NCBI RefSeq assembly: GCF_003546865.1
Contig: NZ_CP023434.1
Span: 2,232,001 to 2,296,000, forward strand
DNA from: Suicoccus acidiformans
Lineage (GTDB): Bacteria > Bacillota > Bacilli > Lactobacillales > Aerococcaceae
Reading direction: 5' to 3'
DNA: 64,000 nt
The number at the start of each line of letters is the position of its first letter. Positions within the stretch are counted from its first letter, which is position 1. Positions 1 through 64,000 of the stretch are shown piece after piece. The notes beneath the pieces were generated by a model. That model saw nothing but the letters and a program-made list of their open reading frames with translations, ran no database searches and was not told the DNA's origin. Position numbers and translations under genes: made by a program.

Positions 1-505
1 CATGCCTTTCGAAATCCTCCAATACCGAGCGGTCACGACCCATGATCATAAATTTCACAATTGGTTGGGTCAAATCTGCTTCAACCAGAGGCGCAATGGT
101 CACTTTCTGCTTATAAGCTGAAATATCCAGAATTTCCTGGGAGCCGAAGCCAAAGGATTGACCCTCTTGGTAAATTTCTACGCCGATTTCGTGTACGGAT
201 ACCAAGCTTTGTAAATCTTCCAGAATACTTTGATAATCCTCAATCATTGCTTCATAAAGGACATCTTGTTGCACCGGGTCATACAGCATACCACCATTAT
301 AAGAAATAATCGGCAAGTCAACGGTTAATTCCTCAGCAATATGCTTCATCCCGCCTACCATTCGTCCACTAGCTAGCGTGAATAAGCCTCCGCGGGCACG
401 AAAGGCTGCAATTGCTGCTTTATTAGCCTCGCTAACTTGATGTGTCGCATTTAACAATGTTCCATCTAAATCTGTTATGAGTAGTACCTTCTCAAATTCT
501 GCCAT
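1..505 (-). CDS. Cof-type HAD-superfamily phosphatase (3' end beyond window)
   Basis: The leftward reading frame begins at the ATG at 503-505 and stays open to the window edge, so only the first ~168 codons are present. The product starts MAEFEKVLLITDLDGTLL. D12 and D14 form the DxDGT nucleophile motif of HAD hydrolases (family knowledge), and LASGR at about residues 50-55 matches motif II. The cap region follows (ISYNGGMLYD and on). Cof-type members are cytoplasmic phosphatases of sugar phosphates, FMN or related compounds; the substrate cannot be told from sequence. The missing C-terminal part should carry the Lys and the GDxxND metal-binding motif. Confidence 0.85.
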   Translation of the reverse strand, partial: MAEFEKVLLITDLDGTLLNATHQVSEANKAAIAAFRARGGLFTLASGRMVGGMKHIAEELTVDLPIISYNGGMLYDPVQQDVLYEAMIEDYQSILEDLQSLVSVHEIGVEIYQEGQSFGFGSQEILDISAYKQKVTIAPLVEADLTQPIVKFMIMGRDRSVLEDFERH

Positions 506-581
506 CCACTTACCTCGCTTTATGCTTTTTCGCCTGCTATTATAGCATCTTTTGATGGCTTTGACATTTTTTGAAAGCTTA

Positions 582-619
582 AAGTTGGCGTACTATTCTT
601 GATGAACGTACGCCAACTT
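582..619 (-). terminator. Hairpin between sodC-like gene and HAD gene
   Basis: A perfect 12-bp inverted repeat (AAGTTGGCGTAC / GTACGCCAACTT) with a 14-nt loop sits just past the stop of the leftward sodC-like gene. The leftward strand lacks a clear U-run after the stem, so it is a possible terminator or mRNA 3' structure rather than a textbook terminator. Confidence 0.5.
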
Positions 620-629
620 AAGATAATAC

Positions 630-1106
630 TTATTGCTTAGGAACAATGACGCCACCGAGCTGACGGTCACCCGCTGCCCCGGTTGGCTGGGAATGATAGT
701 CATCTGGGCCTACATGAACGATTAAAGCCGTACCTTGACCGTCGTTAGCCAAAGAGTAGCGTCCTGCTGCAGGGTCTTCAACAAAGGTCGCTTGCTTAAT
801 TTCAACTTCACCCGTTGACTTACCATCCGCATCAACAAAGATATTCGGCAAATCACCTAAATGAGGTCCTGTTTCAGACTTATGGCCATGTTCTACACCG
901 GTAGGATTCCAATGACTATCTGCGTCAGTAAATTCCTTTTCTGGACTCGCTAAGCCTGTTTCATGAATGTGCATGGCAAACTCGCCTTCAGGCAGATTAT
1001 AGAAAGCGTAGGTCATCTTTACCCCTGTTTCCGTTTCAACAAACGTTGCGGTGCCATGCTCTTCACCCTTAACATCCAACATTGTTACAATAATTTCTTC
1101 TCCCAT
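630..1106 (-). CDS. sodC: Cu/Zn superoxide dismutase family protein, cysteine-free and leaderless
   Basis: The 158-residue product spans the SodC fold. Metal ligands by alignment are H46 and H48 (MHIHE), the bridging H65 (SHWNP), H73, H82 and D85 (HLGDLPN) and H131 (IVHVGPDD); R148 matches the active-site Arg. All Cu and Zn ligand positions therefore look occupied. The protein has no Cys, so the structural disulfide of the family is absent. It also has no signal peptide, whereas most bacterial SodC proteins are exported. The start is well supported (AAAGGAGATGAGTG before ATG). Activity as superoxide dismutase is likely but unproven; Bacillus YojM-like relatives include weakly active members. 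Transcribed alone, leftwards. Confidence 0.85.
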   Translation of the reverse strand: MGEEIIVTMLDVKGEEHGTATFVETETGVKMTYAFYNLPEGEFAMHIHETGLASPEKEFTDADSHWNPTGVEHGHKSETGPHLGDLPNIFVDADGKSTGEVEIKQATFVEDPAAGRYSLANDGQGTALIVHVGPDDYHSQPTGAAGDRQLGGVIVPKQ

Positions 1107-1350
1107 TCACTCATCTCCTTTTATTAGGCATGACTAAATAATAGTAAACCCCTGCCCTGGAAGCAAGGAAAATGCTTGGCAACGTCAAAACAGACTGTTC
1201 AAACCTTTGTCACGTTTACCTTACGTGGATGTATGCACAGTCTGTATTGGATAATCTTAAGCAACTCCCACTACATGCCTTAATATATCCCTCCTGTGAT
1301 AGTTTCTTATACACTCGAAGGGCCGATGCCTGAACAATTCCCCCCAACGA

Positions 1351-1380
1351 CAAAAGCGAAAGCAATTCCCTGCTTCCGCT
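1351..1380 (-). terminator. Terminator-like hairpin after the TPR/HhH pseudogene
   Basis: AGCGAAAGCA pairs with TGCTTCCGCT (one mismatch) around a short loop. On the leftward strand the stem is followed by TTTTG. It lies ~20 bp past the stop of the pseudogene ending at 1402. Confidence 0.55.
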
Positions 1381-1401
1381 AAACTCTCTGGCATATACTC
1401 G

Positions 1402-2432
1402 TTATATATTCAACCCTAAATCCTTTAAAGTCTGAATTGTTGCTGGACCCACGCCTTTCAACTGCTTTAATGCCTTGGCACCTTTCGCTTCAATCGCTTT
1501 GGATGTGACTAAGCCAGCTTCCCACAACGCTTTATAACCTTGGTAGGGCAAGTTTTTGCGCAAGATAAAGAAGTACATATTCTCGGGCATCGTTTCATGG
1601 CTGCCATAATCGGAATGCTCGGGTTGGCTTTCCACTACCTCTAAGGTTTCACCACTTAGCTCCTCATAAGTATTCCACATCCACTCCAAGACATAAACAG
1701 AATGCACCATAATCGGCAGCAGATGGCTGAAAGCAATGCCAAACTTTCAATAGAATTCGAGCGATACAACTTTGATGATGACAAGTCTATAATCATTGCA
1801 TAGGGATCCTCACTCGTAAGTAAGGTGCTTAAATTAAGATTCACGGTGATTAAGTCTTCCATTAACGATCTGGCTGCTACTTCACGGTCGGTAACAATGG
1901 CCGCTACCAGTAGAGGCACGATAATTTGATCATCCCAGTGATGGTCTCCGTCTTTATAAGCATTAGCAAGTTCCTCCGCCTTCTGCCATTGAAGCGTTCG
2001 GGCATATATGCTCAATATTCGAAAGCGGACTCCTAAGGGATCTCCTTCATCGGCTGATAAGATTGCCTGATAGTGTTCAAGTGCTTGATTTAATTTACCA
2101 GCATACTCATAAGCTTCCGCGACGGTATGTTTGAATCCAAGAAAAGGACGCGCTTCTAAATCTCGCCAACCCAGCTTGCCCTCTTGTTCCCATTGTTTCG
2201 TTGCACGTTCAAGCACCTCCATTGCCTAGCTATTTAATAACTCATAGGGCGTATCATAACGCAGCAGATACGCAGTGGAATTCTCTGGACATACTGCAAT
2301 AGCTTCGTCTAACAGCTCCTTACGTTACTCTTCGTTACGTGTTTGCCTAGCCCGCTCAAGCAATACTTCTGAACGTTCGTAAGCATCCTCATGATGTGCG
2401 TGAAATGGGATTATCTTATTGTTTCTCGGCAT
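1402..2432 (-). pseudogene. Decayed TPR / helix-hairpin-helix protein gene
   Basis: One ancestral leftward gene can be followed from the ATG at 2430-2432 (MPRNNKIIPFHAHHEDAYER) to the stop at 1402. It is broken three times: a TAA at 2325-2327 after codon 35, a TAG at 2226-2228, and a frameshift near 1710-1740. The second frame then continues (LLPIMVHSVYVLEWMWNTY) to the C-terminus. The middle is TPR-like helical sequence (ALEHYQAILSADEGDPLGV). The end, QLKGVGPATIQTLKDLGLNI, is a helix-hairpin-helix motif. Intact relatives occur widely in Firmicutes as proteins of unknown role. Three independent lesions, two of them base substitutions, argue for a true pseudogene. Confidence 0.8.
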
Positions 2433-2499
2433 GCAATCTCCACCTTTCAACTATATTATATCTGGAAAAGATGGCGATACTTAGCCCTGACATTTTTAA

Positions 2500-3001
2500 T
2501 CAAATTCGTGTTTAAATGCAGACTATCTACTCCCCCGATTGGACCGCGGACTGTATGACTTTATTCTGACGATTTGTTTTATCGATCAGAACAAATATGA
2601 GATTCTCCCCCTTCCTTGGGTGAACCGCTGGGGCGCTATGACACGGATAGATTCCCCTTTGGCCACATTGGACGGGATAAGTCCTGAAGACCTACAAGGA
2701 CAACTTTTAATTATCTCGGATCAGTCTTTCATCGATAGCAAGTTGAGCACCTGGCTAGGGCATCATATCGATCGTCTTCATCTTGTTGGCACATATAATC
2801 TGCTTAATAATGCTGTGATTATGATCGTAAATGGTCTCGCAGAAGCCATTAACTTGGACGGCATCTACAACACGCATCGCTCAAATATCAAGTTATCCCT
2901 CTCGAACCTAAACTGACATCCGAGTTAAATCTCATTTGGCAGAAATATCAACCCTTATCCAATGTTGCAAAGGTCTTCCTACCGAACTCCGCAAGTTAGT
3001 C
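2500..3001 (+). pseudogene. LysR-type regulator remnant (effector-binding domain only)
   Basis: The frame is open from 2500 and reads NADYLLPRLDRGLYDF, then the LysR substrate-binding pattern (RWGAMTRIDSPLATLDGISP, and later GTYNLLNNAVIMIVNGLAEA, residues that line the second subdomain). No N-terminal winged helix-turn-helix is encoded upstream; 2497-2499 is a stop. A frameshift near 2886-2890 moves the C-terminus into another frame, which reads PLEPKLTSELNLIWQKYQPL and stops at 2999-3001. This is therefore a truncated and frameshifted fragment. Its former target is unknown. Confidence 0.75.
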
Positions 3002-3118
3002 GAGGAAGTATAAATCCAGTGCCACACCGCTAGGGCCTTAACTTAGCGTTCACTCCATTTCATCCCAGCACAAAATCCCACCCCACCAGTGAGCTTTCCC
3101 CATACATATAAATCTACC

Positions 3119-4603
3119 CTATTTCACAACCTCTAGCTGCTCCCTCGCCTTCACATCCCCCATGTAGGCTTCATATTCTTGCTGAGTCAATGCTTCACCC
3201 TTTGGCCCTTCAAATTTCCGCCCCCAGCCAGTTAGAATCGAGGCAAAGAAGACTGCAAATAAGCCGTAGCAGTGAAAGATATATTTACTGACGCCTACAA
3301 CAGACACGGCAGAGACAAAGTCATAGCCTTGCGTCAGCTGTGAACCGAGAAAGATAAAGACACTCAGAAACGGTACGGCGACTCCTAGACTATTGGCAAA
3401 ACCATCCAAAAGATTGGCCCGCCGATACGGATGGAGACCTGCTCTTTGGCCCAGTTCATTCTGCACTTTGCCAAAGGTGGTCATGGATGCACTGGTCACC
3501 CCACCAAAGATAATCGAGGTAAGAATAATGCCCAACATCATGGCCACTTCTGTACCAGCCACTGTGTCACACAATTTACTCTGGTAAATCCCATCCGTCA
3601 ACCTATCTAAAGCACCCGAAGCTTCTAGAACGCCCATAATTCCATAAACTGACAGGACTAGAATGCAAGTGCTCATCATACCACCCACACCATCTACAAG
3701 AAAACCACTCGGCGAGCCATCAACCACCGACAGAATATCCGCCGGTATTAACACACCCGAAAGCAAACCAATGCCTGAACCGGCCACTAAGCCTAAAGTA
3801 ATGGCTAAGTACATATCCCCTGTACGAACCGAGACAATCAGCATCAACGCCACAGGCAGTAACATCAACAAAGCCCGCGGATCACTAAATTGAACCAACA
3901 TCTCCGCTGCCCCTTCACCGGGCTGATAACCGCCCCCAACTAACATAAAAAGAAGAAAAGCAACCGCACCTGATATGAGTGAATATTTCAACCGTGTGCG
4001 CACAGCGCCCCCAACATCTGCCGTTCGCTTATGATGCTTGTAATACTGCGTTCCTGCCGAAATAATCGTTGTATCCGAAATGGGAGCTAAATTATCACCA
4101 AAGACCGCTCCACTGACAATCGCCCCTGCCAAGACAGCCGGTTGACTTCCCAAGAGCACACCCGCTGGATAGAAGATGGGGAAGCAGGTAAAGAGCGAAC
4201 CGATGGATGAACCCGTTGCTGTTGCAATGAGTGAAACGAACAGGAAGGTCATTGCCGTATATAAGCCGCCACTAATATTCATCTGAGTTGCCAAGTAAAC
4301 AAAGCCTCCAGACAAGTTACTCGCCTTAATCATCTCTGAGAACATGCCAATGACAAGCAGCAACATTACAACAGGTATGGCATCTTTGGCTCCCTTATAG
4401 ACGGCTTCCCAATAAGTATCAGCTACACCCTTCTGGACGAACAAGGCACCGATAAGTAAACCAATCAAGGCACCCATCGCCAGCGCATGCATCTCAAAAG
4501 CCTTAATAATAACGAAATAATAAATACAAAAGATTAAAAACACCACAATCGGTACATAGGCAGTCAAGTAACCACCTTTAAACGCCAGTTTCATTTGCTT
4601 CAT
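3119..4603 (-). CDS. NhaC-family transporter (probable amino-acid transporter)
   Basis: A 494-residue polytopic membrane protein with about 11-12 hydrophobic segments. The motif GAVFGDNLAPISDTTIISAG at about residues 170-190 is diagnostic for the NhaC family (Na+/H+ antiporter C). The NhaC family also contains amino-acid transporters (predicted methionine, tyrosine and lysine carriers) whose genes carry T-box leaders. This operon has two tandem T-boxes, so I infer amino-acid uptake coupled to Na+ or H+ rather than pH homeostasis. Its start lies 12 bp after the aldo/keto reductase stop, consistent with one transcript. Confidence 0.8.
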   Translation of the reverse strand: MKQMKLAFKGGYLTAYVPIVVFLIFCIYYFVIIKAFEMHALAMGALIGLLIGALFVQKGVADTYWEAVYKGAKDAIPVVMLLLVIGMFSEMIKASNLSGGFVYLATQMNISGGLYTAMTFLFVSLIATATGSSIGSLFTCFPIFYPAGVLLGSQPAVLAGAIVSGAVFGDNLAPISDTTIISAGTQYYKHHKRTADVGGAVRTRLKYSLISGAVAFLLFMLVGGGYQPGEGAAEMLVQFSDPRALLMLLPVALMLIVSVRTGDMYLAITLGLVAGSGIGLLSGVLIPADILSVVDGSPSGFLVDGVGGMMSTCILVLSVYGIMGVLEASGALDRLTDGIYQSKLCDTVAGTEVAMMLGIILTSIIFGGVTSASMTTFGKVQNELGQRAGLHPYRRANLLDGFANSLGVAVPFLSVFIFLGSQLTQGYDFVSAVSVVGVSKYIFHCYGLFAVFFASILTGWGRKFEGPKGEALTQQEYEAYMGDVKAREQLEVVK

Positions 4604-4615
4604 GCTGCTTCCTCC

Positions 4616-5665
4616 TTAACCATTGGCATTCTCATTTCGGCGAATAATTGAACTAAAGACAGAAGTAGGATCTCTTTCCAATTCATAGCAATCCCCTTCC
4701 AGCATAGGGTACTCATCCAAGAGTTCACGGATTGCTTGTCGGTCGCTTGCGGATAAGGCAAAGTCAAAGATTTGTGCATTAGAGTCAACATGACGGCTAT
4801 TGCGAACCCCGATAATGGTTGCGGCAACGCCTGGTTGCTCCAAGATATAACGCGTTGCCACGTTCGAAAGCGATACACCGTACTGATCCGCGATCTCTTT
4901 CAGTAAGGCCAACAGCCTTTGGTGGCCTGCTTGCCCAAGGGTTTGGTCGATGACTTGCTGGTATTTAACTTGCGAGCGGGTCTCCGCTTGATAAGTCGTT
5001 TGGCCTAGATATTTATCTGACAATAGCCCGCCTGAAAGTGTCCCAAAGCATATTTGGTGAATGCCTGCCTCCCTTGAATAGTCCAGCATGGCTTTTTCTG
5101 GCCGGCGGTCGAACAAGGAATATTGACTCTGACATGTCAAGACGGGGATACCGGCGTCAACAAGCTCCTGAAGGTGCGGGGTATCAAAGTTCGTCACACC
5201 AATGTAGCGTATTTTACCCTTTGCTTGAAGCTTCACTAGATGCTCAGCTACTTCCACATAACGGGTAATGTGATAATCCCACCAATGAAATTGCATCAAG
5301 TCAATATAATCCCGACCCAATTTGCGCAAGCTCCGGTCAATAATTGCTTCTGTTTCTGCAAAGCTAACTGTCTCTAAGACATCAATATCTGGCACATATT
5401 TCTCATGAATTTGAATGTCGTGTACCGTTAGTGTGCTGGACCCTGTTAAACGTGCTAGGAATTCTCCTAGGGCTTCCTCGGCCCCAGTGTAAATATCTGC
5501 TAAGTCGAAGGTCGTAAAGCCACGGTCCGTCAGTTCATCGAAAGCCTTCTGAACTTCTTGCCTATCTAAATGGCCCTTTAAGGTGTGTCCTGGCGACAAT
5601 TGCCACAAGCCATTCAAGACCCGGCTAATTGTGTAATCGTCTACTAATGTGATTTTCTCTACCAT
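4616..5665 (-). CDS. Aldo/keto reductase
   Basis: A 349-residue TIM-barrel oxidoreductase. The catalytic tetrad of the family is visible: D54 and Y59 (TFDLADIYTG), K89 (IHEKYV) and H127 (LMQFHWWD). The NADPH-binding end follows (TIIGVRNSRH at about residues 280-290). The ATG overlaps the stop of the upstream TIGR04076 gene by one base (TAATG), so translation is probably coupled. It is the middle gene of the T-box-controlled operon. The substrate is unknown; the operon suggests a link to amino-acid or aldehyde metabolism. Confidence 0.85.
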   Translation of the reverse strand: MVEKITLVDDYTISRVLNGLWQLSPGHTLKGHLDRQEVQKAFDELTDRGFTTFDLADIYTGAEEALGEFLARLTGSSTLTVHDIQIHEKYVPDIDVLETVSFAETEAIIDRSLRKLGRDYIDLMQFHWWDYHITRYVEVAEHLVKLQAKGKIRYIGVTNFDTPHLQELVDAGIPVLTCQSQYSLFDRRPEKAMLDYSREAGIHQICFGTLSGGLLSDKYLGQTTYQAETRSQVKYQQVIDQTLGQAGHQRLLALLKEIADQYGVSLSNVATRYILEQPGVAATIIGVRNSRHVDSNAQIFDFALSASDRQAIRELLDEYPMLEGDCYELERDPTSVFSSIIRRNENANG

Positions 5666-6012
5666 TACAAGTCCTCTCCTTCATAAATCGGTTCAACTGT
5701 CGTCTCCGCATGGCTAAATTCACGTTGCTTCGTCCGGGTAATCTTAAAACCGGCCCCACAATTTGGATCTGGACAGGCAATCACTGCATCCGACAACATC
5801 CAATCATTGCGCTGATAAGCCCGCTGCTTAGCCGGCAAGAGAGGCAGAAGGGCTGCCAATGAATACAGGGAGAACTGCTTCGTCTGCGGGAAAATTAAAT
5901 TCTCCCCTTGAACTAAGAAATAATCCCCCACTTCATGACTACACACAAACGGACGCCCCGTCTCAACAACTTCTACCTTCAAATCATATAACGTAAACAA
6001 ATCTTCGGACAT
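5665..6012 (-). CDS. TIGR04076 family protein
   Basis: A small soluble protein beginning MSEDLFTLYDLKVEVVETG. An upstream ATG at 6033 is in frame, but GGAGAAAGGGAG sits just before the ATG at 6010-6012, so I choose the latter (115 residues). Features are RPFVCSHEVGDYF near the N-terminus and ACPDPNCGAGFKI near the C-terminus; the Cys residues could bind metal or be redox active. The fold matches TIGR04076, a family of unknown function. It is the first gene after the tandem T-boxes and overlaps the next gene by one base. Confidence 0.7.
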   Translation of the reverse strand: MSEDLFTLYDLKVEVVETGRPFVCSHEVGDYFLVQGENLIFPQTKQFSLYSLAALLPLLPAKQRAYQRNDWMLSDAVIACPDPNCGAGFKITRTKQREFSHAETTVEPIYEGEDL

Positions 6013-6037
6013 CTTCTTTCTCCCTTTCTCCATAAAT

Positions 6038-6308
6038 AAAAAAACACCTATCCTTCACAACCAAAGGACAAGTGTTCAACCTGCGGTACCACCTTTATTG
6101 GTAGGCCTATAAACCTACCCGCTCATCAACGACCAACATCGTTCTGGCTTATGATAACGCTAGCCTTGCGTCGCTGCTACTCTGGTCTACCCATTTCGCT
6201 TTGCCCTTAGGAGCCCATCCTCTGCCACATTCAGGCGACTCACACCGTCTCGCCCTCGCTGGGAATGCTTGTACAAAGTTACTTCTCCTGCTTTGGTTTT
6301 TTTATTGA
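6038..6308 (-). promoter_or_regulatory. T-box leader, proximal copy
   Basis: On the leftward strand the T-box sequence AGGTGGTACCGCAGG lies at about 6080-6097. It is followed by a terminator hairpin (AACACTTGTCCTT / AAGGATAGGTGTT) and seven T residues. The Stem I 5' side has AGGAGAAGTAA and the 3' side GAGGATGGGCTCC. Aligned with the Arg and Ser T-boxes in this window, the specifier is most likely ATG (Met); TGG (Trp) is the alternative one base later. The leader gates read-through into the TIGR04076, aldo/keto reductase and NhaC genes. Confidence 0.88.
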
Positions 6309-6324
6309 ATTGTATCCACAAAAA

Positions 6325-6612
6325 TAAGCACCTATCCTTAATCTACAAACAAAAATACATTTGTAAACTAAGGACAAGTGCTTAACCTGCGGTGCCACCT
6401 TAATTGATAGGCCTATTACGCCTACCCGCTCATCAACGACTAACATCGTCTTGGCTTATGATAACGCTAGCCTTGCGTCGCCGCTACTTCGCCTAAAGCA
6501 ATTCGCTTTGCCCTTGGGAGCCCATGTATTGCCATATCTGGACGACTCTCACCACCACGCCCTCGCTTAAAGATACTTCTGCAATCTTACCTCTCCCGCA
6601 TCGGTTTCATTA
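6325..6612 (-). promoter_or_regulatory. T-box leader, distal copy (transcribed first)
   Basis: A second complete T-box precedes the first. It has AGGTGGCACCGCAGG near 6390 and a terminator stem AAGCACTTGTCCTTA / TAAGGATAGGTGCTT followed by ATTTTT. The Stem I base is GGGAG/CTCCC, and the specifier region ACATGGGCTCCC shares ATGGGCTCC with the proximal copy, so both should read the same tRNA. The two leaders are similar over most of their length, which suggests a tandem duplication. Two gates in series should sharpen the response to the uncharged tRNA. Confidence 0.88.
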
Positions 6613-6617
6613 CCAGT

Positions 6618-6646
6618 ATTCTAACGGATAACTTTGCCAAATGCAA
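6618..6646 (-). promoter_or_regulatory. Sigma-A-type promoter of the T-box operon
   Basis: On the leftward strand: TTGCAT, a 17-bp spacer, then TAGAAT. It lies immediately upstream of the distal T-box and faces the operon. Confidence 0.7.
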
Positions 6647-6817
6647 GGGGCTTTATCATTTATTTTTAATCTTAATGAGTTTTTATAAGGAAAACCTCAT
6701 GAAACGCTTGCTTACCGCACCCATAAAAAGATTCCTTTAGCCCTCATTATTGGCTAGAAGTAGCGATACTTTAAGATTTCCCTAAGCGGCTGCTTATGGT
6801 ATCATGAATTGGTAGGA

Positions 6818-6860
6818 TGTCTGACGCTTAAAGTGCGTGTTTGCCGCGCTTATTCAGACA
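6818..6860 (+). promoter_or_regulatory. Inverted repeat in the guaC leader
   Basis: TGTCTGA at 6818-6824 pairs with TCAGACA at 6854-6860. The interior can form a smaller hairpin (ACGC / GCGT). The structure ends ~30 bp before the guaC start. It is not a recognisable purine riboswitch; it may be an mRNA structure or operator. Confidence 0.35.
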
Positions 6861-6891
6861 CTCCATACAAGTTCAAAAGGAAGTGGTTTCA

Positions 6892-7860
6892 ATGACAACA
6901 TTTGATTACGATCAAGTCCAACTCATTCCAGCTAAATGTATTGTGAAGAGCCGGAACGAATGCGATACGTCCGTCCAATTCGGTAAACATCGCTTTAAAA
7001 TCCCGGTCGTCCCAGCAAATATGCAAACGGTGATTAATGAACCCTTAGCAGAAGAATTGGCCCGCCAAGGATACTTCTATATCATGCATCGCTTTAATCC
7101 AGAGCAAAGACTAGACTTCATTAAACATATGAATGCACAAGGTCTCTATGCTTCCATCAGTGTCGGAGTAAAACCAGAAGAATATGATTTCATTCGCGAA
7201 CTAAAATTTAGCGGTGAAAGATGCGACTATATTACCATCGATATTGCCCATGGCCATGCCCAAACGGTCATCGATATGATTCAATTCATTAAGCAAGAAC
7301 TGCCGGAAACTTTCGTGATTGCGGGGAATATCGCGACTCCCGAAGCCGTGCGGGACTTGGAGAATGCCGGAGCCGATGCCACCAAGGTCGGTGTCGGACC
7401 CGGACGCGTATGCATCACCAAGATTAAGACAGGTTTTGGTACAGCTGGCTGGCAATTAGCTGCTATTCGCCTCTGTGGCAAAGCTGCACGCAAACCAATG
7501 ATTGCTGACGGGGGCATCCGCACCCATGGCGACATCGCCAAAAGTATTCGCTTTGGTGCCAGCATGGTGATGATCGGCTCCCTCTTAGCCGCCCACGAAG
7601 AATCACCAGGCGCCGAAATTGAAGAAGGTGGCGTCCTTTACAAAGAGTACTTCGGCTCCGCCAGCGAATTCCAAAAAGGTGAATACAAGAACGTCGAAGG
7701 TAAGAAAATCCTCATCGAAAGTCGCGGTAGTCTCTTCGATACCTTGACTGAAATGCAAGAAGATTTACAAAGCAGCATCTCCTATGCCGGCGGGAAAGAT
7801 TTGGCCGCCATTCGCACGGTGGATTATAAGGTCATTCCAAGTATTTATAATGGAGATTAG
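6892..7860 (+). CDS. guaC: GMP reductase
   Basis: A 322-residue TIM barrel of the IMPDH/GMP reductase family that converts GMP to IMP with NADPH, part of purine salvage in the cytoplasm. The catalytic loop [18 protein letters not shown] places the nucleophile at C174. The flap and C-terminal SSISYAGGK are also conserved, and the sequence closely resembles Bacillus GuaC over its full length. No CBS domain is present, which fits GMP reductase rather than IMPDH. An upstream in-frame TTG at 6841 exists, but AAAGGAAG before the ATG at 6892 decides the start. A monocistronic gene. Confidence 0.95.
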
Positions 7861-8080
7861 AACAGTGATGTGCTGAACATTATCGGGCTAGCAGTTTCCG
7901 ATCTCTTGCCACAAATATTTGCCATCCGCCTCAAGCTTTGTTGCAAATACGTCTCAAATTTTGCTTGATTGCTGAATTTTTACGATAAATATTATGATAA
8001 TTTTCTGAGACTTCTCAAGAGGCTCATGGTTGAATTGAGATGAAGACGTCGCATAAGTTTGATTAAAGGAGGCTATGCTA

Positions 8081-9364
8081 TTGAAACGCTCACTCAAATC
8101 TGTTGTTAATGGACTCTTGCCTTCTTTAATCCTCTCAAGTTTGCCGGTAGCACCGATTTCCGCTGAGGAGAGTTCATCTGAGGACTCGGCTCTTGAAACA
8201 AGTGAAAACCAAGTTGCTGATGAAAGCGCAGCAGACGCACAAGACGCAGATTCAACCGTTAGCTCGAGTAATGATTTCAGTGAAGTTGTCGACTTCTTGT
8301 TGGAAATGTTTGCACCGGCTTCAAGCAAGCTAGTCTATGAATCCAAAGAACCGATTGAGAACGCGACTCCAGAAGGTGACGATGTCGCACGAGTCGATGG
8401 CTATCAATATTATGTGATGGAAGATTTCGAGTATAATTTCAAACAGTCTTTCAGTGACCAAACAGATATCGGTGGCTTCGTTGTGCTTCGTTTAACCATT
8501 GAGAACAATAGCGATGAGATTGTTTATCACAGTAATATTCCGACTTTCCGTTTCCCAGATTTCTCAACTCTTATCACTTATAATTATTTGCTTAATTCAG
8601 AGGTAGATGATTTAAAGTGGGATAGTTCAGGTTACATGCTCGAACCTGGGGAAAGCAAGACGGGTTACCTTGTCTATAACGTTACACCAGAAGATATTAA
8701 GGCCCTGGAGGCATTGCCGGTCATTCAATTAGAAATGCCTGGTTTCCAAGCAGAAGAGACCTACCAAGCAGAGTCTGAGATTTTGCCGAATGCCAAGATT
8801 AATGTGTCTTTTGATGACGCGCAAGATGAAGAAGTCGCTTCACGGGACCATCTGCTACCTGATGCCGTCTTAGAAGACAATATGGGAACTAAGGACTTAC
8901 TCAAAGAAGTGCAAGTTAGCGATGCATATGTTACTGCTGAACCTGAAGATATCAGTTATGGCTTTGATTATTATCAAGTATCTGAATTCGTTCCTAACGC
9001 TGCCTATGAGGAGGCGATGAAAGAGTACGAAGATGGTATCATTATTATCAATATCCCCCTTGAAGTAAGCAATCATGGCTGGGATGACGGCCTTGATTTA
9101 AGAAATGTGAGCGCCTATCTTGTCCTCGATAACACCGTTGAAATTTCTACTAACCGTCATTGGGAAGTAGACCCTTCTGTTCCAAGCTTAGCGGTTGGTG
9201 AATCAGGCACTTATTACTTAACCTTCACTCTGGACGGCAGCCTGTATAAACGTTTCGAAGGCGCAGACTTCACCTTGTCCGCCCGTATAACTGATAACGA
9301 ATACCGGAGCCTCGACTTGTATGATTACGCCGTTGAAATTTCGGACGCTAACCGTTCTGAATAA
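8081..9364 (+). CDS. Secreted DUF5067/DUF5068-like protein
   Basis: The N-terminus is a signal peptide: basic MKRSLK, a hydrophobic core, then APISAEE as the likely signal peptidase I site. An ATG lies at 8075, but AAAGGAGG ends only two bases before it, so the TTG at 8081 (eight-base spacing) is the better start. An acidic Ser/Glu/Asp-rich linker follows to about residue 75. After it come two related beta-rich segments (about 100-230 and 290-425), each opening with a Tyr-rich stretch (GYQYYVMEDF, GFDYYQVSEF) as in DUF5067/5068 proteins. No anchor is visible, so it is probably released. Function unknown. Confidence 0.7.
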   Translation: MKRSLKSVVNGLLPSLILSSLPVAPISAEESSSEDSALETSENQVADESAADAQDADSTVSSSNDFSEVVDFLLEMFAPASSKLVYESKEPIENATPEGDDVARVDGYQYYVMEDFEYNFKQSFSDQTDIGGFVVLRLTIENNSDEIVYHSNIPTFRFPDFSTLITYNYLLNSEVDDLKWDSSGYMLEPGESKTGYLVYNVTPEDIKALEALPVIQLEMPGFQAEETYQAESEILPNAKINVSFDDAQDEEVASRDHLLPDAVLEDNMGTKDLLKEVQVSDAYVTAEPEDISYGFDYYQVSEFVPNAAYEEAMKEYEDGIIIINIPLEVSNHGWDDGLDLRNVSAYLVLDNTVEISTNRHWEVDPSVPSLAVGESGTYYLTFTLDGSLYKRFEGADFTLSARITDNEYRSLDLYDYAVEISDANRSE

Positions 9365-9389
9365 AGGCTAAATAACCAACTAAAGATTC

Positions 9390-9432
9390 AAGCTCATGAA
9401 TTACCCCGGCTAAGGGTAGTTCATGAGCTTAT
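9390..9432 (+). terminator. Terminator after the secreted protein gene
   Basis: AAGCTCATGAA / TTCATGAGCTT with an inner TACCC/GGGTA forms a long stem just after the stop at 9364. The following sequence is only moderately T-rich (ATTCTCTT). Confidence 0.7.
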
Positions 9433-9551
9433 TCTCTTAGCGATTCCCTATATCATAGATTCTGGCGTATTTTAAACATCAGCTACAGAGAAATCTCTAG
9501 GAATATGCCTTAACAGTAATATCCACCAACGGTTTAATTTCTTAGGCATAA

Positions 9552-9640
9552 GCTAAACTCCTCCAAAATTATACACCTCAATGAACATGATTATTACCGA
9601 ATGTTGATACGACAGGATGTTTCAGGAGAGATTTTTCTGC
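9552..9640 (-). repeat. Dispersed intergenic repeat, copy A
   Basis: One of four related ~90-bp sequences in this window; the others are at 24771-24845, 31158-31247 and 45611-45698. This copy is in reverse orientation. On its own strand it begins GCAGAAAAATCTCTCCTGAA, contains GTCGTATCAACATTC and TTCATTGAGGTGTATAATTT, and ends GGAGGAGTTTAGC. The ends form an imperfect inverted repeat (GCTGAA..CTCTCC against GCTAAACTCCTCC). No coding capacity. Confidence 0.7.
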
Positions 9641-9708
9641 ACATCGTGTTATAAATATTTTTTTGAAATGTAAATTTCACCTTATCCTTACAAAATTGCA
9701 CTAACCAA

Positions 9709-9972
9709 TAATTTGCGGAATCATTCGAAAGAACAGAATAATCTAGCGTATATCAGAGCCTTGGAGCATAGCTGATGAGACGGATATTGCTTTGGCAACT
9801 TAAACCCTTACATGCCTAAGGAAGTGAAGCGACTTAGGCTCTGAGCTTCGCCTGCGCACTTGAATCTACTATAGGCCCTTTCGAAGCGGTTTTTGCTGAG
9901 TTAGAGTCCTAAGTGCGTCCGAAGTCCTTGCGGGAAAAGCTTTTGAATGATTCGCAAATAATTTATTTCTTG
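9709..9972. repeat. Large palindromic non-coding element
   Basis: The ends are inverted copies of about 25 bp (ATTTGCGGAATCATTCGAAAG near 9713 against TTTTGAATGATTCGCAAAT near 9945). Inside are GCCTAAG / CTTAGGC and a nested pair, CTTCGCCTGCGCACTT against AAGTGCGTCCGAAG. No open frame of note spans it. It could be a miniature inverted-repeat element or a structured RNA gene. It accounts for most of the gene-free stretch 9431-10056. Confidence 0.5.
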
Positions 9973-10013
9973 TATTGTATAAAGTAGGAGAGGAATTTAC
10001 GGTATAACCAGAG

Positions 10014-10048
10014 ACAAGGACGGAGCCAAACTCGGCAACCGTCCTTGT
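10014..10048 (-). terminator. Hairpin downstream of the PTS gene
   Basis: ACAAGGACGG / CCGTCCTTGT encloses a short loop nine bases past the stop of the leftward PTS gene. There is no clear U-run, so confidence is moderate. Confidence 0.55.
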
Positions 10049-10056
10049 GTCTTATC

Positions 10057-11550
10057 TTATTCGATTGAATCACCCATATCACTTTCCGGATGACGCTTCA
10101 TTTCCTCTTCCAATGCATCGGCCACAAACTGCACGCCTGTACCAATGATTACTTGAAGGTTATGCTTATCCACGATGCGGTAACCTGGTACACCGATCTG
10201 CTTGAGCGCTTGTTCGTTTACTTTACCCGTGTCTTCTAAGGTCAAGCGGAGACGGGTGGCACAGTTATTCGTTTCATTAATATTGGCATTCCCGCCAATT
10301 GCTTGATAAACCGCAGAGGCGATTGCGTCGTACTGGTTATTACCGCCAGTGCTTGGACTTGGCGAGACCGTTACTTCCGCATTCACGTCTACTTTCTCAC
10401 GACCCGGTGTTTCCAAATCAAACTTGCGAATCATCAAGTCAAAGATAAGGTAATACACGACAAACATCACAGCACCCACTACTAGAAGCATCCATGGCTT
10501 ATTCGCCATTGGCATTCGTAGCGATAGGACGTAGTCGATTAACCCAGCAGAGAATGAGAAGCCAGCCGTTGCCTCTAATAAAGCGGAGACAAACATCGAC
10601 ACCCCGGTCAATATCGCATGCACGACGTACAGGCCGGGTGCTACAAACATGAAGGAGAATTCCAAAGGCTCAGTAATCCCTGTTGCAAAAGAAGCAATTG
10701 CTCCCGAAAGCATCAAGGCACCGACACGTTTTTTGTTCTCGGGTTTGGCGTTCTTGTAAATAGCTAAACCAGCAGCTGGTAAACCAAACATCATGATTGG
10801 GAAGAAGCCGGCTTGATAACGCCCAGTAATACCTAATGTTCCGGTGCTACCCCAGAAGTTTCCAATGTCATTAATGCCAATCGTATCGAACCAGAATACG
10901 TTATTCAATGCGTGGTGCAAGCCGAATGGAATTAATAATTTATTAAAGACTCCGTAAAGGCCGGCACCAAAAGCACCCATGCCTGAGATGAAGGTACCAA
11001 AGGCGGTTAAACCACCATAGACAGCTGGCCATAAGAAGTACAAGATAATGGTAATCACAACGGATGCGACTGCTGTCAAGATTGGCACCAAGCGGCGGCC
11101 TGAGAAGAAGGCCAACCATTGAGGGAGTTCTGTCTTGTGGAAGCGGTTATACAACTCACCGGAAGTTACCCCACTAATAATTCCTATAAAGACGTTCTGG
11201 ATATTGTTGAAGGACGAATCAATCGACTCAACGTCTACCCCGCGAATCAGGGATAAGGTGTCAGGTTTCAACAAGGTTGTAATCATTAAGTAACCAACCA
11301 CCCCACTCAGGGCGGCTGCCCCATTGGAGTCCTTAGCTAAACCAGTTGCGATACCTAGTGCAAAGAGAATAGGTAAGTTGTTAATGACAACGAGACCTGC
11401 TTGAATCATAAAGATTGCGAAGGTATTCCCACTACCGCTCATTGCTTGCGGATCCATCGCGTAACCAAGCCCCATAAATAACGAAGCGACAACTAATACA
11501 GATACGGGCAGCATTAAAGAGCGCCCAATTTTTTGAAGATAGTCTAACAT
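10057..11550 (-). CDS. PTS EIIBC, probably N-acetylglucosamine-specific
   Basis: A 497-residue fusion. Residues ~1-380 form the EIIC membrane domain of the glucose superfamily (LLIPFGLHHALNNVFWF, and ITEPLEFSFMFVAPGLYVVH with the conserved GITEPxEF). After a Ser/Pro linker comes an EIIB domain (~405-485) with the phospho-cysteine C430 in NNCATRLRL. No EIIA domain is present, so phosphate must come from another protein. The family transports and phosphorylates glucose or GlcNAc. The nearby nagA makes GlcNAc the likely substrate. It is 13 bp downstream of the TIM-barrel gene and probably cotranscribed with it. Confidence 0.85.
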   Translation of the reverse strand: MLDYLQKIGRSLMLPVSVLVVASLFMGLGYAMDPQAMSGSGNTFAIFMIQAGLVVINNLPILFALGIATGLAKDSNGAAALSGVVGYLMITTLLKPDTLSLIRGVDVESIDSSFNNIQNVFIGIISGVTSGELYNRFHKTELPQWLAFFSGRRLVPILTAVASVVITIILYFLWPAVYGGLTAFGTFISGMGAFGAGLYGVFNKLLIPFGLHHALNNVFWFDTIGINDIGNFWGSTGTLGITGRYQAGFFPIMMFGLPAAGLAIYKNAKPENKKRVGALMLSGAIASFATGITEPLEFSFMFVAPGLYVVHAILTGVSMFVSALLEATAGFSFSAGLIDYVLSLRMPMANKPWMLLVVGAVMFVVYYLIFDLMIRKFDLETPGREKVDVNAEVTVSPSPSTGGNNQYDAIASAVYQAIGGNANINETNNCATRLRLTLEDTGKVNEQALKQIGVPGYRIVDKHNLQVIIGTGVQFVADALEEEMKRHPESDMGDSIE

Positions 11551-11563
11551 GTTTCATACCTCC

Positions 11564-12457
11564 TTATCGGCGAATTGATTGTGCCATGCGAGTGTAGGTG
11601 TGACGTTTGCCGCGGACGGCTAGGGATAAGGCTGTGATATTCTCTGGGATGGGCATCCGGCCGTAACCACCGTCTCCGATGTGGTGGATATCGCCACCCG
11701 CTTGCTTATTCCACAAGCCGATGTTGCGCATGGTGTCTTGATCAGCGCTTTCTTGGCTGGTTCCAATAGTAAACATCACCAAGCCACCGGCTGCCTTCAC
11801 CCGTTGCGCTGCTTCATGAGCCAGTTCCAAAGTTATTCCTGGTACAGTGCCGACCGCCGGAATAATTACACCATCGGCGCCTTCTTCCACATAGGCCACA
11901 AGTTGTTCGATGTTGACAACGGCTTCATCCAAGCCCGCGCCATGCATCTTCCCGGCAAATACCGGCCCGTCATAGTACTTCGCTGCATCCGCCACAACAT
12001 TTAAGATGGCTTCATTGGAGACACCCGTAGCAGGATTACCGGTCAACATAATAAAGTCCACACCCAACGCTTGCGCAGCTTGGAAGGTCTCAGGACTTGC
12101 TTGACGGCCTGCAGAAATATTAATTTGTGTCTCCAAATTAGCCCTATTCGGCTCGGTCGGCTCTAAATTAATGCCAATCGGACGTCCGCTCAATTCTTTC
12201 AAATACGCAATCGGATTATCCATTGCCGGCAAGCCGTTAATTCCTTTATCGAAGACATCAAATTCATTAAGACAGATTAAATCAGCACCAAAAGCGGCCA
12301 TCACTTCAGCATTGGTAAGCCCTTCGAGCAAAGGCGGTGATGTCACCACCGTTTCAGCCAGAATTGTCCGTCCCTCACTCGCTTTAATCGCGTGAGCCAA
12401 GTCTTTTCCACGCATCGCTTGAAAGTCCGAGGCAGTACAAGATAATAGTCGTTTCAT
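11564..12457 (-). CDS. TIM-barrel protein of unknown function (DUF7916-like) in PTS operon
   Basis: A 297-residue cytoplasmic protein with a (beta/alpha)8 pattern. Visible landmarks are GADLICLNEFDVFDKG (~80-95), GVDFIMLTGNPATGVSN (~130-146), FAGKMHGAG and ADGVIIPAVGTVPG (~195-210). The start has GAGGAAGTGG upstream. It resembles proteins found beside PTS sugar transporters and annotated as DUF7916, loosely related in fold to PEP mutase/isocitrate lyase-like barrels. The reaction is unknown; position suggests a role in the same amino-sugar pathway. First gene of a two-gene operon with the EIIBC gene. Confidence 0.65.
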   Translation of the reverse strand: MKRLLSCTASDFQAMRGKDLAHAIKASEGRTILAETVVTSPPLLEGLTNAEVMAAFGADLICLNEFDVFDKGINGLPAMDNPIAYLKELSGRPIGINLEPTEPNRANLETQINISAGRQASPETFQAAQALGVDFIMLTGNPATGVSNEAILNVVADAAKYYDGPVFAGKMHGAGLDEAVVNIEQLVAYVEEGADGVIIPAVGTVPGITLELAHEAAQRVKAAGGLVMFTIGTSQESADQDTMRNIGLWNKQAGGDIHHIGDGGYGRMPIPENITALSLAVRGKRHTYTRMAQSIRR

Positions 12458-12490
12458 TCCACTTCCTCATTTCCTGAAAAATATTTTGCC

Positions 12491-12496
12491 ATTATA
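12491..12496 (-). promoter_or_regulatory. Extended -10 element for the TIM-barrel/PTS operon
   Basis: The leftward strand reads TGTTATAATGG, an extended -10 (TGnTATAAT), 34 bp before the ATG at 12457. The -35 region is weak, which is usual for extended -10 promoters. Confidence 0.6.
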
Positions 12497-12577
12497 ACAC
12501 ATTCACTTACACATATATACTGTACTTGGCCATAAAATTTCGCTATATTTAAGAAAATCATAGAAAGCGAGCGAGTT

Positions 12578-13210
12578 ATGATATTAGAATTCTGCGCAGA
12601 AAACTTTACCCATATTCAAACAGCCATTCATAGAGGTGCCGGTCGCATCGAATTGTGTGACAATCTAGCCGTCGGTGGGACGACACCGAGCTTCGGAGTT
12701 ATCAAAGCTGTGATTGCCACCGCCCATATGCATAAGGTGCCGGTGATGACCATGATCCGTTGCCGCGGAGGTGACTTTGAATATTCTACAAGCGAAAAGC
12801 AAATCATGCTTGCAGATGCTCAATTAGCCAGCCAACTAGGGGCGGATGGCCTCGTCTTTGGCGCCTTAAATGGTTCGACACTTGATACTCCCTTTGCTGA
12901 GGAGATGGCTCACATCGCCCAAGCAAACGGGCAGCAACTAACCTTTCATATGGCCTTCGATGAACTCGATGTCGATGAACAAGCCCGAGCAATCGATAAC
13001 TTAGCCAAGCTTGGTATCGAACGAATCCTTACCCACGGCGGGCCAGCCGGCTCAGATATTCTAAGTAATATACAACACTTACAAGATTTACAAAATTATG
13101 CCGGAGAGCGACTACGTATCTTACCAGGTGGCGGCATCCACACCGGCAACCTCCACATTGTGCACCAAGCCTTGCAGTTTCCAGAATATCACGGTACGCG
13201 TATTGTGTAG
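12578..13210 (+). CDS. cutC: CutC family protein
   Basis: A 210-residue TIM barrel starting MILEFCAENFTHIQTAIHRG. It has the family signatures RIELCDNLAVGGTTPSFGVI (~28-47), MIRCRGGDFEYS, GADGLVFGALN and HMAFDEL, and ends GGGIHTGNL. CutC proteins were named for copper homeostasis in E. coli, but their biochemical role remains uncertain. Divergent from the PTS operon and convergent with nagA (12 bp between the stops), so it may act in the same sugar regulon. Confidence 0.85.
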   Translation: MILEFCAENFTHIQTAIHRGAGRIELCDNLAVGGTTPSFGVIKAVIATAHMHKVPVMTMIRCRGGDFEYSTSEKQIMLADAQLASQLGADGLVFGALNGSTLDTPFAEEMAHIAQANGQQLTFHMAFDELDVDEQARAIDNLAKLGIERILTHGGPAGSDILSNIQHLQDLQNYAGERLRILPGGGIHTGNLHIVHQALQFPEYHGTRIV

Positions 13211-13221
13211 TCTTTGTGAAT

Positions 13222-14388
13222 TTAAGCATCTAGAATATCATAGCGTTTGACCCCGTCTAAATAGGTTGCTTGCAACTGACCGGTGTCATCTATGACAATA
13301 AAGTCCGCTTCATAGCCAGGCGCTATCTTACCACAGAGGTGCTCTATGCCAACAGATTTCGCAGGCGCTAATGAAGCCATTCGAACGGCCTCTGGCAGAC
13401 TGGCGATGCCCCATTGGACAACGTTGGCCACGCCATCAATCAGTTCAAGAATCGATCCAGCCAGATTCCCGCCATCTTTCAAGCGGGCTTGGCCATCTTT
13501 GACCACGACTGGCAGCTCGCCGAGCATTGAATCACCCTCGCCCATGCCACCAGCTCGCATACAGTCGGTCACCAGCACGGTCTCATCTGTTCCCCGACAT
13601 TTCATCACGATTGAAGCCGCTGCTGGATGCACATGGAAGCCGTCACAAATCAATTCTGCATAGACACCTTCACCAGCATTTAAGGCGGCGCCAACCATAC
13701 CAGGTTCCCGGTGATGGAGGCCACTCATCCCGTTAAAGGTGTGGATAAATATATTCGCCCCAGCCTCCACGGCCTCCATCGCTTGAGCATAGGTCGCATC
13801 AGAATGTGCTAAGGCTGTATAGACACCCAAGTTAGTAGCTGAGTGGATAAAGTCTGTCACGCCGTCGCGCTCTGGGGCAATCGCAATCTTATTCACGAGG
13901 GCAGCTGACGCTTGGTGCCAGGCTTTTAATAAATCCACCGAAGGATCCATCATATAGTGTTCGTTTTGGGCCCCTTTATACTTCTCCGTAAAGAAGGGAC
14001 CTTCTAGGAAGATACCGCGCACCTTAGCGCCCGACAAGGATTGGTAATGTTCCGCCACTGTCTGACAAACGGCTTCCAATTCCTCGGCCGGTGCCGTGAG
14101 TGTTGTTGGCAACCACGAGGTCACCCCACAAGCGAGGAGGCCTTTGGAAATTTCTTCCAAGCCTTGCGCATCATTGTCCATCACGTCATAAGACTTATAG
14201 CCATGGATATGCGTATCCACAAGGCCAGGGGCGAGGATATAATTGGAATAGTCCACAATCTCTGCACCTTCAGGAGCCGTTTGCACCACGCCGTCAAACT
14301 TCCCCTCCTTAATCTTCAAATACGCATCCTCCAAAACTTGATCCTCTAAAATAATTTGATGGCCGTGAATATAGTAATTCACCCGCAT
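13222..14388 (-). CDS. nagA: N-acetylglucosamine-6-phosphate deacetylase
   Basis: An amidohydrolase that converts GlcNAc-6-phosphate to glucosamine-6-phosphate. The metal-binding motif DTHIHGYKS (~60-68), the GIFLEGPFF segment, ALAHSDATYAQA, HTFNGM and LVTDCMRAGG are all present, and the length (~388) is typical. The start is uncertain: GGAAAGGAG lies only two bases from the ATG at 14388, while a GTG at 14382 has ideal spacing and gives MNYYIHG. The product supplies the step after the PTS EIIBC nearby; nagB is not in this window. Confidence 0.93.
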   Translation of the reverse strand: MRVNYYIHGHQIILEDQVLEDAYLKIKEGKFDGVVQTAPEGAEIVDYSNYILAPGLVDTHIHGYKSYDVMDNDAQGLEEISKGLLACGVTSWLPTTLTAPAEELEAVCQTVAEHYQSLSGAKVRGIFLEGPFFTEKYKGAQNEHYMMDPSVDLLKAWHQASAALVNKIAIAPERDGVTDFIHSATNLGVYTALAHSDATYAQAMEAVEAGANIFIHTFNGMSGLHHREPGMVGAALNAGEGVYAELICDGFHVHPAAASIVMKCRGTDETVLVTDCMRAGGMGEGDSMLGELPVVVKDGQARLKDGGNLAGSILELIDGVANVVQWGIASLPEAVRMASLAPAKSVGIEHLCGKIAPGYEADFIVIDDTGQLQATYLDGVKRYDILDA

Positions 14389-14435
14389 CACTCCTTTCCA
14401 AATAACCCGCCTACATCACTACGACCATTATAAAC

Positions 14436-14449
14436 CTAAAGCGCTTACT
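14436..14449. promoter_or_regulatory. Candidate cre (CcpA) site upstream of nagA
   Basis: CTAAAGCGCTTACT matches 11 of 14 positions of the cre consensus, including the central CG. It lies ~50 bp upstream of nagA, where catabolite control would be expected. Confidence 0.45.
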
Positions 14450-14798
14450 TTTCAATGCTGACTGCATTAGAGAGCGCTGATTTTATCAGTTTTCAAAGAT
14501 GTTTCATAGCCTTTAAACGCCCCCTATTTTCAATAAAAACCTCACGCATGAAGCATGTTGCGATTGCCCGACTCATACAAAACGAAGGCCGATGCTAAGC
14601 ACAAGCTCCACTGGCTATATTCTATCTCAGCCTGACGCTGTGTAAGCATAGGCTTAAATACATCTTCGCAATGTGAACGCATGCGCTTTATTTGAGTACA
14701 AATCCTCCTAAAATATCCTCACAAAGCCTCTTCTACCGTATTGCTCCAAGTGAAATTATGGTAAACTGCAGGAGACTATAGAAAGAAGGATGAGCAAT

Positions 14799-15167
14799 AT
14801 GAGCCAAGAATCTATCCAATTGAAACGCGCTTACGACGAAGTGGAAGAAGCAGATGGTTACCGAATTTTAGTGGAGCGCTTGTGGCCCCGTGGCGTAAAG
14901 AAGGAAGCGTTACACTGTCAGCTGTGGGCGAAAGAGATGGCTCCCTCCAAAGAATTGCGCCAATGGTATCAGCACGATACCGCTAAATTTCCCGAATTCC
15001 AAGAGCGTTACTTAGCAGAGCTTGCTGACAATCCAGCGAAGGAAAAGTTCCTCCAGACGGTGCAAGAAGCCCTCGCTGAAGGACCAGTGACCTTTGTTTT
15101 CAGCTCTAAAGAAGAGCGTTACAATTCCGCTAGCGTATTAAAAGCTTGGGTCGAAAGTCAGAGCTAG
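14799..15167 (+). CDS. DUF488 family protein
   Basis: A ~122-residue protein starting MSQESIQLKRAYDEVEEADG. The stretch GYRILVERLWPRGVKKEAL is the hallmark of DUF488 (YeaO-like), followed by LWAKEMAPSKELRQWY and a VTFVFSSKEE core strand. An in-frame ATG lies at 14790, but GAAGG abuts it; the ATG at 14799 has proper spacing. Function unknown; some family members are linked to stress or metal responses. A damaged fragment follows ten bases later. Confidence 0.8.
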   Translation: MSQESIQLKRAYDEVEEADGYRILVERLWPRGVKKEALHCQLWAKEMAPSKELRQWYQHDTAKFPEFQERYLAELADNPAKEKFLQTVQEALAEGPVTFVFSSKEERYNSASVLKAWVESQS

Positions 15168-15177
15168 CCAAAGATTG

Positions 15178-15396
15178 ATGCTGGCAATTTATGAAAAAAT
15201 TCCACAACCAGGAGTGAATATTGTGGCCTTTCCTGATACCGATTCATGAAGCCAATGGTTTGAATTTCAATTATACTTTAAGAAAGCCGGCGACTCCATG
15301 AGTGAATTAACGAACAACAAATTCTTCGCCCTCTTCGGCGGAGAAAAGGCCATGGCGATGTATATTCCACTCTTTTCATATACCGATCCCTCTTAG
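15178..15396 (+). pseudogene. Short gene fragment with internal TGA
   Basis: A 72-codon frame starts with the ATG at 15178 (MLAIYEKIPQPGVNIVAFPD) and ends with TAG at 15394. It is interrupted by TGA at 15247-15249 (codon 24), after which SQWFEFQLYFKKAGDSM and GGEKAMAMYIPLFS continue in frame. I do not recognise the family. It is probably the residue of a small gene once cotranscribed with the DUF488 gene. Confidence 0.4.
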
Positions 15397-15412
15397 GACA
15401 AGACCAAGAGAA

Positions 15413-15465
15413 TAAGAAAAACCAAGGGCAAGTAGCATTCCATTGAAGCTGCTTGCCCTTGGTTT
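15413..15465 (-). terminator. Terminator of argS
   Basis: An 18-bp near-perfect stem (AAACCAAGGGCAAG.. / ..CTTGCCCTTGGTTT) lies just past the argS stop. On the leftward strand it is followed by TTTCTTATT. It may also stop the rightward DUF488 transcript. Confidence 0.85.
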
Positions 15466-15474
15466 AATTCTATC

Positions 15475-17166
15475 TTACATTTCCTCCGGTGCATTCACCC
15501 CCAGCAATGCCAAGGCATCCTTTAAGACAATCGTCATGGCTTGCACTAAGGCAATTCTTGCGGAACGTTGGTCGTCTTCTTCAAGAATACGGACATTAGC
15601 ATAGTATTTATTGAAAGCTTGTGCTAATTGCACCGCATATTTAGCAATCACAGACGGCTCATAGCGTTCCATGCTGTGAGCAATTATTTGAGGATATGCT
15701 CCGAGTTTCTTCACAATATCCCAGCTATAATCATCATCTAAATTGAACGCTTGGGTTAATTTAGCGTCTGAGCCAACTTTTCTTAGAATACTTTTAGCAC
15801 GGGCATAGGTATACTGTACGTAAGGGCCGGTCTCCCCTTCAAATTCTACAATCTCTTGTAAGTTGAAGTCGAAGCTGTTCATGCGATCCGTCTTCAAATC
15901 GTGGAAAATCACCGCGCCTACGCCGACATCGTGAGCAACTTGGTCTTTCATCTCTAAATCAGGATTCTTCGCTTCAATTTGCTCATAGGCTAAGTCAATC
16001 GCTTCCTTTAGCACATCTTCCAGTAAGACAATATCCCCTTTACGGGTGGATAGCTTGCGCCCGTCTTTGGTAATTAAACCAAATGGGACATGCACGATGT
16101 CCTCAGACCATGCATAGCCCATCTTGCTTAAGACGGCTTTTAGTTGTTGGAAGTGCACTCGTTGTTCATTTCCTACAACATAGACATTCTTGGCGAAATC
16201 ATAGGTATTCTTACGGTAAAAGGCAGCAGCGAGGTCACGTGTGACGTAAAGGGTGGCGCCGTCTGATTTTTTGATAAGGGCTGGGGGGAGGTCTTCTGCT
16301 GACAAGTCAACGATGGTAGCCCCTTCATTCACTTCTGTGATGCCCTTATCTTCTAATTCTTGAATTACTGGCTCCATCTTATCATTGAAGAAAGCTTCAC
16401 CATGATAAGAATCAAAGGTCACCCCTAAGATGTCATAGACTTTCTGGAATTCTTTGAGAGATTCTTCCCGAAACCAACCCCACAATGCTAGCATCTCTTC
16501 GTCACCATCCTCAAGTGCTTTAAAGGCTGCACGTCCAGCTTCATCTAAGCTCGGATCACTTTCGGCTTTCTCATGGAATTCAACGTAAAGCTTCACGAGT
16601 TCTTGCACAGGATTCGCGCGAACTTTGGCCTCATCGCCCCAACCTTTGTAGGCCACGATGAGCTTCCCGAATTGTGTCCCCCAGTCCCCCAGATGATTAA
16701 TGCGAACGGGCTGGTAATTAGTCTTAGTTGCAATGTTTGCGATGGCATGACCAATCACCGTTGAGCGCAAATGACCCATTGACATGGGTTTGGCGATATT
16801 AGGGGAAGAAAAGTCGATAGTCATCACTTCGCCTTGGCCAATATTCTGGGAGCCGTATGTTGCGCCTTCGGCTAAGACTTGTTCAATGATATGAGCTCCG
16901 ACTTTGGTGCGCTGTAACTTCACATTAATGTAAGGTCCGATAACTTTAACCTCGCTAAAGGAACGTTTGTCCATCGCCTCGGCTACTTCTTCGGCAATCA
17001 TTTGGGGCGCTTTGCGCAATACTTTGGCCAATTGGAAAGTAGGGAACGCTAAGTCGCCATGTTCTGGGTTATTTGGCACTTCAATCAATCGTTCAATCGC
17101 TGCATCGTCTAAATATTCACCTACAGCCGGCCGTAAAGCCTCTACTAGAATTTCTTCATTATTCAT
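15475..17166 (-). CDS. argS: Arginine--tRNA ligase
   Basis: A 563-residue class I aminoacyl-tRNA synthetase that charges tRNA-Arg. The N-terminal tRNA-recognition domain is followed by the HIGH-like motif in SPNIAKPMSMGHLRST (~123-138), the catalytic core, a KMSK-like LSTRKGD, and the DALR anticodon-binding C-terminus ending ALALLGVNAPEEM. An in-frame start at 17181 exists, but GAGGAGG six bases before the ATG at 17164-17166 fixes the start (MNNEEILVEALRP). Expression is controlled by the Arg T-box upstream. Confidence 0.96.
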   Translation of the reverse strand: MNNEEILVEALRPAVGEYLDDAAIERLIEVPNNPEHGDLAFPTFQLAKVLRKAPQMIAEEVAEAMDKRSFSEVKVIGPYINVKLQRTKVGAHIIEQVLAEGATYGSQNIGQGEVMTIDFSSPNIAKPMSMGHLRSTVIGHAIANIATKTNYQPVRINHLGDWGTQFGKLIVAYKGWGDEAKVRANPVQELVKLYVEFHEKAESDPSLDEAGRAAFKALEDGDEEMLALWGWFREESLKEFQKVYDILGVTFDSYHGEAFFNDKMEPVIQELEDKGITEVNEGATIVDLSAEDLPPALIKKSDGATLYVTRDLAAAFYRKNTYDFAKNVYVVGNEQRVHFQQLKAVLSKMGYAWSEDIVHVPFGLITKDGRKLSTRKGDIVLLEDVLKEAIDLAYEQIEAKNPDLEMKDQVAHDVGVGAVIFHDLKTDRMNSFDFNLQEIVEFEGETGPYVQYTYARAKSILRKVGSDAKLTQAFNLDDDYSWDIVKKLGAYPQIIAHSMERYEPSVIAKYAVQLAQAFNKYYANVRILEEDDQRSARIALVQAMTIVLKDALALLGVNAPEEM

Positions 17167-17185
17167 TATAAGCCTCCTCAAGCTA

Positions 17186-17431
17186 GAAAAAAATAAACAC
17201 CTCTAGAACAAGTCTGAACGACTGTTCTAGAGGCGTTGGATTATGTACGCGGTACCACTCTAGTTCGATTGTTTAACAATCCTCTATTTGATAACGGAGT
17301 ATACTCCGAACTGTCTTGCAGTTTACCTAAGAAGTGCGCTTCAAATTACGGGTTGTGTTGGCTCTCACCTTCCCAACTAGCTGTATCAACCGGATGTAAT
17401 TCTACTCTCTTCTAGGGGATATACCTCGTCA
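17186..17431 (-). promoter_or_regulatory. T-box leader of argS, specifier CGC (Arg)
   Basis: On the leftward strand AGAGTGGTACCGCGT is the T-box. A terminator follows (CGCCTCTAGAACA / TGTTCTAGAGGTG, then TTTATTTTTTT). Stem I has CCTAGAAG-AGAGTAG on the 5' side and GAAGCGCACTTCTTAGG on the 3' side. The specifier CGC is followed by A and sits directly before the closing stem, matching the Arg synthetase downstream. Confidence 0.92.
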
Positions 17432-17460
17432 ATTCTAACAGAGTTTAAATGAAATGTCTA
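17432..17460 (-). promoter_or_regulatory. Promoter of argS
   Basis: The leftward strand has TAGACA, 17 bp, TAGAAT just upstream of the T-box. Confidence 0.65.
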
Positions 17461-17475
17461 CATAATTTGCTTTGC

Positions 17476-20400
17476 TTAGCGAGAATTTCGGCGACCCCTA
17501 ATGTTCAAGGCAAGGATTGCCCCAATCAGTACTAAACTTACCGAAAGGAGAAACAGCACATTGCTGCGTCGTTCACCGGTTCCTGGCAAGCCTTTTTTCG
17601 TTGATTCTACATGGCTTCCCATTGACACAGAAACTGACGCACTCTCTTGGCTGGCAGACCCTTTAGCTAAAGCTTGCTCGCCATAGGTCACGGCAAAGGT
17701 TCCTAGCGCTTGTGTTCTAAGGGTTAAGCGTTGATTATGAATGGAGAAGGTGAAGTTTGATACATTGCCATTCGCCACCCGGGATACACGTATCTGCTTA
17801 TTCACAGGGCGGGTTGGTATCTTAACTTCAGCAATCCGACTTAAGGCGACGTCTTGGTTATTGGCATCTTTCAGGGTAATTTGATAATAGTCATTATCTT
17901 CACCTTTAAATTGCTCAGGCATCTGCTCTAAAGTTTCTAAGACTTTAACTTCAATACCGGCAATATTCTTCGCATCAATCGGGTTCACCCATACCTCTAT
18001 GCCCGTTTCTGGATCGCGGAATTGTTCGGTCGCTTCACGCGCTTGTGAGTGCTCATCTGAGCGTGCTTCTTGGCCTGTTACTTGATCGACTGAGATTGTC
18101 CGCGAACCGCTTTCAGAAGCTTGCTCACTTGAAGTCGCTGATTCATCCGAAGTACTAGCGTCTGTACTTGACGTCTCTTGGCTTTCTTGACTAGCTTCAG
18201 AAGACTCTACAACCGTCTGAACAGTGACTTGCTGTTGAACAGTTTCGTTTACTTGGATATTCACAACTTGCTCTTGCTTGGTAATTTGGTAACCTATCGG
18301 CACTTCGATGATAGTGAGTGTGACATTTCCCACAGGCAAGTCTTTAAATTCTACTTGCCCTGCTTCATTTGTCTCAAGTGTCTGGCCATTGACTTGGACT
18401 TTAGCGCCTGGAATGAGACGACCTTGGTCATCCTTCACTTCAATGTGTAATTGGCCCGTTTCTTTTAACTTTTCAACGGTAAGGCTTTCGGTAAAGCTTG
18501 TACCTTCAGTGATTTCAGCTTGGCCTGCTTGATCCCTTGCTTCATAGCCTTCAGGCAGTTCCGTAATATCATAATTATAGTAGCCGAGTTCTAAGTCAGT
18601 AAAGGCAATTCGCCCCTCTTCATCAGAAGTGCCACTTAGGCCACCAAAGGCTAATTGCACCCCTTTAACCGGCTGGCCGTGCTGATCTTGAATCAATAGC
18701 TCGGCTTGACCTAATTCCACCGGTCGCTCCACAGAAATAATATATTCCGTCTGGCCCTCTTCTACTTGGAAACTTCCACTCGCTTCATAAAGCACATTAT
18801 CAGGTGCCTTGTAACTAATGGCATAAGTATGCTCGCCCATTTCCGCTTGGTTAAATAAGACCTTACCACCAGCTGATATCGTGACTGCTTGCTGGTCAAT
18901 TTGAACACTGTCTAAGGTGAGAGGTTCTTCAAATTGGTCGACAAAGCTTAGTTGATTGTCTTGCAATTTCTTGACGCGCTCCACCGTTAAACTTCTGCTC
19001 TCACTCGCGCCTTCAGCAATCTGCACCTCTTGACTGGTAACATCGCCTTGATAGTCTTCTGGTAAGTTCTGCAAGGTATAGGTGTAGCGCCTGGGTTCTA
19101 AGTCGGCAAAGACAACTTGACCCATCGCATCGGTAGTCAACTGCTTATCACCTAAAGCGACATCCGCCCCTTCTACCGGTTCTTGCGCCTGATCGACAAT
19201 TGTTAAGGTAAAGCTACCTTTGGCAATTTCTTTTTGCACTTGAATGTCCAGAGGGGCTCCGGATTCGTTTACCGTTAATACTCCTGCTGCTTGGCCTGAA
19301 TATCCTTCAGGCAGACTATTCAATTGATAATTGATGCCGCTGCCTATGGCGGAAGCTTCTACGGTAATAAGACCGGAAGCATCGCTAGTATACTCCTGTT
19401 CACCGACTAAAATACGAGCATCAGCTACCGGTTCTCCTGCTTGGTCAATTACCCGAATGGCTTGCGGTTGACTTGGTGCCTCTTCAACCAGGGTCAGCAC
19501 TTCTGCATAATCTACACCCGTTTGCAATTCAACCATCTGCGCTTGCTCAGGCTTAAGGTAACCTGCTGGAACTTCACCGACTACCATGATAGGTGTCAAA
19601 CCTGGTGCTAAGCCGGTAAAAAACGCTTGACCAGATGCATCACTCACCTGCTCCTTATCGCCCACACCAATATGAACATCAGCCACCGGCTCTTGATTTT
19701 CATCGACTACTTGAACCGTTAAACTCGCCCCTTCTTCGGCAAGCTCGCCTGCTTCTTCTAAAGTTAAGGTCGCTTCCCGAGAGTCCGCAGTCACAAGCAG
19801 TTCACTTTGCAGTGGACCAGGATATGTATAGCCTTCTGGTAAAGCCGTAATTTCAAAAGGCCACGTACCTTCTGCCACATCTTCAAAGACGATGGCTCCG
19901 CTAGCATCACTCTCGCCCGTCTGTCCTGCTAGATTCGCTTGAACACCCGCAAGGCCTTGGCCAAAACTATCGGCAAACTTCACGGTAAAGGTCGTATCCG
20001 CTAACTCGTCTGTTTCACTTGCCTGCGTTGGATCACTGCCCTCTGCTGGATCGGTTGCTTCACTGGACTGGGAAGAGTCGGTCGGCTCACCTGTTTGGTC
20101 ATCCTCGGCAGATTCTTCTCCCAAGGTAACGGTTGCATCTGGAGTACCTAGGACAATATGTAAACTCATATCAGCTGGTAACATCGGATCATTGGCTTGG
20201 ACTTGGAAGGTCAATTCGTAGGCCTGACCGACATCGGCCAGTTCTACCATACTCCCTGCATCCGCCATAACATTCGCTTGGGTAAGTGTATTTAAATTAT
20301 CGCTAACATTTCCTGAATAAACCGCTAAAGGTACGAGTGCTTGGTCTTCCCGCACAAACCCATTGCTATCGTATAAGCGTAAAGTATAGGTCCCTTCTGC

Positions 20401-20697
20401 TAAAGCTAAAGGGCTCTCCAGAGGCGCTTCAGGGCGATGTTGCCAAATATTTAATGCCTCATAAGTTACCGGGTCTCGTTGAATTAAATCGAAACTCACC
20501 GAACTTTGCGGAATCGGCTCCCCTTGACCGAGTTGAATATAGAACTGAATCGCTGTTTGAATACTTGGAACTTCTTGTTGAGCGGCCGCTTCGATCGGCT
20601 GATTATTTACTTCCTCAGCTGTCACCTGAATCCCTGCCAGACAACTACCTGCCAGCAGTAGACTCAACCAGCCTAATAATTGCTTCTCTCTCATCAT
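17476..20697 (-). CDS. LPxTG-anchored multi-domain CnaB/SpaA-repeat adhesin
   Basis: A 1073-residue surface protein. Residues 1-28 form a signal peptide (LLGWLSLLLAGSCLAGIQVTA). An N-terminal non-repeat region and a Ser/Thr/Glu linker (~195-235) come next. Then there are seven prealbumin-like CnaB/SpaA repeats of ~75-85 residues, each opening with a xVxDxxGxPVxG-type strand and often closing LPEGY. A second Ser-rich linker and a further domain lead to the sorting signal LPGTG, a hydrophobic span and the basic tail RGRRNSR. Such proteins are anchored to peptidoglycan by sortase and act as adhesins or pilus subunits; a class A sortase gene lies directly upstream. Two adjacent ATGs (20697, 20694) follow GAGGAGGG. 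Confidence 0.88.
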   Translation of the reverse strand: MMREKQLLGWLSLLLAGSCLAGIQVTAEEVNNQPIEAAAQQEVPSIQTAIQFYIQLGQGEPIPQSSVSFDLIQRDPVTYEALNIWQHRPEAPLESPLALAEGTYTLRLYDSNGFVREDQALVPLAVYSGNVSDNLNTLTQANVMADAGSMVELADVGQAYELTFQVQANDPMLPADMSLHIVLGTPDATVTLGEESAEDDQTGEPTDSSQSSEATDPAEGSDPTQASETDELADTTFTVKFADSFGQGLAGVQANLAGQTGESDASGAIVFEDVAEGTWPFEITALPEGYTYPGPLQSELLVTADSREATLTLEEAGELAEEGASLTVQVVDENQEPVADVHIGVGDKEQVSDASGQAFFTGLAPGLTPIMVVGEVPAGYLKPEQAQMVELQTGVDYAEVLTLVEEAPSQPQAIRVIDQAGEPVADARILVGEQEYTSDASGLITVEASAIGSGINYQLNSLPEGYSGQAAGVLTVNESGAPLDIQVQKEIAKGSFTLTIVDQAQEPVEGADVALGDKQLTTDAMGQVVFADLEPRRYTYTLQNLPEDYQGDVTSQEVQIAEGASESRSLTVERVKKLQDNQLSFVDQFEEPLTLDSVQIDQQAVTISAGGKVLFNQAEMGEHTYAISYKAPDNVLYEASGSFQVEEGQTEYIISVERPVELGQAELLIQDQHGQPVKGVQLAFGGLSGTSDEEGRIAFTDLELGYYNYDITELPEGYEARDQAGQAEITEGTSFTESLTVEKLKETGQLHIEVKDDQGRLIPGAKVQVNGQTLETNEAGQVEFKDLPVGNVTLTIIEVPIGYQITKQEQVVNIQVNETVQQQVTVQTVVESSEASQESQETSSTDASTSDESATSSEQASESGSRTISVDQVTGQEARSDEHSQAREATEQFRDPETGIEVWVNPIDAKNIAGIEVKVLETLEQMPEQFKGEDNDYYQITLKDANNQDVALSRIAEVKIPTRPVNKQIRVSRVANGNVSNFTFSIHNQRLTLRTQALGTFAVTYGEQALAKGSASQESASVSVSMGSHVESTKKGLPGTGERRSNVLFLLSVSLVLIGAILALNIRGRRNSR

Positions 20698-20810
20698 TTT
20701 CCCTCCTCTTTCACATCTTCATCTTATCACACAAAGTCGAATTTTCTTTGAAAATCAATGATTTCTCTTATTTTTTCCATTTCTGCAAAAATTATTCCCT
20801 AAAAATTCAT

Positions 20811-20840
20811 AAAAAAAGAACCCAGTTAAACTGAGTTCTT
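20811..20840 (-). terminator. Terminator of the sortase gene
   Basis: AAGAACTCAGT / ACTGGGTTCTT with a short loop on the leftward strand is followed by a run of seven T. It separates the sortase from the adhesin gene. Confidence 0.85.
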
Positions 20841-20847
20841 CATAGCT

Positions 20848-21621
20848 TTAGCCTAAGCCCGCTTCAGTGGTTGGAATTTCAAATGCATCCAACACTTCTT
20901 CCGACGCTTCATTAATAGGCACAGTGTCAATTAATGTTCCTTGAACGATAACACGGTCAATTAAATCATAATCACACGTAATCAGTGTGACGATTGGTGT
21001 TTCGCCTTCAGGAATCGGTTCAGCAACTTCTACTGCGGTTGGTGGCACCGTTTCAATACGGTCAATTTCATAAGCATAAACATTCTCCAAGTCGGTTAAA
21101 TAAATAACATCCCCGTATTCGACCCGTAAAAGTGGAGCAAATAGTAAATCATCATGTACAGAGTGGTGACTGGCTAGCGGGTAATTCGACTCACCCATCT
21201 TCTGTTCCGGGTAAAGCGTCCCGGCACCTAAGTACATGCCGACATTTGAAACGCCCAGGTGAATCGGCAAATTCATTCCTACGGCTGGAATCGCAATCCC
21301 TCCGACAACGGGTAATTCTTCAGCATTCACACCTGAAAGATTATCACCGATGACCGTTGCGGCATTCAATGTAGAAATATCGTTCCAATCATAGGTTACA
21401 TCTGCTTGTTGATTCTGTACAATATCTTCCCGGGTAACATTCCCTACTGTATTCGTCTCAGTGCCCTGGCGAATCATTTGATTTTTAATCGGTTCCACCG
21501 CAAATAAGGCAAGACCTACAAGAATTAAAAGACTCGCTAATACAATCCGCCATTTACCACCGCGACGTTTCTGCTTTTTGTTATAATGGACTTCACGCCG
21601 CATTCTACGTTCTTTCGACAT
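20848..21621 (-). CDS. Class A sortase
   Basis: A 257-residue membrane-anchored transpeptidase. A strongly basic N-terminus (RRMRREVHYNKKQKRRGGK) precedes one membrane segment (~25-43), so the catalytic domain is outside the cell. The catalytic residues are H152 (NYPLASHH), C216 in the TLITC motif and R223 (IDRVIVQG). It lacks the C-terminal transmembrane segment of class C pilus sortases, which fits class A. It joins LPxTG proteins to the cell wall; the large adhesin just downstream on the same strand is an obvious substrate. Confidence 0.9.
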   Translation of the reverse strand: MSKERRMRREVHYNKKQKRRGGKWRIVLASLLILVGLALFAVEPIKNQMIRQGTETNTVGNVTREDIVQNQQADVTYDWNDISTLNAATVIGDNLSGVNAEELPVVGGIAIPAVGMNLPIHLGVSNVGMYLGAGTLYPEQKMGESNYPLASHHSVHDDLLFAPLLRVEYGDVIYLTDLENVYAYEIDRIETVPPTAVEVAEPIPEGETPIVTLITCDYDLIDRVIVQGTLIDTVPINEASEEVLDAFEIPTTEAGLG

Positions 21622-21765
21622 TGCATACCTCCAACTTCATTTAAAATATATGATATATTATATCATTCATCCATAGCTGTGACTACAGCCTTGCTCGACT
21701 TCTCATTTAATTCATACTTCCATCATACAAAATTGAACTTTTGTCTTTTCCGCGATAGAAATCAT

Positions 21766-21794
21766 TTGAATTTCAAAAAAAGATAAGCTATACT
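21766..21794 (+). promoter_or_regulatory. Promoter of the riboswitch-ATPase unit
   Basis: TTGAAT, 17 bp, TATACT, ending a few bases upstream of the riboswitch. Confidence 0.7.
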
Positions 21795-21802
21795 GAATAT
21801 AT

Positions 21803-21940
21803 ATTCATAAGGGAGTAACTGGAGGGCTTAGGTCCTCGTCAGTATCAACAACGATAAGTGGTCATATGGCTGCTGGTACTGTACTTAATTAGTGAGACTT
21901 ATGCTAACGACAGAAGTGTCGTCACGCATAAGTCTTTTTT
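21803..21940 (+). promoter_or_regulatory. yybP-ykoY (Mn2+) riboswitch with terminator
   Basis: The leader begins AAGGGAGTAACTGG, the conserved first strand of the yybP-ykoY aptamer, and runs through several paired segments. It ends in a terminator stem GACTTATGC / GCATAAGTC followed by TTTTTT, about 45 bp before the ATPase gene. The class senses Mn2+ and turns on exporters (family knowledge). Identification rests on the motif, the terminator and the downstream cation pump. Confidence 0.75.
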
Positions 21941-21985
21941 AATGGGGTTACACCTTTAGGATGACTAAAATAATGGAGGTATCTT

Positions 21986-24709
21986 ATGTCTGAAGGAAAT
22001 TACAGACCCTATAATGACAGCGTTCAAGACGTTACCAGTCGCTTGAATGTTGATCCAGCCCAAGGGCTTTCTTCGCAAGAAGCTAAGCAAAGACTTGAGC
22101 AATATGGGGCAAATGAAATCCAAGAGCAAGAACATCGCAGTCTCATGCAGAAATTTGTCGATCAATTTAAAGACTTTATGATTATCGTCTTACTTGTTGC
22201 TGCTGTGATTTCTGGTGTTGTCGGTGTAATGGAAGGTGAAGGAATCGCAGATGCGATTATCATCTTGCTAGTAGTTATTTTGAATGCGGTGATGGGGGTA
22301 TTCCAAGAGTCGAAAGCTGAAGAAGCGATTGACGCTTTGAAAGATATGTCTTCACCAGAAGCGCGTGTGCGCCGTGATGGCTCAATCAGCCGGATTAAAA
22401 GCAATGAACTCGTACCGGGGGATATCATACTTTTAGAAGCCGGTGACGTGGTTCCTGCAGATATGCGCTTAATTGAAGCTAACTCACTTCAAATCGAAGA
22501 AGCTGCCTTAACAGGTGAATCTGTACCTGTTTATAAAGACACAGAGACCATTACTGATACTGAAGTGGGTATTGGTGACCGTGTTAACATGGGCTTTTCA
22601 AGCACCAACGTAACTTACGGACGTGGTTTAGGGATTGTTACTGGCACAGGTATGGACACAGAAGTGGGTCATATCGCAGGTATGTTGGCGAATACAGATA
22701 AGCAATTAACGCCTCTACAACGTGACCAAGAAGAACTCGGTCGTACTTTAACTTATGCAATTATTATTGTCGCGGTTGTTACGTTTATCGTTGGGGTAAC
22801 TTTCCAAGACTTCGCATGGTTAGATATGTTGCTTATTTCCATTTCGCTTGCGGTAGCAGCCATTCCTGAAGGTTTACCAGCTATTTCGACGATTATCTTA
22901 TCAATCGGTACGCAATCGATGGCTAATCGCAATGCCTTAGTCCGTACCTTGCCAGCCGTTGAAACCTTAGGTAGTACCCAAGTTATCTGTTCGGATAAGA
23001 CCGGTACATTGACGATGAACGAGATGACCATCGAGAAAGTTTACTACAACAACTCGATGAATGATGCTAGCGAATATATCGATCCTAGCTCACCACTTGT
23101 CCGTAGTATTACCTTTGCTAACGACGCTGCTCCAGATAGAGAAGGCAAAATCGTTGGGGACCCAACCGAAGTGGCCATGATTCACTACGGTCAAAATCAT
23201 GACCAAGACTTACAAGCTGACTTAGCGAAATACCCTCGCGTTGAGGAAGTACCATTTGATTCAACTCGTAAGCTCATGTCAACGATTCATGACAAAGGCG
23301 ATGGAACTTATTACGTTGCTGCCAAAGGTGCACCAGACCAACTACTTGAACGCGTGACCCACATTAACATAAATGGCGATGTGCGTCCGATTACGCAAGA
23401 CGACAAAGCAGCGATTCTCCATGCTAATGAGAACATGGCCCGCAATGCCTTGCGTGTCTTAGCTGGTGCTTATAAAGAAATCGACACCATCCCTACAACG
23501 GTTGATACTGAGACGGTTGAACAAGACTTAATCTTTGCAGGTCTCGTTGGTATGATTGACCCTGAGCGCCCAGAAGCTGGTGACTCCATTCGTCTTGCCC
23601 GTAACGCTGGTATCCGCACAGTGATGATTACAGGTGACCACGCCATTACAGCGCAAGCAATTGCAGAGCGTTTAACAATCCTTGATCCAAACGATCCAAA
23701 TAACGAAGAACACGTTATGACAGGTGCCGAATTAGACAAGATGTCTGATGAAGAACTTGCCCGCAATGTTGAAAATTACTCCGTTTACGCTCGGGTATCA
23801 CCTGAACATAAGGTTCGCATTATCCGTGCATGGCAATCTCATGATAAAGTCGTAGCCATGACCGGTGACGGTGTAAACGATGCGCCGTCCTTGAAGCAAG
23901 CAGATATCGGGGTTGGTATGGGTATTACCGGTACGGAAGTATCTAAGGGTGCTTCTGATATGGTTCTGGCCGACGATAACTTTGAGACTATCGTATCTGC
24001 CGTTGGTGAAGGACGTAAAGTATTTGCCAACATCCAGAAAGCAGTTCAATTCTTGCTTTCAGCTAACTTAGGGGAAGTGATGACCCTATTTATTGCTACT
24101 TTATTCGGCTGGCAAATTCTTGAGCCAGTCCACATTCTATGGATTAACTTAGTTACCGACGTATTCCCAGCCATCGCTTTAGGTATGGAAGACGCTGAAC
24201 CAGATGTCATGGATCATGCCCCGCGTACAACAGAAGATAGCTTCCTATCTTTCGGAGTTCTCCCAAGTATTCTCTACCAAGGTATCGCAGAAGGTGGTAT
24301 TACCCTCTTTGTATACTGGTACGCACGTTTCGTCTTACATGCTGAGACAGCAATGATGCCTGAGACAATTAACTTAGCTGAAACGATGGCCTTTATCACT
24401 CTCGGCTTTATCCAACTATTCCACTCATACAACGTGAAGTCAATCTTCCGTTCACTATTCAGTGGCAATCCATTTGATAACAAATACCTTAACGGTGCCT
24501 TCCTATTATCTGGTGCAATGATTCTTGTCGTTGTATTAGTACCAGGCATTAATACATACTTTGACGTTACGCTTCCAAACGGCCAAGAATGGTTGCTATG
24601 TTTCGCAGCAGCCTTTGCCCTAGTTATCATCGTTGAAATTGTGAAGTGGCTTTTCCGTGTTACTGGCAAAGCAGACGATTACCAACGTGTGGTAAATACG
24701 GATCGTTAA
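21986..24709 (+). CDS. P2-type cation-transporting ATPase (Ca2+/Mn2+ efflux)
   Basis: A 907-residue P-type ATPase of the Ca2+/Mn2+ group. An N-terminal cation-ATPase domain is followed by the TM4 motif VAAIPEGLPA (~residues 290-299), TGES at 176-179, the phosphorylation site D337 in CSDKTGTLT, and TGDGVNDAPS at ~625. Paired membrane segments flank the cytosolic domains, and the C-terminal domain adds further segments. Relatives in lactic acid bacteria and streptococci under the same riboswitch export Mn2+ or Ca2+ and protect against manganese stress. The riboswitch makes Mn2+-induced efflux the best inference. The start follows AATGGAGG. Confidence 0.88.
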   Translation: MSEGNYRPYNDSVQDVTSRLNVDPAQGLSSQEAKQRLEQYGANEIQEQEHRSLMQKFVDQFKDFMIIVLLVAAVISGVVGVMEGEGIADAIIILLVVILNAVMGVFQESKAEEAIDALKDMSSPEARVRRDGSISRIKSNELVPGDIILLEAGDVVPADMRLIEANSLQIEEAALTGESVPVYKDTETITDTEVGIGDRVNMGFSSTNVTYGRGLGIVTGTGMDTEVGHIAGMLANTDKQLTPLQRDQEELGRTLTYAIIIVAVVTFIVGVTFQDFAWLDMLLISISLAVAAIPEGLPAISTIILSIGTQSMANRNALVRTLPAVETLGSTQVICSDKTGTLTMNEMTIEKVYYNNSMNDASEYIDPSSPLVRSITFANDAAPDREGKIVGDPTEVAMIHYGQNHDQDLQADLAKYPRVEEVPFDSTRKLMSTIHDKGDGTYYVAAKGAPDQLLERVTHININGDVRPITQDDKAAILHANENMARNALRVLAGAYKEIDTIPTTVDTETVEQDLIFAGLVGMIDPERPEAGDSIRLARNAGIRTVMITGDHAITAQAIAERLTILDPNDPNNEEHVMTGAELDKMSDEELARNVENYSVYARVSPEHKVRIIRAWQSHDKVVAMTGDGVNDAPSLKQADIGVGMGITGTEVSKGASDMVLADDNFETIVSAVGEGRKVFANIQKAVQFLLSANLGEVMTLFIATLFGWQILEPVHILWINLVTDVFPAIALGMEDAEPDVMDHAPRTTEDSFLSFGVLPSILYQGIAEGGITLFVYWYARFVLHAETAMMPETINLAETMAFITLGFIQLFHSYNVKSIFRSLFSGNPFDNKYLNGAFLLSGAMILVVVLVPGINTYFDVTLPNGQEWLLCFAAAFALVIIVEIVKWLFRVTGKADDYQRVVNTDR

Positions 24710-24718
24710 GCATCGCTT

Positions 24719-24752
24719 ACCCATCGAGTCGATTGACTTGGTGGGTTTTTTG
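24719..24752 (+). terminator. Terminator of the ATPase gene
   Basis: ACCCATCGAGTC / GACTTGGTGGGT followed by TTTTT, ten bases after the stop. Confidence 0.88.
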
Positions 24753-24770
24753 TGTTGGCCTTGTTTGCGT

Positions 24771-24845
24771 TCCTGAATAATGCGGTCGTATCAATCTTCA
24801 GTAATACTTATATTCATTGAGCTGTATAATTGTGAGGGTATTTAG
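24771..24845 (+). repeat. Dispersed intergenic repeat, copy B
   Basis: Shares GGTCGTATCAATCTTCAGTA and TTCATTGAGCTGTATAATT with the copies at 9552, 31158 and 45611. The left end is degenerate. It lies 20 bp past a terminator. Confidence 0.65.
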
Positions 24846-24930
24846 ATAATTTATCCCCACACCACATCGATGCATAAATAATGCCTCTGCATATATTTCT
24901 GTTAACTTGAATAATTGCTGATAACTATAA

Positions 24931-24944
24931 AGAAAACCCTTTCA
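24931..24944. promoter_or_regulatory. Weak cre-like sequence upstream of cidAB-lctO
   Basis: AGAAAACCCTTTCA matches 12 of 14 cre positions but lacks the central CG, which is normally important for CcpA. It is listed because lactate oxidase genes are often under catabolite control. Confidence 0.2.
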
Positions 24945-25042
24945 TATAAACGATACTTATTATCTATCCAAACTTTTAATTTGCTAACATTTTCTCAAAA
25001 TGCTTTAATTAATCTATCACTATAAAAGAAAGGAGCAGACAG

Positions 25043-25435
25043 TTGAAGATTATTCGTCAATTATTCTGGATTTTCTTATTCTCTTTGCTAGGCGAACTAT
25101 TGTCCAGCCTTATCCGGTCCATTGTTGCTATTCCGGGTAGTGTGATTGGAATGATCTTATTATTTATCGCCCTTCATTATAATTGGCTAGCAATGGAAGA
25201 TGTTGAAGATGTGGGAACATGGCTTACAGATAATATGGCCATCTTCTTTGTCCCTGCTGGGGTTGGTTTGATGACTAATTTTGATATTTTAGGTGGAATT
25301 TGGTGGCAGCTCTTACTGATTCTATTGATCAGTGTCGTCGTACTTATTGGTATCGTCGGACACATTGTGCAAGCGATTAAGCGCAAGCAAGAGCCACATT
25401 CACTCCAAGAGGAAGGAAAGGTGGATAAGAAATAA
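25043..25435 (+). CDS. cidA: CidA/LrgA family holin-like protein
   Basis: A 130-residue membrane protein with four hydrophobic segments. It carries the family pattern LLGELLSSLIRSIVAIPGSV (~14-33), VIGMILLF and FVPAGVGLMT. The C-terminal tail is basic and hydrophilic. The start is TTG with AAAGGAG eight bases upstream. CidA/LrgA proteins form oligomers in the membrane and work with CidB/LrgB in murein hydrolase control, cell lysis and pyruvate or other small-acid traffic. Its stop overlaps the next gene by one base (TAATG). Confidence 0.87.
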   Translation: MKIIRQLFWIFLFSLLGELLSSLIRSIVAIPGSVIGMILLFIALHYNWLAMEDVEDVGTWLTDNMAIFFVPAGVGLMTNFDILGGIWWQLLLILLISVVVLIGIVGHIVQAIKRKQEPHSLQEEGKVDKK

Positions 25436-26163
25436 TGCTTACAAATACCTTCAACGTAATATTGGATAGTCAGACCCTTTGGATTGTACTGACCTTAGGC
25501 ATCTTTGTTGGGATTGCTGCTTTGCAAAGTAAAATCAAGCACCCTACCTTTAGAGCCTTTGTGAATCCATTGCTTTTATCCATTATTGTCTTAATTGCCC
25601 TACTTCTTGTATTGAACGTGCCTTATGAAACTTATCAGGCGGGCGGTCAATTCGTCGGCATATGGGTGACCCCTGCTACTGTCGCCTTGGCAATCAAGCT
25701 GGAGAAGAACTTTGAGTACTTTGCTAAATATTATCCAGCGATTCTCTCAGGTATCATCGGTGGCGTCCTCGTTCATACCATCCTGGTCTTTATCTTTGCC
25801 TGGATTTTCGACTTTGACGCGCAGATGGTAGCAACCTTGTATCCTAAATCCATCACCACAGCAATTGCAGTCGGTATAACGGAGTCACTTGGGGGGATTG
25901 TTTCCCTCACGGTCGCTTTAGTCGTCTTTACAGGTGTCATCGGTTCGGTTATTGGCGAGCAAGTATTAAGAGCTTTCAAGATAGACGATCCAGTAGCTCA
26001 AGGTGTTGCCCTGGGTATGTCTGCCCATGCAATGGGTACGTCAAAAGCCATCCAAATGGGCGATGTTCACGGCGCTATGTCTGGTTTATCCATTATCATC
26101 ACAGGTATTGTAACGGTTCTACTGGCTCCATTAGTTGGGCCCCTACTGCAAACATTACTCTAA
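25435..26163 (+). CDS. cidB: CidB/LrgB family protein
   Basis: A 242-residue polytopic protein (about 7 segments). LrgB landmarks are LKHPTFRAF-like KIKHPTFRAFVNPL near the N-terminus, TPATVALAIKL, LYPKSITTAIAVGITESLGG and AHAMGTSKAIQMG. It is the obligate partner of the CidA-like protein. The gene order, with an FMN-dependent oxidase gene 24 bp downstream, parallels staphylococcal cidABC, where the third gene encodes pyruvate oxidase. Confidence 0.9.
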   Translation: MLTNTFNVILDSQTLWIVLTLGIFVGIAALQSKIKHPTFRAFVNPLLLSIIVLIALLLVLNVPYETYQAGGQFVGIWVTPATVALAIKLEKNFEYFAKYYPAILSGIIGGVLVHTILVFIFAWIFDFDAQMVATLYPKSITTAIAVGITESLGGIVSLTVALVVFTGVIGSVIGEQVLRAFKIDDPVAQGVALGMSAHAMGTSKAIQMGDVHGAMSGLSIIITGIVTVLLAPLVGPLLQTLL

Positions 26164-26186
26164 GTTAACTATAAAGGAGAAATATC

Positions 26187-27293
26187 ATGACAGAAACAAA
26201 CTACAACGCACCTAAAGAAGTGAAGTCGCTAGATATCGTAAACACCATTGAACTGGAAGATTTCGCGTCGGAAATCGTGCCTAAAGGTGGTTTCGATTAT
26301 ATGGCCGGTGGCTCAGGTGATGAATTCACCCTCCGCCGCAATGTTGAAAGCTTTAACTTTAAAGGCATACTCCCTCGGGTGGCGGCCGATGTTGAATTCC
26401 CAGACACAAGCACGCGCATCTTCGAACATGACTTGAAAGTTCCTTATATTATGGCGCCCATTGCTGCCCACGGCTTAGCTCATGAATCGAAAGAAGCCGG
26501 TACAGCCTGAGGCATTAGTGAATTCGGTGGCACAATTATGTCGATTAGTGCCTATTCCGGAGCCACATTCCAAGAGATTGAAACAGGCTTAAACGGCAAC
26601 CCACGCTGGTTCCAAATTTACATGAGTAAGGACGATGAGCTGAATAAGAACATTCTTGACGAAGCCAAGCAAGACGGCGCAACGGCCATCATCTTAACCG
26701 CAGATGCAACGCTATCGGGCAACCGAGACCGGGACGACAAGAACAAATTCGTCTACCCATTCGGCATGCCAATTGTATCCCGCTACTTAACTGGGACCGG
26801 AGCAAATATGTCCCTCAATAATATCTACGCCCAATCCAAGCAGAAAATCAGCCTAGAAGACATTCGCTTCATCAAAGAGCACTCCCAACTACCAGTCTTC
26901 TTAAAAGGAGTCCAAAGCCCAGAAGACGCCCTTGCAGCCATTGGCGCAGGTGTAGATGGCATTTGGGTATCTAACCACGGTGGACGTCAATTAGATGGCG
27001 CACCAGGATCCTTTGAGACTCTGGAAGGTATTGCTGAAGCTGTGGCAGGTCGGGTACCAATCGTCTTTGATTCTGGTGTTCGCCGCGGTGAGCATATCTT
27101 CAAAGCACTAGCTAGTGGTGCAGACATTGTGGCCATTGGGCGCCCAGTTCTCTTCGGTCTTGCCTTAGGCGGCTGGAAGGGTGTACAATCTGTCTTTGAA
27201 TACTTTGAGAAAGATTTACAACGGGTGATGCAACTAGCCGGAACACAAACCATTGAAGATGTGAAGAATGCTCGATTGTTTGATATGAAATAA
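26187..27293 (+). pseudogene. lctO: L-lactate oxidase gene interrupted by one in-frame TGA
   Basis: The sequence closely matches Aerococcus lactate oxidase, an FMN-dependent alpha-hydroxy-acid oxidase that turns L-lactate and O2 into pyruvate and H2O2. TGA at 26508-26510 is codon 108, where relatives have Arg; a single CGA to TGA change explains it. Both sides stay in one frame. The remainder looks healthy: [11 protein letters not shown] before the stop; [23 protein letters not shown], the catalytic [16 protein letters not shown] and [10 protein letters not shown] after it. An internal ATG (26538) would yield a fragment lacking the first FMN-barrel strands. Probably a recent null allele. AAAGGAGAAATATC precedes the ATG. 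Confidence 0.85.
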
Positions 27294-27308
27294 ATCGCAA
27301 ATTAAAAA

Positions 27309-27350
27309 CCGCAGAGGATGCTAACTTATAGCAAACTCTGCGGATTTTTT
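27309..27350 (+). terminator. Terminator of the cidAB-lctO unit
   Basis: CCGCAGA / TCTGCGG with an inner GCTA/TAGC pair, followed by ATTTTTTT. It lies between the convergent lctO and thrB genes. Confidence 0.9.
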
Positions 27351-27352
27351 TG

Positions 27353-28228
27353 TTATTGCTTTCGATGAATATCCAACAATTCGTGCTGACAATCCGGCTC
27401 TGCCTCTTGGAAGGCTTGTAGGATGTCATTGGCTTTATTCTGGGCAGCCAAGGTCAGAATCGATGGGCCGGCGCCACTAATAACCGTGGCATAGGCTCCC
27501 AATTCCTGGCCTAATTGGCGCAGGGGTATAAATTCTGGAATTAAATGCTCCCGGTAAGGCTCGTGGAATTGATCGCGCATCATCAAAGCTCCCATGGCTG
27601 GGTAGTCTTGATGAAGCATCTTGAGGACCATGACGTTATTGGCTGCGTTCTGAGCAATGGCTTGGCCTTTCTCATATTGCTCTGGTAAAGCTTTCCGTGC
27701 TTCAGCGGTGCTAATTTCATAAGGTGGGGTTGTCATAATAACTTGAATATTTGGTAGCTCAATTACTTCATAGTATAGCTGGCCATCTTCATAAAAGCCG
27801 ATAAAGACATCACCGGTTACACAAGGACCAACATTATCTGGATGACCTTCAATATCACTACCTATTTCAACTTTCTCCCGCTCACTTAAATTCAAATTTA
27901 AGTAATGATTTGCCAGCTCAATCCCCGCCACAATAGCACTGGAAGAGCTTCCTTGGCCGTGAGTGAGAGGGATATCGCTCGTCATTTCAATGGCTAAAGC
28001 CGGCATCGTCTTCTGGTATTTAGCGGCCACTTGCTGGGCAGTCTGGCAGACTAAATTTCTCTCATCAGCTGGTAAGACCTCTAAAGCTTCTTGTGTGTAG
28101 GTAAAGGACCAGGTATCGCTCAATTCAGCTTGAATGGTTAAGTATTTCACCAAGGCCATGCCCATGGAATCGAAGCCTAAGCCAAGATTAGCGGTTGTTG
28201 CAGGAACACTAATTGTAAATCTTTCCAC
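27353..28228 (-). CDS. thrB: Homoserine kinase
   Basis: A 291-residue GHMP kinase that phosphorylates L-homoserine in threonine synthesis. The N-terminal VPATTANLGLGFDSMGMAL and the ATP loop PLTHGQGSSSSA (87-98) are diagnostic, and VISGAGPSIL is the third GHMP motif (~240). It starts ten bases after hom on the same strand and is cotranscribed. thrC is not in this window. Confidence 0.95.
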   Translation of the reverse strand: MERFTISVPATTANLGLGFDSMGMALVKYLTIQAELSDTWSFTYTQEALEVLPADERNLVCQTAQQVAAKYQKTMPALAIEMTSDIPLTHGQGSSSSAIVAGIELANHYLNLNLSEREKVEIGSDIEGHPDNVGPCVTGDVFIGFYEDGQLYYEVIELPNIQVIMTTPPYEISTAEARKALPEQYEKGQAIAQNAANNVMVLKMLHQDYPAMGALMMRDQFHEPYREHLIPEFIPLRQLGQELGAYATVISGAGPSILTLAAQNKANDILQAFQEAEPDCQHELLDIHRKQ

Positions 28229-28238
28229 AATGTCCCTC

Positions 28239-29435
28239 CTAAGCTACGATTGGGTAAGCCGCGCTGAGGCCTAAGGACTCATCGATGCTGGCTAATTGCT
28301 CTGCCGTCACGTTCGAGAGCAGGAAGGCTCCTTTCTCGGCATGAATACTTTCGTAGGTGTAACCTGCTTCTTTTAAGTGATGGAGTGCTTGCGAGTTCGG
28401 TGTCTTCAAGCGAATGTAGTAGTCTTGTGCCGTTTCTTTCGCTGAAACTGCTACAGCCTGCTCAGGCGCTACGTTACCAATAAAGCCGAAACGGGCGATA
28501 TTCATCGCATCAGAGACAACCGCTGAGGCTGTTTCCATACTTCCTGCTCCTGGACCGTAGAACATCGTCTCACCGACGGCTTCCCCTTCAACATAAATCG
28601 CATTCTTAGCCAGACGAACATGGGCTAGTTGATGGTTAGCTGGCAAGAACATCGGCTCGACACTTATATGCAACATTTCTCCGTCAAATTGACTTTGGCC
28701 AATCAATTTCATGACAAGGCCCTTCTCTGCTGCAATGGATAAGTCTTCCACATCTACTTGACTGATACCTTTCACCGGAATATCGTGTACATTAATTTGA
28801 CGACGATAAGCTAGTCGAGACAGCAAGGAAATCTTACGCTGAGCATCAAAGCCTTCCACATCATTGGTTGGATCAGCTTCCGCGTAGCCTAATTCTTGCG
28901 CTTCTTTCAGCACATCGCCATAAGCTGCGCCTTCTTCTGTCATCTTGGTTAGGATGAAATTGGTCGTACCGTTGAGGATTCCCATCACACGCTCCACATG
29001 TTGTGCATTCAGGGCATGTTCCAAGGGTTGGATAATAGGGATACCCCCACCACTGGTTGCTTCATAGCCAATTTGAACCTGCTTTTGATTCGCCATTGCT
29101 GCTAACTCATCAATGTGTTGGGCTAACATATCTTTATTGGCGGTGACAATGTGCTTGCCTGCTTGAATTAATTGCTTGTGAAATGCAAAAGTATGATCCA
29201 CCCCACCAATTAATTCGATGACCAAGTCCACATCACTGGCTACGATTTCGTCAATTGACTCTACCATCGTAACAGACGATAAATCTAAATCGTAAGGATT
29301 ATTAATACTGCGAGCCATAATATGCGTCAATGTCATCGGCTCTCCCACACGCTCCGCCAGCAAATCTGCTTGCTCCAGCAGAATCCTTGCTACGCCGCTT
29401 CCAACTGTACCCATTCCTAATAATGCAATCTTCAT
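28239..29435 (-). CDS. hom: Homoserine dehydrogenase
   Basis: A 398-residue NAD(P)-dependent enzyme reducing aspartate semialdehyde to homoserine. The Rossmann motif GMGTVGSGV is at residues 7-15. The catalytic region includes GYEATSGGGIPIIQPLEHAL, NGTTNFILTKM, AEADPTNDVEGFDAQRKIS and the GPGAGSMETASAVVSD segment. A C-terminal ACT-like region (~330-398) is present but short compared with ~430-residue relatives, so feedback control may differ. First gene of hom-thrB, divergent from the aspartate kinase gene. Confidence 0.94.
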   Translation of the reverse strand: MKIALLGMGTVGSGVARILLEQADLLAERVGEPMTLTHIMARSINNPYDLDLSSVTMVESIDEIVASDVDLVIELIGGVDHTFAFHKQLIQAGKHIVTANKDMLAQHIDELAAMANQKQVQIGYEATSGGGIPIIQPLEHALNAQHVERVMGILNGTTNFILTKMTEEGAAYGDVLKEAQELGYAEADPTNDVEGFDAQRKISLLSRLAYRRQINVHDIPVKGISQVDVEDLSIAAEKGLVMKLIGQSQFDGEMLHISVEPMFLPANHQLAHVRLAKNAIYVEGEAVGETMFYGPGAGSMETASAVVSDAMNIARFGFIGNVAPEQAVAVSAKETAQDYYIRLKTPNSQALHHLKEAGYTYESIHAEKGAFLLSNVTAEQLASIDESLGLSAAYPIVA

Positions 29436-29558
29436 TCCGCCGCTCCTTTATATCTTAAAAAATGATGAAACTAATCTCATTTCAAACCTATCTTTTCAAT
29501 CAGCACAAACGCGCTTCTTTTTCTTCCCGTAGGAATTTTTTTATAAAATTAAAAGTCT

Positions 29559-29595
29559 GAAGAGTTTGAAAGCCGTTTGAAAGAGTAAACTCTTC
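29559..29595. promoter_or_regulatory. Inverted repeat in the hom / aspartate kinase divergent promoter region
   Basis: GAAGAGTTT (29559-29567) and AAACTCTTC (29587-29595) form a perfect 9-bp inverted repeat between the divergent genes. It could be an operator for joint control; no T-box is present here. Confidence 0.35.
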
Positions 29596-29670
29596 CCTAT
29601 CTTACAATAAAGTCTTTCATTTTTCCACTGTTTAATGTATCATTAACGTTATATTAAAAGAGGTGAGTTC

Positions 29671-31026
29671 ATGAAAGTTGCAAAATTCGGCGGAAGCTCC
29701 TTGTCTTCCGCTGGTCAAATTAAGAAAGTAGCCAAAATAATCCAAGATGATCCTAACATCCGTCATATCGTTGTCAGTGCTCCTGGCAAGCGGGACGATG
29801 CGGATACGAAAGTAACCGATTTACTCATTGCCCTGTTCACCAACCATCGAACAGGCTTGGATACCCAACCAGCCATTGAGCAAATTCTTCAACGCTATGC
29901 GGCGATTATTGATGAATTAGGTGTCAACAGTGGCCTGCTTGAGAAATTCGAAGCGACCTTAAAAGATCATTTAGCCAATATCGAAGATCCGGAACGTCTT
30001 CTGGATGCATTGAAATCCTGTGGGGAAGACTTTAATGCTCAGGTGATTGCAGAATACTTCAATTCGATTGGCATGAAGAGTCGCTACTGGTCACCACGAG
30101 AAGTCGGAATCCTAGTCAGCGATGAGCCCAGCAATGCCCGCTTATTGCCTGAATCCTATGAAGCGATTGCTAAGTTGAAAGACACCGACACAGTTAATGT
30201 CATTCCTGGTTTCTTCGGCTACTCGAAAGATGGCGACATCGTTACTTTCTCCCGTGGTGGCTCTGACATTACCGGCGCAATTATTGCTCGAGGTGTAGGC
30301 GCTGAATTATACGAGAACTTTACTGATCAAAACTATATCTACTCAGCCCATCCAGGCATTGTTAAAGACCCACACCCGATCGAAGAGATTACTTACCGGG
30401 AGATGCGTGAGCTGTCCTACTCTGGTTTCAGTATCTTCCACGATGAGGCGCTAGAACCTCTATATGAAGTCAAAATCCCTATTATGATCAAGAATACGAA
30501 TGATCCGAAAGCCGGCGGCACCCGAATTGTAAGTGAACGGGGTTCTGTCGATGAGTATCCAGTTATTGGGGTCAGTGGCGACGACGGCTTCTTATCAATC
30601 ACTATTAAGCAATATTTATTGAACCGAGAAGTCGGTTATTCACGTCGTTTCTTGCAAATCTTTGAAGATTTCGGCATTTCAATTGAGCATATGCCTACAG
30701 GCATCGATGACATTTCTGTCTTGATGCGCTCAGATCAATTTGAAGGGAATAATAAATTCGAAGAGATTATGGAAGTTCTTGAAACACAACTTCAACCAGA
30801 ATGGTTGCATGTGGAGAAAGACTTAGCCATGGTCGTTGTGGTTGGTGAAGGCATGCGTAACGCCATCGGTACTGCCTACCGAGCGACAAAAGCTTTTGCT
30901 GAGAATAATATTTCCTTGCAAATGATTAACCAAGGCGCTTCGGAGATTAGTATGTTCTTTGCAATTCAAGCGAAAGATTTAGACACAGCGATTCACAGTC
31001 TGTATCATACATATTTCGATCGTTAA
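29671..31026 (+). CDS. Aspartate kinase
   Basis: A 451-residue monofunctional aspartokinase that makes aspartyl phosphate, the first step to threonine, methionine, lysine and diaminopimelate. KVAKFGGSSLSS opens the kinase domain, and VTFSRGGSDITGAIIARGVG supports nucleotide and substrate binding. Two ACT domains follow (~310-451; LNREVGYSRRFLQIFEDFGI, EKDLAMVVVVGEGM). Length and pattern fit the Bacillus aspartokinase III type. The start has AAAGAGGTGAG. Divergent from hom-thrB, so the pathway to homoserine phosphate is encoded back to back. Confidence 0.93.
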   Translation: MKVAKFGGSSLSSAGQIKKVAKIIQDDPNIRHIVVSAPGKRDDADTKVTDLLIALFTNHRTGLDTQPAIEQILQRYAAIIDELGVNSGLLEKFEATLKDHLANIEDPERLLDALKSCGEDFNAQVIAEYFNSIGMKSRYWSPREVGILVSDEPSNARLLPESYEAIAKLKDTDTVNVIPGFFGYSKDGDIVTFSRGGSDITGAIIARGVGAELYENFTDQNYIYSAHPGIVKDPHPIEEITYREMRELSYSGFSIFHDEALEPLYEVKIPIMIKNTNDPKAGGTRIVSERGSVDEYPVIGVSGDDGFLSITIKQYLLNREVGYSRRFLQIFEDFGISIEHMPTGIDDISVLMRSDQFEGNNKFEEIMEVLETQLQPEWLHVEKDLAMVVVVGEGMRNAIGTAYRATKAFAENNISLQMINQGASEISMFFAIQAKDLDTAIHSLYHTYFDR

Positions 31027-31054
31027 CACTACATTACTTTTTACTTAATAGCGG

Positions 31055-31096
31055 GAAATGCACGCAATCAACTTGCTGATTGCGTGCATTTCTTTT
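31055..31096 (+). terminator. Terminator of the aspartate kinase gene
   Basis: GAAATGCACGCAATCA / TGATTGCGTGCATTTC, a perfect 16-bp stem followed by TTTT, 28 bp past the stop. Confidence 0.88.
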
Positions 31097-31157
31097 GGCC
31101 GTTTTTATTGGCAAAAGTATTGTGTAGCGTAAACTCTCGCTATTTTATACAACCTAT

Positions 31158-31247
31158 GCTGAATAAATCTCTCCTGAGAAATACAGTCGTATCAACCTTC
31201 AGTCATAATTACACTCATTGAGATATATAATTCGAGGGGAGTTTAGC
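31158..31247 (+). repeat. Dispersed intergenic repeat, copy C
   Basis: The best-preserved copy: begins GCTGAATAAATCTCTCCTGA, contains GTCGTATCAACCTTCAGT and CTCATTGAGATATATAATTC, and ends GGGGAGTTTAGC. The ends are an imperfect inverted repeat. Related to 9552, 24771 and 45611. Confidence 0.75.
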
Positions 31248-31316
31248 TTCCATATCCGACTACTTTGCGGCCCCTTCCTTAGCTTTAGCTTTGAAGTCAG
31301 CCCACGTCTTATTGAA

Positions 31317-31362
31317 ATACCCCAGCAGCACTTCCTATAACGAGAAGTGCTGCTGGGGGTAT
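31317..31362 (-). terminator. Terminator of proBA
   Basis: A ~18-bp stem (CCCCAGCAGCACTTC / GAAGTGCTGCTGGGG) directly after the proA stop. The trailing leftward sequence is TATTTC, only weakly U-rich, but the stem is very stable. Confidence 0.8.
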
Positions 31363-31366
31363 TGGC

Positions 31367-32629
31367 TTAGGAGCGAATTTGTCCGTCGCCTTGGATGGTG
31401 TATTTATAACTAGTTAAGGCTTCAAGGCCCATTGGTCCACGTGCATGAAGTTTCTGGGTGCTGATGCCGATTTCTCCGCCGAAACCAAAGACTTCTCCGT
31501 CGGTAAAGCGGGTTGAGGCATTGACATAGACAGCTGCGGAATCTATGTCATTCATAAAGTCTTGAGCGACTTGATAGTTCTCCGTAATAATCGCATCAGA
31601 GTGACCTGTTGAATATGCTTCAATATGCTCCACTGCTTCAGCATAGCTGGAGGTAATCTTAACTGCCAGTTTTAAATCAAGGAATTCTTGGGCGAAGTCC
31701 TCTTCCTGAGCTAAGGCGATACGGCGGTCTATACTGCAAGCCTTGTGATCACCTACCACTTCGACATTGTGAGCAGCTAAAGCGTCCACGAATTTCGGTA
31801 AGTAATCGCTAGCCACTTGCTCATCGATAATAAGATTCTCTAGGGCATTACATACCGATGGCCTTTGTGTTTTGCCATTGATTAAGATCTTGAGGGCTTT
31901 ATCAAAGTCTGCTGCTTCATGAATATATAAGTGGCAATTCCCTTCGCCAGTTTCAATGACCGGTACCGTCGCTTGCTTTAAGACTGCTTGAATCAGGCCT
32001 GCACTACCTCTTGGTATGAGGCAGTCAACATAGTCATTCATCTGCATGAATTGGCTTGCTAATTTCCGGGATGGGTTCGTAATAAGTTGCACTGCTTCAC
32101 GAGGTAATTGGGTTTCCGCCAAAGCATCTTGCAAAATAGCTACAATGGTTTGATTGCTCGTGAGGGCTTCTTTACCCCCGCGGAGAATGGTGCTATTGCC
32201 AGCTTTTAAAGTGAGGCCGGCTGCATCTACGGTTACGTTCGGACGAGATTCATAAATAATACCAATTACACCAAGGGGAACCCGGCGGCGACTAATACGT
32301 AAGCCATCGCGGTTAATCCATTCCTTATCTGTCACAAGCAGTGGATCAGGTAAAGAGGCCATTTGCCTTAAGCCATTGGCCATGCCTTGAATACGATCTG
32401 GTGTTAAGGTAAGACGTTCTAGCAAGGCTTCAGTTAGGCCTGCTTCTTGCCCTTTAGCTAAATCTTCTTGGTTCGCTTCAATAATTTGCGCTGCTTTGGC
32501 TTCAATTGCCTGAGCCATCTCTTCCAAGGCTTCGTTCTTAGCCTGAGCGTCCGCCAGACGCATTTGACGGGCGGCTGCTTTGGCTTTCTGACCAATCGTG
32601 CGTAAATCTTGTATTGCCATTTCTGTCAT
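31367..32629 (-). CDS. proA: Glutamate-5-semialdehyde dehydrogenase (gamma-glutamyl phosphate reductase)
   Basis: A 420-residue NADPH-dependent enzyme of proline synthesis. The conserved VIGIIYESRPNVTVDAAGL (~122-140), LKAGNSTILRGGKEA and the catalytic C260 in NGKTQRPSVCNALE are present. It ends GLEALTSYKYTIQGDGQIR. It starts seven bases after the proB stop; the two enzymes act in succession and probably as a complex. Confidence 0.95.
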   Translation of the reverse strand: MTEMAIQDLRTIGQKAKAAARQMRLADAQAKNEALEEMAQAIEAKAAQIIEANQEDLAKGQEAGLTEALLERLTLTPDRIQGMANGLRQMASLPDPLLVTDKEWINRDGLRISRRRVPLGVIGIIYESRPNVTVDAAGLTLKAGNSTILRGGKEALTSNQTIVAILQDALAETQLPREAVQLITNPSRKLASQFMQMNDYVDCLIPRGSAGLIQAVLKQATVPVIETGEGNCHLYIHEAADFDKALKILINGKTQRPSVCNALENLIIDEQVASDYLPKFVDALAAHNVEVVGDHKACSIDRRIALAQEEDFAQEFLDLKLAVKITSSYAEAVEHIEAYSTGHSDAIITENYQVAQDFMNDIDSAAVYVNASTRFTDGEVFGFGGEIGISTQKLHARGPMGLEALTSYKYTIQGDGQIRS

Positions 32630-32636
32630 TCAGTGT

Positions 32637-33440
32637 TCATCCTTTCATAAAGAGAGTGCCTATTTGATCGCCTTCGAGAATTTGGAATAGACACGTGGGA
32701 TCGTCGCCGCTAGTAATCAGCATTGCGCTATCATTGTTCAGCATCCGCTCAGCGGCTTTAATTTTCGTTGCCATGCCACCTGTTGAGAATTCTGAACCCT
32801 TACCAGAAGCCATCTCATGAATCGACTCATCAATTGCTTTGACTTCACTAATTAGTTCAGCTTCTGGATTGTCCTGCGGGTTTTCTGTATATAGACCTTC
32901 AACATCACTCATCAAAACAAGTAAATCTGCCTCACATAAGCCTGCCACAATCGAAGAAAGGGTATCATTATCGCCAAATTTGGTCTGGTGGTTCAACTCA
33001 TCCACAGCCACCACGTCATTCTCATTAATAATCGGGATAATGCCTCGGGCTAACAGCGACTCTAACGAACGCTGCACATTATGCTTAGATGTGGGGAAAT
33101 CCACGACATCTCGCGTTAGAAGAATTTGAGCAACTTGCTGGTTATAGTGATTAAAGAATCTCCCATAATGTCCCATGAGAACACTTTGCCCGACGGCAGC
33201 TAAAGCTTGTTGATCTTCAATTGCTTTGGGATATTCATCAATCCCTAAGGTACTCGCCCCAACGCCTACAGCGCCAGAACTGACAAGAATAACTTCCCGA
33301 CCTTCTTGGCGAATGGCAGATAAGACGAAGGCTAGGCGATCAATTTTGCGGAAATCAACATCGCTAACCGTCTTCATAATCGTATTGGTGCCTACTTTTA
33401 TTACTATTCTTTGCATTTCTTTTATTGCTTGTCGTTTCAT
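32637..33440 (-). CDS. proB: Glutamate 5-kinase, short form without PUA domain
   Basis: A 267-residue amino-acid kinase that phosphorylates glutamate for proline synthesis. VIKVGTNTIM (12-21) and VILVSSGAVGVGASTLG are the ATP and phosphate motifs; NENDVVAVDEL and KFGDNDTLSSIVAGL bind substrate. The C-terminal PUA domain of the ~370-residue E. coli enzyme is absent, as in streptococci and other Lactobacillales. First gene of proBA. Confidence 0.95.
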   Translation of the reverse strand: MKRQAIKEMQRIVIKVGTNTIMKTVSDVDFRKIDRLAFVLSAIRQEGREVILVSSGAVGVGASTLGIDEYPKAIEDQQALAAVGQSVLMGHYGRFFNHYNQQVAQILLTRDVVDFPTSKHNVQRSLESLLARGIIPIINENDVVAVDELNHQTKFGDNDTLSSIVAGLCEADLLVLMSDVEGLYTENPQDNPEAELISEVKAIDESIHEMASGKGSEFSTGGMATKIKAAERMLNNDSAMLITSGDDPTCLFQILEGDQIGTLFMKG

Positions 33441-33503
33441 GCGCTATCCCTCGATTTTAAACTTTTCTTTAATATATCACAATTATCAGATTTTGCCTAT
33501 GGC

Positions 33504-33968
33504 TCAGGCAAAGTGTTCGCTTTGAATATGTTCAAGTAAGGCAGTGCTTGCCGCAAGAACGTCTTGATAGGTCGTCTCAAAATCCCCTGTATAGTAAGGG
33601 TCAAGAATATCCCGTTCTTCACCAGCAAAAGCTAGGAAAGGCTTGACTACAGCTTCTGTCCCACTGCCTGCTAGAAAGCGTTCAATATTGGCCATATTAC
33701 TCTCATCCATGCCGATAATATAATCTGCATCCAAATCAGTCTCATCTAAGGTCCGGGAGTACATGCCTTCGGTAGAAATTCCTTCCTGGGCCAGACGCTT
33801 GACGGTCCCGTGATGGACCGGATTACCGTGTTCCCATGTACTGGTAGCTGCTGAATCAATCGAAATACGTTCACTTAGGCCTGCTTCTTGCACCTTCTCA
33901 CGGAAGACAGCTTCGGCCATAGGTGAGCGACAAATATTACCTAAACACACAAATAAAACTTTAATCAT
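33504..33968 (-). CDS. Low-molecular-weight protein-tyrosine phosphatase
   Basis: A 154-residue cytoplasmic phosphatase. The P-loop VCLGNICRS has the nucleophile C8 and R14; the general acid D123 lies in LDPYYTGDF. Family members act on phosphotyrosine proteins, including capsule or stress regulators; no kinase partner is nearby. Twelve bases separate it from the DJ-1 gene upstream, so the two are probably cotranscribed. Confidence 0.92.
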   Translation of the reverse strand: MIKVLFVCLGNICRSPMAEAVFREKVQEAGLSERISIDSAATSTWEHGNPVHHGTVKRLAQEGISTEGMYSRTLDETDLDADYIIGMDESNMANIERFLAGSGTEAVVKPFLAFAGEERDILDPYYTGDFETTYQDVLAASTALLEHIQSEHFA

Positions 33969-33980
33969 TCCTCAAACTCC

Positions 33981-34526
33981 TTATTGCTTAAATTGCATCG
34001 ACGCTTTCAATTTATCAGCGTCCCCACCTAAGTAATCCACCAAGGCATAGCCAAAGTCAAGCGCTACCCCTGCACCACGGGCTGTGACGATATTGCCATC
34101 TACAACGACAAATTCATCTGCCAAACGTTCTCCTGAATGAATCTCATCCTCTGTCCCTGGGAAACTAATATACTGGCGCTCTTCTAAGAGACCGGCCCGG
34201 TCCAAGACCAGTGGCGCCGCACAAATGGCTGCCACCCCTTTCCCGCTAGCATTAGCTTGCTGGATAGCTTCAATCACTTCTTCACTGTCACGCAAATGGT
34301 GTGAACCTGGCAGACCACCTGGTAGCACAATTAAATCATAGGCTGCTCCATCGAAATTCGCATCCAGCACCCGGTCCACTTCTACTTTGATTTGATGTGA
34401 ACCTACTACCTGCTTGCTTAAACCAACCACATCCACATCAAATTCAGCTCGTCTAAGAATATCTATCGGGGCAATGGCTTCAATTTCTTCAAAGCCATCC
34501 GCCAGAAAGACTGCAATCCGTTTCAT
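33981..34526 (-). CDS. DJ-1/PfpI family protein
   Basis: A 181-residue protein of the DJ-1/ThiJ group. It has the conserved DGFEEIEA (10-17), LPGGLPG (~68-74) and the nucleophile elbow AAICAAPLVL with C102. Family members act as glyoxalase/deglycase-type enzymes or redox chaperones; the exact activity here is not known. Cotranscribed with the phosphatase gene downstream. Confidence 0.9.
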   Translation of the reverse strand: MKRIAVFLADGFEEIEAIAPIDILRRAEFDVDVVGLSKQVVGSHQIKVEVDRVLDANFDGAAYDLIVLPGGLPGSHHLRDSEEVIEAIQQANASGKGVAAICAAPLVLDRAGLLEERQYISFPGTEDEIHSGERLADEFVVVDGNIVTARGAGVALDFGYALVDYLGGDADKLKASMQFKQ

Positions 34527-34677
34527 TTTTCAATCACCCTTATCGTGTTTTGTCCTATTATACGTGCTTTCGCCTGGCTTCTCAAATACCTCCCCTCAAT
34601 TTTTCTCCGAAAAGACCCCCAAAAACGACATGCCCTACATATTATCTATTACTGCCAAGAAGAAAGAAACTAGAAGT

Positions 34678-35400
34678 ATGCAAGCAAGCATTCAACCAGC
34701 GAAAACTTTAAGCGTATTTCGCAGTGAACGTAAATATTTAGTCAATTACTAAGATCGCATGCGTTTGATTAGTAACTTAGACAAACTTCTCATTCCCGAT
34801 GCCTACGAGGACTACAACGGCTACAAGGTGAGAAGTGTCTATTGCGATGGCGCAGATAATCAAGACTATATTGAGAAACGCAGTAAATTCAATTTCGTCA
34901 AGAGAATCTGCCTGCGCATCTACCACCGCGATGACCCCGTTGCTAAATTCGAAATCAAACGGAAGACCCAACAAAATCAAATTAAAAAGGCGGTCATTGT
35001 CACCCGAGCAGATGCCAAAGAAATGCTACAAGGAAATTTTGCAGTACTCAAGAGCTATGAAGGCCCCACCGCAGAACTAGGCTACGAAGTTTATGTAAGC
35101 ATGGGCTACCGTCCCATTTCATTGGTAGATTATAGCCGCCGGGCCTATACCCATCCACAATTCAATACGCGCATTACCTTGGACAGCGAATTATCTTATA
35201 GTAATTTCGCCTACGACATATTCAATGAACATGCTACCCAAAGGCAAGTCCTCCCTTTGAACTATTCGATTCTCGAAGCGAAATACGAAACCTATCTCCT
35301 TCCGCAAATTCAAGCTGTTCCAAAAGCTTGTCATTTGAAACCTTGCCCTATCAGTAAATTCGGCTCTTCAAGAGCTTTATTAGAAGCATTCTATTACTAA
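34678..35400 (+). pseudogene. VTC-domain (polyphosphate polymerase-like) gene with early stop
   Basis: The frame from the ATG at 34678 reads MQASIQPAKTLSVFRSERKY, the first basic strand of the VTC tunnel domain, then hits TAA at 34750-34752 (codon 25). It continues in frame: ISNLDKLL, VRSVYCDGADNQDYIEKR, ICLRIYHRDDPVAKFEIKRK, and the C-terminal SILEAKYETYLLPQI. An ATG at 34759 could restart translation but would lose the N-terminal RxExK strand needed by the family. VTC proteins bind or polymerise polyphosphate at the tunnel; bacterial ones sit beside DUF4956 membrane proteins, as here. Confidence 0.75.
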
Positions 35401-35438
35401 AAAAACATTACAGAAAGTTGGAATAACCTTGGGAACTT

Positions 35439-36106
35439 ATGACAGAAATTTCCTCCGCATCTTCAGCCATTCATACTCTCGGTAACTCAAGCTTAATTGG
35501 TAGCCTACTCTTCTCTTGCCTCATGGCTGCCCTAATTTCCTTTACATATTGGCGGACCCATTCGGATATGAGCCATGATTGTAATTATAGCATTATGCTA
35601 GTCATGCTAGTCGTTGTCACGACCCTCCTTATGCAAGTTGTTCAATCGAATATAGCCCTATCCGTCGGTATTCTAGGTTCCCTTTCCCTAGTATGGTATG
35701 CTTCCAGACCAATATCAAAGACCCTTGCGACCTCGGCTTTGTCTTCTGGGCCATGGGAATAGGCCTATCTTCCATTACCTATGACGGGTGGATAATTGCT
35801 GTATTGGGATCCCTTATCCTTGCGGTCCTCTTAATCTTTACGGGCGAGCGCCATATGAAAGCCGATGACGCGAAATTACTCGTCATCCGCGGTAGCCAAG
35901 CAGATACCGACCTTATCACCCAAATCATTGAGAACTTAGAAGGCAAAACACGCCTAAAGGCACAGAGTCTCCTGGCCGATTCCTTTGAACTAGTCTATGA
36001 AATCAAGGTCCCAACCGCCGAAGAACAGCGGGTTGCTAAAGCAATTATGCAATTTCCTGGCGTGGATACTGTGAACCTACTCGCACCGAGCGCAGAATTA
36101 GTCTAG
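35439..36106 (+). pseudogene. DUF4956 membrane protein gene, frameshifted by a 5-bp tandem duplication
   Basis: The first frame (35439-35762) encodes several membrane segments up to NIALSVGILGSLSLVW. The second frame continues from ~35701 as CFQTNIKDPCDLGFVFWAMG, the conserved DUF4956 cytosolic motif (usually RFRTxIKDPRD), and ends at 36106. The sequence GTATGGTATG at 35691-35700 is a tandem copy of GTATG; removing one copy restores the frame. DUF4956 proteins are usual neighbours of VTC-domain proteins, whose gene just upstream is also broken. Confidence 0.78.
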
Positions 36107-36136
36107 TAAATAATAACTTAATATTTACGACTCAAA

Positions 36137-36178
36137 AAAAGCCAGCCATTTGCCCATAGGAACAAGTAGCTGGCTTTT
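36137..36178. terminator. Bidirectional terminator between DUF4956 and BMP genes
   Basis: AAAAGCCAGC / GCTGGCTTTT. Leftward, the stem is followed by TTTTTTTGAG; rightward by TTTTAAG. Confidence 0.85.
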
Positions 36179-36228
36179 AAGTGATACAATTGAAACGAGG
36201 ATTCCCTCAGCTATCTACATACAATACA

Positions 36229-37239
36229 CTATTCTGGCTTTTCAGGAACAACAATCTCCCCAGAGATAATCTTCTCCTTATATTCCTCTACAAGCGCTAA
36301 AGTCTCTTCACTTAATTGCCCTTCCGCCAGGCCGACACCTTCGTTAGCTAAGTCAGAGACAATATTCCCCGCTTCAAAACCTGTCTCCATCATTTGATTG
36401 GAGAAGTTGCGCACGACATTACCCGTATTCTTCAAGGAGGACGTTAACGTAACATTACGTGCTTCGCCATTCACTTCAAACGCTCCTTCATCTGTTTGAT
36501 CACGGTCAACGCCAATTACCCACAATTGCCGTTCTGGATCGGCTGTGATTAAGTCTTTGGCTTCTGAGAAGACCCCATTCCCAGTTGGACCCGATGCGTG
36601 GTAAATTAAGTCGATATCTTGGGAGTACATGGCCGATGCGATTTGCTTGCCTTTGGTTGGGTCATTAAAGGCTCCGGCGTATTCTACGACGACTTCTTTG
36701 TCCGGTGCCACGGCTTTGACCCCGGCGACAAAGCCTGCCTCAAAGCGGTCGATAACGACACCTTCCACCCCACTGATAAAGCCTATTTTGTCCTTTTCGG
36801 TTGAATTGGCTGCAGCAACCCCTGCCAGGAAAGCTGCCTCATGGTCTTTAAAGTTCAAGGATACAACGTTAGGCATATCGACAACCCCATCGACAATCCC
36901 GAAGTATTGCTCCGGATTTTGCTCGGCTACTTGTTCTAAGGACGGCTGTAATTTATAGCCAATCGCATAAATAATATCGAAATTGGCCTGCACTGCATTA
37001 TTCAAGTTCGTTACGAAATCGGAATCACTATGAGATTCTAAATACGTAAAGTCTTGCCCTTCCGTCTTGCCGTGTTCTTCGCCCCACGCTTGGATGCCTT
37101 CCCAAGCGCCTTGGTTAAAGGACTTGTCATCAATTCCTCCGACGTCAGTTACCATACCAACTCGAAAGTCCTCTTGCGCCAACACCGGCGCAGGCGTCAA
37201 AAGCGCTACCATAGATGCGAGTAATATTTGTTGCTTCAT
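36229..37239 (-). CDS. BMP-family substrate-binding protein without lipobox
   Basis: A 336-residue member of the basic membrane protein family (nucleoside or purine-binding proteins of ABC importers). Landmarks are VGMVTDVGGIDDKSFNQGAW (~27-46), GFISGVEGVVIDRFEAGF, YHASGPTGNGVFSEAK and IGVDRDQTDEG. The export signal is MKQQILLASMVALLTPAPVL ending AQE; there is no Cys, so the usual lipoprotein anchor is missing and a signal peptidase I cut after VLA is likely. No ABC importer genes adjoin it, so it is an orphan here. Confidence 0.85.
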   Translation of the reverse strand: MKQQILLASMVALLTPAPVLAQEDFRVGMVTDVGGIDDKSFNQGAWEGIQAWGEEHGKTEGQDFTYLESHSDSDFVTNLNNAVQANFDIIYAIGYKLQPSLEQVAEQNPEQYFGIVDGVVDMPNVVSLNFKDHEAAFLAGVAAANSTEKDKIGFISGVEGVVIDRFEAGFVAGVKAVAPDKEVVVEYAGAFNDPTKGKQIASAMYSQDIDLIYHASGPTGNGVFSEAKDLITADPERQLWVIGVDRDQTDEGAFEVNGEARNVTLTSSLKNTGNVVRNFSNQMMETGFEAGNIVSDLANEGVGLAEGQLSEETLALVEEYKEKIISGEIVVPEKPE

Positions 37240-37400
37240 GTTAACCCCTCCTTAATTCTGCCTAATAGTCTACCCAATTCTACTGATAATTTCCACTTAA
37301 ATATAATCCCTTCAGACAATAATCATCAGATTCTTAATTGCCTTACGCACGCCTTCCGTTATAATGAAGGTAGTGACTTGATAGTAGAAAGGATGATAGC

Positions 37401-39134
37401 ATGCGTTTTATATGGCAATACTTACGCCATTACAAGAAGGAAATTGCCCTCATTATTCTAGGAACCTTAGGTTTTGTCGCAGTAACCCTGGGCTTACCTA
37501 CCTTACTCGCGGAGATGATTGATAAGGCCATCTTGCCGCAGAATACGAGTCTGCTTTGGCGTTATGCTGCTTGGATGCTCGCTTTGAGTATTCTTGGTTT
37601 ATTAGGCCGGACACTTACAACTTATATGGCCAGTCGTACAGTCAACGATATGACCATGCAAATTCGTAACGACACCTATACCAAGATGCAACAACTCTCG
37701 CATCATGAATTTCAGGAGTTTGGTGTACCGTCTTTAACCACGCGAATTACGACGGATGCTTTTATGATTCTGCAGTTTACGGAGATGATGCTCCGCCAAG
37801 GGACCGCTGCCCCACTGATGATTCTGATTAGTATCTTTATGATTTGGAAGACTTCGCCGTCCTTAGGACTATTTGTTCTGCCGGTAGCACCGATTATCTT
37901 CTTATTTGTCATGCTGATTGCTCGGATTACTTTGCCGATTTCAGAACGCCAGCAAAGAAATTTAGATAAGATTAACCGGATTCTGCGTGAATCGATTACC
38001 GGTTTACGTGTCCTGCGTGCCTTTAATCGGGAACCTTTCCAACATGGCCGCTTCCAAGAAGTCAATGCCGCTTATCGGAAGACAACGAGCCAACTCTTTA
38101 AGTTGATGGCTATTACCCCGGCAGTCTTCTCACTCTTATTGAACATCGTCATTATCGTTATTCTTTGGTTTGGTGCCGGCTATATTCAACAAGGCAACTT
38201 GCAAGTCGGAACTTTAGTGGCCTTTATTGAATATGTCTTCCACGCCTTGTATTCCCTGACGCTTTTCGCCAATATCTTTATGATGTACCCCCGGGCTACC
38301 GTCAGTGCAAAGCGCCTACAGGAAGTCTTAGATGTGCCGATTTCTGTACAAAATCCCGACCAACCGGTGACCGAAACGCAGGAAATTGGTAGCCTCGAGT
38401 TTCGCGATGTCGACTTTGCTTATCCGGACGCTAGTGAACCGGTCTTGCGCAATATTAGCTTCAAGACCCGTCCCGGCGAAACAACTGCCTTTATTGGCTC
38501 CACCGGCTCAGGCAAATCAACTATTGTTAAATTAATTCCCCGCTTTTATGATGTGACCAAGGGGCAAATCCTCGTAGACGGAGTAGATGTACGTGACTAT
38601 GACTTAAAGACCCTGCGTTCCAAAATTGGTTTCACACCGCAGAAGGCTTTACTTTTCACAGGAGATATTAGTGAAAACTTACGCTACGGGAAATTTGATG
38701 CCACTGAAGCGGATATGGACCGAGCGACAGATATTTCCCAAGCACGGGAATTTATCGAACGTCTGGATACGAAATATCGCACTGAAATTGCTGAAGGTGG
38801 TACGAATTTATCAGGTGGGCAAAGGCAACGCTTATCCATTGCCCGCTCGATTATTAAAGGTCGCGAGATTTATATTTTTGACGATAGTTTCTCAGCACTG
38901 GATTACAAAACCGATGCGGCCGTACGTCAATCTTTACGCGAGGAGACGAAAGATGCTTCAACCATCATTGTCGCCCAACGGGTAGGAACGATTATGCATG
39001 CCGATCAAATTATCGTCTTGGATAAAGGAGAGATTGCAGCCCAAGGTACTCACCAGGAGCTGCTTAGAACTTCCGATATCTACTACGAAATCGCCTCATC
39101 TCAACTAAGTAAGGAGGAGTTGGCCCTTGAGTAA
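37401..39134 (+). CDS. ABC exporter half-transporter, subunit 1 (degenerate ATPase site)
   Basis: A 577-residue fusion of a six-span membrane domain (~1-310) and a nucleotide-binding domain. Walker A is GSTGSGKST (~365-373), the signature LSGGQRQR and Walker B IYIFDDSFSALD. The residue after the Walker B Asp is Asp rather than the catalytic Glu, typical of one partner in heterodimeric multidrug exporters (LmrC/BmrC type). It overlaps the next gene by eight bases. The substrate is unknown; drugs or lipids are usual for the family. Confidence 0.9.
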   Translation: MRFIWQYLRHYKKEIALIILGTLGFVAVTLGLPTLLAEMIDKAILPQNTSLLWRYAAWMLALSILGLLGRTLTTYMASRTVNDMTMQIRNDTYTKMQQLSHHEFQEFGVPSLTTRITTDAFMILQFTEMMLRQGTAAPLMILISIFMIWKTSPSLGLFVLPVAPIIFLFVMLIARITLPISERQQRNLDKINRILRESITGLRVLRAFNREPFQHGRFQEVNAAYRKTTSQLFKLMAITPAVFSLLLNIVIIVILWFGAGYIQQGNLQVGTLVAFIEYVFHALYSLTLFANIFMMYPRATVSAKRLQEVLDVPISVQNPDQPVTETQEIGSLEFRDVDFAYPDASEPVLRNISFKTRPGETTAFIGSTGSGKSTIVKLIPRFYDVTKGQILVDGVDVRDYDLKTLRSKIGFTPQKALLFTGDISENLRYGKFDATEADMDRATDISQAREFIERLDTKYRTEIAEGGTNLSGGQRQRLSIARSIIKGREIYIFDDSFSALDYKTDAAVRQSLREETKDASTIIVAQRVGTIMHADQIIVLDKGEIAAQGTHQELLRTSDIYYEIASSQLSKEELALE

Positions 39135-40923
39135 TTTAGCAATTCTGCGTCGCTTTTGGCATTATATGAAGCCTTATAAAGGCCAATTCATTGCTGCTAT
39201 GATTGCGACCATCTTAATGTGTATTTCAAGTGTATTTGAACCGATTGTCATTGGTCTAGCCATTACTGAACTTAGCCAGAATGTCCTAGATATGATCAAT
39301 GGTGTCCCGGGAGCGGGGATAAACTTTGCCTATATTCGCTATGTCTGTATGCTTTATTTCGTCCGTGGGCTCTTCTATCATGGCGGAGAATTTCTGGGCC
39401 AGTATTGGCTGACCAATGTCGTTCAGAGCGCTATTTATGACTTGCGTAATGATATTTCGCAGAAGATTAACCGCCTCCCCGTGTCATATTTCGACCAGCA
39501 ACAAACGGGGGATATCTTAGCTCGGATGACCAATGACGTTGACGCCATGTCCAACGCCTTACAACAGAGCTTCTTGCAAGTCGTGATTGCGGTGTTAAGT
39601 ATAACCTTTGCTGTGATTAGTATGTTGGTGCTGAATGCACGTTTGGCCCTGATTGTAGTAATTTTTATCCCGATTACTTATTTCACTGCCCGTTGGCTCT
39701 TACGGAAATCGCAGCCAACCTTTGAGAAGCAAGCCAACGCTCTAGGGAATTTATTCGGCTTTACCCAAGAACAACTCAGTGGCTTTACCGAAATTAAGGT
39801 GTATGGTAAGGAGAATGACTCGATTGAGCAGTTTAAAGAGCGCAATTTAGCCCTAAGAGAATACGGCTTCCGCGCTAGCTTCTTATCTTCTTTACTGACA
39901 CCCGTCTTAGGCTTTATCACCCATCTAGATTACATTGTTGTTGCAACTGCTGGGGGCTTCTCGGTCCTTGCTGGAACGCTAACTGTAGGTAATCTGCAAG
40001 CCTTTATTCAATACGTCTGGCAAATCAATCAGCCTATTCAGATGATTACCCAGCTAAGCGGAGTCATGCAAAGTGCCCTGGCAGCCAGCCACCGGGTCTT
40101 TATCCTCCTCGACGAAGCGGAAGAATTCCAACTCCCTGTTACCGAACACATGCCTAAGAAGGTACAAGGTCGCGTAGAATTCCAGAACGTGAGATTTGGT
40201 TATTCTAAAGAGCAACCACTGATGGAGAATATCTCCTTTACCGTCCAACCCGGTGAGATGGTTGCTGTGGTTGGACCAACGGGGGCTGGTAAGACGACTT
40301 TAATCAACTTGCTCATGCGCTTTTATGACATTGACCAAGGAAAAATCTTAATCGATGATGTGGATATTCAACGGGTCAGTCGCCACGATTTACGCAAGCA
40401 TTTCGGCATGGTACTTCAAGATGCTTGGCTATATACCGACACCGTTCAGGAGAACATTCGCCTAGGAGACTTGGAAGCAACGGACTACGAAGTCCAAGAA
40501 GCAGCCGAAGTTGCTAATGTGGACCATTTCATCCGAACCTTACCAGGTGGGTATGATATGGAAATCAACGAGGAAGGCAATAATGTATCCCTAGGTCAAA
40601 AGCAATTGATGACCATTGCTCGAGCCGTCCTGTCCAACCCTGATATTCTCATCCCAGATGAGGCAACATCTTCTGTGGATACCCGCCTGGAGCAACTCAT
40701 CCAAGGAGCCATGGATAAAGTCATGCAAGGACGCACGAGCTTCGTCATTGCTCACCGCCTAAGTACCATTCGCAATGCCGATTTAATCCTCGTCATGCAG
40801 AACGGAACCATTATCGAACACGGTAATCATGACGAATTGCTCAAGCACGGTGGCTTCTATGCTGATTTATATCAAAGTCAGTTTAACGAAGATAAGCCGG
40901 CAGATATTCATATGAGCTACTAA
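39127..40923 (+). CDS. ABC exporter half-transporter, subunit 2
   Basis: A 598-residue partner with six membrane spans and an ATPase domain. Walker A is GPTGAGKTT, the signature VSLGQKQL and Walker B ILIPDEATSSVD with catalytic E512. P510 replaces the Leu or other hydrophobic residue that normally precedes the Walker B Asp. The start is TTG, with AAGGAGGAG upstream inside the preceding gene, so the two subunits are translationally coupled. Together they should form a heterodimeric exporter. Confidence 0.9.
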   Translation: MSNLAILRRFWHYMKPYKGQFIAAMIATILMCISSVFEPIVIGLAITELSQNVLDMINGVPGAGINFAYIRYVCMLYFVRGLFYHGGEFLGQYWLTNVVQSAIYDLRNDISQKINRLPVSYFDQQQTGDILARMTNDVDAMSNALQQSFLQVVIAVLSITFAVISMLVLNARLALIVVIFIPITYFTARWLLRKSQPTFEKQANALGNLFGFTQEQLSGFTEIKVYGKENDSIEQFKERNLALREYGFRASFLSSLLTPVLGFITHLDYIVVATAGGFSVLAGTLTVGNLQAFIQYVWQINQPIQMITQLSGVMQSALAASHRVFILLDEAEEFQLPVTEHMPKKVQGRVEFQNVRFGYSKEQPLMENISFTVQPGEMVAVVGPTGAGKTTLINLLMRFYDIDQGKILIDDVDIQRVSRHDLRKHFGMVLQDAWLYTDTVQENIRLGDLEATDYEVQEAAEVANVDHFIRTLPGGYDMEINEEGNNVSLGQKQLMTIARAVLSNPDILIPDEATSSVDTRLEQLIQGAMDKVMQGRTSFVIAHRLSTIRNADLILVMQNGTIIEHGNHDELLKHGGFYADLYQSQFNEDKPADIHMSY

Positions 40924-41062
40924 GATTCACTTAATATAAGCATTCAATGCAGCCCAATAATTAGCCCCTGTAATGCTTACCACGAAGCAGTCCAAACGCT
41001 GAAGTAGCTGCCGATTTCTATCAGATAAGTTTAGCATTTATCATTTCTTTTTAATTTTGCCC

Positions 41063-41091
41063 TTGCATTTTCTTTAGCGATGTGTTTTAAT
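41063..41091 (+). promoter_or_regulatory. Promoter of serC-serA
   Basis: TTGCAT, 17 bp, TTTAAT, immediately upstream of the T-box leader. Confidence 0.7.
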
Positions 41092-41097
41092 AGGGTC

Positions 41098-41323
41098 AAG
41101 TTAAGAGTAAGTGAAAAGACATGCAAATTGATGGAACTTTCAAAGAGAGCGCCGTTTGGTGAGAAGGCGTAAAGGAATTCGAGCTGTTCTACTTTTCGAT
41201 GCTGAATAGAGGCAATGCTATTCCGTCTACCGCGTTAAGGTATTGAGGTCGTTTACCGACAAGAATTGGTGGAACCGCGCTTAAGCGCCCAATTACTGTA
41301 TTAGCAGTAGTTGGGCGTTTTTT
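41098..41323 (+). promoter_or_regulatory. T-box leader of serC-serA, probable specifier TCG (Ser)
   Basis: TTGGTGGAACCGCGC at ~41266-41280 is the T-box, followed by the terminator CGCCCAA / TTGGGCG and TTTTTT. In the 3' side of Stem I, GGAATTCGAGC gives GAA-T-TCG-A, the same register as the Arg leader (GAA-G-CGC-A), so TCG (Ser) is the likely specifier. The serine-pathway genes downstream agree. I could not draw the base of Stem I with certainty. Confidence 0.85.
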
Positions 41324-41358
41324 CGTACTTTTAACATTGAATTATAGGAGGGATTATT

Positions 41359-42450
41359 ATGGAACGTGTGTATAATTTTTCAGCTGGGCCAGCTATGTTG
41401 CCTGAAGCTGTGCTTGAAGAAGCTGCTCGTGAACTAGTTAATTACAAGGGGACAGGCATGTCCGTGATGGAGATGAGTCACCGTTCATCGTCCTATGATC
41501 AAATTCATCAAGATACACAAGACTTATTACGGGAGCTTATGAATATCCCGGATCATTATGAAATATTATTCCTACAAGGTGGTGCCTCAACGCAATTTGC
41601 CATGGTGCCTTTAAATTTAATGACCCAACACGGTAAGGCTGATTACATACTGACTGGCAATTGGGCTAAGAAAGCTTATGACGAAGCTGTTCGCTACGGA
41701 GACGTAGCCATCGCTGCCAGTTCAAAAGACGCCAACTTCACCTATATCCCTAATATGGCTGAAGTGACTTTCCGCGACGAGATTGACTATGTACATATTT
41801 GCAGCAACAATACCATCTATGGGACGCGCTTCCGCCCGGATAATTTACCGCAAACAGGCGATGTACCTCTGGTTGCGGATATGTCATCAAATATTCTCTC
41901 AGAAGTCTATGACGTGAACGATTTCGGTTTAATTTACGCAGGTGCGCAGAAGAATATGGGACCGGCCGGCTTAACCGTCGTCATTATTGACAAGGCACTG
42001 ATTCAAGAGCCCCAGCCATCAACTCCGACTATGTTAACTTATAAAACCCATGCCGACAAGAATTCACTCTACAATACCCCACCAACTTATACGATTTACA
42101 TGACGAAACTGGTGCTGGAGTGGCTGAAAGATTTAGGCGGCGTCGAAGCTATGGCTAAAATCAACCAAGAAAAAGCTGATTTATTATATGACTTTATCGA
42201 CCAAAGTGACTTCTACCGCTCAGCTGTGACCGCAAAAGATGATCGTTCCCTAATGAACATCCCATTCCTCACACCGAATGCTGACTTAGATGCTCAATTT
42301 GTTAAAGAAGCTGCCATAAATGGCTTACATACTTTGAAAGGCCACCGCAATGTGGGCGGTTTACGGGCAAGTATTTACAATGCAATGCCAATTGAAGGCG
42401 TTCAAGCCTTAGTCAACTTTATGGATACTTTTGAGAAGAACCACCGTTAA
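41359..42450 (+). CDS. serC: Phosphoserine aminotransferase
   Basis: A 363-residue PLP enzyme (class V aminotransferase) converting 3-phosphohydroxypyruvate and glutamate to phosphoserine. It opens VYNFSAGPAMLPEAVLE. The phosphate-binding GGASTQFAMVPLNL and the PLP lysine K198 in AGAQKNMGPAG are clear, and HRNVGGLRASIYNAMP closes the active site. AGGAGG precedes the ATG. First gene of serC-serA; 11 bp to the next gene. serB is not in the window. Confidence 0.96.
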   Translation: MERVYNFSAGPAMLPEAVLEEAARELVNYKGTGMSVMEMSHRSSSYDQIHQDTQDLLRELMNIPDHYEILFLQGGASTQFAMVPLNLMTQHGKADYILTGNWAKKAYDEAVRYGDVAIAASSKDANFTYIPNMAEVTFRDEIDYVHICSNNTIYGTRFRPDNLPQTGDVPLVADMSSNILSEVYDVNDFGLIYAGAQKNMGPAGLTVVIIDKALIQEPQPSTPTMLTYKTHADKNSLYNTPPTYTIYMTKLVLEWLKDLGGVEAMAKINQEKADLLYDFIDQSDFYRSAVTAKDDRSLMNIPFLTPNADLDAQFVKEAAINGLHTLKGHRNVGGLRASIYNAMPIEGVQALVNFMDTFEKNHR

Positions 42451-42461
42451 AGGAGTACACA

Positions 42462-43637
42462 ATGACAAAACAAATTCAATTATTTAATAATATCGCCCCG
42501 AAAGCATTCGAAGATATTGAGGACGATTATTTCTTATCCAACGAACCCATTGATAATCCCGATGCAATTATTCTGCGCAGCGCAAAGCTTCATGACATGA
42601 CCTTTGCGCCTGAGACGAAGTACATTGGCCGGGCGGGAGCTGGAACCAATAACATCCCCGTTGAACGTGCCACTGAAGCAGGAATCGTTGTCTGTAACGC
42701 CCCTGGAGCAAATGCGAATGGCGTGAAGGAATTGGCTGCCATGTCCTTAGTGATGGCATCACGCAACGTGTTAGATGCCTTGAAATGGACCGACTCACTT
42801 AAAGGGCAAGATGATATTGCCGCTAAAATCGAAGCCGGGAAGAAGAACTTCGTCGGCCGGGAATTACGCCATAAGAAGATGGGTGTCATTGGCCTAGGTT
42901 CAATTGGTGGGCGTGTAGCCAATATGTGTATCGATTTCGGAATGACTGTTTATGGTTATGACCCTTATGTAACCTTACGAAGCGCTTGGGGGGTTGACAG
43001 CCGCGTTAAATATACAGAAGACTTGCAAACTATCTTCAGTGAGTGTGATTTAGTTAGCTTACACGTTCCCTATACCGAAGAGAACCATCACATGATTAAT
43101 AGCGACATTCTCGCTTATGCCAAAGACGGACTGATCCTCATCAATCTAGCCCGCGATGGCTTAGTAGACTTGGATGCACTGGAGGCAGCGATTGAAAGTG
43201 GCCGCGTTGGTACTTACGTAGTTGACTTCCCTGAAGAGAAGACACTTAATATGAGGAATACGATCAACATTCCTCACCTAGGTGCTTCTACCCCAGAAAG
43301 TCAAGAGAATGCTGCGCGCATGGTTATTAATCAAATGACTGACTACCTTGAAAACGGCAACATTACCAACTCTGTCAACTATCCTGACGTAAATCTTGGT
43401 GTCTGCCGCTCAACCGCTCGTATCGCACTAAACCACCGTAATATTCCAAACATGTTAGCGCAAATAATTGACTTCCTGCGCGAGAAGAATATTAATATTG
43501 CCACCTTAGCCAATGACCACCGCGGCGAATGGGCCTACACCCTCATTGATATCGAATCCGATATTACTGAAGAAACCCTTGAGAAGATGATTAATATCGA
43601 CGGCGTTGTTCGCGCGCGCATTATCCGCCCCAACTAG
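42462..43637 (+). CDS. serA: D-3-phosphoglycerate dehydrogenase
   Basis: A 391-residue D-2-hydroxyacid dehydrogenase making 3-phosphohydroxypyruvate, the first step of serine synthesis. The Rossmann motif GVIGLGSIGGRVA (~143-155), the catalytic Arg in LINLARDGLVD and the His in NIPHLGASTPES are present. A C-terminal ACT domain (~320-391) suggests serine feedback. The length matches the short lactobacillal SerA without the extra intervening domain. Translated with serC under the Ser T-box. Confidence 0.93.
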   Translation: MTKQIQLFNNIAPKAFEDIEDDYFLSNEPIDNPDAIILRSAKLHDMTFAPETKYIGRAGAGTNNIPVERATEAGIVVCNAPGANANGVKELAAMSLVMASRNVLDALKWTDSLKGQDDIAAKIEAGKKNFVGRELRHKKMGVIGLGSIGGRVANMCIDFGMTVYGYDPYVTLRSAWGVDSRVKYTEDLQTIFSECDLVSLHVPYTEENHHMINSDILAYAKDGLILINLARDGLVDLDALEAAIESGRVGTYVVDFPEEKTLNMRNTINIPHLGASTPESQENAARMVINQMTDYLENGNITNSVNYPDVNLGVCRSTARIALNHRNIPNMLAQIIDFLREKNINIATLANDHRGEWAYTLIDIESDITEETLEKMINIDGVVRARIIRPN

Positions 43638-43651
43638 AATATTCGTTTGAG

Positions 43652-43695
43652 ACTGCCTTATCCTATACACAATATAGGATGAGGCAGTTTTTTTA
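43652..43695 (+). terminator. Terminator of serC-serA
   Basis: ACTGCCTTATCCTATA / TATAGGATGAGGCAGT, followed by TTTTTT. Confidence 0.92.
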
Positions 43696-43904
43696 TGCGC
43701 CGACAAGTTGTCCATCTTCGGACCTCCCCAATGTCAACAAGGCATTATATTCCCCTCGACCTTCCTGAAAGGTTAAGGACTCACGCTCGCAACTCTTTCG
43801 GCATATTTAAAGCACGAAGGGTGGGCACCGAACCAATGATGTACGTTCACTCAAGAAGTTCTGCCCAAAAATTATTTTACTATCGCAATATTTATCAATT
43901 GGGT

Positions 43905-43910
43905 TATAAT
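43905..43910 (+). promoter_or_regulatory. -10 element for malQ
   Basis: TATAAT 46 bp before the malQ ATG; the -35 is weak. The rest of 43696-43956 shows no convincing gene. Confidence 0.45.
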
Positions 43911-43956
43911 AAGGAAAAGAACATTTTGCGGTACAGCAAATAGATGGAGGCATACA

Positions 43957-45498
43957 ATGAAGCGTTCAAGTGGCGTATTATTACATATCTCTTCTTTGCC
44001 AAATGATTTCGGAATCGGGAGCTTTGGCCAATCAGCTTATGACTTTGTCGACTTCCTTGTAGAAAGCGAACAAAGTTACTGGCAAATTCTTCCTTTGACC
44101 ACTACGAGTTACGGCGACTCCCCTTACCAATCTTTCTCAGCTTTTGCAGGAAATACACATTTTATCGACTTTGAATTATTGGCCGAAGCGGGCTTACTCG
44201 AAAAGGCGGATTATGAGAATATCCCCTTTAGCCAGAATCCTGAATCCGTTGACTATGCCCGAATTTTCAATTTAAGGCGTCCAGTCTTGGAGAAAGCGGT
44301 ACAGCGCTTTATTGAGCGAGGGGACTTCAGTGACTATGAAACCTTCCATCAGGAGAACCACGACTGGTTGGAGCCTTTCGTTGAATATATGACCGTTAAA
44401 GAGGACCATGAATTAAAACCCTGGTATGAGTGGCCTGAAGCTTTACGCTACCGTCATCATGATGCCCTTGAAGTATATCACCGGGACTATCAACCACAAT
44501 TAAATTACCACCGGGTAACCCAATATTTCTTCGCCAAACAGTGGCAAGCATTGAAGAACTATGCCAATCGCAAGAAAATCCAAATTATTGGCGACTTGCC
44601 GATTTATGTCGCTCGTGATAGTGTCGAGATGTGGACCCAGCCCGAATTATTCAAAGTTGACGAGACGAAAACGCCGACCAATATTGCTGGCACACCGCCA
44701 GATAACTTTACGGAAGATGGCCAATTCTGGGGTAACCCAATTTACGATTGGAACTATATGGCCGAGCAGGAGTATGCTTGGTGGAAGCACAGAATTGTAG
44801 AAAGCTTCAAGCTCTATGATGTCTTGCGTTTCGATCATTTCCGTGGCTTTGAATCATACTGGGATGTCCCTTATGGCGCTGAAACGGCCGCTGAAGGAGA
44901 TTGGACTAAAGGTCCAGGGCTAAGTTTCTTCCAGAATATCGAAGCGAGTCTCGGTGAACTATCGATTATTGCAGAAGATTTAGGCTTTATGACCGATGCC
45001 GTCATTGAAATGCGTGAAGCAACCGGTTATCCAGGTATGAAGATTCTACAATTTGGCTTCACCGGCAAAGGCGACAGCTTAGATTTACCACATCACTATA
45101 AGGAAAATACCGTTGCCTATGTTGGAACACATGATAATGAAACAGCCCTCGGCTGGTATAAGGACTCCGCCTCACCAGAACAGCGCAAACAATTGCGTAA
45201 GTATTTGAATTTGAGTTTAACCGATAATATCCCTGCAGCCATGAACCGGGCGATTGCCGCCTCGGTCAGTCGTTTAGCCATATATACCATGCAAGATTTG
45301 CTAGGCTTGGATAATCGTGCCCGGATGAACGAACCGTCAACCCTTGGCCATAACTGGCAATGGCGCATGACGGCAGATGCCATCGATGATGAGCTGACAG
45401 AACGACTCAAAGACATGACTGAGACCTTCTTCCGCCAACGCACAGAAGCTGAAATCTTTGATGAAGCAGAAGTGGCCGAGGAATATATGCCGGATTAG
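43957..45498 (+). CDS. malQ: 4-alpha-glucanotransferase (amylomaltase)
   Basis: A 513-residue GH77 enzyme that moves glucan chains between maltooligosaccharides and releases glucose. It opens KRSSGVLLHISSLPNDFGIG. The nucleophile is in LRFDHFRGFESYW, the acid/base in IIAEDLGFMT, and GTHDNETALGW holds the third carboxylate. GGAGG lies eight bases before the ATG. With the pullulanase gene at 48.3-50.4 kb it would serve glycogen or maltodextrin breakdown. Confidence 0.96.
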   Translation: MKRSSGVLLHISSLPNDFGIGSFGQSAYDFVDFLVESEQSYWQILPLTTTSYGDSPYQSFSAFAGNTHFIDFELLAEAGLLEKADYENIPFSQNPESVDYARIFNLRRPVLEKAVQRFIERGDFSDYETFHQENHDWLEPFVEYMTVKEDHELKPWYEWPEALRYRHHDALEVYHRDYQPQLNYHRVTQYFFAKQWQALKNYANRKKIQIIGDLPIYVARDSVEMWTQPELFKVDETKTPTNIAGTPPDNFTEDGQFWGNPIYDWNYMAEQEYAWWKHRIVESFKLYDVLRFDHFRGFESYWDVPYGAETAAEGDWTKGPGLSFFQNIEASLGELSIIAEDLGFMTDAVIEMREATGYPGMKILQFGFTGKGDSLDLPHHYKENTVAYVGTHDNETALGWYKDSASPEQRKQLRKYLNLSLTDNIPAAMNRAIAASVSRLAIYTMQDLLGLDNRARMNEPSTLGHNWQWRMTADAIDDELTERLKDMTETFFRQRTEAEIFDEAEVAEEYMPD

Positions 45499-45558
45499 GA
45501 GGATATAGCTCGCCAAGGAATGTGTCCCAATAGCCTCAAGAAGAAGGCTCCCATTACA

Positions 45559-45597
45559 AATAGGGTGTACTTAAGCTAAGCTTAGGTACACCCTATT
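45559..45597. terminator. Palindromic terminator-like hairpin after malQ
   Basis: AATAGGGTGTAC / GTACACCCTATT with an inner TAAGC / GCTTA, a nearly perfect 39-base palindrome. No strong U-run on either strand. It lies between malQ and the convergent P-type ATPase gene. Confidence 0.65.
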
Positions 45598-45610
45598 GTA
45601 TACAATCTAT

Positions 45611-45698
45611 GCTGAAAAGAATCTCCCCTGAAATACGGTCATATCATCGTACTGTAATACTTACATTAATTGAGGCCTATAATTTTGGGCGAGTTTAG
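45611..45698 (+). repeat. Dispersed intergenic repeat, copy D
   Basis: Begins GCTGAAAAGAATCTCCCCTG, contains TAATTGAGGCCTATAATTTT and ends GGCGAGTTTAG. Related to the copies at 9552, 24771 and 31158. It abuts the stop of the leftward ATPase gene (45711). Confidence 0.7.
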
Positions 45699-45710
45699 AT
45701 TGGTGTTACT

Positions 45711-47831
45711 TTACGTTAAAACTAGCGCCCGCTCCTCTTTTGAGCCAAAAGGCCTTAAAGAAATAAAAGCCATCGCAAAAGTAGAGAAATTATGCAAGAA
45801 GGCAATGGTATTGCTTGAAAGTAAATTGACAAGCCCTGCTCCAATGAGGCCCCCATTAAAGCCTAGAATAAAGGCTTGTGATTTACGTAATCGCTCGGTT
45901 AATTGCCGGCTTAGGGCAATCAGCGTAAACATATCGGTTAAGCGGTCCGAATAGATAATAATATCACTCACTTGGCGCGCTAAATCAGAAGTCTCTTTCA
46001 AGACAAGGCCGATATCTGCTAATGACAAGGCGGCGGAATCATTAATGCCATCGCCAATCATTGCTACCCGGTGTCCTGCTTCTTGCTCTTGTTGGATGAC
46101 CGCATACTTTTCTTCCGGTAAGACTTCTGCGTACACTTCATCGAATTGAATACCAATTTGCTTGGCGAAAGCTTCAGCTCGATTAGCTTGATCTCCGGTT
46201 AGGAGAATGATGCGTTTGCCTAAGGCTTGGAGTCCTGCCAAGGTTTCTTGAGCATCCGGGCGAACTAGGGCATCAATGCAGAAGATGCCGATTAGCTGGT
46301 TGTCGTAAGCTAAGTAGAGCAAGTTATAGTCCGTCTCATAGGCGTCAATCACCTTTTGGGCAGCTGGGCTTAGGGCTACTTGCTCGTCATCTACAATGAA
46401 GTGCTTGCTGCCAATGACCACGCGCTTGCCATCAATACTCGATTCAATCCCATGAGCTACAATATAATTTATATCGTTGTGCATTTCTTCATGTTCAATA
46501 TTGCGTTCCTCTGCCAGTCTTACCATGGCATCAGCAATTGGGTGATAGAAATGCTCTTCTAAACATGCCCCAATCCGAATGACTTCATCTTGTTCATAGC
46601 CATTCAAAGGTACAACCTTGGCGACCTCAGGTAGCGAGGTCGTCAATGTACCGGTCTTGTCGAAGACAAAGGTATCGATAGCATCGAAATTCTCGATAAA
46701 TTTGCTCCCTTTAATGACGACGCCTTCATCAGCGGCGTCCTTCATCGCCGTAAGGTAATTCAAGGGGCCAATAAGTCTTAAAGCACAAGAGAAGTCCACT
46801 AAGAGGAAGCTCAAGGCTTTCTCAATATTGCGCGTCAATGCGTAAGTTAAACCCAGTCCCAGGAAGTTGAACTTCACAAGGCGATTGGCTGTAACTTCTA
46901 ACAGCTTCTCGTCTGAAGATTTTAAGCTTTCAGATTGGGTAATTAAGTCCACCAATTTCGCAATAGCTGTCTCACTTTGCACCCGGGTCACTTGAATATG
47001 TAACTCCCCTTCTTCCAGAACAGTATTAGCGTAAACTTCATCCCCCACATGCTTGTGCACCGGGAAGGCTTCACCGGTTAAACTCGCTTCATTAATAGCT
47101 CCATTCCCCTTTTGAATGAGGCCATCAAATGGTAGTAAATGGCCTTTATACACTTGAATAATGTCGCCTGCTTTCACCGTATCGGCGGCCACTTCAACAA
47201 ATTCATCAGCCTCTTGCTTCCAAACCCGGTCAATGGATAAAGCTAAGCTGTCTTTCAAATGATGGTAAGACGCACGTAAGGTATTTGCTTCCAATTGATC
47301 ACTCAAGGTTAAGAGAAAGTGGATCGAGCTGGCGGTTTCAAACTCTCCGCGAAGCAGGGATACCGTAATGGCGGTTGCATCAAGCACTTCAACCGTTAAG
47401 GCTCCTTGACGCAAGTCTTGGTATGCTTTCGTTAAATACTTAGCTCCTGCATATAACATATTCAGATAACGCAAGGGCTGGGGCACAAGTGTCTTGTAGA
47501 AGAGGCGATTGACGACCGCTCGGCGAATAGTTTCATAAGCCGTTTGAGGGGGCTCTTCAACTTCTGTTTGGTAAGCCTCGCGAATCGCGTCCTTATCCAA
47601 CTGCTTAAAATAAAGCAGGAGGGCCTCGGTCTGATGCGGCTTGAAATAAACCACAAGGGTGCGGGTAGTAGAATACCACTGGAGGCGATTTATATGTAAT
47701 TGTTCTCGTAATTCTCTTTCAATATGTGCCCGCACCGATGCTGTTAAGGGAATATCTAAACGCAAGCGCAGACGCCCCGGGGTACGGTGCAGAATATTGA
47801 CCATAGAATTAAGGGCTTGACCTCTCTGCAT
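45711..47831 (-). CDS. Atypical P1B-type ATPase with SCALR in place of the CPx motif
   Basis: A 706-residue P-type ATPase. Residues ~12-75 resemble a heavy-metal-associated domain but lack CxxC (HRTPGRLRLRLDIPL). LTGEA is at 251-255, the phosphorylation site D391 in DKTGTLT, and IGDGINDSAAL lies near residue 600. In the membrane segment before the phosphorylation domain, where P1B pumps carry CPC, CPH, SPC or TPC, this protein has FSCALR (347-352). It therefore belongs to a divergent P1B group, possibly the P1B-6 type linked to iron handling. A small protein gene lies four bases upstream on the same strand. The ion is not determined by sequence. Confidence 0.8.
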   Translation of the reverse strand: MQRGQALNSMVNILHRTPGRLRLRLDIPLTASVRAHIERELREQLHINRLQWYSTTRTLVVYFKPHQTEALLLYFKQLDKDAIREAYQTEVEEPPQTAYETIRRAVVNRLFYKTLVPQPLRYLNMLYAGAKYLTKAYQDLRQGALTVEVLDATAITVSLLRGEFETASSIHFLLTLSDQLEANTLRASYHHLKDSLALSIDRVWKQEADEFVEVAADTVKAGDIIQVYKGHLLPFDGLIQKGNGAINEASLTGEAFPVHKHVGDEVYANTVLEEGELHIQVTRVQSETAIAKLVDLITQSESLKSSDEKLLEVTANRLVKFNFLGLGLTYALTRNIEKALSFLLVDFSCALRLIGPLNYLTAMKDAADEGVVIKGSKFIENFDAIDTFVFDKTGTLTTSLPEVAKVVPLNGYEQDEVIRIGACLEEHFYHPIADAMVRLAEERNIEHEEMHNDINYIVAHGIESSIDGKRVVIGSKHFIVDDEQVALSPAAQKVIDAYETDYNLLYLAYDNQLIGIFCIDALVRPDAQETLAGLQALGKRIILLTGDQANRAEAFAKQIGIQFDEVYAEVLPEEKYAVIQQEQEAGHRVAMIGDGINDSAALSLADIGLVLKETSDLARQVSDIIIYSDRLTDMFTLIALSRQLTERLRKSQAFILGFNGGLIGAGLVNLLSSNTIAFLHNFSTFAMAFISLRPFGSKEERALVLT

Positions 47832-47835
47832 AAGC

Positions 47836-48120
47836 TTAAACTTCTTCAGCTTCGCCTAAGAGTTCCAAGGCTTCTGCTTCTTTCTTGGCTTCATAAATAG
47901 CCTGAGCATCCGCTAGTACATCTTCACCTTGCTGCTTAACATGGTCAATTGAAGCTTCGATTTCATCCCGTGCTTCATAGCCTTTAGCAATAACGTTTGC
48001 GTATAAACGCTTAGCGTCTTTACCTGTTAAGACTTTTAAGCCAAGGGTACCAAACAATACACCGCCTAGAAAAGGCTTAGATTTTCTCGCTACTTTAACG
48101 ACTTTTTCAAATTTATCCAT
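47836..48120 (-). CDS. Small DUF6110/YtxH-like protein paired with the P1B ATPase
   Basis: A 94-residue protein. MDKFEKVVKVARKSKPF leads into a Gly-rich hydrophobic stretch (FLGGVLFGTLGLKVL, ~17-31), then a long, highly charged helix to the end (DEIEASIDHVKQQGEDV and on). The pattern is a membrane-attached or glycine-zipper N-terminus with a coiled-coil-like tail, as in DUF6110/YtxH-type proteins. Its stop is four bases before the ATPase start, so the two form one unit. I infer a functional partnership, perhaps in metal storage or transport; it has no known activity. Confidence 0.7.
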   Translation of the reverse strand: MDKFEKVVKVARKSKPFLGGVLFGTLGLKVLTGKDAKRLYANVIAKGYEARDEIEASIDHVKQQGEDVLADAQAIYEAKKEAEALELLGEAEEV

Positions 48121-48318
48121 ACTGATTCACTCTTTCTAATAATATTTTTAACTTTCGACCTTGTATTATAGCAAGGCGTTCATTCATCGTCAAGCCTGCA
48201 ATGCCCCCTTTCTTACGCCTTTATTAGCCTCAGCTAAATTATACCATATTTCTTAATAAGCTTCCTTAAAGAACACTCAACGAGCTACCCTAAGACAGCT
48301 CGTTGCTGCAAATAACGC

Positions 48319-50436
48319 TTACTTATAGCCACCCGGTTGAACTTTCTGCAAGATGACACCCGTCAGTGGCTCTAGACTAAGCTGACTTTGGGAAATTTTC
48401 ACACCTTGAGGGGCGCTAATACCTGAAGCTTTAACTTGCCTTTGATCGGCAAGAATACGTGAACCAGTCAAGTCTTGCTTAAAGGTAAATTGGCGACGCC
48501 GTTCATCTGCATTAACTACAATGATGTAAGTCGCTTGAGCATCTTTAATTTCGTAGGCAATTGCTAAATCAGCCAGGGCAATTTCAGGCAAATACAAAGC
48601 TTGAACAGCCTGGTCCACTTCTAGTAAAGTCCCTAAATGAAAGGCTGGTGTTGCCCGCCTCAAATGAATCAAACCACGGGTATACTGGTAGGTCTGATAC
48701 TCGATAGGATAAGCCTCAGAATCTAGCACTTTCTGCCATTCAAACATATTTATTGCATCAGAAGAAACATAGGAATCGTCAATAAAATACGGATAGTCGA
48801 AAGGCTTACCCTGAGAATCTCGCACCAGAATTGAACGATGTGGCTTGCATTCGTTGGCTACCTCTGTTTTATAAGCAGGATGTTTAAATTGCTTGGTCCG
48901 GCCGTATTCTTGACCTGAGTGCATAAAGGCAATCCCTTGGGACGTCATAAGCAATAAATTCCCCAGACGAATCCTTTGGTGTATTTCTTCCTTCGCTTTG
49001 TCAGGATCTTTCTGGATAGAGTAGGCGATGACATCGTGCAAGGTCATATTGTCATGCGCTTCGATGTATTGAACAACATCACCAGGATCATCTGCAATAA
49101 AATTCGACGGTTGGGCTTTAATGTTCTGGAAGAGTTTTTGGACATCGGTCGGCCCTTTGGTCAAGAAGTAAGGATAACCTTCACTCCCGAAACCACCTTT
49201 GAGAATGTTGCGGTATTCATCAGAGAAGGAAGATACGTCGTTGGTTAACTTCATCCATTGTTGATTGGCTGGACGGACATTCGGTTCAGCCTCATCTCCT
49301 ACATAAGTATCCCAGCCTTCACCCAACATAAGCGTATTGGGATTTAACTTACTCACCTCATCATAGGCAAGTTGCACCGTTTCAGCGTCCAAATCCCCCA
49401 TCATATCAAAGCGAAAGCCATCTACTTTATACGTCTGCGTCAAATATACTAAAGAATCAATAACCAAGCGTCGGGTCATAAAATGGGTGGTCCCCAACCG
49501 GCCCCCACCGAAATTAGTCCGAGCTGTCCCGTCATTATTCATGAAGTGATAGTAATGTGGTTCTAAATTCTCCAAGACATACAAGCCACCTGTGTGATTG
49601 TAGACAACATCGAGAATTACCCCCATCCCCTGCCCATGAATTGCATGAACCAAAGCTTTAAACTCTTCAATCCGACAATATGGATCCAATGGATTAGAAT
49701 TATACATCCCTGTCAAGGCGAAATAATGATGCGGATCATAACCCCAATTATATTTCCCGCAATTTGAGTCGTAAGTTAACGTCCGTTCCACAGCACGCAG
49801 CTCATTAACGTTCAAAAAATTCATCACCGGCAGTAACTGGATATGGGTCACGCCCAAATCCTTTAAATAAGGCAAGCGCTCAGCAAAGGCCTTAAAAGTC
49901 CCGAAGTTCGCCTCTAAGGCCCCATCAATAGATGGATCGCTGGAGAAATCGCGGACATGGGTTTCATAAATAATAGCATCTTCTCGCTTGGTATAACCGG
50001 GAATCTCGGCATAATCCAACGGCACATCAACCTTAGCCGGATCAACAATAGCCGCTTTACCAATGTATGCATCCGATGCTTTGCCGTCCCAGGCTGCCAT
50101 AGACTTCGCATAAGGATCCAAAGCCAATCGACTGCGCTTACCTTCATAAATACGGTAGTGGTAGAAATAGCCGTCTAAGGAGGCAAGGCCCGTATTGAGT
50201 TTATTTAACTCGATGTGCCAAACACCCCGCTCACCTCGAGTCATCTTAAGGGTCGCAAGCTCATGATATTGGTCATATTTATTATATAAATGCACTTCTA
50301 CAAGTGTCGCCGACGGCGCCCACACACGCAAAATAGCTCGCCCATCTTCCAACAACTCAGGTCCTAGCGGACCCTCATAGGCGAAGTTGTGATCTTTCTC
50401 TCTCCAAGTCATTTTGTTGGTTTGTTTTCTTGGCAT
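48319..50436 (-). CDS. pulA: Type I pullulanase
   Basis: A 705-residue debranching enzyme that cuts alpha-1,6 bonds of glycogen or limit dextrins. An N-terminal CBM48-like beta domain (~20-115) precedes the GH13 barrel. The type I signature YNWGYDPHHYF is at ~230. The nucleophile is in VDGFRFDMMGD, the acid/base Glu in MLGEGWD and the third Asp in YIEAHDNMTLHD. No signal peptide, so it works inside the cell, probably with malQ on stored or imported glucans. The start follows AAAAGGACAGAG. Confidence 0.95.
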   Translation of the reverse strand: MPRKQTNKMTWREKDHNFAYEGPLGPELLEDGRAILRVWAPSATLVEVHLYNKYDQYHELATLKMTRGERGVWHIELNKLNTGLASLDGYFYHYRIYEGKRSRLALDPYAKSMAAWDGKASDAYIGKAAIVDPAKVDVPLDYAEIPGYTKREDAIIYETHVRDFSSDPSIDGALEANFGTFKAFAERLPYLKDLGVTHIQLLPVMNFLNVNELRAVERTLTYDSNCGKYNWGYDPHHYFALTGMYNSNPLDPYCRIEEFKALVHAIHGQGMGVILDVVYNHTGGLYVLENLEPHYYHFMNNDGTARTNFGGGRLGTTHFMTRRLVIDSLVYLTQTYKVDGFRFDMMGDLDAETVQLAYDEVSKLNPNTLMLGEGWDTYVGDEAEPNVRPANQQWMKLTNDVSSFSDEYRNILKGGFGSEGYPYFLTKGPTDVQKLFQNIKAQPSNFIADDPGDVVQYIEAHDNMTLHDVIAYSIQKDPDKAKEEIHQRIRLGNLLLMTSQGIAFMHSGQEYGRTKQFKHPAYKTEVANECKPHRSILVRDSQGKPFDYPYFIDDSYVSSDAINMFEWQKVLDSEAYPIEYQTYQYTRGLIHLRRATPAFHLGTLLEVDQAVQALYLPEIALADLAIAYEIKDAQATYIIVVNADERRRQFTFKQDLTGSRILADQRQVKASGISAPQGVKISQSQLSLEPLTGVILQKVQPGGYK

Positions 50437-50524
50437 ATTCTCTGTCCTTTTCTAAGCTTTCATTTTTTCATCCAAATATAGTATAATCGAATTAAATTCA
50501 TTTATCGACAGAAAGGGGTACCTT

Positions 50525-51109
50525 ATGATCGATCAGTTGTTAAATATTCAAACAACACAGAAACGAGACTGGCCGATTCATATACGCCATAAATACAGTC
50601 GCCTTGAGCCAACTGCTTATCCAGCGCTTAAGCAGCTGGAGAAATTGCTAGAATTTGACGAAACGTCCCATTGGGTAGACATTGGTTGTGGTTCGGGTCG
50701 GACCCTCTTCTACTTCAATCACTTTGCCCAAATTGAAGCAACCGGTATTGAATTGCACCCGGTGACCTTCCAAGAATTAACAGACAATTTAGACCGATAC
50801 CAGCAAGCCCACCCGGACAAGCCGCCCATCCATCTCATTCAAGCTGATGCTACGAAAACCCGCTGGCAAGATAGCTACACGCATTTATATTTTTTCAATC
50901 CTTTTAGCTTACCAATACTGAAACGGGTCTTACAGGCAATTCAAGCGAATTATCGCCAAAGCTCACGGGATACTTACCTCATCTTCTATTACGTCCTCCC
51001 AGAAATCGAACGTTTCCTTTCCCAGCATACGCAGTTAGAACTTGTCTATTCAGTTCCTTATCAGCATGCCATCGATGCAGCAGACCGCTTTATGATTTAC
51101 CGAATTTAG
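50525..51109 (+). CDS. Class I SAM-dependent methyltransferase
   Basis: A 194-residue Rossmann methyltransferase. Motif I is WVDIGCGSGRTLFYF (~56-70) and the next acidic position is in ATGIELHP. A post-I NPF motif occurs in YFFNPFSLP. The substrate is unknown. AAAGGGG lies upstream of the ATG at 50525. A single gene between the divergent pulA and the convergent fbp. Confidence 0.8.
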   Translation: MIDQLLNIQTTQKRDWPIHIRHKYSRLEPTAYPALKQLEKLLEFDETSHWVDIGCGSGRTLFYFNHFAQIEATGIELHPVTFQELTDNLDRYQQAHPDKPPIHLIQADATKTRWQDSYTHLYFFNPFSLPILKRVLQAIQANYRQSSRDTYLIFYYVLPEIERFLSQHTQLELVYSVPYQHAIDAADRFMIYRI

Positions 51110-51186
51110 GTTGCATACTACACTGGAAACTCCCTTGATTGATTTCTTTTAGAATATCAACCAGGGGAGTTTCATCTATGAGTAGA

Positions 51187-53076
51187 TCACTCATCTATTG
51201 TACCATCACGCATACCAAAGTAATTTTCTAACGCTTGAATTTGCTCTTCTAAACTATGACCAATATCTGTCTCAGCAACTTTGACCCGGTGGTCACGAAT
51301 ATGAACCATCTTCTGCTCAGGCAAAATCTCACGCATATGCTTGATAGCATCAGCCTTAGACGTAAATGGATGGTGGGCAGCTAAGTACACTTCGTGTGAA
51401 TTATCCACCAGGGTATAACCAGCGATACCGGTTACTTTCTGATAAGCCTTGGATAAACCACCATCAATGACCAGCATCTTGCCATTTGCCTTAATCGGAT
51501 TCTCCCCTTCCATCGCTTTGACCGGGGTGTGGCCATTAATAATATAGCCCGACTCATCCAGCTCAAAAGCTTGCAGAATACTGCGACAGAAATCCTCATC
51601 TTTACGTAATTGGTAGTAAATATTCTGCACCTCTTTATGCAAGGCCTTATCTTTAATAAAGTAGCGCTCGAACGTCCGCATATTATCCTTCCCGAAAAGC
51701 GTGGACACTTCACCGCACCATAAATACCATACCAAGTCATCCCATTTCGTATCATGTTCCCGACGGAAATCATACGCATTTAACAGGGCCGTGTGATAGA
51801 AAGTCATCAAGGAACGCCCTTCATAATTTTGCCCTTCAAAGGTAAACTGTTTGAACGTGCCATCGTCATTACATGGAATACAACCATGGTAGAGAAGATT
51901 CCCGTTATAAACCGAATATAACTCGCCTTCGCGAACGAGAAAATCCATATGCTCACCTAAGCGTTCAGACCGTTGGAACTGATTCAGAAGATCCATAATG
52001 ACTAGCTCTTCGCCAAGGGTCAACTCATAAGGCGCTTCGGGGTCGACTAATTGGAAGCAACCATTGTGAAGCGGATACGATTGGCCTTCAATAACAATGC
52101 TTTGTCGGTCCTCGCTTAAACAGTGAAGCAACTTACGATTCTGCATATCGAAATCTGGTTGACGGTCAATAAGTTGTCCTTCGAGTTTGAACTGAATAAT
52201 GGAGATTGCCTGATGCATTTTGGCGATTCTTATTTGCTCGGCTTCAGACAGCTTTCCTTTCTCGAGGCCCCGTGGACGAAAGGCTGAATTATCTTCATAA
52301 TATTTCTCCGCATATTTCTCTAAACGGGATAGTTCAATCCCATAACCATCTTCTAAGAGCGATAAATGGCCGTAACGCAGGGAAATCCGAAGTACAACGG
52401 CCAAGCAAGCCAAGGAACCACTGTAAGCCCCTATCCAAATAATATCATGGTTGCCCAATTGAATATCGATGGACGGTACTTCCATTAACTTATCCATAAT
52501 TGCATCAGGCTGAGGTCCGCGGTCATAAATATCGCCCAGCACATGTAAGTGATCCACCACAAAGCGTTGAATTAAATACGCCAAGGTTACCGCAAAGTGA
52601 TAAGCGAGATTTAAATCAATAATTGTCTGGTAAATCGCATTGAAGTAGTCCTGTTTATTATCCACTTCGTCATATTGGTATAATAACTCCTCCATAACAT
52701 AAGCATATTCACTCGGTAAAGCCTTACGAACCTTGGACCGGGTGTATTTGCTGGAGACGTGCCGGGTAACGCGCACAAGCTGATTAAGTAGAATTAGCCA
52801 TTCATCGGCCTTCTTTGCTTTACCGTCTAACATTTCTTCCGGATAATAAATGGTATAGCATAATTTCCGTTGATCATCCTCGGTCAACTCCCCATTAAAG
52901 ATACTCGCTACTTTAATGCGAATAATCCCTGAACAGTTCCTTAGAATATGATCAAACGCCTCAAACTCACCATGTAAATCACTAATAAAATGTTCAGTAG
53001 CTTTAGGCAACTGCTGAATGGACTTCAAATTTATAATTTCAGTAAGTACTTCTGATTCTCTCATATCACGCATCAT
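51187..53076 (-). CDS. fbp: Fructose-1,6-bisphosphatase, class 3
   Basis: A ~629-residue Firmicutes-type FBPase of the calcineurin-like phosphoesterase fold, serving gluconeogenesis. Metal and catalytic motifs are FISDLHGEFEAFDHIL (~35-50), LGDIYDRGPQPDAIM and GNHDIIWIGAYSG; the C-terminal part has NGHTPVKAMEGENPIKANGK and VIDGGLSKAYQ. A GTG at 53091 would add five residues, but CTGGAGGG sits between it and the ATG at 53074-53076, so the latter is chosen. Confidence 0.95.
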   Translation of the reverse strand: MMRDMRESEVLTEIINLKSIQQLPKATEHFISDLHGEFEAFDHILRNCSGIIRIKVASIFNGELTEDDQRKLCYTIYYPEEMLDGKAKKADEWLILLNQLVRVTRHVSSKYTRSKVRKALPSEYAYVMEELLYQYDEVDNKQDYFNAIYQTIIDLNLAYHFAVTLAYLIQRFVVDHLHVLGDIYDRGPQPDAIMDKLMEVPSIDIQLGNHDIIWIGAYSGSLACLAVVLRISLRYGHLSLLEDGYGIELSRLEKYAEKYYEDNSAFRPRGLEKGKLSEAEQIRIAKMHQAISIIQFKLEGQLIDRQPDFDMQNRKLLHCLSEDRQSIVIEGQSYPLHNGCFQLVDPEAPYELTLGEELVIMDLLNQFQRSERLGEHMDFLVREGELYSVYNGNLLYHGCIPCNDDGTFKQFTFEGQNYEGRSLMTFYHTALLNAYDFRREHDTKWDDLVWYLWCGEVSTLFGKDNMRTFERYFIKDKALHKEVQNIYYQLRKDEDFCRSILQAFELDESGYIINGHTPVKAMEGENPIKANGKMLVIDGGLSKAYQKVTGIAGYTLVDNSHEVYLAAHHPFTSKADAIKHMREILPEQKMVHIRDHRVKVAETDIGHSLEEQIQALENYFGMRDGTIDE

Positions 53077-53191
53077 AATCCCTCCAGGCACCTTTTTATA
53101 GTATTATACTAGAATTAAAACGGTTTCGAAAGCTTAACCTAACCTAAATAATCGCATTTCATACATGTTGCCCTTACAAGCCCACCTGTAC

Positions 53192-53221
53192 AAAAAACAA
53201 GGACTCCCTTCAAGCCCTTGT
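53192..53221 (-). terminator. Terminator of the XRE regulator
   Basis: ACAAGG / CCTTGT on the leftward strand followed by TTTTTTG. Confidence 0.75.
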
Positions 53222-53236
53222 CATATACTGCGTTAC

Positions 53237-53443
53237 TTACTCCTCTTCAATCGTTGGATCGCGCCAGAATAAAGTATTCAAATCCGTTTCCAATTCCCAG
53301 GCCAACTTCAAGCAAATCTCAAGCGAAGGGTTATATTTGCCTGTTTCGATTAAACTTAAGGTTTGCCGAGCAATTTGTACTTGATCTGCCAACTCCTTCT
53401 GCGACAACTCATGCTGTTTGCGATATTGTTTGACTCGGTTCAT
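53237..53443 (-). CDS. XRE-family transcriptional regulator
   Basis: A compact Cro/C1-type HTH protein, MNRVKQYRKQHELSQKELAD, with the recognition helix region ARQTLSLIETGKYNPS. It consists almost wholly of the HTH fold (68 residues), as in small YgzD/YozG-like repressors. An in-frame start at 53491 exists, but GGGGGGT seven bases before the ATG at 53441-53443 supports the shorter form. Its targets are unknown; the 270 bp between it and gltS hold only its promoter region and nothing else I can name. Confidence 0.85.
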   Translation of the reverse strand: MNRVKQYRKQHELSQKELADQVQIARQTLSLIETGKYNPSLEICLKLAWELETDLNTLFWRDPTIEEE

Positions 53444-53762
53444 TAATACCCCCCATTCACACTGTATTCTTTGAAATATATCGATACTCATATGTAATAT
53501 ACCCCATATTCTCTAAAATTTCAATTAGAACGCTTTGTGATTCAGTCCATAAGAATGCACAAAATTTAATTTTTATTGGGCTTTTTCAATCAAACATTAT
53601 AAGAACAAGCTTCATACCAATCATCGAAGCCCTAATTACATCCTAAATATATTGCCCACTAACTTTTATGTTGCTTTATCATTAAAAAAAGGTTAGAACG
53701 TAAAAAGATGTTTTCCATGTTGAACATAATGGATTTATTTACATACATTTAAGAGTGATACC

Positions 53763-54943
53763 ATGACTATCGAATTTGATTTACTAGCCACTACCGCGAT
53801 TGGTTGTGTTATCGCACTGATTGGTCGTTATTTCAACCGTCATATACGTGTCCTTAGAGAATGGGCCATTCCAGCCCCTGTCTTCAGTGGGTTACTTTTC
53901 GCCATCCTAGCCTTTCTTTTAAATTCCACGGTAGGGCTCAGCTTCAAATGGGATAAGACGCTTTCAGATTTCTTAATGAATATCTTCTTTACCTGTATGG
54001 GATTCAGTTTTAGCCTGAAGAATTTACGTGAAGGCCGTCTTTATATTGTGCCTACTTTGTCACAATTACTGCCATCGTCTTTATCCAAGGCTTTATTGGG
54101 ATTGGTGTCGCCAATCTATTCGACCTAAACCCGCTCGTAGGGGTTAATGCCACAGCCGGAGCGCATGTCTGTGGACCTGGCACCTCTGCTGCATTCGGAG
54201 AAATATATGAAGTCCTCGGTGCCATTGGTGCCTCAGAGGCGGGGATTGCTTCAGCAACCGCTGGACTCGCCTTAGGTTCCTTGACAGGCGGACCCGTTGC
54301 CTCGCTCATTATTCGATGCCATAAACTTAAAGCCGATCCAACCGAAGAAACGTTTCGCAATGATGATACATCACACGTTAAACTGAATAAGGACCGGGTC
54401 TTCCGCTCTTTAGCTTTAATTATCATCACTGGAGCTTTAGGTATTCCCATCCAAGCCTTATTGAAGATGATCCCAATGATTGAAGTACCTTACTTCATCG
54501 GCATGCCCTTCTCCGGGGCAATTGTTCGCAACGTAATGGAAGCATTTAACATGACTTTCTTTGAAGAGGAAATCAGCATGATAGAAAGCATCAGCTTGGA
54601 AATCTTCCTCTCCATTACCATTATGACCTTGGATTTCGCGACAATCCTTCACTTAGTTGGACCGATTATCATTATGATTGTTCTCGACTTAGTAGCGACA
54701 TTAGCTTTCGCAGCCTTTGTCTGCTTCCCAGCATACGGCAAGGATTACGATGCAGCGGTCATGACAGCCGGCTTTATCGGAACAGCCATGGGCTCAGGTA
54801 CCAACGCCATTGCCAATCAACAGTCGGTCATGAACGAATTCGGCTATTCCCACAAAGCTTAGGTCATCTTCCCAGCCTTATCTGTTATCGCAGTAGATAT
54901 TGCTAACCCGCTCTTCATGTCCATTATCCCACAATATTTATAA
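53763..54943 (+). pseudogene. gltS: GltS-family Na+/glutamate symporter gene, frameshift plus nonsense
   Basis: The first frame encodes MTIEFDLLATTAIGCVIALI through FFTCMGFSFSLKNLREGRLY. Near 54050 a small indel shifts the frame, which then reads YFVTITAIVFIQGFIGIGVA, TAGAHVCGPGTSAAFGE and the second half of a GltS carrier. A TAG at 54860-54862 stops that frame, yet in-frame sequence (VIFPALSVIAVDIANPLFMS) continues to TAA at 54941-54943. Two lesions in an otherwise well-kept gene indicate a recent pseudogene. It borders the left end of the genomic island. Confidence 0.8.
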
Positions 54944-54956
54944 TGCTAGATGCTTA

Positions 54957-54995
54957 AAAGCCACGCTGCCTCTTTTGGATAGCGTGGCTTTAATT
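54957..54995. terminator. Terminator downstream of gltS
   Basis: AAAGCCACGCT / AGCGTGGCTTT followed by AATTATT. Before the island arrived, the same hairpin would have stood between convergent gltS and guaA. Confidence 0.8.
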
Positions 54996-55009
54996 ATTCA
55001 TATATTCAA

Positions 55010-55025
55010 GCGATTATTCCCACTC
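55010..55025. repeat. Left attachment-site repeat of the guaA island
   Basis: GCGATTATTCCCACTC, identical to 63342-63357. The right copy is the last codons and stop of guaA read in reverse (GAG TGG GAA TAA). Confidence 0.75.
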
Positions 55026-55161
55026 TTCTTTTCCAAATGTACAGTATATCCCAAATCGTTCAAAACACTAGATTCTATTTTTTCTAATATCACTAAGTCC
55101 ACCTAATTATAGGACATTTTCAAATTTTTAGTCCCGTCCAAGTCCCAGTACCGGAGAAATA

Positions 55162-55224
55162 TTTTTTTGCAAATTTGCAGTATTTACTCATTTAAATAAG
55201 TTTTAAATGCTCTAAGATAAATAC
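55162..55224 (+). promoter_or_regulatory. Upstream motif and promoter region of the ABC/two-component operon, copy 1
   Basis: TTTGCAGTATTTACTCAT at 55174-55191 recurs exactly at 59066-59083. The flanks are also similar (T-run, TTTGCAAA against TTTGTAAA, and TTTAAA against TGTAAA downstream). AAGATAAAT about 21 bases on may be the -10. I infer a binding site for the LuxR-type regulator of this operon. Confidence 0.55.
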
Positions 55225-55260
55225 ATAAGAAAATAAGTCTTATTGATAGGAGGTTTATAA

Positions 55261-55923
55261 ATGAATGTAATTGAAGTGAAAAACATGAGTAAAAATTTTA
55301 AAAACAAGAAGCTTTTTAATAATTTTTCTCTAGAAATTGAAGCTAATACAGTCCATGCCTTTGTTGGTCCTAATGGATCTGGCAAGACTTCTCTGCTTAG
55401 GATACTCACTGGTCTTTATGAAGAAGATGGTGGCGAAGTTAAGATTAAGGGAAGTCATGCAATGTTACTTGAAAATGACTATTTGTATGAAGATAAGACA
55501 GGACTTGAAAATATTAAATTATACGGTTTATATTTCGGCTATTGTTTAGATTCTTATCAAAAATATTCTGACTTGTTAGAAATTACAAATGATCTAGGTA
55601 GAAATGTTTCGACATATTCTAAGGGTATGAAGAGAAAATTATCTTTGTTAATTATTGTAATGATGAATAGAGAGATAATATTTTTAGATGAGGTAACTAG
55701 TGGGGTAGACCCAATCTCAAGAGTCGAGATAAGAAAGCTTATTAAGCTTCTAAAAGATGAGGGTAAAACAATAGTAATTACAAGTCATGATCTTTCTGAA
55801 ATTGAAAAAGTAGCCGATAAAGTATCTATGATAAAATCAGGAGAGCTGCTTTTTACGAAGAATATAGACGAAATTCAAGAAGAAAGCTTAGAAGATTTAT
55901 TTATAGAGGAAGGTACAAAATGA
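55261..55923 (+). CDS. ABC transporter ATP-binding protein (island)
   Basis: A 220-residue single-domain ATPase. Walker A is VGPNGSGKTS (~37-46), the signature is the variant STYSKGMKRKLSL and Walker B IIFLDEVTSGVD; the H-loop is in ITSHDLSE. It has the pattern of ATPases serving ABC-2-type exporters for peptides, antibiotics or lantibiotic immunity. AGGAGG precedes the ATG by eight bases. It overlaps the next gene by four bases (ATGA). Codon use (AGA, ATA, TTA) differs from the host genes. Confidence 0.9.
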   Translation: MNVIEVKNMSKNFKNKKLFNNFSLEIEANTVHAFVGPNGSGKTSLLRILTGLYEEDGGEVKIKGSHAMLLENDYLYEDKTGLENIKLYGLYFGYCLDSYQKYSDLLEITNDLGRNVSTYSKGMKRKLSLLIIVMMNREIIFLDEVTSGVDPISRVEIRKLIKLLKDEGKTIVITSHDLSEIEKVADKVSMIKSGELLFTKNIDEIQEESLEDLFIEEGTK

Positions 55924-56633
55924 ATGATAAGATGAATATTAATAGGGCTTGTCGCTACTATTTAAGAAAAGATAAAGATTTTATTTCGAGTTTATTATTA
56001 TTTACTTTGATTTCTCTAGGCTTTATTTTTTTACTGTATAAGGGAATGTTTGATTCTAGAGGAAATGATTATATTGTATTGATGCTATATGTACTAATGC
56101 TTGGAATTTCAATTCTTATGTCTAATCTTATGGTTGTCAATTTAACAGTCAAGGATAAACTAAATAAACGTATTGAATTTATCCTAGGGTCAGGAATTAA
56201 TATAAAAGATGTGATTAAAGCATATGCAATAGAAATGTGGAGACTATCTTCTATTGTTCCATTTTTATTATTTTTGCTAACTTATGTCCTAGTAGACTTT
56301 AAAATTGAATTTAAGTGGATTGTGGGAATGTTTGTGACAATGATAGGAATGACCTATTTTGAAATCCTATTTTTTAACCTTATAAGTTTATCCCAAAAAA
56401 ACTTTAAGTTTTTCAAAAATATTGTTTTCTTTGGAACAACAATTTTAATTTACATGATAGGCACATTTTCAGGAAAGATTCTATCATTAATAGAAAAATA
56501 TAACCTAAACCTTATTTATATCATTTTAGGAATAAATATAGGATTAGGATTAATCTTTGCAATATTTTCTATGAAAGATTTATCTAAGATGAATAATGAA
56601 TCTGTAATTAATAAAGAAGGGTCATGGTCATGA
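55920..56633 (+). CDS. ABC-2-type membrane protein 1 (island)
   Basis: A 237-residue protein with about six membrane segments and no other recognisable domain. After the second segment it carries TVKDKLNKRIEFILGSGINI, a cytosolic loop also found in the next protein (KISKKLEFFLANGLSIKK), so the two permeases are paralogues. Such pairs form the channel of exporters driven by the preceding ATPase. The substrate is unknown. It overlaps its neighbours at both ends. Confidence 0.75.
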   Translation: MNDKMNINRACRYYLRKDKDFISSLLLFTLISLGFIFLLYKGMFDSRGNDYIVLMLYVLMLGISILMSNLMVVNLTVKDKLNKRIEFILGSGINIKDVIKAYAIEMWRLSSIVPFLLFLLTYVLVDFKIEFKWIVGMFVTMIGMTYFEILFFNLISLSQKNFKFFKNIVFFGTTILIYMIGTFSGKILSLIEKYNLNLIYIILGINIGLGLIFAIFSMKDLSKMNNESVINKEGSWS

Positions 56634-57268
56634 TCTTAGTAATTAACGATTTAAGAAAGCTTTTAGATAAAAATGCCGCACTTATGTCTATTATGGCACT
56701 TATCTGCTCATTTATGGCTTTGTTTTTTGGCGATGGAGGAAGTCAAGAAATAAATAAGGTCATCGATATAGTTAAAATTGATGGGATTTTAATACTTTTT
56801 GTAATGTTTGGAGTGGAACTTGCTAAAAACACCTTGGTATCAGATAAGATTAGCAAAAAGCTTGAATTTTTCCTTGCAAATGGACTTTCTATAAAAAAAA
56901 TTCTAGCCAAATATTTGTTTAGTATTTATTTTGCAACTTTGATAATAGTCCTTCCAAGCCTTATATTAAACCTAGTTAAACTTGATCTAAGCTTAACCAT
57001 TGGTATAAACTTAATCACATCAAGTTTTCTTTACACTCTAATAATAGTTTTTGTAATTCTTAATACTAGAAACATGAATAAAGTAAATTCTCTCCAAATT
57101 CGTTTGATAGGACTATCCTTAGTAGTCATGATAAGTTCTTACCTAGTATATAATTTTACAAATTCCTTGCCTGGCTACTTGATAACTAAGCTTTTGTTTT
57201 TAGGATCAGTAATTATAATTTTGGGTATAAATACCAATAAAGAAAGGATTGTAGTTAGCTACTATTGA
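56624..57268 (+). CDS. ABC-2-type membrane protein 2 (island)
   Basis: A 214-residue protein with about six membrane segments (LMSIMALICSFMALFFG, GILILFVMFGVELAK and later segments). The loop VSDKISKKLEFFLANGLSIK aligns with that of permease 1. The ATG at 56624 lies inside the end of the previous gene; a second ATG at 56630 is possible. It stops three bases before the histidine kinase start. Confidence 0.72.
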   Translation: MVMILVINDLRKLLDKNAALMSIMALICSFMALFFGDGGSQEINKVIDIVKIDGILILFVMFGVELAKNTLVSDKISKKLEFFLANGLSIKKILAKYLFSIYFATLIIVLPSLILNLVKLDLSLTIGINLITSSFLYTLIIVFVILNTRNMNKVNSLQIRLIGLSLVVMISSYLVYNFTNSLPGYLITKLLFLGSVIIILGINTNKERIVVSYY

Positions 57269-57271
57269 GAT

Positions 57272-58432
57272 ATGTATAAGAAATTAGAAAAAATTGTAAT
57301 CAGCCATTTAATGATAATTTTACTTTGGGGTCTTCTTTTTAAAAACAAGATGTTAGTAAAAGAAGGCCCGATTTTAAATGCAGTTTCTCTTATTTTATTT
57401 TTCACCTTGTATGGACTTATATACACAGAAATTTCAAATAAAAAAATACCTCAAAGATTTTCTGTTTTGGTAATTTTCACATCATTATTACCATTAAGTT
57501 TGATTTTAATAAATGATTTACCTTATAAGGTCGCCCTTTTTCTTATAAGTCTTATCTCAACAAGCCTATTTATTAAAAGATACTTAATTTTAGAGAATAT
57601 AAAATATATAGATATATTGCCAATATCAAGAAAATCCACCCAAATATTTACTATTAGACTTGTATTTTTTATTTTTGCAGTGATTTATTTATTTGATATA
57701 GATACGGTAATAATAAATATATTTATCCAAATAATTTTCCTTATTACAGAATTTTTCTTTATCCTATTTTTAAAGGAAAAAGAATTATCTTTTGAGAAAA
57801 CTTTCAAACTTTATTACCTGTCAGATTATATGGCAAGCGAAAGGGATGAATTTGCAAGAATTATCCATGATGATATTATCCAAGATATATTTGCAAGTAA
57901 AAATTTTCTGTCGTCAAAAAATCCTGATATAGAATATACTAAAAACATTCTAAGGGAACTTGAGAAAAAAGCAAGAAATATAATGAAATTCTATCAGTCA
58001 TCTTTATTTGAAAAAGCAAACTTAGAAACATCTCTCTCAGCAATATTTGATAATGTAAGTTCACTATATCCAGATAAAAATATCGAAATAAAAAAGCTTA
58101 TCGAGTCTGATCTAACAGAAGATAAAAGATTAATTAGGTTGATTTCAATAATATCAAAAGAACTTATAAATAATGTATATAAACACTCAGATGCGACCTA
58201 TTTAAACTATAAATTATATAGGAAGGAAAGTCTTATAGTTATAGAAATGGATAGTGATGGAGCAAGCCTTTCTGATTTAAATAAAATTAGGGAATCTAAA
58301 AGAGGAGTCTTGCTACTTAATCTATTAATAGATTCAAATGTAGGAAATATTTCTTATAGCTTAAATAAGGATATATTATCTACAAGAGTTTGCTTGGAGG
58401 TGGGAAGAGATGAAAATTATTTTGTTAGATGA
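57272..58432 (+). CDS. Membrane sensor histidine kinase, HisKA_3 type (island)
   Basis: A 386-residue kinase. Roughly six membrane segments fill residues 1-165 with almost no extracellular loop, as in sensors that detect signals in the membrane or monitor a transporter. The phospho-acceptor is H199 in EFARIIHDDIIQD. The ATPase domain shows the N-box KELINNVYKHSDATYLN, but the later glycine boxes are degenerate (MDSDGASLSD, KRGVLLLNLL). It overlaps the response regulator gene by 23 bases. It probably phosphorylates that regulator to control the ABC genes. Confidence 0.85.
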   Translation: MYKKLEKIVISHLMIILLWGLLFKNKMLVKEGPILNAVSLILFFTLYGLIYTEISNKKIPQRFSVLVIFTSLLPLSLILINDLPYKVALFLISLISTSLFIKRYLILENIKYIDILPISRKSTQIFTIRLVFFIFAVIYLFDIDTVIINIFIQIIFLITEFFFILFLKEKELSFEKTFKLYYLSDYMASERDEFARIIHDDIIQDIFASKNFLSSKNPDIEYTKNILRELEKKARNIMKFYQSSLFEKANLETSLSAIFDNVSSLYPDKNIEIKKLIESDLTEDKRLIRLISIISKELINNVYKHSDATYLNYKLYRKESLIVIEMDSDGASLSDLNKIRESKRGVLLLNLLIDSNVGNISYSLNKDILSTRVCLEVGRDENYFVR

Positions 58433-59003
58433 TCATAAAATATTTGGGGAGTCTCTTAAGATGCTTTTAGAAGAGCAAGATGAAATATCATGTGTTTATG
58501 TATCGAAAGGTCAAGATTTTCTAAAAATGATAGAAAAAGATGCCTATGATATTTTCTTAATTGACATAAATTTAAAAGATGATAAGACAGGCCTTGATCT
58601 AATTAGAGATTTGATAGAAGATAATCCCAAACAAAAGATAATAGTCTTAACCTCTTATGATTTAGATAATTACAAGGATATGGCTTTTAAGTTAGGAGTT
58701 AAAGATTTTATAAATAAGTCTGTAGAAATTGAAGAGCTTTTAGAAAGAATAATAAATGTATATAAAGGAAAATTCAAGAAAATAGACAAGCACATCTCAG
58801 ATCCCTTAACCAAAAGGGAGATAGAAGTATTAAAAGAGCTAATAAAGGGTGAGAGTAAAAAGAATATTGCGGCTAAGCTTTTTATTAGCGAGAGAACCCT
58901 TTATAACCATATAGCAAATTTATACGATAAATTAAGGGCTAAAAATATTGTTGAAGCCTATAATAAGGCTATGGAACTTGGCTATATCGATCCAGTCATG
59001 TAA
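58410..59003 (+). CDS. LuxR/NarL-type response regulator (island)
   Basis: A 197-residue regulator. The receiver domain has the acidic pair D7/D8, the phospho-acceptor D52 (IFLIDINLKDD), a Thr/Ser in IVLTSYD and Lys in FINKSVE. The C-terminal LuxR HTH runs from ~135 to 195 (LTKREIEVLKELIKGESKKN, ISERTLYNHIANLYDKL). It is the last gene of the operon. The 18-bp motif upstream of the operon and again past this gene is its likely target, by inference. Confidence 0.9.
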   Translation: MKIILLDDHKIFGESLKMLLEEQDEISCVYVSKGQDFLKMIEKDAYDIFLIDINLKDDKTGLDLIRDLIEDNPKQKIIVLTSYDLDNYKDMAFKLGVKDFINKSVEIEELLERIINVYKGKFKKIDKHISDPLTKREIEVLKELIKGESKKNIAAKLFISERTLYNHIANLYDKLRAKNIVEAYNKAMELGYIDPVM

Positions 59004-59023
59004 AATTTATAGATTAAAAATAT

Positions 59024-59057
59024 TTGGAGATTAGAATATTCTATCTCCAATTTTTTT
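59024..59057 (+). terminator. Terminator of the island operon
   Basis: TTGGAGAT / ATCTCCAA followed by TTTTTTT, 20 bp after the response regulator stop. Confidence 0.88.
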
Positions 59058-59123
59058 GTAAACTTTGCAGTATTTACTCATGTAAAATGAAAATCAAGAG
59101 TATAGAATAAAAATATAAAGGAG
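59058..59123 (+). promoter_or_regulatory. Upstream motif and promoter region, copy 2
   Basis: TTTGCAGTATTTACTCAT at 59066-59083 repeats the motif of copy 1. TATAGAAT about 20 bases on is a plausible -10, and AAGGAG at ~59118-59123 is a ribosome-binding site. A second regulated unit therefore began here; it is lost to the right, where IS256 starts. Confidence 0.55.
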
Positions 59124-59133
59124 ATTATATTTT

Positions 59134-59175
59134 ATGATTTATGAAAACCCTCATAGATATAAAAACGGAGATTAA
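59134..59175 (+). CDS. 13-codon open frame behind promoter copy 2 (truncated gene or short peptide)
   Basis: MIYENPHRYKNGD, starting with ATG ten bases after AAGGAG and ending in TAA. It may be the stub of a gene removed when IS256 arrived, or a short peptide under the regulator's control. No family recognised. Confidence 0.35.
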   Translation: MIYENPHRYKNGD

Positions 59176-60017
59176 ACATCTTGTTAACTTATTATAATCG
59201 TAGAAATAAAAAGAAAGAAGCCAAGTTCATAATCCTGTGTAAAATACTATACAATGTTTCACCGGTCTCTCATTGATCAAACTTAATATATTTTCTTGTA
59301 AAACTGAGCCATTCGTCATGAAGGTCCATAAGGACAGCTCCAATTAATCGATTGGCAGACGTTCGGTTGGGAAAAATCCGAATAATCTTTTCTCTTCTGC
59401 GAACTTCCTGGTTCAGTCGTTCAAGAAGGTTGGTGCTTTTTAGCCGATTGTGACCATTTCCGATAACCGTGTATTGAAAGGCATCTTTGAAGCCATTATC
59501 CAATGTTTCGCAAGCTTTTGTATATTTAGACTGGTCGATATATTCACGGACTAAGGCATTCTTAGCTGTTCGAGCGAGTTCAGTATCCGTAAACTTAAAA
59601 ATCGCTTTTACTGCTTCTCTAAACGGTTTTGAATTCTTTTTTGGAATAGAACTGAAGATGTTTCTTAAAAAATAGACCTGGCATCTCTGCCAACTTGCGT
59701 TGGTATATGACTTACGAATTGCAGACACTAGGCCTTTATGGGCAGCAGAAATGATGAGTTCTGTCCCCCTGTAGACCGCGTTCTTTTATGTATTCAAAGA
59801 AGATGGACCATGTGTCATCACTTTCTTCATTTTGGATCATGAAGAAAGTGATTTCACGATCACCACCTTCTGTTATCCCGATCGCAATATGGCAGCTTTT
59901 AGAAAGTACTCGATGGTCCTCACGGACTTTTATGTAGAGAACTGTTTGTTGTAATCTAAAAAGGGACCACCTTCGGGGTAAATTGCTATTCAAAAAGGGA
60001 CCACTTGCCATGCCTTT

Positions 60018-60045
60018 CCATCTATAATAAACGTATTATAGATGG
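60018..60045 (+). promoter_or_regulatory. Perfect 12-bp hairpin upstream of istA
   Basis: CCATCTATAATA, loop AACG, TATTATAGATGG. It overlaps TATAAT and touches the GGAGG before the istA start, so it may dampen transposase expression. Confidence 0.5.
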
Positions 60046-60057
60046 AGGTGCCAAGGA

Positions 60058-61545
60058 GTGATTCGTATCAATAAAGAATTCGAAGTGATTCACCGTTTTA
60101 GAAATGGGGAATCCATTAGGAAAATTAGCAGAGACATGGACATTGATAGAAAAACGATTCGAAGAATAAGGGATCGATACCAAGCAGGTATAGATGCTTT
60201 GGATGACGCTCAAAATGAGAAAGAAATCGAAGCAGCAACCGAACAATTAGTCTTAGAAAGAAAATATGATACTTCCAATCGGAAAAAAAGAACCTTTACA
60301 CCAGAGGTGGAAGCTAGAATGAGCGAATTACTGGAAAAAGAAAGAGAAAAGGATCGAAGGCTAGGACCTCATAAACAAGCACTAACGGCTAAGGCTGTTT
60401 ATGAAATCCTAGCAGAGGAAGGGTATGCGATTAAATACCGGACAGTCGCTCATTACTGGTCAAAAATGAAAGCGAAAGCTAAAGAGGCTTTTATCAAGCA
60501 AAATTATGCATTGGGTGCACGGGTGGAGTTCGATTTTGGAGAGGTCAAATTAGAAATTGAGGGCGTGGTTAAAACCTATTATCTCGCTGTGTGGGCTAGC
60601 CCTGCTTCAGATTATTACTGGGCTTACCTCTATACCAACCAGAAAAAAGCTGTCTTTCAGGATGCGCATGTGCGATTTTTTGAAAACCTGGGTGGGGTGT
60701 ATGCGGAGCTTGTCTATGACAATATGAGAAATGTGGTCACTCGTTTTATTGGGCGTAATGAAAAGGAGCTAAACCCCCAACTCATCCAATTAGCCACTTA
60801 TTATGGGTTTAATATTAATGTCACCAATTGCTTCAGTGGGAATGAGAAGGGAACAGTAGAGAGTCGTGTAAAGCATGTCAGACAAAACTGTTTCACCAAA
60901 AAATATCAATTTCAATCTTTAGATGAAGCTCGCCAGCATTTGGAAGAGTCCTTACGGACTTTGAATCAAGAGAGTCGTTTGGAAGAAGAAAAAGGCCACC
61001 TTCTTAAATACCGTCCTCCCTTTGAACTGGCAGAACTTTGTCAGCTCAGCGTCACAAAGTATGCCACGATTCATTATCAGAAGAATCAGTATTCTGTCCC
61101 TGACTACTTGGTAGGGAAGCGAGTTCAGATCAAGGCTTATGCCGATTATCTCGTGGTTTATGCCAATGAACAAGAAGTGGCCAGGCATAATAAAATAGAG
61201 GGTTCCCATGGGTTTCAGCTTGATATCAGTCACTATATCAAAACCCTCAAGAAGAAACCTGGTGCTCTGGAACACTCGCTGGTTCTTCAACAAACCCCCG
61301 GCTTGGAAACACTCTATCATAAATATTATAGCGGACACCCTAAAGAATTCATAGAACAACTTGAGAAATACCATAGCCTCAGTGGAGAGGCTTTGTGCCA
61401 GCAATTGGCCTATGATCAGTTGGTGCAACGTGTCACAACGGAAAATGAGGGTGTTCCTAAAAATCAGGAGGCGATTCTTCATCAGACAGAAGCAACGCTC
61501 CATCAATTAAATGCTCTCTATGGTTTGGAGGAAAGCTTATGTTAA
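60058..61545 (+). CDS. istA: IS21-family transposase IstA
   Basis: A 495-residue DDE transposase. An N-terminal HTH (SIRKISRDMDIDRKTIRRI, ~20-38) binds the ends. The catalytic residues are in ARVEFDFGEVKLE (first D), ELVYDNMRNVV (second D) and GNEKGTVESRVKHVR (E). The start is GTG with GGAGG eight bases upstream. It overlaps istB by seven bases. It appears intact. Confidence 0.93.
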   Translation: MIRINKEFEVIHRFRNGESIRKISRDMDIDRKTIRRIRDRYQAGIDALDDAQNEKEIEAATEQLVLERKYDTSNRKKRTFTPEVEARMSELLEKEREKDRRLGPHKQALTAKAVYEILAEEGYAIKYRTVAHYWSKMKAKAKEAFIKQNYALGARVEFDFGEVKLEIEGVVKTYYLAVWASPASDYYWAYLYTNQKKAVFQDAHVRFFENLGGVYAELVYDNMRNVVTRFIGRNEKELNPQLIQLATYYGFNINVTNCFSGNEKGTVESRVKHVRQNCFTKKYQFQSLDEARQHLEESLRTLNQESRLEEEKGHLLKYRPPFELAELCQLSVTKYATIHYQKNQYSVPDYLVGKRVQIKAYADYLVVYANEQEVARHNKIEGSHGFQLDISHYIKTLKKKPGALEHSLVLQQTPGLETLYHKYYSGHPKEFIEQLEKYHSLSGEALCQQLAYDQLVQRVTTENEGVPKNQEAILHQTEATLHQLNALYGLEESLC

Positions 61546-62300
61546 CAATCGCAGAAGCCGCTAATGAACTAAAACTTCCCTATCTGAAGGAAAATTACCA
61601 ACACCTGCTCCTGGAATATACGAGTCGCGGACTGGATTTGGAAGAAGCCCTCACAGAGATATTGACAGAGGAGGTGGAACAACGTCGAAATCGAAGCTAT
61701 CAAAGAAGGATTCGACAGGCCAAGTTTAGCCAAAAGAAGTACCTGATGGACTTTGACGAGAAAGTGTTTAAGGAAGGTGTTCGCCAACAACTACGCGAAT
61801 TAAAGACCCTGAATTTTATTCAAGAGAAACAGAACGTCATTCTTATTGGCAACCCTGGAACAGGGAAGACGCATTTTAGCATTGGTCTTGGCATGGAGGC
61901 CTGTCTGCAGAATTATCATGTACAGTTCGTAAATGCCCCAAATCTTGTTATTGAATTAAGAGAGGCCGTCACGCAAAGTCAATTTTATCGCTTCAAACAG
62001 CGATTAAATAAGGTCGATCTCTTGATTGTCGATGAATTAGGTTATTTATCCTTTGATGAAGCCGGGGCTGAGCTTCTGTTTAATCTTCTTTCTAATCGGA
62101 TGGGAAAGGGCTCTACAATGATTACGACGAACCTTACCTTTGATCGCTGGCAGGAATGCTTTAAAGACCCGACCTTAACGGGAGCCCTGGTGGATCGTTT
62201 AGCCTTTAAGGCGCATGTTGTGGACATGCGAGGGGAGAGTTATCGGATGAAGCAGACCAGTGCCTGGAAGGAGGCGCAAGCCAGCCAAAAGGAGGTATGA
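61539..62300 (+). CDS. istB: IS21-family helper ATPase IstB
   Basis: A 253-residue AAA+ ATPase that assembles on target DNA and activates IstA. Walker A is GNPGTGKTH (104-112) and Walker B LLIVDELGYLSF. It is intact and translationally coupled to istA. Confidence 0.94.
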   Translation: MLTIAEAANELKLPYLKENYQHLLLEYTSRGLDLEEALTEILTEEVEQRRNRSYQRRIRQAKFSQKKYLMDFDEKVFKEGVRQQLRELKTLNFIQEKQNVILIGNPGTGKTHFSIGLGMEACLQNYHVQFVNAPNLVIELREAVTQSQFYRFKQRLNKVDLLIVDELGYLSFDEAGAELLFNLLSNRMGKGSTMITTNLTFDRWQECFKDPTLTGALVDRLAFKAHVVDMRGESYRMKQTSAWKEAQASQKEV

Positions 62301-63041
62301 AGCGCTGAGACACTTTCTTCTTAACTAACTTTTCATAAATTAGCCTAAGCCGTTACATTGACCCAAAAGGTGGTCCCTTTTTCAACGGCAAGGTGGTCCC
62401 TTTTTCACTTGACATATACAAGAACATCAGTAATCAGATAAGGATAACTCGTACCTGAGAGTGAACGGTTCTGCCATTCGTTGACCATCGGGTCTAACTG
62501 CTCAGTCAGGCTAGAAACAAAAGATTTCGATACCGTTTTTCCACATAGCTCTTCAACAATCTTTGAAACTTTACGTGTCGAAACGCCTGAAACATACATC
62601 TCAAGCATTGAAGCGAGCAGTGCTTTTTTCATTTCGCTGATAACGCTCAAACACCGTCGGTGAAAATTCACCATCACGTGTTCTAGGCACTTTTAATTTG
62701 AGTGTGCCCACACGAGTCGTAAAGTCTCGCTCATAATAGCCATTTCTTTGACTCTGACGACTTTCTGAACGTTCATAGTCATCGGCTTGAATATATTCTG
62801 TTCGTTGATTTTCCATCAATTGGTTGAAAACAGTGGTCAAAATATTTTTAGAAACTTCATCTTTTACCGAATGTTCAATAATACTTTGAACCTCTTCGTT
62901 GTTCAGTGTGAAATGTATTTGGGTCATGTAACGTCCTCCTGGGTATGTTTTTGTGGTTAAAAACTTGTACCGTAAAAGGGCTGTTACATGGCCTTTTATC
63001 CTTTACACAATTATATGGACTTTATAGATTTTTTGTTTGTT

Positions 63042-63146
63042 TTATGTCACAAATGTATTATCTCCTAACATTTTACTTACCTCTTTTACAATAGCCATTA
63101 AAACATCTACCACAATAGAATTACCAGCCTACTTATAAAGTTTGTT
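63042..63146 (-). pseudogene. C-terminal remnant of a C5 DNA methyltransferase
   Basis: Leftwards the frame reads NKLYK, a TAG at 63129-63131, then AGNSIVVDVLMAIVKEVSKM and stops at 63042. YKQAGNSIVV is motif X of cytosine-5 methyltransferases; the Gln codon has become TAG. Only the last ~35 codons remain, next to the right end of IS256. A restriction-modification system was probably once part of the island. Confidence 0.6.
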
Positions 63147-63180
63147 TTAGGTGTAAATTTTTATTTTTGTATGTATTAAA

Positions 63181-63217
63181 AAGATCGTAGCTTGAAACTA
63201 CGATCTAATTTTTTGTC
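63181..63217. terminator. Bidirectional terminator near the right end of the island
   Basis: AGATCGTAG / CTACGATCT with a seven-base loop; T-rich tails on both strands (AATTTTTTG rightward, TTTTTAATAC leftward). It would now terminate guaA transcripts. The rest of 62928-63345 holds the IS256 end and the methyltransferase remnant. Confidence 0.8.
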
Positions 63218-63341
63218 CAAATGCAAACCACTTGGAACTATTATTCAATTTATTCTTTTTTTACAAATGTTCCCATTTTAATCCCAATTACAGTTTTTAA
63301 TCCTCTGTAGCCATTGATTTTACAAGGTTTTTTTGTTTTTT

Positions 63342-63357
63342 GCGATTATTCCCACTC
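63342..63357. repeat. Right attachment-site repeat at the guaA 3' end
   Basis: GCGATTATTCCCACTC, the second copy of the 55010-55025 repeat. It includes the guaA stop codon and last three sense codons (Glu-Trp-Glu). Confidence 0.75.
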
Positions 63358-64000
63358 AATGGTTGCGGGTGGTTTACCTGTGACGTCATAGACCACGCGG
63401 TTAACGTGAGGTACCTCATTTACAATACGGGTACTAATTGTTTGAAGAACATCCCAAGGTAAACGGGCAAATTCACTGGTCATTCCATCTACCGATGTTA
63501 CGGCACGAATGCCTAGCATATGGTCATACGTACGACCATCCCCCATAACACCTACACTGCGGACATTCGGCAAGACCGTAAAGTATTGCCATACATCACG
63601 TTCAAGACCGTTCTTAGCAATCTCTTCCCGCAGAATCGCATCTGATTCGCGTACGATTTCTACCTTCTCATCAGTAATCTCACCGAGAACACGAATACCC
63701 AAGCCTGGTCCTGGGAAAGGTTGGCGCCATACGATACTATCAGGCATACCTAGGGTCGTTCCCAATTGGCGAACTTCATCTTTGAATAGGGTATTCAATG
63801 GCTCAATCAATTCAAAGGTCATATCTTCCGGCAGACCTCCGACGTTATGATGGGATTTGATTGTTTGGGCGGTATCGGTCCCAGACTCAATCACATCCGT
63901 GTAAAGCGTACCTTGGGCAAGGAAGTCAATGCCGTCCAGTTTCTGAGCTTCATCATCGAAGACATAGACAAATTCGTTCCCAATAATCTTACGTTTCTCT
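63346..64000 (-). CDS. guaA: GMP synthase (glutamine-hydrolysing), C-terminal part
   Basis: The frame is open to the window edge, so the gene continues to the right; ~218 codons are visible. They cover the end of the ATP pyrophosphatase domain ([25 protein letters not shown]) and the dimerisation domain ([17 protein letters not shown], and the end KPPATIEWE). The enzyme converts XMP to GMP. The full C-terminus is intact, so integration of the island preserved the gene. With guaC (6.9 kb) it gives both directions of IMP/GMP exchange. Confidence 0.97.

Follow-up and report, generated by a model that had tools for sequence, protein, structure and literature searches.

Organization of the guaA 3'-end locus

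In the window (the whole 64,000-nucleotide stretch of Suicoccus acidiformans DNA analysed here), the interval 55010-63357 separates the 3' end of guaA from a host gene that is presumably gltS (Table 1). Between them lie an operon for an ABC transporter and a two-component system (the cargo), two nested insertion sequences and a gene remnant presumed, from reading of the ORF, to be of a cytosine methyltransferase.

Table 1. Features of the interval and its flanks, in window coordinates.
Feature	Position	Strand	Basis
gltS-like host gene beyond left end, outside element, frame broken	53763..54943	+	three-frame reading
Host terminator hairpin just outside left copy	54957..54991	.	hairpin reading
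Left direct repeat (attachment core, distal copy)	55010..55025	-	repeat search and comparison with relatives
Conserved left end of the element	55026..55168	-	80-90% identity in 9 other family genomes; alignment
16-bp motif TTGCAGTATTTACTCA, predicted promoter/operator of operon	55175..55190	+	upstream of operon in 11/11 relatives
ABC transporter ATPase	55261..55923	+	best NCBIfam match lantibiotic-protection ATPase TIGR03740, below cut-off
Membrane protein, predicted ABC permease 1	55920..56633	+	operon position; weak ABC2_membrane match, E 0.76
Membrane protein, predicted ABC permease 2	56624..57268	+	operon position; no significant family match
Sensor histidine kinase	57272..58432	+	weak NCBIfam matches MctS, LiaS, NarX; annotated histidine kinase in A. 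prevotii plasmid copy
LuxR-type response regulator	58410..59003	+	Response_reg and GerE domains
Second exact copy of the 16-bp motif	59065..59080	+	sequence comparison
13-codon ORF (MIYENPHRYKNGD) following second motif	59134..59175	+	one residue differs in A. prevotii
IS1542-like IS256-family insertion sequence, split by IS21-family copy	59223..63024	-	97.5% to E. faecium plasmid copies; Transposase_mut pieces; ends approximate, read by eye
IS21-family insertion sequence	59943..62420	+	IstA 60058-61545, IstB 61539-62300; 5-bp target duplication AGAAC
Presumed cytosine-methyltransferase 3'-end remnant	63083..63175	-	84% to Ezakiella L040, 77% to Urinicoccus L035
Conserved right end of the element, terminator hairpin at its end	63178..63341	-	16/76 family genomes; alignment; hairpin reading
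Right direct repeat (attachment core, guaA end)	63342..63357	-	repeat search and comparison with relatives
guaA 3' part, continuing past window edge	63346..64000	-	ORF reading and comparison with relatives

The predicted operator directly precedes the ABC genes, and its sequence is found exactly upstream of the operon in 10 of the 11 relatives examined and with 2 mismatches in the remaining one. All cargo reading frames are intact, and dN/dS lies between 0.05 and 0.30 in 14 of 15 comparisons, the fifteenth (the regulator of locus L037) being invalid owing to an indel. As the preliminary description held, the island retains an exporter and a two-component system. The ATPase reaches 152 bits against TIGR03740 (cut-off 309.75) and does not qualify as a LanFEG-type ATPase, nor can either membrane protein be placed in the LanE/LanG permease families, neither having a Pfam match better than E 0.08. 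For permease 1 the NCBIfam search also returned no match, and its AlphaFold model is too poor for use (pLDDT 46); the kinase has no Pfam match. The cargo is foreign by composition, with 26.9% G+C against 44.9% in positions 1-53000, whereas the nested insertion sequences, at 41-43%, are not.

Attachment core and conserved ends

The 16-bp sequence GCGATTATTCCCACTC is present in exact copies at 55010-55025 and 63342-63357, as the preliminary description had reported. In minus-strand orientation, the right copy forms the end of guaA (..IEWE-stop, then TCGC), and the left copy begins 18 bp past the terminator hairpin on the gltS side; both placements had likewise been proposed. Allowing up to 2 mismatches, the window contains two matches, where 100 shuffles gave 0.04 on average and never two, and a check for chance scatter over many loci found two exact copies and one other place with 2 mismatches in the 2.57-Mb genome. 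Relatives share an 11-bp core, GA[G/A]TGGGA[A/G]T[A/G], contained in the 16-bp repeat. The letters ATCGC that follow it are absent from most other left ends, and TCGC was for this reason rejected as part of the core. An early frame reading that placed the left copy inside a ParB-like gene was also rejected, since relatives do not preserve the open frame; across these, the left core is bordered on its element side by conserved sequence and on its opposite side by variable sequence. Without the element, the host hairpin would follow the first base of the core at a distance of 34 nt. Since gltS was not found in the 65 loci around guaA that were searched, in the window's genome and related genomes, no relative with guaA beside gltS and lacking the island was available for comparison.

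Both ends of the interval are 77-93% identical to termini in other genera of the same family (Aerococcaceae), where they enclose varied cargo, and these conserved termini are stronger evidence for an island than the repeat itself. The left end was matched in 11 of 395 genomes of the order, ten in the host's family (nine besides the window's own, spread over six other genera) and one weak (G217). In the Anaerococcus family (Peptoniphilaceae, the family of A. hydrogenalis) it was matched in 75 of 130 genomes, three of which rest solely on matches shorter than 55 bp, and at 138 listed places, a figure obtained by adding per-genome matches by hand; guaA lies within 8 kb of an element end in 5 of the 14 stretches fetched from that family. 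The right end was matched in 16 of 76 host-family genomes. With three weak short matches (G010, G026, G087) set aside, 13 strong ones remain, of which 9 start 8-10 bp from the last guaA residue. The proposal of a site-specific island at the guaA 3' end is upheld by these comparisons, both termini belonging to a guaA element family of which some members carry a tyrosine integrase. Although the ATCGC beyond the core might be coincidental, the idea that the two 16-mers are unrelated and that the foreign DNA came by other means is refuted, for practical purposes beyond doubt, by the shuffles and by termini on both sides that recur around the same core elsewhere.

Integrase-bearing relatives and mobility

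The same ends bound three integrase-bearing elements (in G081, G027 and G425), whose genes, according to domain searches, encode an XRE repressor, a tyrosine integrase, NikA-like and VapE-like proteins and MobC. The element in G081 additionally encodes an intact MobA/VirD2-type relaxase and so has the genes expected of an integrative mobilizable element (IME). In G027 the relaxase gene is fragmented, and in the G425 element none was found, which leaves one of the three with an intact copy. Between the ends of the window element, none of these genes (integrase, relaxase, MobC, NikA, VapE, XRE) gave a match, a Pfam search of its main ORFs yielded no integrase, and no cognate integrase was found anywhere in the window's genome. 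The island had been described as lacking an integrase, which the gene search of the interval confirms; a search for relatives combining the same cargo with an integrase had also been proposed, and an integrase does occur between the same ends, but no element with the window's cargo was found elsewhere.

The cis-mobilizable elements (CIMEs) of streptococci retain their two attachment sites and no longer have genes for integration and transfer; they may carry cargo and derive from ICEs or IMEs (PMC5704250, PMC7563491). As judged from sequence, the window element fits this definition, since both ends are kept and integrase and mobilization genes are absent; it encodes no integrase of its own, as an IME would, and the same ends bound the IME-like elements of G081, G027 and G425, from which we infer derivation by deletion. 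It resembles streptococcal CIMEs in its sites, missing genes and cargo, and differs in being solitary, at guaA, in a host outside the streptococci and recognised by its conserved ends, whereas the authors of PMC7563491 state that their method could detect only CIMEs arranged in tandem with another element. An integrase encoded by a relative would have recombined the attachment site of the element with the guaA end, so that guaA stayed intact and a core came to flank the element on each side, and exit would now require entry of such an integrase into the cell, since none was found in the window's genome.

Tn5801-type elements are the best-known guaA elements in Gram-positive bacteria. Tn5801 and the window element share the guaA 3' end as target and direct repeats of 11 bp, as reported for Tn5801 (PMC4844618), and on this ground the window element might be a remnant of such a Tn916-family conjugative element. 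We regard this origin as very improbable, because the family to which the ends belong has integrase, NikA, VapE and MobC as its gene set. Tn5801, of Tn916 type, is 25 kb long and carries tet(M), and nothing of this was found here: the window ORFs searched include no Tn916-type gene or tet(M), and the interval contains neither Tn916-type conjugation genes nor such an integrase, so that gene content sets the two apart. Some described IMEs, namely the streptococcal Tyr_3 family and ATE-1 of Trueperella, likewise have a tyrosine integrase that targets the guaA 3' end; they come from other hosts (PMC5357655, PMC5704250).

Taken together, we consider it very probable that 55010-63357 is an integrase-less member of a guaA-3'-end element family, with both ends and the 11-bp core recurring elsewhere, likely inserted by the family's tyrosine integrase and with a cargo that likely confers bacteriocin immunity without production.

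Whether this member lost its genes in place is nearly an even question, tilting slightly towards no. A complete mobilizable element could have entered guaA in an ancestor of the strain, lost integrase, VapE and mobilization genes through insertion sequence activity and become immobile, as the two nested insertion sequences, the methyltransferase remnant left beside the right end and the lack of a cognate integrase in the genome would suggest. A target duplication of 5-9 bp was also looked for around the IS1542-like copy and not found, which a deletion starting from that copy would explain; the point is weak, since the search likewise detected no 7-9 bp duplication around an E. faecium copy. 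The insertion sequences could in any case account for part of the present layout. Against loss in place, members without an integrase are frequent: of the 26 intervals that run from end to end within the fetched stretches, 23 have no cognate integrase, in a sample chosen around ends, some of them short partial matches, so that the ratio with integrase (3/26) is biased low, the integrase genes of G444 and G517 lying just outside their stretches. A count of 27 integrases takes in matches that extend over 235 residues or more with an identity of 60% or higher, six listed with internal stops, and leaves out fragments in G401, G419, G451 and G519. Moreover, one internal junction is common to 8 of 29 right ends across both bacterial families, and an integrase-less copper-ATPase element is 94-95% identical between the two, from which integrase-less forms of the guaA family appear to spread. 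The preliminary picture of a frozen island with kept cargo holds as to the cargo and its intact frames; that it is frozen is not established, given two intact attachment sites and an internal junction shared by integrase-less members of two families, even though the genome has no cognate integrase.

Origin and predicted role of the cargo

In 7 of 11 fetched loci, all from Peptoniphilaceae, the cargo is 84-91% identical over nearly its full length; identity is 81% in an eighth and 89.6% on the conjugative plasmid pAPRE01. In A. prevotii the operon has two further genes, for a Cys-rich peptide of 41 residues and an AlbA-like radical-SAM enzyme. Of 12 copies, 4 have this pair in full and 2 in part; in the other 6, the window included, it was not found within 2.6 kb upstream. 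The donor enzyme matches AlbA best, below the cut-off, and a Cys-rich precursor stands beside a radical-SAM maturase in A. prevotii and three other copies. Because such a pair can precede the cargo in anaerobic cocci, the A. prevotii-type peptide is predicted to be a sactipeptide-type bacteriocin, and because both genes are missing from the window operon, its cargo is predicted to be an orphan bacteriocin-immunity module. On these comparisons, the cargo consists of the export and sensing genes of an anaerobic-cocci operon, and the transporter and sensor set likely protects the cell from a bacteriocin. The kinase would sense the peptide or the damage done by it, the LuxR-type regulator would then bind the 16-bp motif, and the ABC transporter would expel the peptide, giving immunity without production.

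The combination of an ATPase and two small membrane proteins with a two-component system is that of the LanFEG/MutFEG immunity transporters, and the sister guaA element of G029 includes genes that score above the cut-off for MutG and gallidermin-type immunity; the donor loci share with the subtilosin alb operon an AlbA-like radical-SAM enzyme. The window cargo differs from both in that its ATPase falls below the lantibiotic cut-off, its membrane proteins have no good family match, and no peptide or modifying enzyme was found.

Alternatively, the product of the 13-codon ORF, which sits after the same 16-bp motif and has one residue changed in A. prevotii, could be exported as a signal and sensed by the kinase. 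We consider such a peptide-signal loop unlikely, since short ORFs ending in RYKNGD or a close variant recur at several other places in the loci compared, which may point to a translation leader, since the ORF is degenerate in P. timonensis L038, and since the same ABC and kinase genes follow the bacteriocin-like operon in 4 of 12 copies. At the exact DNA level, the loci compared contained just the A. prevotii copy and the window's own, and a scan of viral contigs for short RYKNGD-type ORFs gave 0.

In the eight Anaerococcus-family genomes with a kinase of at least 79% identity, no listed left end shares a contig with the cargo at a distance of 20 kb or less, so that these genomes do not show how the cargo entered the element; in a phage collection the sole match, at 64%, was to one unannotated record. 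Our literature search found no paper on guaA genomic islands with Anaerococcus, nor on Aerococcus-Anaerococcus horizontal transfer of mobilizable elements. We tentatively propose, as a possibility somewhat under even odds, that the guaA ends form a shuttle common to Peptoniphilaceae and a family of Bacilli, whose integrase-less derivatives outnumber the integrase-bearing ones, cross lineages on a borrowed family integrase and specialise in orphan peptide-antibiotic resistance, carrying immunity operons without the bacteriocin genes to new hosts.

The conserved ends turn a weak clue, the 16-bp repeat, into a recognisable family, and end-based searching reveals solitary integrase-less islands that integrase-first searches miss. 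The series of complete, incomplete and immunity-only operons suggests a path from producer operon to pure resistance gene set. Since the guaA family connects two distant bacterial groups and bears several modules for resistance to peptides and to metals, it would offer a route along which bacteriocin resistance could be traced.

Termini and layout of the element beside guaA

The 16-bp direct repeat that the preliminary description placed at both island borders is exact: the window holds 2 matches where 0.04 are expected, and a search of the whole genome shows no further exact copy. As also proposed, the right copy is the guaA terminus (..IEWE, stop, TCGC on the minus strand). From guaA outward, the element comprises the core, the right end with its terminator hairpin, a 93-bp remnant with similarity to the 3' end of a cytosine methyltransferase gene, an IS1542-like element interrupted by an IS21-family copy (5-bp target duplication), the cargo, the left end and the core. 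G+C content is 26.9% in the cargo vs 44.9% in positions 1-53000. A search for a target duplication flanking the IS1542-like copy was negative, in keeping with a deletion that extended out of it, but so was the search at an E. faecium copy that served as a check.

Features of the guaA-linked element and its surroundings (window positions)
Feature	Position	Strand or remark
gltS-like gene	53763-54943	beyond left end
Left 16-bp repeat	55010-55025	
Left end	55026-55168	
Cargo operon	55261-59003	+
RYKNGD-type ORF	59134-59175	
Right end	63178-63341	
Right 16-bp repeat	63342-63357	guaA 3' end

The left end (191-base query) matched 11 of the 395 genomes of the order: one weakly, and 10 in the S. acidiformans family (its own and nine others from six other genera, 80-90% identity). 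For 8 of these 10, guaA and the left end share a contig and are 5.4-46.5 kb apart; in the other 2 they are on different contigs. The right end (164-base query) matched 16 of 76 family genomes, three with short and weak matches only; comparison with guaA positions places its start 8-10 bp past the final guaA residue for 9 of the 13 strong matches. End alignments are conserved on the element side up to the core GA[G/A]TGGGA[A/G]T[A/G]; beyond the left core, the sequence differs among genomes (it is common to G425 and G462; G numbers denote genomes, L numbers fetched loci) and in several arrays is the next element's right end. Judged from these alignments, a conserved element side, a core and a variable far side near guaA have the appearance of attachment sites, and the recurrence of conserved termini around a common core beside guaA upholds the suggested site-specific insertion. 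The available text of two sources likewise names guaA as an established target of integrative mobilizable elements (PMC5357655) and of Tn5801 (PMC4844618), as the preliminary description had held for its 3' end.

Hairpin positions indirectly support an original site without the element, in which guaA would have been joined to the sequence outside the left core. A strong terminator hairpin stands 34 nt past the start of the left core. Among eight folded relatives without the window element, a comparable hairpin follows guaA directly in six (L009, L010, L017, L029, L031 and L033) and a weaker one in two (L005 and L006); the occupied right side has no strong hairpin over the same span. By inspection, stem pairs of the right-end hairpin seem to covary among certain members, as in GACCGTAG/CTGCGGTC and GATCGTAG/CTACGATC. 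The gltS-like gene is broken by a frameshift in its first third, with a premature stop and 26 more in-frame codons beyond. In G001 (L060), the element array is preceded by two guaA copies ~2 kb apart.

Members with and without an integrase

Three relatives, G081, G027 and G425 (46.6, 8.9 and 14.2 kb end to end), have an identical gene order: XRE repressor, tyrosine integrase (Arm-DNA-bind_4, Phage_int_SAM_3 and Phage_integrase domains), NikA-like, VapE-like and MobC. The G027 and G425 integrases share 96% and 97% identity with the G081 enzyme; the PF03432 relaxase is intact in G081, fragmented in G027 and was not found between the ends in G425. Nested in the G081 element (L116-L118) is a Tn916-like element that brings a second integrase and a gene taken, from its N-terminus, to be tet(M)-like. 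The S. acidiformans genome gave no match to the G081 family integrase at E 1e-20, although it does encode other tyrosine recombinases. In G013, G064, G066, G073, G086, G012 and G011, guaA has a different integrase, with 32-54% identity to that of the family, beside it or no further than ~6 kb away, which suggests use of this site by several integrase lineages.

The main home of the family is the anaerobic cocci (Peptoniphilaceae, the family of Anaerococcus hydrogenalis), where the left end occurs in 75 of 130 genomes (3 counted on matches <55 bp only), at 138 listed places and often several per contig, and a cognate integrase (at least 60% identity) at 27 places, 6 with internal stops. Five of 14 fetched stretches have guaA no more than 8 kb from an end (A. 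hydrogenalis G402, Urinicoccus massiliensis G400, Ezakiella G405, G513 and G518), the two being directly adjacent in G513, and ends abut in arrays (L158, left end 15600-15742, right end 15743-15905). Within the sources retrieved, our literature search found no earlier description of this cross-family group; the nearest class, from the available text, is the cis-mobilizable element (PMC5704250, PMC7563491).

The cargo operon and its donors

The cargo, described beforehand as a retained exporter and two-component system, indeed encodes an ABC ATPase, two membrane proteins, a histidine kinase and a LuxR-type regulator in intact reading frames; dN/dS (0.05-0.30 vs three relatives, one invalid row left out) mostly reflects donor history. 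Its DNA is 84-91% identical over almost the full length in 7 of 11 fetched loci (Anaerococcus, Peptoniphilus, Urinicoccus and Ezakiella), 81% in a Clostridium MAG and 66-71% or partial in the other three; identity to the A. prevotii conjugative plasmid pAPRE01 is 89.6%. Kinase relatives occur at E 1e-10 in 4 of the 76 S. acidiformans family genomes, its own included, the other three at 40-44%.

The first genes of the pAPRE01 operon encode the peptide MKPEIVAMGNGCKLCAGCTGCMFCGPSPAAGVGVAGFVGFF and a radical-SAM protein; the latter has AlbA as its top NCBIfam match, under cut-off. Both are complete in 4 of 12 copies (L034, L038, L041 and L045) and incomplete in two (L040, peptide and the enzyme's end only; L039, pieces); neither was found within 2.6 kb upstream in six (L035, L036, L037, L042, L044 and the window), L036 having a short degenerate peptide downstream of a 16-bp motif. 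This motif, TTGCAGTATTTACTCA, stands upstream of the operon in each of the 12 copies, once with two mismatches; in the window, 86 bp separate it from the ABC start. Short ORFs with an RYKNGD (or near-variant) ending occur at several places in Peptoniphilaceae loci (L034, L038, L040, L041, L045 and L156); in the window and A. prevotii the ORF stands after the operon's motif, and it possibly encodes a leader peptide whose last codons include a ribosome site. A. prevotii is named as a sactipeptide carrier (Apre_1837; PMC4289311); from the available part of that source, Apre_1837 is taken to belong to the neighbouring pAPRE01 operon, not to the cargo-related one.

Probable spread of the family and putative peptide resistance

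For the window element, the ends are conserved, the cargo is intact, the donor operon context is established, and no integrase was found; a family integrase would have inserted the element at guaA. A cognate integrase is present in 3 of 26 end-to-end intervals of the fetched stretches, a count that rests partly on partial end matches for some intervals and is too low because stretches were cut around ends. At 8 of 29 right ends inspected, the hairpin leads into the same truncated mobC, in G513, G517, G400, G444 and G401 (anaerobic cocci) and G061, G005 and G001 (S. acidiformans family); six run to the left end without integrase, G401 and G005 not being traced that far. A copper-ATPase element is 94-95% identical between G061/G070 and G517/G513, integrase being absent in all four. 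An element read as BceAB-like (FtsX-type permease, ATPase and two-component genes) shows 84-91% identity among G001, G074, G444 and G517; in G444 and G517 it may include an integrase gene, one being located a few kb ahead of the sequence fetched. Together with lantibiotic-immunity cargo 94.6% identical between G029 and G005, these sequence comparisons support the spread of integrase-less forms, which would travel either with the help of a relative's integrase (in trans) or inside a tandem (in cis); parallel loss of integrases may instead have occurred.

Sister elements carry lantibiotic-immunity and two-component genes (L085, G029), the FtsX-type module (L060, G001; L090, G074) or the copper ATPase, accompanied in L086/L087 (G061, G070) by a repressor-like ORF. 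In the window element, immunity would be conferred via export, under two-component control acting through the 16-bp motif. The immunity genes of the G029 guaA element score above cut-off (MutG, 221 bits vs 117; ATPase, 388 vs 310), and therefore peptide resistance is a recurrent cargo of the guaA element family.
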